Shown here: piece by piece, positions 1-38,343 of the stretch
Numbering within the stretch: position 1 is the first letter of the stretch
Layout: each line of letters begins with the position of its first letter
Assembly (NCBI GenBank): GCA_035559815.1
Contig: DATMAT010000059.1
Coordinates: 1-38,343, forward strand
Origin: Thermodesulfobacteriota bacterium
GTDB lineage: Bacteria; Desulfobacterota_D; UBA1144; Nemesobacterales; CSP1-2
Reading direction: 5' to 3'
Length of the DNA stretch: 38,343 nucleotides
Made by a program: the position numbers and the translations under genes
Notes under the pieces: model-generated
Database searches by the model: none
What the model was told of the DNA's origin: nothing
Seen by the model: the letters and a program-made list of their open reading frames with translations, nothing else

Positions 1-44
1 ATTATTCGTAACATTTGACCAAAAATACTGCTATACTTGTTCAC
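1..44 (-). CDS. Partial IS4-type transposase, N-terminus only
   Basis: Reading leftward, an AAGGAGG ribosome site (about 50-57) is followed by a GTG at 44..42 and the open frame MNKYSSIFGQMLRI, which runs off the window. The N-K-x-S-S-I-F-G-Q-x-L pattern resembles the first residues of IS4-family transposases with a DUF4372 N-terminal domain. Only 14 residues are visible, so the family call rests on a short motif plus a good ribosome site. If correct, an insertion sequence abuts the arsenic cluster, with its 5' end near positions 50-200. No terminal inverted repeat could be identified. Confidence 0.45.
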   Translation of the reverse strand, partial: MNKYSSIFGQMLRI

Positions 45-228
45 GGGATGCCTCCTTCAGGTGGTTGTTTTGTTGTTGCAAATAAATCAATTCTACCTGT
101 TGGAGCTCCCTTCCCTTAAAACCTATTTTGGACAGATATGATTCCGGATAAGAAATCCTTTCATTATTAATAGAAACCTTTTAGGATTTCATGTATCTAA
201 ACTGGATACCTGTTTATGGAACCATCCT

Positions 229-915
229 ATGAGAATAATGGATAAAAAAAACAGAGGAAAGGTCTGGCGAATAGCCTTGCTGGTTCTAATTCTAATTTCT
301 GCTTTCCTGCTGATTAGAGGTTCCGGTATTAGGTTTCAGGACCTGACTCCGCTGAAAATTAAAGAGTATCTCCTAAGTTACGGGACCATAAAAGCAGCAC
401 TTATCTACTTCCTTATCTACACATTCTCGATAAGGCCTTTAGTTCCGGTACCGCCCACCCTCTATACCCTGGCCGGAGGGTTTACGTTCGGCCCGGTATT
501 AGGGACTATCTTGACTATCATTGGAGCAACCTTCAATGCCAGCATTTCCTTCATGATAGCAAGGCTGCTGGGCAGGGATTTCGTCGAGAAAATATTAAAA
601 GGTAAATTGGGCACACTTAACGACAAGCTGGCCGACAGCGGATTCAAAACGTTACTTGTGATAAGAAGCTCCCCTATTGGGCCGCCGTTTGATTTGGTTA
701 GCTATGCCGCAGGTGTTCTCAGGGTCTCTTTCTGGAGCCACTTTTTCGCCACCATGATTGGGATTATCCCGGCTACCTCGGTTTACTCCTATTTTGGAGG
801 TTCCATAACCAAAGGGGGCTTTTATATACTCATCGGATTCTTCCTGGTCGTAGTTTTTTCTATTTTTATACCGTGGGTTATAAGGAAGCAAAGGCTAAAG
901 AGTAAATCATTCTAA
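229..915 (+). CDS. TVP38/TMEM64 (SNARE-associated, DedA-like) membrane protein
   Basis: A 228-residue inner-membrane protein with an N-terminal membrane segment (about residues 13-30) and further hydrophobic stretches at about 50-110 and 165-220. The family core is visible: a Gly-rich segment with GPVLGT, then a re-entrant stretch ending ARLLGRDFVEK, and later SSPIGPPFDLVSYAAG. This matches the VTT/DedA fold, whose members are proposed lipid scramblases or transporters; the substrate here is unknown. ATG 229 and an in-frame ATG at 238 are both possible starts, and neither has a strong ribosome site. TVP38 genes often sit next to MerA-like flavin reductases, as here, and that pair recurs beside arsenosugar-type gene sets. 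The gap to the reductase contains a palindromic repeat, so the two may not share one transcript. Confidence 0.88.
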   Translation: MRIMDKKNRGKVWRIALLVLILISAFLLIRGSGIRFQDLTPLKIKEYLLSYGTIKAALIYFLIYTFSIRPLVPVPPTLYTLAGGFTFGPVLGTILTIIGATFNASISFMIARLLGRDFVEKILKGKLGTLNDKLADSGFKTLLVIRSSPIGPPFDLVSYAAGVLRVSFWSHFFATMIGIIPATSVYSYFGGSITKGGFYILIGFFLVVVFSIFIPWVIRKQRLKSKSF

Positions 916-1010
916 TTTAATCTTTTGAATCAAGAATGGATACTCATGAAGCAAGTAGCAAGGTATCAGTAACGAAATAAGCAGTCTCTCTTGTCTGCGC
1001 GGAGCACCAC

Positions 1011-1070
1011 TGTCATTTCGACCGAAAGGAGAAATCTAAAGAAAGATTCCTCGTTTCACTCGGAATGACA
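1011..1070. repeat. Imperfect palindromic repeat, TGTCATT family
   Basis: The outer arms TGTCATTTCGA (1011-1021) and TCGGAATGACA (1060-1070) pair at 10 of 11 positions. An inner pair AATCT/AGATT lies around the centre. The element sits in the 283-base spacer before the reductase gene. Related elements occur at 26205-26268 and 26277-26330 in this window. The structure resembles the REP or MITE-like intergenic repeats common in environmental genomes. Confidence 0.7.
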
Positions 1071-1198
1071 CACGGCGTGATATAGCTTCACTAAGTTCAT
1101 ATCGAATGCAATCGAGGCGTTAGTAATGACAGTATTGTGGTGACCTTGTGGCATGCACGGATAATTCTCGAGTAAAACCAAATTTTAGGAGTTACCAA

Positions 1199-2626
1199 AT
1201 GGATAATTATGACATAGTAGTGATAGGTGGCGGGGCGGCCGGGCTTACCGTAGCAACCGGCTCCGTAAAATTCGGACTCAGGGTTGCTCTTGTCGAGAAA
1301 GAGAAGTTAGGCGGCGATTGCTTATACTACGGCTGTGTACCCAGTAAAACCCTGATACACTCGGCCAAAGTAGCCTCATTAATAAAGCGGGCGAAGGAAT
1401 ACGGGCTCGATGAAACCATGCTCTCTTTTGATTTCGAAAAGGTGATTAACCATGTCTGGAATACGATAAGCATAATAGGCAAGCATGACGACCCGGAGAG
1501 ATTCAGGAAAATGGGTGTGGACGTGGTCTTCGGCGACCCGAGCTTCACCTCTCCTGAGGAGATAGAAGTAAACGGAAGGAGGATAAAGAGCAAAAAATTT
1601 GTCATTGCCACGGGGTCAAGGTCCTTCACGCCCGCGATCGATGGACTTAAAGAGGCCGGTTTTATATCACACGTCGAGGTATTTCATTTAAAGAAACTCC
1701 CACAGTCTTTAGTTGTTATAGGTGCCGGGCCTATAGGGATGGAGATGAGTCAAGCCTTTGCCCGATTCGGCTCAGATGTCACGGTAATAGAAATGTTGGA
1801 TAGGATTCTTCCCGTCGAGGATGAAGATGTTTCAGAAGAGCTGGAGAAATATTTGACCAAAGAAGGAATCAAGTTCTTCACCGGAACGAAAGCCGAGCGG
1901 GTCTCTTTGGAAAATGGCAAAAAAGTAGTGCTTGCGAAGAAAAACGGAGAGGAAATCAATATAGCAGCGGATGAAATCCTGGTTGCAGTAGGACGTACAC
2001 CCAATGTGGAGGGGTTAAACCTTGAGGCTGCCGGGGTCGAGTATAACCGGAAAGGGATAGTAGTCGATCAAAAACTAAGGACCACCGCCAAAAACATCTG
2101 GGCATGCGGTGACGTGGTCGGACCTTACCTCTTTACGCACATGGCTGAGTATCAGGCTGGCATAGTGGTGAGAAATGCTTTACTCAGACTCCCGGCCAAG
2201 GTGGACTATTCCGTCGTTCCCTGGACCACGTTTACCGACCCCGAGGTTGCCCATGTGGGAATCTCCGAGAATGAGGCAAAGAAAAAGAACATTAAGTACA
2301 GCGTTTACAAACACCAGTATAGTAATGTTGATAGAGCGGTTACAGAAGTAGAGGGCGTTGGCTTTGCAAAAATCATCACCACCGGATGGAAAGGAAAGAT
2401 AATAGGGGCCCACATTGTAGGGCCTAATGCCGGTGAGCTGATTTCGGAGCTTGCCCTTGCCATAAAAAAGGGAATGACGGTAAAGGATATTTCTTCCACC
2501 ATCCATGTCTATCCGACTCTGGCCCTCGGAACAAGGCAAACCGCAGACCTATTTTACCGCCATAAATTTGAGTCCTCCCAGCTACTTCAGAAGCTTCTCA
2601 TGTTTATAGTCAGGCTTCTAAACTGA
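1199..2626 (+). CDS. MerA/Lpd-like FAD pyridine nucleotide-disulfide reductase
   Basis: A 475-residue flavoprotein. I start at ATG 1199 because AGGAG at 1187-1191 is well spaced and the FAD-binding motif GGGAAG follows at once; the longer frame from 1148 adds 17 unlikely residues. The redox-active pair is in GGDCLYYGCVPSK, the NAD(P)H-binding glycine motif in VIGAGPIGMEM, and the second FAD motif in ACGDVVG. Family members move electrons from NAD(P)H through FAD to a disulfide or metal substrate. The C-terminal catalytic region reads HVYPTLALG where dihydrolipoamide dehydrogenases have HxHPTxxE, so the base His is Tyr and the partner Glu is missing. There is neither an N-terminal HMA domain nor a C-terminal Cys pair as in true MerA. 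Mercuric reductase activity is therefore unproven; a role reducing an arsenical or thiol for the downstream genes is inference from position. Confidence 0.9.
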   Translation: MDNYDIVVIGGGAAGLTVATGSVKFGLRVALVEKEKLGGDCLYYGCVPSKTLIHSAKVASLIKRAKEYGLDETMLSFDFEKVINHVWNTISIIGKHDDPERFRKMGVDVVFGDPSFTSPEEIEVNGRRIKSKKFVIATGSRSFTPAIDGLKEAGFISHVEVFHLKKLPQSLVVIGAGPIGMEMSQAFARFGSDVTVIEMLDRILPVEDEDVSEELEKYLTKEGIKFFTGTKAERVSLENGKKVVLAKKNGEEINIAADEILVAVGRTPNVEGLNLEAAGVEYNRKGIVVDQKLRTTAKNIWACGDVVGPYLFTHMAEYQAGIVVRNALLRLPAKVDYSVVPWTTFTDPEVAHVGISENEAKKKNIKYSVYKHQYSNVDRAVTEVEGVGFAKIITTGWKGKIIGAHIVGPNAGELISELALAIKKGMTVKDISSTIHVYPTLALGTRQTADLFYRHKFESSQLLQKLLMFIVRLLN

Positions 2627-2761
2627 TTGGTTTCTGAGATTCTAAGTGCTCCCTGTCCATATCCATTACCGGAGATGGTTTTTCAACCTATTTTTACCTG
2701 CACATGGAACCTTTTTTCAAAATCCGCATCTATTAGAAGAATAAAAGCACGTTACGAGGCC

Positions 2762-3127
2762 ATGCGATTGAAAAATTGTGCTAAGTTACTTAAATCACTG
2801 GCTGAAGATGTTAGGCTCCAAATCCTGAGGTGCCTCTTCAATGGCGAGTATTCGGTATCTGAAATAGCCAAAAGAGTGGGCAAGAAACATTCTCAGGTAT
2901 CCCACCATCTAGGAATACTCAGAAATTCAGGGATAGTAGTCGACAAGAAAGAGGGAAAGTTCGTTATCTACCAAATCCATCCTCTTCTTTACAAGAGACT
3001 TAGGAGTGTAAAACATAAGGATGTGCTTGATTTCGAGTGTTGCAGTATTGGATTTAGGAGATTTAGAAGTAAAGGAAAAGTAGAGTTATGTACTTTATTC
3101 TTACGTTCTTACATACGTCTTGATTAA
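2762..3127 (+). CDS. arsR: ArsR/SmtB-family metalloregulatory repressor
   Basis: A winged-helix repressor of 121 residues from ATG 2762; a longer frame opens at TTG 2627 but its extra 45 residues do not look like this family. The recognition helix region reads SEIAKRVGKKHSQVSHHLGILRNSGIV (split here as SEIAKRVGKKH and SQVSHHLGILRNSG), with the beta-wing GKFVIYQI after it. The ELCVCDL arsenite site of classic ArsR is absent, since that helix reads NGEYSVSEIA. Instead there is a vicinal pair C93-C94 and a further C110 near the C-terminus. This resembles Acidithiobacillus ferrooxidans ArsR, which binds As(III) through C-terminal Cys95, Cys96 and Cys102. It directly precedes the ArsM fusion gene (35-base gap) and probably represses the operon when arsenite is absent. 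The upstream 135 bases show no clear operator. Confidence 0.85.
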   Translation: MRLKNCAKLLKSLAEDVRLQILRCLFNGEYSVSEIAKRVGKKHSQVSHHLGILRNSGIVVDKKEGKFVIYQIHPLLYKRLRSVKHKDVLDFECCSIGFRRFRSKGKVELCTLFLRSYIRLD

Positions 3128-3162
3128 ACTCAACGATAAAATTGCTAAGGAGGTAAAACCGA

Positions 3163-5691
3163 ATGGAACTTGGTGATAAAACGATCTTACATGCCCCGCC
3201 CTACTCCCAAATCGAGCAAAACGGCCTCAGTATTCTTATCGATCCCGAAGGACCTAACTGGATAAGCACAGACTCGAGAGGAGCCAGAATTGCAAGCTAC
3301 ATCGATGGAAAAAAAACATTCAATGATATCGTAGCACTCTACAGCTCGGAATTTGGTCTCAATGGAGCGAAAGCATGGGTTCATGTGAATTCATTCATCA
3401 AAGACGCCCTCAGAGAGAAGTTTATATCCTTCACTCCTTATACAAGACCATCTTACACCGGCAGGAGCGACTATCTAAAAGTAGACCATCTAAGCGAGCT
3501 TTGGATACATACAAACAACTCATGCAACCTACAGTGTACCCATTGTCTGGTTAGTTCCGGTCCGTGGGAAGATAAAGGACTGCCTACCGACGAGATAAAA
3601 CGCATAATCGACCAGGGACGAGAACTGGGAGTATTCCGCTTCTACTTCACTGGAGGAGAACCATTTATTAGGAGAGATATTTATGAGCTAATCGAATACG
3701 TTACACGAGACCCCGACTCAGAGCTTATTACCCTGACAAACGGAATGCTGTTCACCCAGGAGAAACAGATAAAGCGACTCCTCGAGGTAGCCAGAGGCCG
3801 ATTCAAACCCCAGATCAGCCTCGACGGCTCGACCACAGAAGCGAATGATCCGATTCGGGGAAAAGGCACGTTTGAAAAAATAATAAAAGGGATAAAAGCC
3901 GCAGCAGAAGCGGGTCTTAATCCAACCGTTACTACAGTAGTTACGTCGGCAAATGCCGAAGACGTACCAAATGTTACAAGACTTCTAGCTACCTTGGGGG
4001 TAAAAAATCACCACCTCCTCTGGGTCCACCAAAGAGGAAGGATAACTAACGGAAGCAGAGACCTTTTACTTCCTACGTACAAGTTGATTGAGGTGGTAAA
4101 AAAGGTCAAAAAAGTAGCAGACGAGGTTGGAATTTCCATAGACAACATTGTATCAATCAAGCAAAAATTAAAATCAAGAAAGTTTACCAAATTTGACCTG
4201 AGTAATGCCTGCTGGGAGAGTTTATGCGTCTACTCAGATGGTGAAGTTTATCCCTCCGCTGCATTTGCAAACTTTAAGGGACTTAGCTGCGGGAACATAA
4301 GAGAAAAAGATTTATCCGAAATCTGGCAAAATAGCCCTGTTTGCAATATGTTTAGAAAAGCAACAGTCCAGAAAAAGACAAAGTGTAATGGCTGTTATTT
4401 AAAATTCATCTGCGGAGGCGGAGATATCGAACATTCCTACTTTTACTCGGCCGCTACCTTTGGAGAGGGTGATCTGCACGGGCCTGACCCCTGCTCCGAC
4501 CTTCACGAATACATGATCACCTCGAGCCTCTTTGAGCTGGCCGAGGAAGGGAGACAAACATTCAATCGCAAGTCCGGATTCGACGCTCCTCCGGTATTTC
4601 TGAGCATGGGAGAGGGCGCTCTATCCTGCGGTATCAATGGTTCCAACGGAAATGGAAGATTTCATACGTTCTCTGACTTCACCGTAGAGATATCCCACTC
4701 CAACTGTGTGCTTACCTTCAACATAGATAAGTCCCGTGAAGTGGTGAGGGAATTCTACAGAAAAGCGGCAGAAGAGCCGCAAAAGGAACTCTGCTGTCCC
4801 ACAAGTTATCCAACTGATGATGTAAGTCATATCCCACAAGAAGTCATCGATAGATTCTACGGTTGCGGAAGTCCGATGAGCATCGCTGATATAAAACCAG
4901 GGGAAACCGTAGTCGACCTCGGCTCCGGTGCTGGAATTGACTGCTTTATAGCCGCAAAGAAGGTAGGCCCGTCTGGGAAAATAATCGGAGTGGATATGAC
5001 TGACCAGATGCTCAGGGTCGCAAACGAGTGTCGTCCTATTGTTTCAACCAACTTGGGCTATGATGTTGTCGAATTTAGAAAAGGATTTCTGGAGGAAGTA
5101 CCCATTCAGGATAAATCGGTCGACCTTATCACGTCAAACTGCGTTATAAACCTCTCACCGGACAAAAAGAAGGTCTTCTCCGAGATGTGGCGTATTCTCA
5201 GTGACCATGGGAGGATAGTGATTTCAGATATAGTATCGGAAAAGGAAGTTCCGCCCCATATAACCACCAACGACCGGCTCTGGGGAGAATGTATAGCCGG
5301 TGCCCTAACCGAAGAGCAATTCATCTCCTACCTCGAACAGGCAGGCTTCTACGGTATACAAGTCCTAAAAAAGACATACTGGAAAGACGTGGAAAACTAC
5401 AGGTTTTTCTCCATAACGGTGAGAGGATATAAATTCCAGAAGACGGCAGGGTGTGTATTCATAGGACAAAAGGCTATCTATAACGGCCCCTTCAAAGCCA
5501 TAGTAGACGAGGAAGGGCATTTATTTCCTCGCAGTGAAGAAGTAGAAGTATGCACGGACACGGCACAGAAGCTGGTAAAACCCCCGTATGCGGGATTGTT
5601 CATAATTACAGATCCAAGCAGAGAAGCTCCGGCAAACTATAATTGTTCCGCAGACGGCAGTTGTTGTGCAGACGGAGGTTCGTGTTGTTAG
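3163..5691 (+). CDS. PqqD-like / radical SAM-SPASM / ArsM methyltransferase fusion
   Basis: An 842-residue three-part enzyme starting at ATG 3163 behind a strong AAGGAGG. Residues about 15-90 look like a PqqD-type peptide-binding domain. Residues about 110-330 are a radical SAM core with the [4Fe-4S] motif CNLQCTHC (C121, C125, C128) and GGEP at 164-167. Residues about 350-445 carry SPASM-type cysteines (C350, C355, C408, C411, C417, C444) for auxiliary clusters. Residues about 525-842 are ArsM: SAM site [12 protein letters not shown], and cysteines C568, C594, C660 and C710 in the contexts YGCGSP, GIDCF, SNCVINL and GECIAGAL, matching the conserved As(III)-binding positions. The tail is Cys-rich (C828, C833, C834, C841, C842). 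ArsM makes methylated arsenicals from As(III) and SAM. The radical SAM part could attach a deoxyadenosyl group, as ArsS does, or modify a peptide; this is inference. Codon use does not stand out from its neighbours. Confidence 0.92.
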
Positions 5692-5742
5692 GGATAAGTA
5701 TTTAGCCACGAATGAACACAAGTAAATTCTGTTACCGAGATA

Positions 5743-5789
5743 ACGTGTTAGCGTGTTAACTCGTCAACTCGTAAACCCGTAAACATGTG
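5743..5789. repeat. Degenerate short tandem repeat
   Basis: The spacer between the fusion gene and the glycosyltransferase contains CGTGTTAG, CGTGTTAA, CTCGTCAA, CTCGTAAA, CCCGTAAA in succession, a degenerate 8-base tandem array of about 5-6 units. There is a strand-symmetric trend from GTTA on the left to TAAA on the right, so the RNA could fold weakly. It may be slippage-generated spacer with no function. Confidence 0.5.
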
Positions 5790-5818
5790 CATCGATTTGT
5801 GACTAATAGGGAAACCAA

Positions 5819-6457
5819 ATGAGCAGACCAAAACTAAATCACACGCTCCTCATCTTCGTAAAGTACCCCGAGCCAGGAAGGGTGAAAACCCGTTTAGCCG
5901 AGGATTTGGGTCATGAAAAAGCCGCAGAGATTTATGCGAGTATGGCGGAGAGCGTTATACATAACCTATCCGAATCTGAAGAATACAAGACAATAATCTT
6001 CTTTGACCCCCCAGACAGGAAAAGAGAAATGGAGAATTGGCTGGGCAAAAGGTACCGGCTTTTGGCACAGGAAGGAAACTCCCTCGGTGAAAGGATGGCA
6101 AACGCTCTCGAGAAAACATTCTCGCTAGGAGCGGAAAAAGCCGTCATCATCGGCACTGACTGTTTAGAAATTACAGAGGAAATAATATCCCGGGCTTTTC
6201 AGTCGCTAGATGAGATGGACTTGGTGCTTGGCCCCGCGGAGGATGGTGGATATTACCTATTGGGAATGAAAGAATCAATACCAGAGATTTTTGACGATAT
6301 TACGTGGAGTACCAGCCAGGTTCTGGGTCAAACAATAAACAAGATAAAGACAATGGGTCTTAAGTTCAGTCTATTAAAGACCTTAAGAGATATTGATACA
6401 ATCAGTGATTTCAATAACGACCTTCTCTCTAAATTCAGTAAGAGTAAAAACAGCTAA
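5819..6457 (+). CDS. TIGR04282/DUF2064 glycosyltransferase, arsenosugar-type
   Basis: A 212-residue cytosolic GT-A-like enzyme. The N-terminus carries LIFVKYPEPGRVKTRLA, the nucleotide-binding signature of the DUF2064 family, followed by an IGTDC motif and GPAEDGGYYLLG in the second half. Length and motifs match TIGR04282, first named rSAM/selenodomain-associated transferase 1 and now annotated as an arsenosugar biosynthesis glycosyltransferase. It would transfer a glycosyl group, presumably to an arsenic-containing ribose intermediate; the donor and acceptor are not shown by the sequence. It follows the radical SAM-ArsM fusion by 127 bases, and its stop overlaps the transporter start as TAATG, so those two genes are translationally coupled. 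The companion TIGR04283 transferase is not in this window. Confidence 0.88.
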   Translation: MSRPKLNHTLLIFVKYPEPGRVKTRLAEDLGHEKAAEIYASMAESVIHNLSESEEYKTIIFFDPPDRKREMENWLGKRYRLLAQEGNSLGERMANALEKTFSLGAEKAVIIGTDCLEITEEIISRAFQSLDEMDLVLGPAEDGGYYLLGMKESIPEIFDDITWSTSQVLGQTINKIKTMGLKFSLLKTLRDIDTISDFNNDLLSKFSKSKNS

Positions 6458-7596
6458 TGCTTACTGCCTTAGTTATTTCTTATATCGCTTTGCTCTCATA
6501 TGCCAATGGCGCCAACGATGTTTCAAAAGGCATCGCCACACTTGTTGGTAGCAGGGTTGCCAATTATAAAAGGGCCATTACCTGGGGAACAATCTGGACC
6601 ATCGTCGGGGGGATAGCGGCGGCAATCTTTGCACTCGAACTTGTAAAGACATTTTCAGCTACAGAAATACTAAGGTCACCTTCCAGGCTGAACCAAGTCC
6701 TCCCACTATCGGTTATCTTAGGAGCATTTGTATGGGTCATCTTTGCATCCAAAACAGGACTACCAGTTTCCACTACCCACGCAATTACCGGGGCAATCTG
6801 TGGAGCGGGGGTGGCCGCGGTAGGGTTTAATGAAGTAGAATGGTCGATCTTAGGAAAGAAGATTTTTCTTCCACTAGGTTTAAGTCCTATCCTTGCCTTG
6901 AGCATCTCCTGGCTATTTTCGCCTATAATCCAAAGGGTATCTACGCGGACCGAGCGTTACTGCCTGTGCCTCGAGGTAAGAGAAGTAATATCATCTAAGC
7001 CGGTTCTGGTGAGAGCTGGTATTCAAGGGACTTTTTCGCAAATTGTCCCCTTCCCTCAAGCAAATCTGATGGCGGCCGATAAAAACACATGTTCAGAATC
7101 ACTTACATCACCCATAAGGTTCGAGGTTTTGGATTTATTCCACTGGTTATCGGCAGGTATGGCCAGCTTTGCCCGGGGATTAAACGACGCTCCAAAAATT
7201 GTTGCCCTTGCCCTTGGTGTAAGTGCCCTGGGAACCCAGATATCATCGACAACCTCTTTTCTTATCGTTGCCCTGGCCATGGGTCTTGGAAGCGTCCTAT
7301 CGGGATTGAAGGTCACTGAAACACTGGCAGAGAAGGTTACTCCCATGAATCCCCAAGAGGGTTTTTCGGCAAACCTTACCACTTCGGTACTGGTCGTAAT
7401 TGCGGCAAGACTCGGGCTACCGGTCTCCACAACCCACGTCTCCAGCGGTGCAATAATCGGCATCGGACTCAAACGAGGAAGCAAAACAGTTAGATGGAAA
7501 ATGGTCTCAGAAATGATCATGGCATGGCTAATCACCCTTCCGGTGTCCGCTTTGGTTGGATTTATTGGTTATTGGTTTTTGAGCAAGGTCACGTAA
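6457..7596 (+). CDS. PiT-family inorganic phosphate transporter
   Basis: A 379-residue polytopic membrane protein with the duplicated PiT architecture. The first half has GANDVSKG (residues 18-25) and GLPVSTTH ending at about 108; the second half has RGLNDAPK (240-247) and a second GLPVSTTH ending at 327. A less conserved cytosolic loop of roughly 70 residues (about 160-230) separates the halves. PiT transporters bring in metal-phosphate with protons or sodium and also admit arsenate. The start codon overlaps the glycosyltransferase stop by one base, placing it in the same operon. In this context it may supply phosphate during arsenate stress or import arsenate; both readings are inference. 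Confidence 0.93.
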   Translation: MLTALVISYIALLSYANGANDVSKGIATLVGSRVANYKRAITWGTIWTIVGGIAAAIFALELVKTFSATEILRSPSRLNQVLPLSVILGAFVWVIFASKTGLPVSTTHAITGAICGAGVAAVGFNEVEWSILGKKIFLPLGLSPILALSISWLFSPIIQRVSTRTERYCLCLEVREVISSKPVLVRAGIQGTFSQIVPFPQANLMAADKNTCSESLTSPIRFEVLDLFHWLSAGMASFARGLNDAPKIVALALGVSALGTQISSTTSFLIVALAMGLGSVLSGLKVTETLAEKVTPMNPQEGFSANLTTSVLVVIAARLGLPVSTTHVSSGAIIGIGLKRGSKTVRWKMVSEMIMAWLITLPVSALVGFIGYWFLSKVT

Positions 7597-7813
7597 ATAG
7601 GGAAATTAATCATGCAGATTGTCGAAACCCTATTAGTAAAAACATACACACATTGTTAACTCCGGCTGTGAATATTCATCCATACCCCTCCCAATGGGAA
7701 CCTTTATACACTATCCGCATCTAAACAAGCGAAAGTTTGTATGAGAATAAGGTTTTGACAGGGCATCTGGAAGGCAAGGAGCAATAAAACTTTTTAATCG
7801 GAGGTGAAAAGGT

Positions 7814-8206
7814 ATGAGATATTTGGGAGTCTTTGGTTTTTTGACAGTGGTTACTTTATTTTTCGTTTCTTCTTTGACCCTCGCTGCAGAAGGTAATAAG
7901 ATGGGCGGAGAGGAAAAAACTATTACCGGACAGGTAGTCGACCCGGCTTGTTATATATCTATGAATTTAAAGGGTGAGGCGCACCAGCAGTGTGCCGAGG
8001 CCTGTGCAAAAGCCGGGCAGGCTTTTGGTATTCTTGACGAAAAGAACGGCGTGCTCTATCAGGTTATCGAGGGAGCTCCCACAACAGATCCTAATCAGCT
8101 CCTCTGGGACCATGTAGAGCAGAATGTCAAAGTAACGGGTACTGTCTTTCATAAAGACGGCATGCACGCCATAGTCCCTAAAGAGGTCAAACCGGCCGGC
8201 AGTTAA
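7814..8206 (+). CDS. Secreted cysteine protein, paralogue 1, function unknown
   Basis: A 130-residue exported protein with a signal peptide ending near LTLAAEG (residues 20-26). Ribosome site GGAGGTG lies before ATG 7814. The mature part has TGQVVDPACY, then a helix with QQCAEACAKAG, then a beta-rich C-terminal half with VKVTGTVF that suggests a small OB-like fold. Three cysteines are conserved with the second copy at 14759-15148, and the mature regions are nearly identical, ending KPAGS in both. I know similar small secreted proteins from environmental bacteria but no assigned function. A metal- or haem-related role in the periplasm is only a guess. It is followed by a strong stem-loop, so it is probably transcribed alone. 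Confidence 0.8.
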   Translation: MRYLGVFGFLTVVTLFFVSSLTLAAEGNKMGGEEKTITGQVVDPACYISMNLKGEAHQQCAEACAKAGQAFGILDEKNGVLYQVIEGAPTTDPNQLLWDHVEQNVKVTGTVFHKDGMHAIVPKEVKPAGS

Positions 8207-8223
8207 TCTAGTGTTCCCGGGAT

Positions 8224-8252
8224 GGAAGCATCCCTCTTCTGGAGATGCTTCC
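8224..8252 (+). terminator. Stem-loop after secreted protein 1
   Basis: Perfect 9-base arms GGAAGCATC (8224-8232) and GATGCTTCC (8244-8252) enclose an 11-base loop, 18 bases after the stop codon. The following bases are moderately T-rich (GTCTATAGTTCTTT). This is likely a transcription terminator or a 3'-stabilising hairpin. A comparable hairpin follows the paralogous gene. Confidence 0.65.
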
Positions 8253-8422
8253 GTCTATAGTTCTTTCATCCACACATTCACTATTTACTCCATACCTAGG
8301 TCAGCACAATTAAGCTTATGAAAAAGTAAACAGCCAGGGCTGATGATTCCAGTAGATTAATCTGAGTGAACAAAGAATCCAAGAACTCTAATTTATCATC
8401 TAAATAATCGGAGGGATAAGAA

Positions 8423-8653
8423 GTGGATTTCACAAGGGTTATTTATGAAGTCATCGAAGCGGATCCGGCTGGTGGGCTATTATGCATAAAAGATGAAAAG
8501 GGAGAAAAGTCCGAGGTAAGAATACCTATTGAGGATAATAAAAAACTGCTTACGGAAATTAAAAATAGGGATAAGGTGGAACTCGAAGTTAAGGGGTGGC
8601 AAGTAAGGTCCATTACAAGAATAAACACTGAATCAAGCCCGAATAGCTCATAG
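8423..8653 (+). CDS. Small hypothetical protein, 76 residues
   Basis: A short acidic/basic protein starting at GTG 8423 with GGAGGG at 8410-8415 as a well-spaced ribosome site. It has no signal peptide or membrane segment. The sequence alternates predicted beta strands (VIYEVIEAD, GLLCIKDE, KSEVRIPI, VELEVKGWQVRSITRI), suggesting a small beta-barrel. I do not recognise the family. It faces the DUF255 gene tail to tail. Confidence 0.65.
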   Translation: MDFTRVIYEVIEADPAGGLLCIKDEKGEKSEVRIPIEDNKKLLTEIKNRDKVELEVKGWQVRSITRINTESSPNSS

Positions 8654-8807
8654 CCGAGAAAAAAAGCAGTTTTTGAATCGTCCTACAGAAAATTTTCTAA
8701 GAGAATCGGGAGCAAGAAAAAAGCCTGTTGTGTGTTCAACTTGTTAATGTACTGAAGTATGTAAGTATGAATTAGTCATTGTTTTTCATTTCATTTGCTT
8801 TAACCAT

Positions 8808-11057
8808 TCAAGATGCCTTTGCTTTCTCCACTTTTTTTACATTTAATAACTCAAGCATCTTATTAATATCATTGGTCGGAAGGTCACAAATATAGTTCTT
8901 ACAAACGTAGGCGGTAGCCTTGCCGTTCAGACTCGCCTGACCCTTGGTAAACTCGGCGATTTGGGTGATTTCAGGCGATTCTTGCTCGACGGGACGAAGG
9001 ATCAATACCTTGTTGGGAATAAACTGCTTCCTCACAGTTTTTAGCATGGCTTCTGTGTCATCCGACTGCGAATTTCCGACGATAACCACTTCGTAAGAGG
9101 GGCCTAATCCGAAGTCCACAGCGGACATGAATTGTGTATAGGCTACCGGCGTCCGTCTTAATTCCTGGGAGAAAGCCCGTTCCAGTTGCGCCGCTTTTTC
9201 ATCAAGACCAGAATTTGCCGTAATCCGTCCAAGCCTCAGCAAGTTGAGCATAGCTACCGAGTTTCCGGAAGGAATAGAGCCATCATAAATCTCCTTTTGA
9301 CGGACTAGAAGCTTTTCTCCATCGTCTGGGGTGAAATAGAAACCACCATTTTGCTCATCCCAGAAGCGCTTTATTAAATCGTCATTCAAACTGAGTGCAG
9401 TTTTAAGATATTTTATATCAAATGTAGCTTCATAAAGCTCGATCAATCCCCAGGTTAAAAAAGCGTAGTCATCTATATTTGACTGTAACCCTGCCTCACC
9501 TTCACGATACCGATGCAAGAGCGTTCCATCAGGCTTTAGCATATTTTTAAGAATAAAATCCGCAGAGCGCCTGGCGGCTTCTGCGTATTTAGGCTCGTCA
9601 AAAGCGTTTGCTCCTTTTGCTAGTGCTGCAATCATAAGACCGTTCCAGTCGGTTAGAATCTTATCGTCCTTATGGGGATGAATCCTCTTCTCGCGTGCTG
9701 AAAAGAGCTTTTTCTTCGCCGACTGGATACGATCCTCAAGCTCTTTCTCCGGCATCTTTAGCCGAGAAGCAAGCTGAGGGAGCGGTTTTCTTAGATCTAA
9801 GATATTCTCACCCGTTTTCTTTCTCTTGGCCTCGTCGAAATTGCCTCCCTTCTCCATGTTAAAAACTTCTACTATTAAATCGGCATCTTCTTTACCTAAA
9901 ACCTTCCTTATTTCCTGCTCTGTCCAGAGATAGAACTTTCCCTCCTCCCCCTCGCTGTCCGCATCCTCTGCGGAATAAAAACCGCCTCCGGGCGCGGTCA
10001 TATCACGAAGTACATAGGTGAAAATCTCTTGAGCTGTTTTTTTGTACTCATCCTTGCCCGTTGCTTGGTAAGCCTCCGTATAGGCCATAGCTAGCATTGC
10101 CTGGTCGTAGAGCATTTTCTCGAAATGTGGCACGAACCATTCCTGGTCGGTGGAGTAGCGATGAAACCCAAACCCGATTTGGTCATAAATCCCTCCAAGG
10201 CGCATCTCTTCGAGTGTTTTTTCTGCCATCTCCAGCGCCTTATCGTCTCCGCTACGCTTCCAGTAACGGAGTAAAAAAAGGACGTTGTGGGCTTTAGGAA
10301 ATTTTGGGGCGTTGCCAAAGCCGCCGTGCCGGCTATCGAAGCTCTGAGCTAGCTGATCGTACGCCAGTTTAAGCGTGGATTCGTCCAATTCTTCGCCTTG
10401 CAAATCTCTAGATACGCTAGACGTTCTCTGGAGGGCATCGGTAATTTGATTAGCCGACTGTAGTACATCCTCGCGCTGAGCCGTCCAGATCCCCTTGACG
10501 CGGGGTATAAGCTCTAACATACCTACTCTTCCGAATCGAGATTCTTTTGGAATATAAGTAGCGGCAAAGAAGGGTTTTTTGTCTGGGGTCATAACGATGG
10601 TAAGAGGCCAGCCGCATCCACCTTTGGAGAGCATCTGACACACATTCATATACACATTGTCAATATCCGGGCGTTCTTCCCTATCCACTTTGATAGAGAC
10701 AAAAGCATCATTCATCAGTTTAGCCACCTCTGGATCGCCAAACGACTCATCCTCCATCACGTGACACCAGTGGCAGGTTGAATATCCGATAGAGAGAAAG
10801 ATTGGTTTGTCTTCTTTCTTGGCTTTCTTAAAAGCCTCCTCTCCCCACGGATACCAATCCACTGGGTTATAGGCGTGCTGGAGCAGATAGGGGCTTTTCT
10901 CGTTTATCAGACGATTGGGCTTCTTTGTCGGTTTTGACTCGGAGGCAAGAGGAACCGATTGATATTTTAGAGGGAAAAACATTGTCACTAAAACAACAAT
11001 TACGGGCGAAAATAATGGTAATAACCGGCTCGTGATTCTTCTTTTCTTTGGTTTCAT
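8808..11057 (-). CDS. Membrane-anchored DUF255 thioredoxin-domain protein (YyaL/SSP411 type)
   Basis: A protein of 749 residues from ATG 11057, chosen because GGAGG lies about 6 bases upstream; a further in-frame start at 11108 adds 17 residues and falls in a palindromic repeat. An N-terminal hydrophobic segment (about residues 10-32) after KPKKRR gives a membrane anchor or signal. Next is the thioredoxin-like DUF255 domain with [12 protein letters not shown] and the CHWCHVM motif (C95, C98). A long alpha/alpha-toroid region with [21 protein letters not shown]-type motifs ([15 protein letters not shown]) follows. Relatives are bacterial YyaL and mammalian SPATA20, whose activity is unclear. 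Most members are cytosolic, so the anchor suggests an envelope role consistent with the neighbouring redox genes. Confidence 0.92.
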
Positions 11058-11076
11058 ATTGTCCTCCGTGTCTGTT

Positions 11077-11106
11077 GGTAGAGACGCAAGATTTTGCGTC
11101 TCTACC
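11077..11106. repeat. Perfect 13-base inverted repeat, GTAGAGACGCAA family
   Basis: GGTAGAGACGCAA (11077-11089) and TTGCGTCTCTACC (11094-11106) are perfectly complementary around a 4-base loop. The hairpin sits between two minus-strand genes, downstream of the small exported protein and 20 bases upstream of the DUF255 start. The motif is a familiar dispersed palindrome in many bacterial genomes. It has no T-tract, so a terminator role is uncertain. Confidence 0.8.
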
Positions 11107-11135
11107 ATACCCTTTCCAGAATAAGGATTCCTATC

Positions 11136-11528
11136 CTAGTTTTTCAGTCTATCTTTACTATTCACTCTATGTATAATCATCTTGCTTATATTCAAGCTTT
11201 CTCCTTCTTTATCAACGTAAACATCTATATCGTAAGTATTTTTATCGCTATCCATAAAATCCACACAAGCGAAATACTCACCGCTTTCAGTTTTCTCCAC
11301 TCCCTTATGAACGTGGTCGTATGTCAGGTTTAGTACCTTATTCTCCTTCTCATCGTAAATTAAGAAACCACCTTTCAGGTCGCTATCCTGCTTAACGTAG
11401 GTCTCGATGGTACTTCGTACTTTCTCTGCCTCTTCTCCCGTTACTTTCTCCCCTGCTCGAAGTATTCCAACTCCAAGCACTAATAAGAAAATTATTCCGG
11501 ATAGGGCTAGAAGTGTTCTCTTAATCAT
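11136..11528 (-). CDS. Small exported protein of unknown function
   Basis: A 130-residue protein with a clear signal peptide (MIKRTLLALSGIIFLLVLGVG, listed only to its first 20 or so residues, cleavage near LRAGEK). Ribosome site AAGGAGG lies before ATG 11528. The mature part is charged and beta-rich (KGGFLIYDE, NLTYDHVHKGVEK, TYDIDVYVDKEGE) with a single Cys in YFACVDF. It looks like a small PepSY-like or cystatin-like fold, but I do not recognise the family. It lies directly downstream of the anti-sigma gene (26-base gap) and is probably in the same transcript as the sigma pair. Confidence 0.75.
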   Translation of the reverse strand: MIKRTLLALSGIIFLLVLGVGILRAGEKVTGEEAEKVRSTIETYVKQDSDLKGGFLIYDEKENKVLNLTYDHVHKGVEKTESGEYFACVDFMDSDKNTYDIDVYVDKEGESLNISKMIIHRVNSKDRLKN

Positions 11529-11554
11529 GTATTTACCTCCTTCATCTATTTTTG

Positions 11555-12361
11555 TTACTCCGCATTTCTCGTATATATCGACGCTAGCCTCAAGAGTTCC
11601 ATCTCCCTCATCCCCGAAACCAGGGCATATACAGGCCCCCTATCCTTCCAGAGCACAAGGTTAACCCCCTTTCCGTATCCCCGACAGAGCTTCTTTCCAT
11701 CTATATCCACCATATCCATCGAAGAAATATCTAAATTCGGCTGGTCGATAACAAATAAGGAAAGGACCTGATCCTGGTTTCTATATACTAGGACGGCTAC
11801 CGGCTTCTGGAAAATATGGCAAAGCCTGCCTCCTAATAGGCTGGCGCTATCGAAATCAGGAGCCCTTACCAAAAAATCCACTTTATCCTTAAACCACGAT
11901 TCTAGTTCCTTTGGGTTAGATGAAGTAATATCTACTAAATTTCGGCTGTCCAGGTACTTGACATGCTGAGAGATAATCTCATCTACATTGAGATGAGATT
12001 TCTTATCCTCGTTTATGTATATAACCAGGTAGACCAGCCCTACCAAAAGCAAAAATAATGGGGCGATGGAAACAAAAGTCTTATTTCTACCAGGAGCAAA
12101 AAGGAGACTACTAATTCTGACAAAGTAAGAAGGACGCTCCAGCTCCCCTATTTGTCGAAGAATGCATTCCTTTAAATATAGAGGCGCTTTTCTTCCGGGA
12201 GCTTTCTCAAAGACCAGGTTCTTTATTTCTTTCTCCGACTCAAAGAACCTTCTGCATTCAGGGCAAGTGAATAAATGTTCCTTTGCCGCTCTTCTTTCTT
12301 CAGATGATGAGTCATTATCGGCTTCTAGGTAAAGATGTTTAACCGCTTCTCTACAATTCAT
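11555..12361 (-). CDS. Anti-sigma factor with zinc-finger (zf-HC2) domain
   Basis: A 268-residue single-pass membrane protein from ATG 12361, placed 17 bases after the sigma gene; the longer frame to 12460 overlaps the sigma gene in another frame and is unlikely. The N-terminal zinc-binding ZAS motif is visible as MNCREAVKHL followed by EHLFTCPECRRFF (HxxxCxxC). One membrane segment follows (SIAPLFLLLVGLVYLVIYI). The periplasmic part contains the WFKDKVDFLVRAPDF and SLLGGRLCHIF pattern common in RsiW-like anti-sigma proteins, and it ends in a beta-rich tail. It would hold the neighbouring sigma factor inactive until an envelope signal. The two periplasmic cysteines could sense copper or redox state; this is a guess. 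Confidence 0.85.
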   Translation of the reverse strand: MNCREAVKHLYLEADNDSSSEERRAAKEHLFTCPECRRFFESEKEIKNLVFEKAPGRKAPLYLKECILRQIGELERPSYFVRISSLLFAPGRNKTFVSIAPLFLLLVGLVYLVIYINEDKKSHLNVDEIISQHVKYLDSRNLVDITSSNPKELESWFKDKVDFLVRAPDFDSASLLGGRLCHIFQKPVAVLVYRNQDQVLSLFVIDQPNLDISSMDMVDIDGKKLCRGYGKGVNLVLWKDRGPVYALVSGMREMELLRLASIYTRNAE

Positions 12362-12378
12362 TTCTTTACAATCCCTCT

Positions 12379-12900
12379 CTACCTTATATAGCTTATGAGC
12401 CGTTGCCTTAAAAATCGTCTTCCTCGGTGAAGGCGGGAAGCTACAGTGCCCATCGGACATCCGAGCATCTCGGAAATCTCTTTTTGACTAAACTCTTCAA
12501 CATCCGAGAGCCAGACGACGGTTCTAAGATCAACATGAAGCTCCATCAAGGCCTCTTCAACCCCTTCACCCATAACCTGATTGAAAACACCGTCTTCAAA
12601 ATAACCAAACTCTTTTGAATATTGTTCGAGTGATTCATCAAATAGCTCCTCTACATCCATATCCACGGGGGAGGGGTCTTTAGAATGTTTCCTGTACTTA
12701 TTGATGAAGGTGTTTATTAGAATCCGGTAAAACCATCCTTTCGCTTTTTGTCCAGATTTTAGCTGATGAAAATTCTCGTATGCTCTAAGGCACGCTTCCT
12801 GGAGCAGGTCTTCTGCTTCTTGTTTATTAGAGGCCAGCTCCAGTGCGGTCGAGTAAAGAGAATCTAAGTATTTCGTCAGCGCCTCTTCAAATGTCAGCAA
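12379..12900 (-). CDS. ECF-type RNA polymerase sigma factor
   Basis: A 173-residue sigma factor. Region 2 is recognisable in AEDLLQEACLRAYENFHQL and KGWFYRILINTFINKYR, and region 4 in FSQKEISEMLGCPMGTVASRLHRGRRFL. Length is normal for the ECF class. The first gene of a minus-strand set: sigma, anti-sigma, small exported protein. Divergent or upstream DNA (12901-13020) is AT-rich and includes TATAAT on the minus strand at 13000-12995, but no convincing paired -35. The neighbouring CopC and outer-membrane genes are likely targets; this is inferred from position only. Confidence 0.9.
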   Translation of the reverse strand: MLTFEEALTKYLDSLYSTALELASNKQEAEDLLQEACLRAYENFHQLKSGQKAKGWFYRILINTFINKYRKHSKDPSPVDMDVEELFDESLEQYSKEFGYFEDGVFNQVMGEGVEEALMELHVDLRTVVWLSDVEEFSQKEISEMLGCPMGTVASRLHRGRRFLRQRLISYIR

Positions 12901-13174
12901 TATCTCATTTTCCGTTTCCGTATTCTTATCTCTGAGCCCTGCCGTCGAATTTTTACAAGGTGTAGCTTCTTTTTAAGCTCGCTCATATACTTTTATTATA
13001 TAAGACAAAATTTTTGATGATTTCCTTCCCCACTTTTTAATATACCGGGGCTTACTGTTTAGAGAACCACGTTATGTTATATTTCTGATTTTTTATGCCG
13101 GTAATATGTGCACCGATAAGGTCAACCAAGGTATTTATGCCGGAGACTAATATTTGCCAGGTGATCTAACCTAG

Positions 13175-13558
13175 CTATCTAATAGTAAAAATATAGTCTC
13201 CTTCCGTCCGGTGCCCGTCACGGGATACTACGCTCCAGAAAACATGATAAGTTCCTGAGGGAAGTGGCGGAATGCTCACCACGATAAGATTAGGATTAGA
13301 ATTATCCACTTTAGAATCCCCGTTATCCACTCGTCGCCCTTCTTCATTCTGCACTTTTATACTGCTAAAGATAGGATTTAGTGCTCTATCAAACCAAATT
13401 TGGATGCAATAAGGAGCAACATCAACCACTGCCCCTGCCGGAGGCTCGGCCCGCTCCGGAAATACATGGGCAATTGTTCCTTCAGGCCACAATACGAACT
13501 GAGTTAGTAAACATAATAGTGTTATCGTTTTAATTTTTTGTATGATACGAGCTCTCAT
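13175..13558 (-). CDS. CopC-like periplasmic copper-binding protein
   Basis: A 127-residue exported protein with a signal peptide ending at IAH, leaving His31 at or next to the mature N-terminus, as in CopC proteins where this His binds Cu(II). The CopC signature follows: PERAEPPAGAVV, then IQIWFDRALNP, and the C-terminal GTYHVFWSVVSRDGHRTEG, in which D114 and H116 are the usual second copper ligands. It acts in the periplasm, carrying or buffering copper. Its start overlaps the stop of the upstream barrel gene by four bases, so the two are co-translated. No CopD or YcnJ partner is visible. Confidence 0.88.
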   Translation of the reverse strand: MRARIIQKIKTITLLCLLTQFVLWPEGTIAHVFPERAEPPAGAVVDVAPYCIQIWFDRALNPIFSSIKVQNEEGRRVDNGDSKVDNSNPNLIVVSIPPLPSGTYHVFWSVVSRDGHRTEGDYIFTIR

Positions 13559-14532
13559 CTAAATATCGGCCTCCCCAGGCTGTTTGGAAACAGGTCGTCC
13601 ATGAAGAAATGTATAATCCCCAATACTCCAACATTCTCACCCGACCGGTCATTCACCGGTATTTGTAGCTCTACCCCAAGCTGTATGTATTCCCCTACCC
13701 AAATAATACCAGGGTTGATGAAACCCGTTGTATCCCCCTCACTGCCACGATTTAAAGCCGTCTCAAAAGGGAATTCCAACAGCAAAATCATCCGGTCAAA
13801 CGGGGCCCCGAGCCCCACGTCTTTAACGAATGACTGAAGATACTGAAGGCTGTACTGAATGGAGAACCCATAACTCAGGGTGTTTGGGTTTCGTTCTACC
13901 TCGCGCTCAATCTCTCCTCTCTCTTCATCTACTTCTGTGGTCACAGTTTTGGTATCTGTGGGGAAATTGGGACCTATAACTCCAGTAATTGCTAGTGGTC
14001 TCAGATATTTTAGTGACTCCGGCAAATCCCCTAATCCCTTGCCGAAGAAAAAGGCCGGGGAGATTGTGGTGAATGGCTCTGCCTCTGCTTCACTATCTCC
14101 AGTGTCAGCGATTTCAAATTCAATGCCTATAGAGAGAACAGCTTCATGAGGAGCATTGGTGAAAAACTGATATTTAGCCCCTAACTCCAAATTTCCAAAG
14201 CCATTTTCATTTTTACCCTCATCCTGGTCTAGAAAACGGTAATCATCCCCTATGGACACCCCAAAGTGCTGGGTAATCCGCTTTGTGTACTCAGCGGATA
14301 TCTCATAAGAGTTGGTAGATGGCTCGCCGCCTTCACCCGGTTCCTTGAGATACCCGAAAATAAAGGAAAGTTCATCGGAGACAAACGGGTCTTCTATAGA
14401 CAAGGTTGTAGGGAAGAATCTCTTGCCGGCAAACCCGTGAGCCCACGTAGACACAGGTATTAATAATATGACAAAACCCGCAAAAGCCGCCGGGTAGAAT
14501 GTCAAAATCATTCTGAATAATTTTCCTTTCAT
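13555..14532 (-). CDS. Outer-membrane beta-barrel, transporter-like
   Basis: A 325-residue protein with a signal peptide (cleavage near STWAHG) and a mature region of alternating amphipathic strands, for example YEISAEYTKRITQHFGVSIG and GNLELGAKYQFF. It ends in IFR, close to the aromatic C-terminal signature of outer-membrane barrels. Similar proteins are often annotated as transporters of the phenol-degradation meta-pathway type, but the substrate is unknown. The four-base overlap with the CopC gene argues for a shared role, possibly copper movement across the outer membrane. Ribosome site AGGAGG precedes the ATG. The gene is divergent from secreted protein 2, with a 226-base shared upstream region. 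Confidence 0.78.
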   Translation of the reverse strand: MKGKLFRMILTFYPAAFAGFVILLIPVSTWAHGFAGKRFFPTTLSIEDPFVSDELSFIFGYLKEPGEGGEPSTNSYEISAEYTKRITQHFGVSIGDDYRFLDQDEGKNENGFGNLELGAKYQFFTNAPHEAVLSIGIEFEIADTGDSEAEAEPFTTISPAFFFGKGLGDLPESLKYLRPLAITGVIGPNFPTDTKTVTTEVDEERGEIEREVERNPNTLSYGFSIQYSLQYLQSFVKDVGLGAPFDRMILLLEFPFETALNRGSEGDTTGFINPGIIWVGEYIQLGVELQIPVNDRSGENVGVLGIIHFFMDDLFPNSLGRPIFR

Positions 14533-14635
14533 ATTCCTCCTCCTTTTTAAAAATCCCTATGCCCAGGCTATGCTAACCACAGCACACTAAGTCAAATGGA
14601 GCCTAGGCGTTGGGAAAATCAAGCTACACTATTTT

Positions 14636-14647
14636 TGAAACGTTTCA
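14636..14647. promoter_or_regulatory. 12-base perfect palindrome, LacI-like operator shape
   Basis: TGAAACGTTTCA is a perfect palindrome in the divergent spacer between the barrel gene and secreted protein 2. It resembles LacI-family operators (GAAACGTTTC-type) and is well placed to control either direction. No LacI regulator is seen in the window. A chance palindrome is possible. Confidence 0.3.
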
Positions 14648-14758
14648 TAATCAGTCTCATCTAAACGAATAAATCTTAGCGCAGGGCTTTAATAAATTAC
14701 ATTAAAGGCCATCGGAAGGTGACGAACAATATAAAACCGTTCAAGGAGGTGAGAAACC

Positions 14759-15148
14759 ATGAGTAAACACCTCGGTTTCTTTCTAGGTCTCACAGCGGGA
14801 GTTTTCCTTTTGGTCCCTCTCCTAACCCTTGCGGGAGAGAAGATGGGAGGAAAGGAAGCCACAGTCACGGGACAGGTAGTCGACCCGGCTTGTTACATGG
14901 CCATGAATTTAAAGGGTGAGGCTCACCAGCAGTGTGCCGAGGCCTGTGCAAAAGCTGGTCAAGCCTTCGCTATTCTGGATGAAAAAGCAGGCGTGCTTTA
15001 CCAGGTTATAGAGGGCGCCCCCGGAACCGACCCCAATAAGCTCCTCTGGGACCATGCAGAGGGTATGGTTACGGTAAAGGGCACGGTCTTCGAGAAAAAC
15101 GGAATGCGTGCCATAGTTCCTACTGAGGTTAAACCTGCAGGAAGCTAA
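14759..15148 (+). CDS. Secreted cysteine protein, paralogue 2, function unknown
   Basis: A 129-residue exported protein, start ATG 14759 behind AAGGAGGTG. Signal peptide ends near LTLAGEK. The mature sequence is almost the same as that of the 7814-8206 protein, with shared blocks TGQVVDPACY, NLKGEAHQQCAEACAKAG and a common KPAGS end; the signal peptides differ more. Three Cys are invariant between copies. It lies 94 bases before a TlpA-like lipoprotein coupled to CcdA and divergent from the copper genes, so a substrate role in periplasmic thiol or metal chemistry is plausible, though not shown. The near identity suggests a fairly recent duplication or gene conversion. Confidence 0.8.
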   Translation: MSKHLGFFLGLTAGVFLLVPLLTLAGEKMGGKEATVTGQVVDPACYMAMNLKGEAHQQCAEACAKAGQAFAILDEKAGVLYQVIEGAPGTDPNKLLWDHAEGMVTVKGTVFEKNGMRAIVPTEVKPAGS

Positions 15149-15164
15149 TATAAACTATTTCTTC

Positions 15165-15195
15165 ATGGGGGCATACCTTCTAAAGGTGCCCCCAT
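15165..15195 (+). terminator. Stem-loop after secreted protein 2
   Basis: Perfect 9-base arms ATGGGGGCA (15165-15173) and TGCCCCCAT (15187-15195) with a 13-base loop, 16 bases after the stop codon, then CTTATG. This GC-rich hairpin likely ends transcription or stabilises the transcript, separating the secreted protein from the TlpA/CcdA pair. Confidence 0.7.
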
Positions 15196-15241
15196 CTTAT
15201 GCATATACCATTGGATATGATTTTAGGTTAACATTATTGCT

Positions 15242-15766
15242 ATGGATAAAACTACAGGTTTAATCATTTGTGTACTTGCGTTATTTTTCCTTACCTCGTG
15301 TGAAAGAAGAAATAGCAAAGAGGTGTCTGCTCTGGAATCCGACAGTTTCTACGCGAAGGATTTTTCCCTGCCCTCTCTCAACGGAGGAAGTGAGATAGAG
15401 TTAAAGTACTTTAAGGGAAACCCCGTCGTGATCAATTTTTGGGCCTCCTGGTGCGCTCCTTGCCGGGAAGAAATGCCTTTTTTTGAGAAGGTGTGGAAAG
15501 ATTACAAGGATAAAGGCCTGGTTTTCATAGGAATAGACGTGCTCGATGAAGAAAATAACGCTAGAAACTTCCTCAACAGCCTGGGAATCTCCTATTTAAA
15601 CCTAAAGGATTCCTCCGGTGAAGTCTCAAACGCCTATGGTGTAGTGGCTCTCCCCGTAACACTATTCATAGACAAAGAAGGCAGAATAGTCCGAAAGAAC
15701 TACGGGCCTTTCCTTGGTGAAAAAGGAGAGCAGAACTTCATAAAATACGTCGAGGAAATATTATAA
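15242..15766 (+). CDS. TlpA-like thioredoxin lipoprotein
   Basis: A 174-residue protein with a lipobox FLTSC (Cys20), so it is anchored by lipid in the envelope. The thioredoxin active site is WASWCAPC (C71, C74) and the cis-proline region reads ALPVTLFIDKEG. It belongs to the TlpA/ResA-like group that reduces disulfides outside the cytoplasm, often in cytochrome c maturation or copper delivery. Its stop overlaps the CcdA start (TAATG), so the membrane reductase CcdA very probably supplies its electrons. The ribosome site is weak. The exact target protein is not evident; the nearby Cys-containing secreted proteins are candidates. Confidence 0.92.
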   Translation: MDKTTGLIICVLALFFLTSCERRNSKEVSALESDSFYAKDFSLPSLNGGSEIELKYFKGNPVVINFWASWCAPCREEMPFFEKVWKDYKDKGLVFIGIDVLDEENNARNFLNSLGISYLNLKDSSGEVSNAYGVVALPVTLFIDKEGRIVRKNYGPFLGEKGEQNFIKYVEEIL

Positions 15767-16521
15767 TGAACCCGGTTGGGCCAGAGGTAAGCTGGATATT
15801 CGCATTTCTTGCTGGCGTAGTCTCGTTTTTGTCCCCTTGCGTTCTTCCGCTCATACCGGGCTACGTCTCGATGGTCTCAAAGCTGTCGTTCGACGAGCTT
15901 AGAGAGGAAACACCGGAGGGAAGAGTAAAAAAAATACTCGTTCCCAGCATACTATTCGTACTGGGTTTTTCATTCGTTTTCGTAACCTTAGGGGCCTCCG
16001 CCTCTTTCTTGGGGGCATTCATACAGCAGAATAAGCTGCTACTCCTGAAAATCTCCGGTGCAATCGTTATTGTTTTCGGCCTCTTCTCCATGGACTTAAT
16101 CAAAATACCCCAGTTGCATAGAGAAAGAAGAATCAGCTTGCCCCAAGCCAATTTAGGCCTTATCGGGACCTTTTTACTGGGAATCGCCTTCGGTTTCGGA
16201 TGGACTCCCTGCGTAGGACCAATACTTGCCTCGATCCTCCTCTATGCCAGCACGGCGGATGCAGCGGGGAAGGGAGCGGCCCTGCTCTTTGTCTATTCCG
16301 TCGGTCTAGGACTTCCCTTCCTGATAACCGGCCTAGCCCTTTCTCATGCCCTCAAGGCCTTTAGCTGGATAAAAAGACACTACGGCTTATACAAAATAAC
16401 CGTTGGTGGAACGCTAGTCTTTGTAGGTATCTTGATGCTGACAAATAACCTTTATTACCTTAATATCTACGGTCAAAAGGTACTCGACCAGGTGGGCGTG
16501 GATTTCTGGAAGGGCTTCTAA
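15766..16521 (+). CDS. ccdA: CcdA-family thiol:disulfide transporter
   Basis: A 251-residue inner-membrane protein with six predicted membrane segments. The two redox cysteines are in the family motifs FLSPCVLPLIPGY near residue 25 and FGWTPCVGPIL near residue 148. CcdA moves electrons from cytosolic thioredoxin across the membrane to periplasmic thioredoxin-like proteins. It overlaps the TlpA-like gene by one base, giving a two-gene redox unit. No cytochrome c maturation gene is visible alongside. Confidence 0.94.
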   Translation: MNPVGPEVSWIFAFLAGVVSFLSPCVLPLIPGYVSMVSKLSFDELREETPEGRVKKILVPSILFVLGFSFVFVTLGASASFLGAFIQQNKLLLLKISGAIVIVFGLFSMDLIKIPQLHRERRISLPQANLGLIGTFLLGIAFGFGWTPCVGPILASILLYASTADAAGKGAALLFVYSVGLGLPFLITGLALSHALKAFSWIKRHYGLYKITVGGTLVFVGILMLTNNLYYLNIYGQKVLDQVGVDFWKGF

Positions 16522-16665
16522 AACGTATCAGACCTTACTCCTTAACAACAAATCTTATATAAAATTAGGCCAATCTTAATATGGGTAGTTGCCCCCTCTA
16601 TTGACTACTCATTTTAGAATTTTATAATGTTGTCTACCTGCGGTCGATAAGGAGATAGACTTTAA

Positions 16666-16902
16666 ATGCCTATTTACGAATTTTTTTGCGAAAAATGTGA
16701 GAATAAGTTTGAGACGCTTGTTTTAGACAACGATGAAGAAATATGCTGTGTCGAGTGTGGGAGCACAAGAATCGAGAAGCAGTTCTCGTCTTTCGGCCTT
16801 AAATCCAATGACTCTGCCCTCACTGCATCCACCTCTCCGAGCCCTGATCGCCCCGGGTGTGGATGCACACCGGTTAGTTGTGGATGCGGCGCCAAACACT
16901 AA
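16666..16902 (+). CDS. FmdB-family zinc ribbon protein
   Basis: A 78-residue protein with the FmdB start MPIYEFFCEKC and a second CVEC pair, forming a four-Cys zinc ribbon. A Ser/Thr-rich linker follows and the tail is Cys-rich (PGCGCTPVSCGCGAKH), a common feature of longer FmdB proteins. Ribosome site AGGAG lies before ATG 16666. The family is thought to act in regulation, but the role is unclear. It stands alone between the CcdA and malic enzyme genes. Confidence 0.88.
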   Translation: MPIYEFFCEKCENKFETLVLDNDEEICCVECGSTRIEKQFSSFGLKSNDSALTASTSPSPDRPGCGCTPVSCGCGAKH

Positions 16903-16945
16903 AATCAATAATTTAAATCTTAGATACAGATCGACGGAGGAATAA

Positions 16946-18238
16946 ATGAGCGCGGATAAGATAGATATGAAGGAAGCCGCATTAGAATATCATAGGACCG
17001 GCCGGAAAGGAAAGCTTGAGGTAGTCCCCACGAAACCCTGTGCCACTCAATGGGACCTTTCATTAGCTTACTCCCCCGGTGTAGCCGAACCGTGCAGGGA
17101 AATACAAAAAAACCCGGAATTAGCCTACGAATACACCAATAAAGGGAATTTGGTGGCCGTAGTGACTAACGGAACCGCCGTACTGGGGCTGGGAGATATT
17201 GGATCCCTGGCCGGAAAGCCGGTGATGGAGGGAAAAAGCGTTCTCTTCAAACGGTTTGCCGACGTCGACGCCTTTGACATCGAGATCGATAGCCACGACC
17301 CGGATGAAGTGATCAAGGTAGTTAAACTGCTGGAGCCCACTTTCGGTGGGATAAACCTCGAAGATATAAAGGCCCCCGAGTGCTTCTACATAGAGGACGA
17401 GCTCAAGAAGCAGATGAATATCCCCGTTTTCCACGACGACCAGCACGGCACCGCAATCATTTCCGGTGCTGGATTGCTCAACGCTTGTGAACTCGTGGAC
17501 AAGAAGATGAGCGACTTAAAAATAGTTTTCAGCGGAGCAGGCGCTTCCGCCATCTCCTGTGCCGAGTTCTTCATACTCCTGGGAGCGAAGAGAGAGAATA
17601 TGATCATGTGCGATACGCGCGGTGTTATTTATAAAGGAAGACAAGCAGGAATGAACCCGCAGAAAGAGAGATTTGCCGTCGATACTAAGATGAGAACACT
17701 GGAAGAGGCCATAAAGGGCATGGATGTTTTCGTCGGACTCTCCAGCGCCGGAATGGTCACAAAGGATATGGTTAAATCCATGGCTAAAAATCCCATTATC
17801 TTCGCCATGGCCAATCCCGACCCCGAAATTTCTTATGAAGATGCTAAGGCGGCAAGAAACGACATTATTATGGCCACAGGAAGGTCGGACTATCCCAACC
17901 AGGTAAACAATGTCCTAGGCTTCCCTTTTATATTCAGGGGCGCACTGGACGTAAGGGCGCGCGCCATAAACGAGGAGATGAAAATCGCCGCCGCCTATGC
18001 CCTGGCCAGTCTGGCCAAGCAAGGCTGTGACGAATCGGTGGCAAAAGCATACGGGGAGGCTAGTTTTGAATTCGGCCCGGAATACATCGTTCCCAAGCCG
18101 TTTGACCCTAGAGTACTGGTTTGGGAATCCACCGCAGTAGCCCAGGCCGCAATGCAAACCGGCGTAGCCAGAATAGAAATAGACATCGAGAAATACCGGG
18201 AAAGTCTGGAGAAGAAGGTTTATTCGAAGAACCCCTAA
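16946..18238 (+). CDS. Malic enzyme, short bacterial form
   Basis: A 430-residue enzyme catalysing oxidative decarboxylation of malate to pyruvate with NAD(P). Malate and metal-binding motifs include [22 protein letters not shown] and HDDQHGTA; the nucleotide-binding motif is [10 protein letters not shown]. The phosphotransacetylase-like extension of long MaeB proteins is absent, matching the short class. Ribosome site GGAGG (16936-16940) precedes ATG 16946. Cofactor preference cannot be read with confidence. Monocistronic in appearance, 43 bases after the FmdB gene. Confidence 0.95.
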
Positions 18239-18336
18239 GGCGCTTTAATTATCGGTAAGACGGATTATATTAATTTGATCTCTAGGTTAAAGAACCAATA
18301 ATAAGTTTGGGCTAAACCGGTTTTAAGGTCTTAGTT

Positions 18337-19233
18337 TTGCTGCTATCAACCACCTCCGGTAAAAATAGGAAAATCCAAACCTCCCTACTCTCCATTATTG
18401 TATCCACCTTATTAATAATCATTAAATTGCTCTTCGGGTATTTAACCAATTCCGTCAGCATATTCGCATCCGCAGTTGATTCCCTCTTAGACCTATCCGC
18501 TTCCTCGGTCAACTACTTCTCCATAAGAAAAGCAGAAAAACCGGCAGACAAAGAGCATAGATTTGGGCACGGAAAGGCAGAGGGGCTGGCCAGCTTATTT
18601 CAAAGCTCGGTGATAGGGGCTTCCTCTCTATATCTAATATATGTCTCGGTCAAGAGGCTAATTACCGGCTCCAGCATTGAATCGCTAAATTACGGAATTA
18701 TCATCATGATTTTCTCTGCAGTGGTCAGCTTTTTTCTCGCCCGGCATTTAAAGAGGGTGGCTGAGGAAACCGATAGCATAGTGCTAAGCGCCGATAGCCT
18801 TCACTATCGGTCGGATGTATACACAAGTGCGAGTGTTATTGTAGGGTTGGTTGCCATTAGAATCACCGACTTGGTATTCATAGATTCTCTAGTATCAATC
18901 TCCATCGCTCTGTATATAATATGGTCATCATTGGCTGTGTTCAGAGAGGCCGTCGACATCCTTATGGACAAAGAACTCCCCGGGGAAACGGTAGAAGAGG
19001 TCAAAGAGATAATAATGAGCCATAGACCGATGGTGAAAAGCTTCCACAAGATGCGAACCAGGAGGTCTGGCTCCAAAAGGTTTATAGAGTTTCACCTGGT
19101 TATAGACCACACCCTGAGCTTTGTTGACTCGCACAACCTGGCAGAGGATATTATCAAGGATATTGAGAATAAAGTTCCTAACGCAGACGTCACGGTGCAC
19201 GTCGACCCGCATACCTATCCCGACCACTCCTGA
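18337..19233 (+). CDS. Cation diffusion facilitator (CDF) metal exporter
   Basis: A 298-residue membrane protein with six membrane segments and the CDF zinc-site motifs: DSLLDLSAS (DxxxD) in helix 2 and HYRSD (HxxxD) in helix 5. The cytosolic C-terminal domain carries FIEFHLVIDH and VTVHVDPH, typical metal sites of FieF/CzcD-type exporters. It exports Zn, Fe, Co or Cd in exchange for protons; the ion is not clear. The likely start is TTG 18337, as no ATG fits upstream of the first helix. It is followed 57 bases later by a His/Tyr-rich exported protein. Confidence 0.92.
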   Translation: MLLSTTSGKNRKIQTSLLSIIVSTLLIIIKLLFGYLTNSVSIFASAVDSLLDLSASSVNYFSIRKAEKPADKEHRFGHGKAEGLASLFQSSVIGASSLYLIYVSVKRLITGSSIESLNYGIIIMIFSAVVSFFLARHLKRVAEETDSIVLSADSLHYRSDVYTSASVIVGLVAIRITDLVFIDSLVSISIALYIIWSSLAVFREAVDILMDKELPGETVEEVKEIIMSHRPMVKSFHKMRTRRSGSKRFIEFHLVIDHTLSFVDSHNLAEDIIKDIENKVPNADVTVHVDPHTYPDHS

Positions 19234-19290
19234 AACCTTTTTATAACTTGGGGAGTTTAATATGTTAAGGTTTAGATCAGGGAGGATTAA

Positions 19291-19578
19291 ATGAGAACGT
19301 TTATTTTATTCCTGGCGCTAATTATAACTTTTGCTGTAACAATTCCGACCGTTAGCTTTGCCCGTGACTACCATCACTCCTACAAGCATCATGGTGGCCA
19401 TTTCTATAAACACAAACACCATTATCGTCACCACTATTATAAACCCCGTCATCATCACCATTATTATGGGTCATATTATCCACGCTATTATTCTTATCCT
19501 CCTTCTTATTACTACCAATCGTACTACCCGTATCCTTACCTCTACCCGTTCTTCTCATTCGGTATCGTGATTAGGTAA
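19291..19578 (+). CDS. Small exported His/Tyr-rich protein
   Basis: A 95-residue protein with a clean signal peptide (about 24 residues, ending SFA) and a mature part of about 70 residues holding 14 His and about 21 Tyr, with runs such as HHHH and SYYYQSYY. Ribosome site GGAGG precedes ATG 19291. His-rich exported proteins can bind Zn, Ni or Cu; the CDF exporter just upstream supports a metal role, but no assigned family is known to me. The low complexity could also reflect a surface or matrix peptide. The signal peptide and ribosome site argue for a real gene. Confidence 0.75.
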   Translation: MRTFILFLALIITFAVTIPTVSFARDYHHSYKHHGGHFYKHKHHYRHHYYKPRHHHHYYGSYYPRYYSYPPSYYYQSYYPYPYLYPFFSFGIVIR

Positions 19579-19648
19579 GAAAGTTTGTAATCAGCTTCTA
19601 TATCGTATCGCGCCGAGATAAGGATATATATAGGTCGGTCATTTGTAG

Positions 19649-19668
19649 GGAACGCAGACCTGCGTTCC
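19649..19668. repeat. Palindrome GGAACGCAG..CTGCGTTCC, copy 1
   Basis: Nine-base arms GGAACGCAG and CTGCGTTCC flank an AC centre, followed by five T residues, so it could also terminate transcription of the His/Tyr-rich gene. The flanks TGTAG and CCTTTT recur, in the opposite orientation, around the copy at 28123-28142, defining a short dispersed element. Confidence 0.8.
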
Positions 19669-19752
19669 TTTTTCTGTATTCATAATATGAAGCTATCTTG
19701 CAAGGCTAGGACTGATTTGCGCTAGCTGCGGATCTCAGGCCAGTCCTCATCC

Positions 19753-20763
19753 TCAGGAAATCTTCAGAACCGCCGCTCCCTTAATCTTGCCTTCCCTGAG
19801 CCATTCAAGGGCAATGTTTGCTTCTTCCAGGGGAAATGGGACCACCTCGGTTTTTATGGGTATCAGTGGTGCAATTCGTAGTAGCTCTTCCCCATCACTC
19901 CGGGTTAGATTCGCAACAGAGCGCACTACCCGCTCTTCCCAAAGTATTCTGTAGGGAAAAGACGGAATATCGCTCATATGAATACCTCCGCAGACTATAG
20001 TAGCCCCCTTTGCCGTTGCCTCTAGTGCAGTAGGTAGAAGCGAGCCGACGGGAGCAAAGATTATGGCCCCGTCGAGCTTTTCGGGAGGCATCTCCGTCGA
20101 ATCCCCAGCCCATATCGCCCCAAGACCTAGTGCAAATTCCTGTCCCTCCTTGTCACCGGGCCGGGTGAATGCGTATATTTTTTTGCCCTGGTGAACGGCG
20201 ACTTGGGTAATAATGTGAGCGGCGGCGCCAAACCCGTATATTCCCAGCCGCTCCACGTTTTCTCCCACCATCTTGTAGGAACGATAGCCGATTAGTCCGG
20301 CGCATAAGAGTGGAGCAAAACGGTAATCATCAAACCCGCCAGGGATCATAAAGCAATAATTTTGGTCTGCAACCGTATACTGTGCATAACCCCCATCTTT
20401 TGTATAGCCGGTGAATAAAGCGTTATCACACAGGTTTTCTTGGTTATGTTTGCAATAGCGGCAACTGCCGCATGTATACCCCAGCCAAGGAACACCCACT
20501 TTATCCCCTGAATTAAAACGATCGACTCCCTCGCCGGTCTCCACTATGGTGCCGACTATCTCGTGTCCCAGTATAAGTGGTAACTTTGGGTCTTTAAGTT
20601 CCCCATCGAATACGTGCAGGTCTGTCCTGCAGACGCCACAGGCATCGATTTTAATCAAAACCTCCTCTACCCCCGGTTTAGGGACTTCCACCTCCGTTAA
20701 CTTAAGCGGGCTACCCGGTTCTTTCAGCACCATTGCTTTCATGGTATTGGGAATTTCGGTCAT
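19753..20763 (-). CDS. Zinc-dependent alcohol dehydrogenase
   Basis: A 336-residue medium-chain dehydrogenase. Catalytic zinc ligands lie in ACGVCRTDLH and GHEIVGT, and the structural zinc site in CGSCRYCKHNQENLC. The nucleotide-binding turn reads YGFGAAAH instead of the usual GxGGxG, a feature of the CAD2-like subgroup. It oxidises alcohols or reduces aldehydes with NAD(P); the substrate is unknown. ATG 20763 has GAGG five bases upstream; a second ATG lies at codon 8. No operon partner: 207 bases separate it from the upstream cyclase. Confidence 0.93.
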   Translation of the reverse strand: MTEIPNTMKAMVLKEPGSPLKLTEVEVPKPGVEEVLIKIDACGVCRTDLHVFDGELKDPKLPLILGHEIVGTIVETGEGVDRFNSGDKVGVPWLGYTCGSCRYCKHNQENLCDNALFTGYTKDGGYAQYTVADQNYCFMIPGGFDDYRFAPLLCAGLIGYRSYKMVGENVERLGIYGFGAAAHIITQVAVHQGKKIYAFTRPGDKEGQEFALGLGAIWAGDSTEMPPEKLDGAIIFAPVGSLLPTALEATAKGATIVCGGIHMSDIPSFPYRILWEERVVRSVANLTRSDGEELLRIAPLIPIKTEVVPFPLEEANIALEWLREGKIKGAAVLKIS

Positions 20764-20970
20764 TGCATCCTCAATTCTAAAGTCTCCATAATTACTTAAA
20801 CCTATAAGGGCCGGAGGTTTAAAATAACTCGAATTAATCGAGAATTATCCATGCCTGTAAACAGGACACCTATCCATTACCATCTTAATACAATTGCACA
20901 AAGACGCAAACCCATATTAAAAGAAACTATTATGAATTAGTAAAATTGTGTTGCTAAGGGTGAAATGAAA

Positions 20971-21900
20971 TTACGTGCTTCCGGTCTGCAGGTTGGACTT
21001 AGAAATATCCGAATAGCAAACGACCTGGCCCTTACCTCTCTTCTTTGCCAATAGAAGAGCACTGTCAACCTTTCGGAAGAAAACTTCGGCATCATCCTGG
21101 CCGTTATACTGACATATCCCCGCACTTAAAGTCAGTTTTATTCCGTTCAATAATAAAGAGTTTGGGGCCTCTTTCAGTGCTGACTCAACGCGCTCAATAA
21201 TTTTAACCGTCGACGCCTCGTCGGAATTAAACAACATTATCATAAATTCGTCCCCGCCCCACCGGGCAATCCAGTCGCCCTGACGAATATTATTCTTGAT
21301 CATCTCCACTATCTTTTTGAGGCAAACATCGCCCCGGTCATGGCCATATTTATCGTTGATGGCTTTGAAGTCGTCTATGTCCAGCATGACCAGGGATGCA
21401 GTCTCCCCCGCCCTGCTTACCCTGGCTATGTCCTCGCCTAGTCGCATCTCACAGGCATATCGGTTATAAACCCCGGTCAAATAATCGGTCATAGTAGTTC
21501 TCTCCAGTGAACTGATGACCTCATCCAGATGATTAACCGTATATTGCACGTCGGCCATCAGCTTTCCGGCTTCGTCGGTGAAACTAGTTGGGAGGTCCGG
21601 TTTTTTCTTTTCCGAAACGTATTGCCGCAGCATAGTCGAGGTCAGATTTACCGGAGCAAGGATGTGATAAAGGAGATAAAGGGTAACAGCAGTACCCAAT
21701 AAGGTCGCCAGTACAGCAACAGATAAAGTATAGAACGTGAACATCAAGTTGACGTATGAAGATATCACAAAATAAAATATCAGCGAGAGTAAAGGAAGAT
21801 GTATACCCAGGAATGCTACAAGCATTATCTTGCCTACATAGCTCCTGGGAAATGGGAGCCTGGAAAGCATAGAGTAAAGCTTTATATTCTCGTCTTTCAT
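20971..21900 (-). CDS. Membrane-bound diguanylate cyclase (GGDEF)
   Basis: A 309-residue protein with two membrane segments (about residues 24-46 and 55-80), a short HAMP-like linker, and a C-terminal GGDEF domain. The active site GGDEF is intact at 215-219 and the product-inhibition site RQGD lies at 206-209, five residues before it, so the enzyme should make cyclic di-GMP under feedback control. There is no periplasmic sensor domain of note between the segments. Ribosome site AAGGA lies just before ATG 21900. It is divergent from the HAD gene across a 371-base spacer. Confidence 0.92.
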   Translation of the reverse strand: MKDENIKLYSMLSRLPFPRSYVGKIMLVAFLGIHLPLLSLIFYFVISSYVNLMFTFYTLSVAVLATLLGTAVTLYLLYHILAPVNLTSTMLRQYVSEKKKPDLPTSFTDEAGKLMADVQYTVNHLDEVISSLERTTMTDYLTGVYNRYACEMRLGEDIARVSRAGETASLVMLDIDDFKAINDKYGHDRGDVCLKKIVEMIKNNIRQGDWIARWGGDEFMIMLFNSDEASTVKIIERVESALKEAPNSLLLNGIKLTLSAGICQYNGQDDAEVFFRKVDSALLLAKKRGKGQVVCYSDISKSNLQTGST

Positions 21901-22271
21901 CTAATCCTTCGACTTTGATACTCCTAATCTTCTAACAACGGAATTATTAGCAAATGCAAAATGCATACCAGGATGTGTGTATTGGCTAGTTTAATGGTAT
22001 AATCCCAATAGGCTGATAAGCTTAGGTTTTTTCTAACATTTTTTATACTTTTTCTAAAATCAATGCAAAAAAAATGCCTACCTAGTTTGCAAAACGTCAA
22101 CCGTGTTGACAAAAAACGGCGCAATATAACGCTAGGAACTGATATCAAACAAACATTGTCAACCTCATTATTCTAAAACGTTAATATAAACAGGTTGGCA
22201 ATAGCGGTAATGGAACTTGTTCAGATATTGACAAAGAGATAAAGCGAAAAATGCATAAGGGAGCGAAGCCA
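21901..22271. other. Divergent intergenic region of 371 bases
   Basis: AT-rich spacer between the diguanylate cyclase and HAD genes. It contains a TATAAT at 21998-22003 without a clear -35, the inverted repeat at 22096-22110, and further TTGAC/GTCAA motifs at 22158-22163 and 22228-22233. No credible open frame was seen. It should hold promoters for both flanking genes. Confidence 0.55.
22096..22110. promoter_or_regulatory. Inverted repeat GTCAAC-CGT-GTTGAC
   Basis: Perfect 6-base arms around a 3-base centre, with a TTGACA hexamer at 22106-22111 overlapping the right arm. A third GTCAAC occurs at 22158-22163. The arrangement would suit a repressor covering a -35 box, but no good -10 at normal spacing follows, so the site is tentative. 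Confidence 0.35.
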
Positions 22272-22931
22272 ATGATTAGAGCAGTCATATTCGATATGGA
22301 CGGCGTCATGATAGACAGCGAACCGCTCTGGGAGAAGACCGAGAGGATATTACTTGGACGAAGAGGAATAGATTATAACCCCGACTACCGTGACAAAATA
22401 GTCGGCTTAAACCAAAGGGACTCGGGAATGCTGTTGAAAGAAACCTTCAGCCTTCCCGAAACCGTCGAGGAGCTTCTCGAAGAGAGAAGTGAGATATTAC
22501 TCAGCCTTTACGAAAACGAGCTAGAACTAGCTCCAGGACTCTTACCTCTACTAAAAGAACTCGGCGAAAACGAGTTTCTCTTAGCCTTGGCCTCCAGCTC
22601 CCCGTATAGGATTATAAAATTTGTCTTGAATAAATTTTCTCTAAACCAGTTTTTTCGAGTAGTAATATCCGGGGACTTCGTCCAGCTTGGAAAACCAAAC
22701 CCGGATATCTACCTGCATACCGCCAAGGAATTGGGAATCGATACCGCTGAATGCGTCGTAATCGAAGACTCCATAAACGGTCTGAAGTCGGCCAAGGCCG
22801 CCGGTATGCTCTGCATCGCCGTGCCGGATAAAAGACTAAAGCAAGAAGAATTTCGCATTGCCGATCTAGTGGTGGATAGGTTGGATGAGATTAATATTCA
22901 CTTGATTAGGAATCTATCGGGTAAAGGTTGA
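22272..22931 (+). CDS. HAD-family phosphatase, beta-phosphoglucomutase-like
   Basis: A 219-residue soluble hydrolase. ATG 22272 is chosen over 22251 because AAGGGAG (22257-22263) is spaced 8 bases from it and the fold begins at once. The four HAD motifs are present: DMDGVMIDSEP (nucleophile Asp), LASSSP (Ser), KPNPDIY (Lys) and VIEDSINGLKSA (acidic pair). An alpha-helical cap lies between motifs I and II, as in subclass I phosphatases and sugar phosphate mutases. The substrate is probably a sugar phosphate but is not determined. Confidence 0.92.
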   Translation: MIRAVIFDMDGVMIDSEPLWEKTERILLGRRGIDYNPDYRDKIVGLNQRDSGMLLKETFSLPETVEELLEERSEILLSLYENELELAPGLLPLLKELGENEFLLALASSSPYRIIKFVLNKFSLNQFFRVVISGDFVQLGKPNPDIYLHTAKELGIDTAECVVIEDSINGLKSAKAAGMLCIAVPDKRLKQEEFRIADLVVDRLDEINIHLIRNLSGKG

Positions 22932-23032
22932 TTTAACTCTCTAAAGTTGTCCAAGTCTTTTTTACCCAACTCGCTCTGTTTTAATAACTTCTTTGCTCTC
23001 TCAAAAAATTCCTTTATTTGCTCTTCTTGCAT
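22898..23032 (-). CDS. Very small open frame, 44 residues
   Basis: A short frame starting at ATG 23032, five bases after the stop of the gene at 23038-23508 and preceded by GAGGT at suitable distance. It encodes a charged, helical peptide beginning MQEEQIKEFFERAKKLLK. It overlaps the end of the convergent HAD gene by 34 bases. The tight spacing suggests a two-gene unit with the unknown protein upstream, such as a small partner or antitoxin-like peptide, but no family is recognised and it could be spurious. Confidence 0.4.
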   Translation of the reverse strand: MQEEQIKEFFERAKKLLKQSELGKKDLDNFRELNQPLPDRFLIK

Positions 23033-23037
23033 GAGGC

Positions 23038-23508
23038 TTATACCTCTTTGTCTTTGCTATGTATAAACTTTCCCAAATTATGAATAAACGGAATAACTTC
23101 CTCAAGGGTATCGAAATTTCCATAAAAGGTATCCTCGATGTCAATATCGTACTCTATATCCCATTTGAGCTTTTCGTCAGGGTTTATAGGGCTCATATAA
23201 AGCACCAGTTTATCAAACCATTCATTGTGCAGGTCGCCGTAAACGTGGTTAATTTCATCTGCATCAATCAGATTCTCCAAAACTTTTATAAAGTTAAAGA
23301 CAATGGCAAAATAGATATGGTGTTCGTCGACCCTTGTGATTAGCTTTACTATATCAAACGGCACGATCCTCGGAATCGGCAAATCTTCGACTCGAACCTC
23401 TGTCCCCTCGCGTGTCAGCATTGTTTTAAAGCCTTCCCTTTCTAGTTCTGACTTTAGCTTTAGAGCTATTTTTTTCTTTTCAGAAATTGAAAAGTTGTCT
23501 TTTCTCAT
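23038..23508 (-). CDS. Hypothetical protein, 156 residues
   Basis: A soluble, acidic protein starting at ATG 23508. The N-terminus is helical and charged (SEKKKIALKLKSELEREGF), and the remainder alternates strands and helices (LIDADEINHVYGDLHNEWFDKLVLY). No signal peptide or membrane segment. I do not recognise a family. It is followed at once by a 44-residue frame. Its plain base composition and good length support it as a real gene. Confidence 0.6.
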   Translation of the reverse strand: MRKDNFSISEKKKIALKLKSELEREGFKTMLTREGTEVRVEDLPIPRIVPFDIVKLITRVDEHHIYFAIVFNFIKVLENLIDADEINHVYGDLHNEWFDKLVLYMSPINPDEKLKWDIEYDIDIEDTFYGNFDTLEEVIPFIHNLGKFIHSKDKEV

Positions 23509-23580
23509 GTTTTTACCAACCTATCAAATCAATCTACTTTGCTACAGGGTTCTCTCGATGGCTCTGAATGCCATACTTAA

Positions 23581-23672
23581 CCCCCTAAACTTCCCCCCTT
23601 GCGGGGGAGGATTAAGGTGGGGGGATTATTTCTTCGTTCCCATCCTAGCCTTCCCCCGCATTGGGGGGAAGG
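23581..23672. repeat. C/G-rich palindromic repeat pair
   Basis: Two hairpins in one spacer: TCCCCC/GGGGGA at 23592-23608 (5-base loop) and CCTTCCCCC/GGGGGAAGG at 23649-23672 (6-base loop). Similar C-then-G hairpins lie at 25688-25708 and 28243-28258. This looks like a dispersed intergenic element inserted between convergent-free minus-strand genes. Confidence 0.65.
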
Positions 23673-23747
23673 AACATTTCACGCAGGATTGCCTGTTTAT
23701 GTACACATAACCGCAACTTGCTGAGAGGTTACTCATTCTCTTTCGAT

Positions 23748-25208
23748 TCAAACAATGCTCACTAACAACTTATGAATCTCGACCATAGCCAAAGTGTCAG
23801 TCTGGCAATATGCTCTGAGGGCTTTGATCATCCGTTCTTTTTCTCTTCTATCCTCAGTCCTAATCATGATGTTCCATACCGCTTGGGCTTGATTTCCTTC
23901 CCTCACATCCAGTTCTTCGTAACTCAACCCCGGTATTAGCGCCGGGAGGACGCTTTTAAGGGAATTCGAGTTGCCGAAGTCGGGATGCCTGTAATGACGC
24001 TTAATTATCTCAAGCTGGTCATACAATCTTTCAATTACGGAGTTCAAATAATCTGCATACTGAGGGAATGCCGTAGCTAAACCGGTAAGCACTCCCCTCT
24101 CAAACGGCGCATAGTAAACTACTACCGAACCTCTCTCTTTGATCGAGTTTGCTAGCGATTCGACGAGCGGAATCCTCGGATCGCTAAGGTCTGAATGCAG
24201 GTATTCCACATGCTCTACATCTCCATCCTCATGTAGAATATGGCAACTGAATTGAAAAGGTATTTGCTCAAAAGGCCTCGTACCATTTAACCTGGGAATG
24301 GGAGAACTATCCGTCTCAAAGTCGAGGAAGTGTATTGGGTACTCCAGCCCTGATAGCCTCTTTTTGATGCCTTTATGGTCAATCTCTATCTGTCCGTTTA
24401 ACATCCAGTCTATGTATTTCTGTTGATTCGGCGTCAAAGGATAATCTTGAGGTAATTGCTCAAGGAGGAGTATTCCCCTTTCTCTCAATTCTAATTTTCT
24501 TTCGTGTTGAAGCTTGGGTATTCCAAAGACAGATTTGTTGCCAATACCCTGCCAGCAGTATTCCTTAAAAGGGCAGGTGTATGGGCTATCGCAATGCGGG
24601 CCGATTACTACCGCTGGCTCATTCTCAAGAAGAATCACATTATTAAAGGCCTTTATGTTCCCCGATACCTCATGGATTATGTTTTCTACCCTATCGCTTA
24701 CATCCTCGATCACGAATAGATTGGAAAGGTCAGGATAGACGCATTCTTTGTTTATGTACATTATGTAGGTTTTATTTATCCTTAATCCAGATCCCTCCAA
24801 AACATATCTTTGCACTGCCAGGTCCGGGATATACTCGTCTTTGATCCGCGTTGCCGACTTAACCTCGATAATATCCCAGGAATCGTCTTCATTCTTCTTT
24901 ATTATGTCAGCCATCACGACGGTATTGTCATGAACAAAAGTAGCCTCAAAGATTATCGACTCACCTCTGGTGATAGCCTTCCGTGTTTCCTCAATGCATT
25001 CATAAATCCTCAAACGGTCTTTATCAATTAAATAACCTTCCCCGAAATATCTCTGAGCATGGATTCCCACTTCTATACCCTGGTCAAAAAGCCTCTGCTG
25101 TGATTCCGTTATCTCCGGAGCTTTATCCGGGTCGTTTACCTCAAGCCAGAGACGCTTTTCACACTGAAGACCGGAGAGATATTTAGATTTTGAGAGATTT
25201 TTTGACAT
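23748..25208 (-). CDS. DUF2779 protein with Cas4-like and DnaQ-like nuclease domains
   Basis: A 486-residue protein. The N-terminal half looks like a RecB/Cas4-type PD-(D/E)xK nuclease: D101, then E115-x-K117 in IIEVKSAT, with four cysteines C16, C206, C212 and C218 placed like the Fe-S cluster ligands of Cas4 and AddB. The C-terminal half begins FLDFETD (D296, E298), a DEDD exonuclease-like motif, with a late acidic residue in CQTDTLAM (D471). This arrangement matches the DUF2779/TM0106 family. It may process DNA or RNA ends; its physiological role is unknown. No CRISPR array or cas genes are in the window. The start ATG 25208 lacks a good ribosome site. Confidence 0.85.
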   Translation of the reverse strand: MSKNLSKSKYLSGLQCEKRLWLEVNDPDKAPEITESQQRLFDQGIEVGIHAQRYFGEGYLIDKDRLRIYECIEETRKAITRGESIIFEATFVHDNTVVMADIIKKNEDDSWDIIEVKSATRIKDEYIPDLAVQRYVLEGSGLRINKTYIMYINKECVYPDLSNLFVIEDVSDRVENIIHEVSGNIKAFNNVILLENEPAVVIGPHCDSPYTCPFKEYCWQGIGNKSVFGIPKLQHERKLELRERGILLLEQLPQDYPLTPNQQKYIDWMLNGQIEIDHKGIKKRLSGLEYPIHFLDFETDSSPIPRLNGTRPFEQIPFQFSCHILHEDGDVEHVEYLHSDLSDPRIPLVESLANSIKERGSVVVYYAPFERGVLTGLATAFPQYADYLNSVIERLYDQLEIIKRHYRHPDFGNSNSLKSVLPALIPGLSYEELDVREGNQAQAVWNIMIRTEDRREKERMIKALRAYCQTDTLAMVEIHKLLVSIV

Positions 25209-25340
25209 GTTTTTACTCTATCCTAATTTATCAATAGTTAAAAAACTGACCATTCTCCTGCTTTTACCGCCGGTATTTACCTGAGACTTCCGGAAAATTG
25301 TAAGATAAGTTAGACCCGACATTTATAGAACCCAGATCCA

Positions 25341-25577
25341 TCACTTCTTTATCTCCACTGGAAGAAGGTTGCCGCTGAAGGTCCGGTTATTTATCCTCTC
25401 CAAATTCACATCTATTATCCGGTCTACCCTTTTTCCACCCACCTCTTTTATGTTCACGTCCACGACCGCAGTTGAAGCACTTACCCTGTCCGACATAAAT
25501 ATCGGCTTTAGCAATATTCCCCAAAGGGCTATCGCTATAACGGTCAAAAGCATTTTTGTGTAAAGGTCTATTTTCAT
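25341..25577 (-). CDS. Small single-pass exported protein
   Basis: A 78-residue protein with AAGGAGG before its ATG at 25577. One membrane segment or signal (about residues 7-27) starts after MKIDLYTK, and the remainder is a beta-prone periplasmic tail (AVVDVNIKEVGGKRV). The MKxDLYTKxxLTVIA beginning recurs in small proteins of delta-type bacteria, but no function is known to me. Stands alone between a nuclease gene and another unknown gene. Confidence 0.7.
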   Translation of the reverse strand: MKIDLYTKMLLTVIAIALWGILLKPIFMSDRVSASTAVVDVNIKEVGGKRVDRIIDVNLERINNRTFSGNLLPVEIKK

Positions 25578-25687
25578 CGATTACCTCCTTATTTTAGCTG
25601 GATAATTCCTCGTTGCAGGATTGTCTCCTGAGCCACGCCGAAGGAGTCAGGATGGTGATAAGGTGTTATTCTCACCCTCCCCTTCAT

Positions 25688-25708
25688 CCCCTCCCATCAA
25701 GGGAGGGG
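25688..25708. repeat. C/G-rich hairpin repeat
   Basis: CCCCTCCC (25688-25695) and GGGAGGGG (25701-25708) are perfectly complementary around ATCAA. The hairpin lies in the spacer between two small minus-strand genes and belongs to the same type as the elements at 23581-23672 and 28243-28258. Confidence 0.65.
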
Positions 25709-25745
25709 AAACTTTCAGATACTTTCAGTTTAATCCTTTTCTATC

Positions 25746-26060
25746 TTAATAACCCACATGTTTAACCTCCTGAAGAAAAGTTATTGGGGTGAAGCTCCTC
25801 TCTATAAACTCCCTACTACAATAAACCCTATAGCCGGCAAAGCCCAGTCTCTCGTACCACCAATAGCCGTAAACGAAGCCAATCCTGTGTCGTATCCCGT
25901 CTTTATCTACCGCCCATCCCTCAGCCCTTAACCAATCCGGTGAGTAATTAAATTTATTCGATATGTCCTTTCTGCTGCTTTTTACGTACTCATTCATACG
26001 AATACTCAGCATCTCTCTTTTCTGGTGTCCGATTTTTAATTCCCTTCTTCCTTTGCTCAT
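25746..26060 (-). CDS. Hypothetical protein, about 104 residues
   Basis: A basic protein; ATG 26060 (SKGRRELKIGHQKREML) is preferred to TTG 26090, although neither has a strong ribosome site. The C-terminal half is aromatic-rich (FVYGYWWYERLGFAGYRVYC). No signal peptide or membrane segment. I do not recognise the family. It is divergent from the WYL regulator gene, across a repeat-rich spacer. Confidence 0.5.
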   Translation of the reverse strand: MSKGRRELKIGHQKREMLSIRMNEYVKSSRKDISNKFNYSPDWLRAEGWAVDKDGIRHRIGFVYGYWWYERLGFAGYRVYCSREFIERSFTPITFLQEVKHVGY

Positions 26061-26204
26061 ATCAATTAATATAAAACCCTCGATGGACAAAAAGTGACCA
26101 TTGAATGGTATAATGTCTAACCTGAGAATTTGCTGTGGCTTGCCACAGGGGTTTCCGCTGTTATTGCAAGGGAATCGGAGAGGAGAGTCGCAATTCCCCC
26201 GGCC

Positions 26205-26268
26205 TGTTATTGTGAGGAATGAAATGACGAAGCAATCTATTAGATTCTTCGCTCCGCTCAGAATGACA
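26205..26268. repeat. Palindromic repeat, TGTCATT family, copy 2
   Basis: The left end TGTTATTGTGAGGAATG and right end CCGCTCAGAATGACA form imperfect arms, with an inner AATCTATTAGATT palindrome. It is of the same type as 1011-1070 and lies in the 350-base spacer 26061-26410, where no gene was found. Confidence 0.65.
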
Positions 26269-26276
26269 ACTTGTGT

Positions 26277-26330
26277 CAGATTGCTTCATGGAGTTTACAC
26301 TGAGCGTAGCCGAAGTGTTCGCAATGACAT
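26277..26330. repeat. Palindromic repeat, TGTCATT family, copy 3 (partial)
   Basis: Immediately after copy 2, AGATTGCTTCATGG through GTTCGCAATGACAT repeats the right-hand half of the family with an inserted ACACTGAGCGTAGCCGAAGTG stretch. It shows tandem placement of two related elements. The spurious translated string TERSRS arises from it, a typical trace of this repeat. Confidence 0.55.
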
Positions 26331-26410
26331 GTCAGAGTGCTTGCGTATGTATTTATACCCGCGGCTTGCTGCAGAGTGGTTCATTAATCTAAAATCGGGG
26401 GTGATTAAAA

Positions 26411-27463
26411 TTGGTTTATATCCAGGAAGCGGCAAAGAGATACGACCGCCTTTTTACGATGATGGAGTGGCTATCCAATCTCAGATACGGTGTAACTATC
26501 GAAGAAATAGCCAAAGGAACGAGAAAAAGCGAGAAAACGGTCAGGAGAGACCTCGAAGCTATCGAGAAAACGCTGAGAATTAAACTTGTAAAGGAGATGG
26601 GCGATGATAGAAAATACCGGTACAGAATGGAAAAGCAGGCAACCAAGTTCAGGCCCCTAATGCTCAGCACGTATGAGATACTTGCCCTTTATTTTGTGAG
26701 GGGATTTGCTCACTTCAAGGATATACCCTTTGTCCAGAAGAACCTGGCAGAGGTTTTCAATAAGATAAGTCTTTCTGCAACGGAGTCACGGGCAAAAACC
26801 AAAAATGATTTCTTAGAAAGGGTCTCAAACCTTTTTATCTTACCCAGGGAACTGGGCGGCAGGATATACAACCAGAGAAGCAAAATGGAATTTCTGGAGA
26901 GGTTAATTGATGCGGCTCTTGATTACAAGGTTTGTGAAGTGACCCACGGGATCGGCAAGAAGGAAAAGAAGTTTAGGATAGGACCTCTTCATTTCTTCAA
27001 CTATCGGGATGCAATGTATATACTGGGAAGAAACATGGAAGCTTCCTCTCAAAATGATGAAGATATCTTTATCAACCTTGCTCTGCACAGGGTTAAAGAT
27101 GTCAAGGTATTAGAAAATGAGTACTTCGAATACCCCTCCGATTTCGATGCGGGGAATTTCTTTGAGTCCGATATATTCTGCTTTAACGAAGACAAAGAAC
27201 TTATTAAGCTGAAATTTGCCCTTCACATGAGAGACTATATCCTTGAAAGAGAATGGTTTCCGAATCAAAAGATTCAGAAGCACAAGGACGGAAGTGTAAC
27301 TCTCATCTTTGAAAGTGACTTGAATATGATACTACTAGGATGGATAAGGGGATTCGGACCGGATGTAGAGGTGTTGGGGCCGGCTGAGTTGAGGGAGATG
27401 ATAATTGGAGATTTAAAAGAGAACCTAAAGCATTATAAAGCAAAAGACCGAAAAACTTCTTAA
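26411..27463 (+). CDS. WYL-domain transcriptional regulator
   Basis: A 350-residue regulator. TTG 26411 is the likely start, with GGGGGTGA seven bases upstream. The N-terminal helix-turn-helix is visible in TIEEIAKGTRKSEKTVRRDLEAIEKTL (residues about 28-55). The middle and C-terminal parts match a WYL sensor region plus WCX-like extension (GPLHFFNYRDAMYILG, then LHRVKDVKVLENEYFEYP). Such proteins respond to nucleic-acid or nucleotide ligands and often regulate defence or DNA-repair genes. The neighbouring DUF2779 nuclease is a possible but unproven target. Confidence 0.9.
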   Translation: MVYIQEAAKRYDRLFTMMEWLSNLRYGVTIEEIAKGTRKSEKTVRRDLEAIEKTLRIKLVKEMGDDRKYRYRMEKQATKFRPLMLSTYEILALYFVRGFAHFKDIPFVQKNLAEVFNKISLSATESRAKTKNDFLERVSNLFILPRELGGRIYNQRSKMEFLERLIDAALDYKVCEVTHGIGKKEKKFRIGPLHFFNYRDAMYILGRNMEASSQNDEDIFINLALHRVKDVKVLENEYFEYPSDFDAGNFFESDIFCFNEDKELIKLKFALHMRDYILEREWFPNQKIQKHKDGSVTLIFESDLNMILLGWIRGFGPDVEVLGPAELREMIIGDLKENLKHYKAKDRKTS

Positions 27464-27480
27464 GGAGTGGATTAATACAA

Positions 27481-28113
27481 GTGAACCATATTGTCTTACT
27501 TGGTGATTCAATTTTCGATAACGCCGCTTATGTAGAAGGCGGACCGGATGTTCGCAGTCAATTGGAGAGCCTGCTGCCAAATGATTGGAAAGTAACCTTG
27601 CTTGCGGTTGATGGAAGCACGATTCAAGATATCCACGCTCAGCTAAAATATGTTCCAAATGATGCCAGCCATTTAATTATCAGCATCGGAGGGAATGATG
27701 CTTTGGGTTACGCCGGGTTTTTATATGAGAGTGCATCTTCTGTGGCCGATGTGTTAAACAGGCTGTCACAGCTTGGCAAGGATTTTGAAATAAAATATAA
27801 CCGTATGCTGACCGAGGTTCTTTCTCACGGGATCCCGACGGCTGTGTGTACCATTTATTATCCCAATTTCCCAGACGCAGTGCTGCAAAGGCTTGCGGTT
27901 ACCGCATTGACCGTGTTCAACGACTGCATAATAGGTGAGGCGTTCGCCGCGGGAATTCCATTGATTGACCTGCGTCTTGTCTGCAACGAAAATGCTGATT
28001 ATGCGAATCCCATTGAGCCCTCAGTTAAGGGCGGGGAGAAAATTGCGAGGGCGATAGCAAAGCTAGTAACAGAGCATGATTTCAAAGAGCCTAGGACGCA
28101 GGTTTTCATTTGA
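27481..28113 (+). CDS. SGNH/GDSL-type hydrolase
   Basis: A 210-residue soluble hydrolase starting at GTG 27481 after AAGGAG. The block I motif is LLGDSIF (catalytic Ser10) and the block III motif is SIGGNDALG. The C-terminal region reads NPIEPSVKGGEKIA, where many relatives have DxxH; in this subgroup the His is replaced, so the catalytic dyad or triad may be altered. It probably cleaves an ester or acyl group; the substrate is unknown. It is 17 bases after the WYL gene and may be cotranscribed. Confidence 0.87.
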   Translation: MNHIVLLGDSIFDNAAYVEGGPDVRSQLESLLPNDWKVTLLAVDGSTIQDIHAQLKYVPNDASHLIISIGGNDALGYAGFLYESASSVADVLNRLSQLGKDFEIKYNRMLTEVLSHGIPTAVCTIYYPNFPDAVLQRLAVTALTVFNDCIIGEAFAAGIPLIDLRLVCNENADYANPIEPSVKGGEKIARAIAKLVTEHDFKEPRTQVFI

Positions 28114-28122
28114 AAAAAGGAA

Positions 28123-28142
28123 GGAACGCAGACCTGCGTTCC
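28123..28142. repeat. Palindrome GGAACGCAG..CTGCGTTCC, copy 2
   Basis: Same 20-base core as 19649-19668, here with the flanks inverted: A-rich GGAA on the left, CTACAG on the right, against TGTAG and TTTTT at copy 1. The two copies thus lie in opposite orientation. It follows the SGNH gene by 9 bases. Confidence 0.8.
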
Positions 28143-28242
28143 CTACAGATATATAAACCTTCACCATTTTGCTCACTTATACAGTCTCCCATCCTGCCCG
28201 GTTTCCTTTACAAATGGGAGAAGAAAAAGATTAGGGATTTGT

Positions 28243-28258
28243 CCCCTCTTCAGAGGGG
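28243..28258. repeat. C/G-rich hairpin repeat
   Basis: CCCCTCT (28243-28249) and AGAGGGG (28252-28258) form a tight hairpin within a longer stretch (GTCCCCTCTTCAGAGGGGTG). It resembles the other C/G hairpins of the window, at 23581-23672 and 25688-25708. Confidence 0.55.
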
Positions 28259-28641
28259 TGTCCCGAAGGAACGGGGTGTGTTACTTTTATGAAATGTGCT
28301 AGGATATTACAGACTATAAAAGTCCTACTCCATCTCAAGCAGAAGGAACTAGAAAAACACGGATAAACACCCTTATCGGCGACTTCTACTGTCTCTTTCG
28401 CCAGAGTTATGTACCAAACAAATCTATATTACTGCACTGTCAATTTGCACACGAGATCAATATTCATCCATTAAAAGCGCATTGTAAGAAGTTGACATCG
28501 CCAAGATGTTTCGCCCTTTTCAGTGTAAACATATGCTCTCAGAATTCTCTCAACGACAAAGTATGAACCGATTTTCTATACTAACGGACAAAGATAAGCT
28601 AAGATATATTGCCGATTATATCTCAATAAAGGCCTTTCTCC

Positions 28642-29427
28642 ATGCCAGAACTGCCGGAAGTCGAAGTTTTCAAAAAATACCTCGATGCAACCTCGCTAAA
28701 CCAGAGGATCAGTAAAGTAGAGGTGCAAAGCGGGAAAATCCTGAGAAACATATCAATAGAGAAATTGAAGAGGGGTCTGGAGGGACGTTCTCTAAGATCG
28801 ACTAAACGCCACGGGAAATATCTCTTTGTGAACCTGAAGGGCGGTCAATGGCTCATGTTCCATTTCGGCATGACCGGGTATCTCAAGTATTCCCGTAATG
28901 AAAACAACCTGCCCTATAGCCGGGTCATAATCAGGTTTACAAACGGGTCAAAGCTGATTTACATAGACCAGAGGCAATTCGGGCAGGTCGGTCTGGTAAA
29001 GGACGTAGAGAAATACATCAAGAGTAAAAAGCTGGGACCGGATGCGCTCGAACTGGACATGCCCACTTTTAAAAATATCCTGATGAAAGCCAAAGGCTCT
29101 CTCAAATCCGCCTTCATGAACCAAAAGCTCATTGCCGGAGTAGGCAATATTTATGCCGACGAGATACTGTTCCAGTCGGGCATACACCCCTTGAAAAAGG
29201 CAGGGCAACTCGACCGGGAAGATATGAAAATCCTCTACCAGAAAACGAAAAAGGTGCTTCACACGGCCATAAAACACTGGGCGGACTATGAACAATTTCC
29301 GGAGTCCTACCTGATTAAAGGGCGGAGTAAGAAGGGTCTGTGCCCCCGATGCGGTAGTTCGCTCGAACAGATAAAGGTAACCGGGCGCACGACTTATTAT
29401 TGTCCTAAGTGCCAGAGGAAAGATTGA
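28642..29427 (+). CDS. mutM: Fpg/MutM-type formamidopyrimidine-DNA glycosylase
   Basis: A 261-residue DNA repair enzyme. The catalytic N-terminus MPELPEVEVF is present (Pro2 nucleophile, Glu3), with the helix-two-turn-helix motif KLIAGVGNIYADEILF and a C-terminal zinc finger CPRCGSSL..YYCPKCQ with four cysteines. It excises oxidised purines such as 8-oxoguanine and nicks the DNA. Nei-type relatives are close, so assignment to MutM is likely rather than certain. A good ribosome site is not obvious, but ATG 28642 is fixed by the need for Pro2. Confidence 0.93.
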   Translation: MPELPEVEVFKKYLDATSLNQRISKVEVQSGKILRNISIEKLKRGLEGRSLRSTKRHGKYLFVNLKGGQWLMFHFGMTGYLKYSRNENNLPYSRVIIRFTNGSKLIYIDQRQFGQVGLVKDVEKYIKSKKLGPDALELDMPTFKNILMKAKGSLKSAFMNQKLIAGVGNIYADEILFQSGIHPLKKAGQLDREDMKILYQKTKKVLHTAIKHWADYEQFPESYLIKGRSKKGLCPRCGSSLEQIKVTGRTTYYCPKCQRKD

Positions 29428-29639
29428 TAACTATAGGCTTTGCCCCGAACTTGCTATTTAGTGATACTCTCAGAAAGAAACTCTTAGCCTCCCACCAGCG
29501 AGGTGTACCGTGGAAAGCGTTCTTCGACGAAAAACAAGTTGCGTCCTTTCTCTTCTTTTGTTCCTGGATCCACAACCTCCAAGACCTGGCCCAGGACTTT
29601 AGATTTATACGGTTAAATCCTGACCCCGAATCCACTTTT

Positions 29640-30422
29640 CTACCACGATAGACTAAGCATCAGCCCCGCACTACTTCCGTCAGAATAAGGAAGTATAGAT
29701 AACTTCTTATACTCCTCCTTTTTATGCATTTTTGCTACTGTTCTTCCAATCACTGTCCCTAGAACTGCCCCAAATAAAACATCCGATAAAAAATGCTTGT
29801 TATCCGAGAGGCGAGAATATCCCACAAACCCGGCGAACATATATAGCGGAATTCCTATCTTATGGCCATACATAACATCGAATACCGAAGCTAGGGCGAA
29901 ACTGCCCGACGCATGACCGGAGGGGAAGGAGGAGGAAAAGCGGTCATCAACTCCGTTCGGTCTCTCTCTACCGGTAGAGACTTTTATTATCTTCGTCATC
30001 ACCGCTGCTATAATCTCTGCTTCGATCAGGGCCTTGCCCGTTTCGATAGCTTTTTCGTCCTTTGCCAATCTACCCAATATATAAGTCGAGAATGCTATCC
30101 CAGCCAGAGTGAGTCCATTCCCTCCGATGTCTCCTATTTTTCCAAAATCTCCTAACGAATCGGCGGCATCTTCCTGTATCTCCATGTCCGCATCACTTTG
30201 GGAAAGGGTTATTGCCGCTCCGGCTCCTATACCTAGGGCGGCGAGATTATATCCCCAGAGGCTCTTCCCGGTTCCAAGCAGTAGGTTCTTAGGAAGAGTC
30301 TTAAAGATATACTTGGGCAAACTCTCATCAACGGTTTTTTCGGCATCGATCTCTCCGGCATGGGTAGGAGATATACAAAAAATAACTATAAAGACTATCC
30401 AAAACTTTCTAATTACTTTCAA
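29640..30422 (-). CDS. PAP2-family phosphatase, exported
   Basis: A 260-residue protein from a TTG start at 30422 with a signal peptide (cleavage near THAGE). The three PAP2 motifs are complete: KVSTGRERP (K147-P155), SFPSGH (167-170) and SRLSDNKHFLSD (S203, R204, H210, D214). Members dephosphorylate lipid phosphates such as undecaprenyl or lipid A phosphates. Unusually, the last residues (AGLMLSLSW) look like a final outer-membrane beta strand ending in an aromatic residue. The location could be inner membrane, periplasm or outer membrane. The protein has weaker hydrophobic helices than typical membrane PAP2 enzymes. Confidence 0.88.
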   Translation of the reverse strand: MKVIRKFWIVFIVIFCISPTHAGEIDAEKTVDESLPKYIFKTLPKNLLLGTGKSLWGYNLAALGIGAGAAITLSQSDADMEIQEDAADSLGDFGKIGDIGGNGLTLAGIAFSTYILGRLAKDEKAIETGKALIEAEIIAAVMTKIIKVSTGRERPNGVDDRFSSSFPSGHASGSFALASVFDVMYGHKIGIPLYMFAGFVGYSRLSDNKHFLSDVLFGAVLGTVIGRTVAKMHKKEEYKKLSILPYSDGSSAGLMLSLSW

Positions 30423-30440
30423 GATTCTTTACGAGTCTTA

Positions 30441-30734
30441 TTACCTAATCCCATCCCAAATTCTAATGCTCTCTTCTGCCACGTACCTTCTTAACTCATC
30501 GAAGGAAGGGCTTGCCGGTTTATAATTGTCAGTCTCATAAGAGACCTCTACATACATCCCGGAAAATGGTTTGCATATAATGAGCCCCCGGCCCTCCCCC
30601 TCGGTCATCCATCCGATTACACAGCCCCCGTGTTTAATCTCGAAGATACCCTTACTATTAACCTCGCCGCCCAGATCTTCTATTTTCCACCCTCCCAATT
30701 CAATCATTTTTCGAATTGCCTCTACCCTGTTCAT
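30441..30734 (-). CDS. Hypothetical protein, 97 residues
   Basis: A small soluble protein from ATG 30734. The predicted layout is a helix, a beta hairpin set (GIFEIKHGGCVIGWM, GRGLIICKPFSG, VEVSYE) and a C-terminal helix. No signal peptide. I do not recognise it. TATAAT lies just upstream of the ATG (about 30740-30745) and no ribosome site is visible, so the message could be nearly leaderless. It lies 19 bases before the PAP2 gene and may be cotranscribed with it. Confidence 0.55.
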   Translation of the reverse strand: MNRVEAIRKMIELGGWKIEDLGGEVNSKGIFEIKHGGCVIGWMTEGEGRGLIICKPFSGMYVEVSYETDNYKPASPSFDELRRYVAEESIRIWDGIR

Positions 30735-31059
30735 ATTTTCTATTATACCGACTTACCAAATAGCTAGAAACCAATAGACTCGCCCGTAGCTCTTTGTATC
30801 GAGCCTTTTTGTTATTTCAGGGTAGCAGAGGATTTCTAAGCCCAAAATAGTAGTGGGGCACGATTGATTCTCTTTTTAAGAAGACAGAAAAATTAGGCTA
30901 TGAAAGTTACTGAATGGAGCCTTGCTAAGAAATATTCAAGACAAGATGATTCCCTCCAGCTTTGACCTAGTCTCAAAGTAAACGGAGTTAAGTCTTACTC
31001 AAATATACCTAGCCTATGCTGTAAAAGAGTCCATCAGGTATATAAGAGGAGTTTGTTTA
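30735..31059. other. Divergent intergenic region of 325 bases
   Basis: Spacer between a small unknown gene and the giant exported protein. It has no credible open frame and no repeat element. The ribosome site AGGAG at 31047-31051 serves the giant gene. No promoter with both boxes at good spacing was recognised. Confidence 0.5.
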
Positions 31060-34000
31060 ATGGATGGAAAATTTCTCACTATCATAAAAACCACTGTTTT
31101 GACATGCCTGCTAACAATTTCAATACCGGTAATTAACACGTTTGCTATAGGCGATAATTACGATGAAACGGGATTCAGGTCCAATAGAACATACATCGAG
31201 TATTCGACCCAAGAATATGTGAACCCCTTTTCCGGGAATCTAATACTCTCACATACAGATGTCTTCCTACCAGGAAACGGAGGTTTGGATTTAAAGATAC
31301 AAAGAACATATAACAGCAAGATATTCCTTGATCCCGATACCAGCGAGATTTCGGGCATAAGGAATGGATCAATGGGAATCGGCTGGACCTTTCATTTCGG
31401 CAGGATTGTACACGAACCTTTTTCGGTAAACGGACCTCTGCTTTACCTGGAAATGCCCGATGGCTCCTTCCACAATTTATACAACAATAACCATTCAAAT
31501 ATCAATTCGCATATAAATAGCAACTTTATAACGGAAGATTTTTGGAAGGTTAATTATGATGAAGCAAAGAAGGAATTCACCATGACATTGACAGACGGTA
31601 CGGTTTATACCTTCGGGCAATATGTCACCGACCTTATTTCCGTACACCAATATTACGCAACCTCGATAAAAGATACAAACGGAAACGAGATAAGGATTGA
31701 ATATTATGATTGTTGCAATATGGATGGGTCAGACCCGGAAACCGGGAATCTGGGAGAATGTCCAAACAGCGACCCGAGATCAAAGACCCCTCACATCAAA
31801 AGGATAACCGACAGTGTCGGTAGAATCATAAGCTTCGATACGGTCAACAATGCATGTAGAGGTAATGCTGTCAGCATGATCGATGTCAACGGCAAGAACT
31901 ACATCTATTCCTATTTCATCGGTAATCAGGGTGGGTCTCCCATATATTTTTTAAAAGAGGTCAAACCCCCCGAGGGTCCTGGCTGGAAATATTTCTATGA
32001 TGGAGATGGTACACACCCCGATGGTGAACTAATATCAGTTACTTATCCTTCCGGTGGTGTTGTGGAATACCAGTACGATACCTTAGATTTAGCCTCAATC
32101 TACGATCCCAACAAACCCTTTAAATTCAGGGCAATAAAGTCCCGAAACGCCTCCGGTCCCGGTATAATCCCAGGAACATGGACTTATTCCTATGATCCTT
32201 CGAGCAACCAGGATAGCACTACTGTTAGCGATTCGTGTGAAAATAAAACGGTGTATAAGTTTTACGGACTTCGTGAAGGCTCATATCTGGACGGCTGGGC
32301 AGTCGGGCTTCTCCGGGAAAAAGAGATAAAAGATGCAGAAAATAATTCAATACAAAATGAGATATATACCTGGACTCCTCGACAGATTTCAGACGATTCG
32401 TACGACCCGGTCTCCGGGACCCCGGGGTCGTTCATACCGCTCTTAAACTCAAAAAACATAAATAGAGACGGTAGCAGCTACTCCACCAACTTTACATACG
32501 ATACATTTTATGGTGCGCCAACCAGAATCGAAGAATCAGGAGAGCTGATAAGAACAACTGAGATATCACACTATGAAAACCTCGATGATGGGAACTACAT
32601 AGTGGGCAAGCCCAGGTCCATCATCTTAACAAACGACTCCGAGACTAAAACAATCAGTAACTCCTACGACAGCAAAGGAAACCTGCTTTCAGAAGATAGA
32701 TACGGCGTACTTACGGAGTTTTCCTATCATCCCGACGGAAATCTAGAATGGAAGAAGAACGCTAGAGGTTTCTATACCCACTTTGACCAGTATAACTACG
32801 GAATAGCAGGGCGCATCAGATATGGCTCATCAAGCTCCTCGGCCTCAAATCCGGTCTACTCCGAGGTTAAGACAATAAATTGGGAAGGAACCATTGCCAG
32901 TTTAACCAATGGAAGAGGCTATGAAACCTCCTTTAGCTATGACGGGATAAATAGATTAATAGCAGTAACCCCTCCGCCGAGCGGTGAAGTAAAAACCGTT
33001 ATAACCTACGATAATACAGACGGCCGGAGCTATATTGTCAAGAAGGGTATCTCCGAAGTTAGATATAATTTCGACGGCTTGGGCAGGCCGATTGGCACTA
33101 CATCCAATATAGGCGTCTTGACCGAGAAGAAGTATGATCAATGCGGGCGTAAGATTTATGAATCGTTACCTTATGCCTTTGACAACTCAACCCCAAACAC
33201 CGGAAATAGCTTTACTTACGATGCACTGGGAAGAGTGACGCGAATCTCCCATCCCGATAATACTTCAGTAACCTATTCATATTCCGGTAATACCGTAACA
33301 ATCAACAATGAAAAAGGCATCGCCACTACATACAGTTTCAAGTCTTTCGGCGACCCTGAGGATAAAAGGCTCTATAGCGTAAAAGACGCTCAGAACAATA
33401 CAACATCCTATGAATACGATCTCCTCGGAAATATCATTCGTGTAGATTCCCCAGCAGGGGGAGACCGGGTCTTCAACTATAATTCCAAAGGCTTCCTGGC
33501 TTCAGAAACACATCCGGAGAGTGGAACAACTACTTATTCCTATGACGAAATAGGAAACGTTATATCTAAAACTGGCGCCGACGGTAAGACCATAACTTAC
33601 CTTTATGACCAGCTTGACCGGTTAACTCTTATCAATCATCCCTCTCCAGAGGATGACGTTGTCTATGAATATGACCATGCAAACAACAGGACCCTGATGG
33701 AGAGTGGCTCTGGAAGCTATTCTTACTCCTACCTATACGACCAATCAAATAGATTGATACGGCAAGACACCTTATTAGATAACATAAGTTACAGCGTCGA
33801 TTTCGTATATGACGAGAGAAACAACCTTGTTCAAGCGGTTTATCCATCGGGAGAGATAGTCAACTACTTCTATGACGCTGGTAATAGATTATTGGACATA
33901 TACGACCAATCTAACATTTTATTCATCGGCAATACCATTTATCATCCATCGGGAGCGCCCGCTTATCATATCAACGCCATAGGGGTAACATCCGATTTTA

Positions 34001-37000
34001 CCTACGATAACCGCCACCGTTTAAAAACGATAAAAATTTCTCGTACGTTTCCTTTTCTAACCGTGTTGAAAGACGGTCTAGGCAGTGGAACCGTAACCAG
34101 TAATCCACTAGGAATTGATTGCGGACAAGATTGTACCCAGGTCTACCCGGCAGAAAACATAGAGGTCACTTTAACTGCGGCCCCAGATGATAATTCAAAT
34201 TTTGCAGGTTGGAGCGGAGACCCAGATTGTTCTGACGGAATCGTAATTATGGATGGGGTCAAAACATGTATTGCTAGCTTTGCATTGAAGGCCAACCAGC
34301 ATACGCTGACGGTCACTAAAAATGGAACCGGTTCCGGTACCGTAACCAGCAGCCCTCAAGGGATAGAATGCGGAGAAGACTGCGTAGAGGCTTACGACGT
34401 TAGCACAGAAGTGACTCTGACCGCAGTACCCGAATCAGATTCCAATTTCATTGGGTGGGGCGGAGACGCTGATTGTTCAGACGGTGTGGTCAAACTCGAT
34501 GCCGACAAACACTGTATAGCGACATTTAATACCGAATCGGCCACAAAACATACACTCACCGTGAGCAAATCAGGTCAGGGGGCGGGAACAGTAACCAGCT
34601 CTCCACCGGGAATAGAGTGTGGAAGTGATTGTGGAGAAGAGTATGATGAGAACACACAAGTAGCCCTGACCGCAATTGCTGATTTTGGTTCAACTTTTAT
34701 AGGCTGGGGTGGAGACCCCGACTGCTCGGATGGTTCTGTAATTATGGATTCGAGTAAAAACTGCATTGCTACCTTTAATCTTTCTCAAGGACGGCAATTT
34801 ACCCTCACCATACAAAAAAATGGAACAGGCAGCGGAAGGATAAAGAGTGCCTTCGAGGATCCACCCAAAATAGACTGCGGAGATGATTGCACCGAAGTTT
34901 ATGATGAAGGCGCAGTTGTCTTTTTCGAAATCATCCCGGATCCCGGTTCCAGATTTAGCGGTTGGAGTGGAACGCCCGGTTGCCCAACATCCCCAACCGA
35001 AGGTGCAAATGTGGTGAGTAACCTAAATTGTACAGCCACATTCGACTTAATCCCCGGGAATACATTAATCATAAACAAACAAGGCAACGGCTTTGGAACA
35101 GTTACCAGCTCCCCTAGCGGCATAAACTGCGGTAGTGATTGTAACCATACATTTGATACAAATACTTTAGTTACACTAACAGCGATTCCAAATGAAGGGT
35201 CAATTTTTGAAGGATGGAGTGGAGATGAAGACTGCTCGGACGGAATAGTTACTATGGATGTGAGTAAAACATGTACTGCTACCTTTATCCAATCCGCACA
35301 ACAGTTTGACCTTTCAATCAGTATAAAGGGCTTCGGAAAAGTAAAAGGATTATCCGGGAATCCTCGCGCACCCGATGTAAGAATTGATTGTAGAGGTTTG
35401 GGTGATCTTGATTCCTTTCAGTTTGGCAACGATTGTGGGGAAACCTACGGAATTAATACCCAGGTAGAGTTTCAAATTTTTACATTATCGGAATGCCCGC
35501 CAGGCCCCGGCCAATTTTGCACGGACCCGGAGGTTGACTACAACTCGACCTTTCTAGGCTGGGATGGTGATCCCGACTGTCTGGATGGCAAAGTTACCAT
35601 GGATGGAGATAAGACCTGTGTCGCCATCTTTACACCCTTTAAGCTAGATGTATTTATAACCGGAGGAGGGACAGTAACAAGAAATCCACAAGCTAACACC
35701 TGCACTACATTCCCAAATTGCTCCAAGTATTATCAACCAAATACTCAGGTAACCCTGACTCCGGTTCCCAATGCGGGATCGGTCTTTTCGGGATGGAGTG
35801 AAGACCCGGATTGCTCCGACGGTATAGTCACGATGGATGCTGATAAGAAATGCAGGGCGACTTTCACCACTTCCTCGCAAAAATTCCCTTTAACTATCAA
35901 TAAGTCAGGAACGGGATCAGGTACGATAACCAGCAATCCCGGTGGAATAAATTGCGGGTCTGATTGCACTGAGGATTATACGGTTAACTCTAATGTAACT
36001 CTTAAAGCGATCCCCGATTCCGGCTCAATTTTTGAGGGATGGAGTGGTGACTCCGATTGCTCCGATGGCATAGTTGGCATGGATTCTAGTAAATCTTGCA
36101 CCGCTATATTTACTCAATCATCAGAGCAATTCACCCTCGCCATAAGCAAATCAGGCACTGGAACCGGGAAGGTAACTAGCAGTCCTTCCGGAATAGACTG
36201 TGGCAGTGATTGCACGGAGAACTACGCTATAAACACGGTTGTATCTTTGATGGTAATACCCGACCCAGGGTCGAGATTTGTGGAGTGGACTGGTGATCAA
36301 GGTTGTAGTGATCAGGTAACACTTAATACGAATAAGAATTGCATAGCGACCTTTGAACCGGATTTATTTACTCTAACCATAAATAAGAACGGAGTGGGCT
36401 CGGGAACAGTGACAAGTAGTCCCGCGGGTATAGATTGCGGAAATGACTGTTCAGAGAATTATCCACCTAACACACAGGTAACTCTTACGGCGGTTCCGGA
36501 CACCGGTTTCGTATTTGCCGGATGGACCGGTGACGACGAAGACTGTAATGACGGCATAGTAACTATCGATTATTCAAAAAACTGCACGGCCAGATTTGGT
36601 TTACCATCCGCACACCTGGCCTACGTAACGAACCAATGGGATAACAGCATATCGGTTATAGATATCTCCTCGAATGTTGTGGTTGAGACAATAGCAGTTG
36701 GAGATTCACCGATAGGCATAGCAATTAGCCCCGATGATGCGTTTATCTACGTTGTTAACCAAGACAGCAATAGCGTATCGGTGGTTGATACAAGTACAAA
36801 CAGTGTGGTAGGTACGGTCAACGTAGGTGCTGGTCCCAGGCACTTAGCTTTCAGTCCCGATGGATCCCTGGTTTATGTAGTGAATGAGTTTGACAACAGC
36901 ATATCAGTGATCGATGCGGCTAGCAATACGGTAGTAAATACGATAACCGTGGGCAATACTCCTATGGAGGTAGCGATTAGCCCCGACGGAAATCGCGCTT

Positions 37001-38343
37001 ATGTAACAAACTATGTTGACGGCAGTGTATCGGTAATTGATGCTTCGACAAACACTGTTATCAACAATATTTTTGTGGGAATTCTGCCCAAAGCCATAGC
37101 GATTAGTCTGGATGGCAACTATGTTTACGTAGCCAACTCTTGGAATGACCCAAGACTTCAGGGTGGCAACAGTGTGTCCATTATAGACACGTTCACAAAT
37201 TCGGTTATCGAGACAATAAGCGTCGGGAGAGGGCCCTGGAGTTTAGCAGTTAACCCCGAAGGAACTCAACTTTATGTAGCTCATATCAGTGACGATGTAA
37301 TATCGGTCTTAGACACATCAACAAATAACCTGATAGATGCCATTAACACAGATTCAGCATCTTCAGACATATCGGTTAGTCCGGACGGAGATAGAATCTA
37401 TCTGGTTAATGACCTAGACAATATCGTAGTTGTTGCAGATGTTCCGACCAAAAGCCTGGTTGATACCATCAACGTCGGTGATACCCCTCGGGAGATTGTG
37501 ATATCAAACTACCAGAATAGCACACCAAAGCGGTACACTCTTACAGCTAGCAAATCAGGGACAGGAGCTGGAACCATAACCAGCAGTCCTGCCGGGATCA
37601 ACTGCGGTAGTGATTGCAGCGAGAAATACGACGAGAATACAGAAATAACTCTGACTGCGACACCTGGGTCGGGCTCCTCATTCGCCGGCTGGAGCGGGGA
37701 CCCAGACTGCTCGGACGGCTTGGTCATGATGAGTTCAGATAAGGCTTGCACCGCAACCTTTAATTTATTAACCTCTAGTAATTGTGACTGCAATAATTCC
37801 GGTGCCATTCGAGGAACCGACGGAAACGACATCCTGGAAGGAACCCCTAACGCCGACATAATTTGCGGCTTCAGGGGCAATGATACCATCAGAGGCTATG
37901 GTGGAGCAGACTGTATTGATGGAGGTGCCGGGAGGGATAAGCTCTATGGGGGCGCAGGTAATGACAAGCTTTACGGCGGTGGCGGAGGCGACACCCTGAG
38001 AGGAGAAGGTGGCAGCGATTATCTAGACGGCGGGCTGGGTACAGACACGTTAAACGGCGGTAAAAACAGTGATACCTGCATAAACGGTGAGACAATAAAA
38101 TACTGTGAAAATCTTAATAGCTTAAGGAACGATCTTTCATCCGAAGAATATTATGCGGTCTTAGCGGACTCAGGTTCCAAAAAAATAAGAACGAGTAGAC
38201 CTAAAGATTTGGCTAAACAATCCTGGAAGGAGAATCCAGATAATTTGACAAGCATTAAACAACACACCTTTAGTAAAAACCTGAAGCAAACTCCTAGATA
38301 CTCAAAGCTGACATCTTATGTAGAATCGCTCAGGTTATTCTTA
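31060..38343 (+). CDS. Giant exported RHS / InlB-like repeat / YVTN propeller / RTX protein, 3'-truncated
   Basis: The frame is open for all 2428 codons from ATG 31060 (AGGAG at 31047-31051) to the window edge, where it is cut. A signal peptide covers about residues 1-30. Residues about 45-110 resemble the start of RHS proteins (NPFSGNLILSHTDVFLPGN), followed by YD-type repeats to about residue 995, for example FTYDALGRVTRI and YDEIGNVISKTGADG. Ten repeats of about 78-115 residues follow (about 998-1846) with the pattern SGTVTSSPxGIxCGxDC, FxGWSGDxDCSDG and KxCTATF, like InlB B-type repeats but with four cysteines each. A seven-bladed YVTN propeller (about 1847-2149), an eleventh repeat (about 2150-2235) and RTX-type GGxGxDxL repeats (about 2248-2344) complete the visible part. 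RHS cores encapsulate toxins or form adhesin shells; the other domains suggest surface binding. The C-terminal effector or anchor, if any, is outside the window. Confidence 0.9.
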   Translation, partial: MDGKFLTIIKTTVLTCLLTISIPVINTFAIGDNYDETGFRSNRTYIEYSTQEYVNPFSGNLILSHTDVFLPGNGGLDLKIQRTYNSKIFLDPDTSEISGIRNGSMGIGWTFHFGRIVHEPFSVNGPLLYLEMPDGSFHNLYNNNHSNINSHINSNFITEDFWKVNYDEAKKEFTMTLTDGTVYTFGQYVTDLISVHQYYATSIKDTNGNEIRIEYYDCCNMDGSDPETGNLGECPNSDPRSKTPHIKRITDSVGRIISFDTVNNACRGNAVSMIDVNGKNYIYSYFIGNQGGSPIYFLKEVKPPEGPGWKYFYDGDGTHPDGELISVTYPSGGVVEYQYDTLDLASIYDPNKPFKFRAIKSRNASGPGIIPGTWTYSYDPSSNQDSTTVSDSCENKTVYKFYGLREGSYLDGWAVGLLREKEIKDAENNSIQNEIYTWTPRQISDDSYDPVSGTPGSFIPLLNSKNINRDGSSYSTNFTYDTFYGAPTRIEESGELIRTTEISHYENLDDGNYIVGKPRSIILTNDSETKTISNSYDSKGNLLSEDRYGVLTEFSYHPDGNLEWKKNARGFYTHFDQYNYGIAGRIRYGSSSSSASNPVYSEVKTINWEGTIASLTNGRGYETSFSYDGINRLIAVTPPPSGEVKTVITYDNTDGRSYIVKKGISEVRYNFDGLGRPIGTTSNIGVLTEKKYDQCGRKIYESLPYAFDNSTPNTGNSFTYDALGRVTRISHPDNTSVTYSYSGNTVTINNEKGIATTYSFKSFGDPEDKRLYSVKDAQNNTTSYEYDLLGNIIRVDSPAGGDRVFNYNSKGFLASETHPESGTTTYSYDEIGNVISKTGADGKTITYLYDQLDRLTLINHPSPEDDVVYEYDHANNRTLMESGSGSYSYSYLYDQSNRLIRQDTLLDNISYSVDFVYDERNNLVQAVYPSGEIVNYFYDAGNRLLDIYDQSNILFIGNTIYHPSGAPAYHINAIGVTSDFTYDNRHRLKTIKISRTFPFLTVLKDGLGSGTVTSNPLGIDCGQDCTQVYPAENIEVTLTAAPDDNSNFAGWSGDPDCSDGIVIMDGVKTCIASFALKANQHTLTVTKNGTGSGTVTSSPQGIECGEDCVEAYDVSTEVTLTAVPESDSNFIGWGGDADCSDGVVKLDADKHCIATFNTESATKHTLTVSKSGQGAGTVTSSPPGIECGSDCGEEYDENTQVALTAIADFGSTFIGWGGDPDCSDGSVIMDSSKNCIATFNLSQGRQFTLTIQKNGTGSGRIKSAFEDPPKIDCGDDCTEVYDEGAVVFFEIIPDPGSRFSGWSGTPGCPTSPTEGANVVSNLNCTATFDLIPGNTLIINKQGNGFGTVTSSPSGINCGSDCNHTFDTNTLVTLTAIPNEGSIFEGWSGDEDCSDGIVTMDVSKTCTATFIQSAQQFDLSISIKGFGKVKGLSGNPRAPDVRIDCRGLGDLDSFQFGNDCGETYGINTQVEFQIFTLSECPPGPGQFCTDPEVDYNSTFLGWDGDPDCLDGKVTMDGDKTCVAIFTPFKLDVFITGGGTVTRNPQANTCTTFPNCSKYYQPNTQVTLTPVPNAGSVFSGWSEDPDCSDGIVTMDADKKCRATFTTSSQKFPLTINKSGTGSGTITSNPGGINCGSDCTEDYTVNSNVTLKAIPDSGSIFEGWSGDSDCSDGIVGMDSSKSCTAIFTQSSEQFTLAISKSGTGTGKVTSSPSGIDCGSDCTENYAINTVVSLMVIPDPGSRFVEWTGDQGCSDQVTLNTNKNCIATFEPDLFTLTINKNGVGSGTVTSSPAGIDCGNDCSENYPPNTQVTLTAVPDTGFVFAGWTGDDEDCNDGIVTIDYSKNCTARFGLPSAHLAYVTNQWDNSISVIDISSNVVVETIAVGDSPIGIAISPDDAFIYVVNQDSNSVSVVDTSTNSVVGTVNVGAGPRHLAFSPDGSLVYVVNEFDNSISVIDAASNTVVNTITVGNTPMEVAISPDGNRAYVTNYVDGSVSVIDASTNTVINNIFVGILPKAIAISLDGNYVYVANSWNDPRLQGGNSVSIIDTFTNSVIETISVGRGPWSLAVNPEGTQLYVAHISDDVISVLDTSTNNLIDAINTDSASSDISVSPDGDRIYLVNDLDNIVVVADVPTKSLVDTINVGDTPREIVISNYQNSTPKRYTLTASKSGTGAGTITSSPAGINCGSDCSEKYDENTEITLTATPGSGSSFAGWSGDPDCSDGLVMMSSDKACTATFNLLTSSNCDCNNSGAIRGTDGNDILEGTPNADIICGFRGNDTIRGYGGADCIDGGAGRDKLYGGAGNDKLYGGGGGDTLRGEGGSDYLDGGLGTDTLNGGKNSDTCINGETIKYCENLNSLRNDLSSEEYYAVLADSGSKKIRTSRPKDLAKQSWKENPDNLTSIKQHTFSKNLKQTPRYSKLTSYVESLRLFL

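Follow-up and report, generated by a model that had tools for sequence, protein, structure and literature searches.

A conserved radical SAM-ArsM fusion protein as a probable non-orthologous replacement for ArsS

A single open reading frame in a 38,343-nucleotide stretch of DNA (the window) joins an N-terminal radical SAM module to a C-terminal arsenite methyltransferase, ArsM (Table 1). We propose that the fusion is probably a bifunctional enzyme forming carbon-arsenic (C-As) bonds, which stands in for ArsM and ArsS together: a non-orthologous replacement of ArsS yielding an arsenosugar-type precursor. An arsenic function is very likely. The fusion is real, conserved, and functionally informative, and it belongs to the ArsM-plus-radical SAM type of organoarsenic system; it might make a new product.

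Table 1. Features of the fusion gene and its operon in the window
Feature	Position	Strand	Evidence or remark
VTT (TVP38/TMEM64-like) membrane protein	229..915	+	Pfam VTT_dom, 88.4 bits; recurrent fusion neighbour
MerA/lipoamide dehydrogenase-like FAD oxidoreductase	1148..2626	+	Profile match; recurrent fusion neighbour
ArsR-family regulator, 121 aa, probable start ATG 2762	2762..3127	+	NF033788, 75.7 bits (cut-off 55); 52-58% identity with ArsR from arsM-arsS operons
Ribosome-binding site AAGGAGG	3147..3153	+	Read directly; 9 bases 5' of ATG 3163
rSAM-ArsM fusion gene, 842 aa	3163..5691	+	Single open frame; other genera and phyla have homologues over the full length (49-81% identity)
RRE/PqqD-like domain, residues 1-90 (3 strands, 3 helices)	3163..3432	+	pLDDT 84-96; PqqD 21.5 bits; Foldseek to CteB, SuiB, TigE
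Radical SAM core, residues 110-290; CNLQCTHC 121-128, TGGEP 163-167	3490..4032	+	Pfam Radical_SAM; three Cys invariant in 27/27 aligned proteins
SPASM domain, residues 345-447; 5 of 7 classical cysteines	4195..4503	+	Pfam SPASM, 37.4 bits; ligand table
Cys515, HSNCVL motif, end of radical SAM part	4705..4707	+	Fully conserved: fus1, fus2, unfused homologues
ArsM domain, residues 521-842, C-terminal CC tail	4723..5688	+	NF008823, E 3e-74; CmArsM, CrArsM, human AS3MT, E 1e-34 to 1e-38
Cys568, equivalent of CmArsM C72	4864..4866	+	Alignment
Cys660, equivalent of CmArsM C174	5140..5142	+	Alignment
Cys710, equivalent of CmArsM C224	5290..5292	+	Alignment
TIGR04282 "arsenosugar biosynthesis glycosyltransferase"	5819..6457	+	224 bits (cut-off 134)
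PHO4-family transporter, overlapping the end of the TIGR04282 gene	6457..7596	+	247.6 bits; also adjoins fusions in G185 and Omnitrophota

An earlier note, made from the sequence alone, had described the gene as a fusion of a radical SAM/SPASM enzyme with ArsM. That description holds: the same full-length join recurs in independent genomes of several phyla, which excludes the frameshift or assembly join near residue 500 that the note had named as the finding that would overturn it. Within the same Dadabacteria family, four further genera have full-length homologues with 72-81% identity, and others with 49-58% identity came from genomes bearing the titles Nitrospirae, Nitrospinota, and Omnitrophota. 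The note had also suggested a census; this kind of fusion, here called fus1, was counted in 25 genomes, which belong to Dadabacteria, Nitrospirota, Nitrospinota, and Omnitrophota (8 sampled Nitrospirota; 4 in the phylum of locus L038; 7 of 285 Omnitrophota; 5 of 58 in the window's phylum; and 1 Troglogloeales, where the contig stops inside the gene). A few fus1 genes are divided across contig ends. In Nitrospirota there is also a second kind, fus2, which joins the same radical SAM family to a shorter ArsM from a different lineage. Homologues of the radical SAM half also occur unfused, in four genomes (G068, G078, G087, and G104); they have a shortened RRE region and keep their TIGR04282 partner. 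No full-length fusion was detected in a plasmid search. One genome (G185) carries three copies (L133, L134, and L135), each followed by a PHO4-family transporter gene.

In domain searches of the fusion, which the note had likewise called for, Pfam placed Radical_SAM at residues 118-270 (89.7 bits), SPASM at residues 350-412 (37.4 bits against a cut-off of 21.5), and Methyltransf_31 at residues 577-728 (114 bits). PqqD, at residues 24-88, scored 20.9-21.5 bits, slightly below its cut-off of 23.4. The top NCBIfam match of the C-terminal half was the arsenite methyltransferase model NF008823 (249.9 bits, E 3e-74), under the cut-off of 263, as are ArsM proteins from genuine arsM-arsS operons (243 and 246 bits). 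The radical SAM superfamily motifs CX3CX2C (CNLQCTHC) and TGGEP are present and invariant. The classical seven-cysteine SPASM motif (CX9-15GX4C-CX2CX5CX3C-C) is incomplete in the window protein, where the GX4C and CX3C positions are occupied by S365 and D421. All seven cysteines are retained in fus2 and the unfused homologues, and several other fus1 proteins keep only 0-2, so the full pair of auxiliary clusters is not essential throughout fus1. The claim that one polypeptide carries all of these parts is sound for the single 842-residue frame, the RRE, the radical SAM core, and ArsM, and has to be qualified for SPASM (five of seven cysteines) and for PqqD (below the Pfam cut-off). Of the four conserved ArsM cysteines named in the note, C568, C660, and C710 align with those of CmArsM; C544/C545 lie where a fourth would be, in a stretch unaligned to CmArsM. 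The fusion has the fold, SAM motif, and three catalytic cysteines of ArsM/AS3MT enzymes (CmArsM, 4fr0; CrArsM, 5evj; human AS3MT, 8xt7) but adds a 520-residue radical SAM module in front.

The structure model of residues 1-521 (pLDDT 82.8, pTM 0.84) was matched by Foldseek over about 450-507 columns to the RRE-rSAM-SPASM maturases CteB, SkfB, SuiB, and TigE as its top solved structures. A winged-helix fold typical of the RRE (strands at residues 15-36, helices at 38-84) aligned with the RRE of these maturases, so that in the model the RRE is clear by fold, though not by Pfam score. The full-length model matched CmArsM but is too weak to place the domains relative to each other (pTM 0.53, with much of the ArsM half under 60 pLDDT). 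By sequence, the best solved radical SAM match was the cytosylglucuronate decarboxylase BlsE (7vob, E 9e-17), a small-molecule enzyme; BlsE has no ArsM, and its substrate is a nucleoside sugar acid. Against the ArsS model TIGR04167, the radical SAM half reached only 58.3 bits over a partial match (2-148 of 303), far from the curated cut-off of 300, and this score mostly reflects general radical SAM similarity. On these comparisons, the radical SAM half is a non-ArsS enzyme of an RRE-SPASM lineage whose SPASM clusters appear decayed in many members.

The gene order in the window is VTT-MerA-ArsR-fusion-TIGR04282-PHO4. The ArsR reading frame can be listed as 2627-3127 from TTG 2627; alignment with other ArsR proteins makes ATG 2762 the likelier start. 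In Dadabacteria the TIGR04282 gene lies directly downstream of the fusion. Across phyla the TIGR04282, VTT, MerA-like, and PHO4 genes recur beside fusions in shuffled order: in Omnitrophota, a TIGR04282-like gene is directly upstream at L157, L158, L159, and L163, and the order at L160 and L161 is MerA-VTT-fusion-PHO4. The TIGR04282 gene is not adjacent in every fus1 locus, and since it is widespread (61 of 76 genomes, many with neither ArsS nor a fusion), its presence alone is weak evidence. Unfused radical SAM homologues end in CVLTV or CVLSV with a 4-base overlap (ATGA) into the TIGR04282 gene, as at L125:2539-5415 and L126:2737-5622, whose genomes have a separate ArsM elsewhere; at L125 a glycerophosphodiester phosphodiesterase gene follows the pair. 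An in-frame TGA in four of these homologues, considered as a selenocysteine codon, is the stop codon overlapping the TIGR04282 start. Elsewhere in the window, a pair of closely similar small proteins, each with a signal-like start (VTGQVVDPACY...MNLKGEAHQQCAEACAKAGQAF), is encoded at 7814-8206, just 3' of the PHO4 gene and with no Pfam or NCBIfam match, and at 14759-15148. A very long repeat protein at 31060-38343, open at the contig end, combines an RHS-like start, GTVTSSPxGIxCGxDC repeats, YVTN-like repeats, and a calcium-binding-like end.

The central comparison for replacement of ArsS is with sister Dadabacteria families, in which the order is ArsR-ArsM-TIGR04169-ArsS-TIGR04282. Comparison of one fus1 locus (L041) with these operons gave HAD-ArsR-[fusion]-TIGR04282 versus HAD-ArsR-ArsM-TIGR04169-ArsS-TIGR04282, with the HAD gene common to both. 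The standalone sister ArsM proteins are 59-69% identical to the ArsM half of the fusion (71% over one partial gene), and in the ArsM tree they fall inside the fus1 ArsM clade (30 rows, support 100/99), which indicates that the same ArsM lineage is paired with either radical SAM enzyme. Two different radical SAM enzymes thus share an ArsM lineage, a regulator, a TIGR04282 partner, and a place on the chromosome. The AU test rejected one common fusion event for fus1 and fus2 only weakly (p 0.042) and did not reject a fus1 clade separate from the sister ArsM (p 0.162). The tree thus accommodates either direction, and the sister arrangement may reflect fission in sister Dadabacteria or separate fusions.

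ArsS and fus1 also exclude each other among genomes. A profile search of the window genome found no ArsS above the TIGR04167 cut-off, and ArsS was present in 0 of 25 fus1 genomes. Of the compared genomes that lack fus1, 56 of 107 have it: 25 of 30 further members of the order, 27 of 62 in the Nitrospirota/Nitrospinota set, with fus2 genomes among them, and 4 of 15 in Omnitrophota. This association was significant (stratified exact P 2.2e-7; CMH p 1e-5), with P values that are optimistic because related genomes were counted as independent. The pattern repeats in separate phyla, with Omnitrophota alone nonsignificant (P 0.19). ArsS was, however, found in 5 of 9 fus2 genomes, so fus2 is probably no plain substitute for it. 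One fus2 genome (G206) encodes five ArsS (TIGR04167) copies.

In the cyanobacterial arsenosugar pathway (Synechocystis SsArsS/SsArsM), as here, ArsM and a radical SAM enzyme share an operon with TIGR04282 and ArsR; in sister Dadabacteria, arsM and arsS occupy the operon place that the fusion has here. In the window the two enzymes are instead fused, the radical SAM half is N-terminal and of a different RRE-SPASM type (58 bits versus 300), and the peroxidase-like TIGR04169 gene is absent. Of the full arsenosugar set (ArsM, TIGR04169, ArsS, and TIGR04282), only ArsM and TIGR04282 are found here. An operon with ArsM, here fused, and TIGR04282 is characteristic of ArsS, and its presence speaks for an enzyme that works like ArsS, not for membership in that family. 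Against the proposed reading stand the low TIGR04167 score of the radical half, the lack of a TIGR04169 gene between the fusion and the TIGR04282 gene of the window operon, and the presence of ArsS in some fus2 genomes.

With ArsS replaced at the same operon position, passage of the ArsM product to the radical step is the most economical reading; to this extent the hand-over of arsenic proposed in the earlier note gains ground. What the sequences show is the domain content, the catalytic residues with an intact radical SAM core, the replacement within the operon, and the exclusion of ArsS from fus1 genomes. In the mechanism that we infer, the ArsM half would convert As(III) to mono- and dimethylarsenite, and the trivalent methylarsenical would be handed to the radical SAM half, perhaps via the conserved region between the domains that contains Cys515 and Cys489. 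Cys515 is invariant in 27 of 27 aligned proteins and Cys489 is present in most fus1; both are candidate arsenic-binding residues between the two sites. The radical SAM half would then cleave SAM and attach a fragment to arsenic, most likely the 5'-deoxyadenosyl group as with ArsS, which adenosylates arsenic (Cheng et al. 2021, as cited in PMC12159101). The downstream TIGR04282 protein would act on the product, towards an oxo-arsenosugar. The product would be an arsenosugar-type precursor; homology does not settle what the radical SAM half makes, and a new arsenical is possible.

A different C-As product is the best-placed alternative, although we consider it unlikely. As(III) or MAs(III) could be the substrate of the radical half, which would use a different SAM fragment or a sugar or nucleoside radical, and ArsM would methylate that product afterwards, in the order of the ArsL/ArsM arsinothricin pathway, in which the radical SAM step precedes methylation (PMC8552651). 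Like the fusion, that pathway combines a radical SAM enzyme with ArsM and forms C-As bonds, but there the radical SAM enzyme, ArsL, stands alone, is of another type, and belongs to another operon (arsQML). The radical half is no orthologue of ArsS, which suits this alternative, as do the fus2 operons. At every fus2 locus examined (L140, L141, and L071-L079; 11 matches, two of which are one locus), the fusion has a complete SPASM and is directly followed by a gene for a B12-binding radical SAM protein (about 490 aa, 74-84% mutual identity), apparently an undescribed two-gene arsenic cluster of Nitrospirota; the B12-dependent gene suggests that other products may exist in the family. For fus1, the exclusion of ArsS and the operon place, ArsR, and TIGR04282 partner held in common with ArsS operons argue against a different product. 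The most far-reaching reading, which we regard as less likely than not, is that the radical half represents a new class of radical SAM enzymes forming C-As bonds, outside the ArsS and ArsL lineages and derived from RRE-SPASM maturases. Two or more separate fusions would have joined it to different ArsM lineages, and it would make an undescribed arsenical, which in fus2 would be further changed by the B12 radical SAM enzyme.

It is improbable that the halves serve separate arsenic resistance tasks, for example with radical SAM demethylation or reduction of arsenicals, and that fusion merely coregulates them. The MerA-like reductase and PHO4 transporter among the neighbours, and an ArsP_1-type permease at L142, would fit such loose coupling, but consecutive steps are favoured because one radical SAM family is joined to two ArsM lineages, the fusion is kept in 25 genomes, and it stands where arsS would be. 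Most improbable is a RiPP-like maturase whose RRE binds a leader peptide for the radical half to modify, with ArsM loading arsenic onto the peptide or detoxifying nearby: the fusion shares domain order and fold with CteB, SkfB, SuiB, and TigE over its first ~450 residues (TM-score by target ~0.6-0.75), these RRE and SPASM maturases have the nearest folds, and the RRE region is conserved in fus1, but 19 neighbourhoods lacked both a precursor peptide gene and any conserved small ORF, both flanking genes adjoin or overlap the fusion at several loci, many members lack SPASM ligands, and unfused relatives keep TIGR04282 despite the shortened RRE. Unlike the fusion, the four maturases have no attached ArsM. 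The small-ORF matches in these neighbourhoods all came from the fusion's own ends or from conserved genes, in antisense or shadow frames. The PqqD and SPASM parts, which the earlier note called more typical of peptide-modifying enzymes, do not support a peptide product here, given the lack of a conserved small ORF beside the 19 loci, the tight packing of several loci, the decayed SPASM ligands in many fus1 members, and the recurrent neighbours (the arsenosugar-linked TIGR04282 protein and the VTT, MerA-like, and PHO4 genes).

One review describes only two radical SAM enzymes as forming C-As bonds, ArsS and ArsL (PMC12159101), and the only fusion mentioned in a paper on arsM transfer is arsM-SelD in Naegleria (PMC5552862). 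We found no description of an rSAM-ArsM fusion in the open-access literature, to which the search was confined. If the fusion does replace ArsM and ArsS, it would represent a third radical SAM lineage for C-As bonds, found across several phyla that have received little study, and arsenosugar-type chemistry would seem to have arisen more than once. With both steps on one polypeptide, the passage of a toxic trivalent methylarsenical from one active site to the other could be tested directly, and organoarsenic synthesis would prove more widespread than is currently known.
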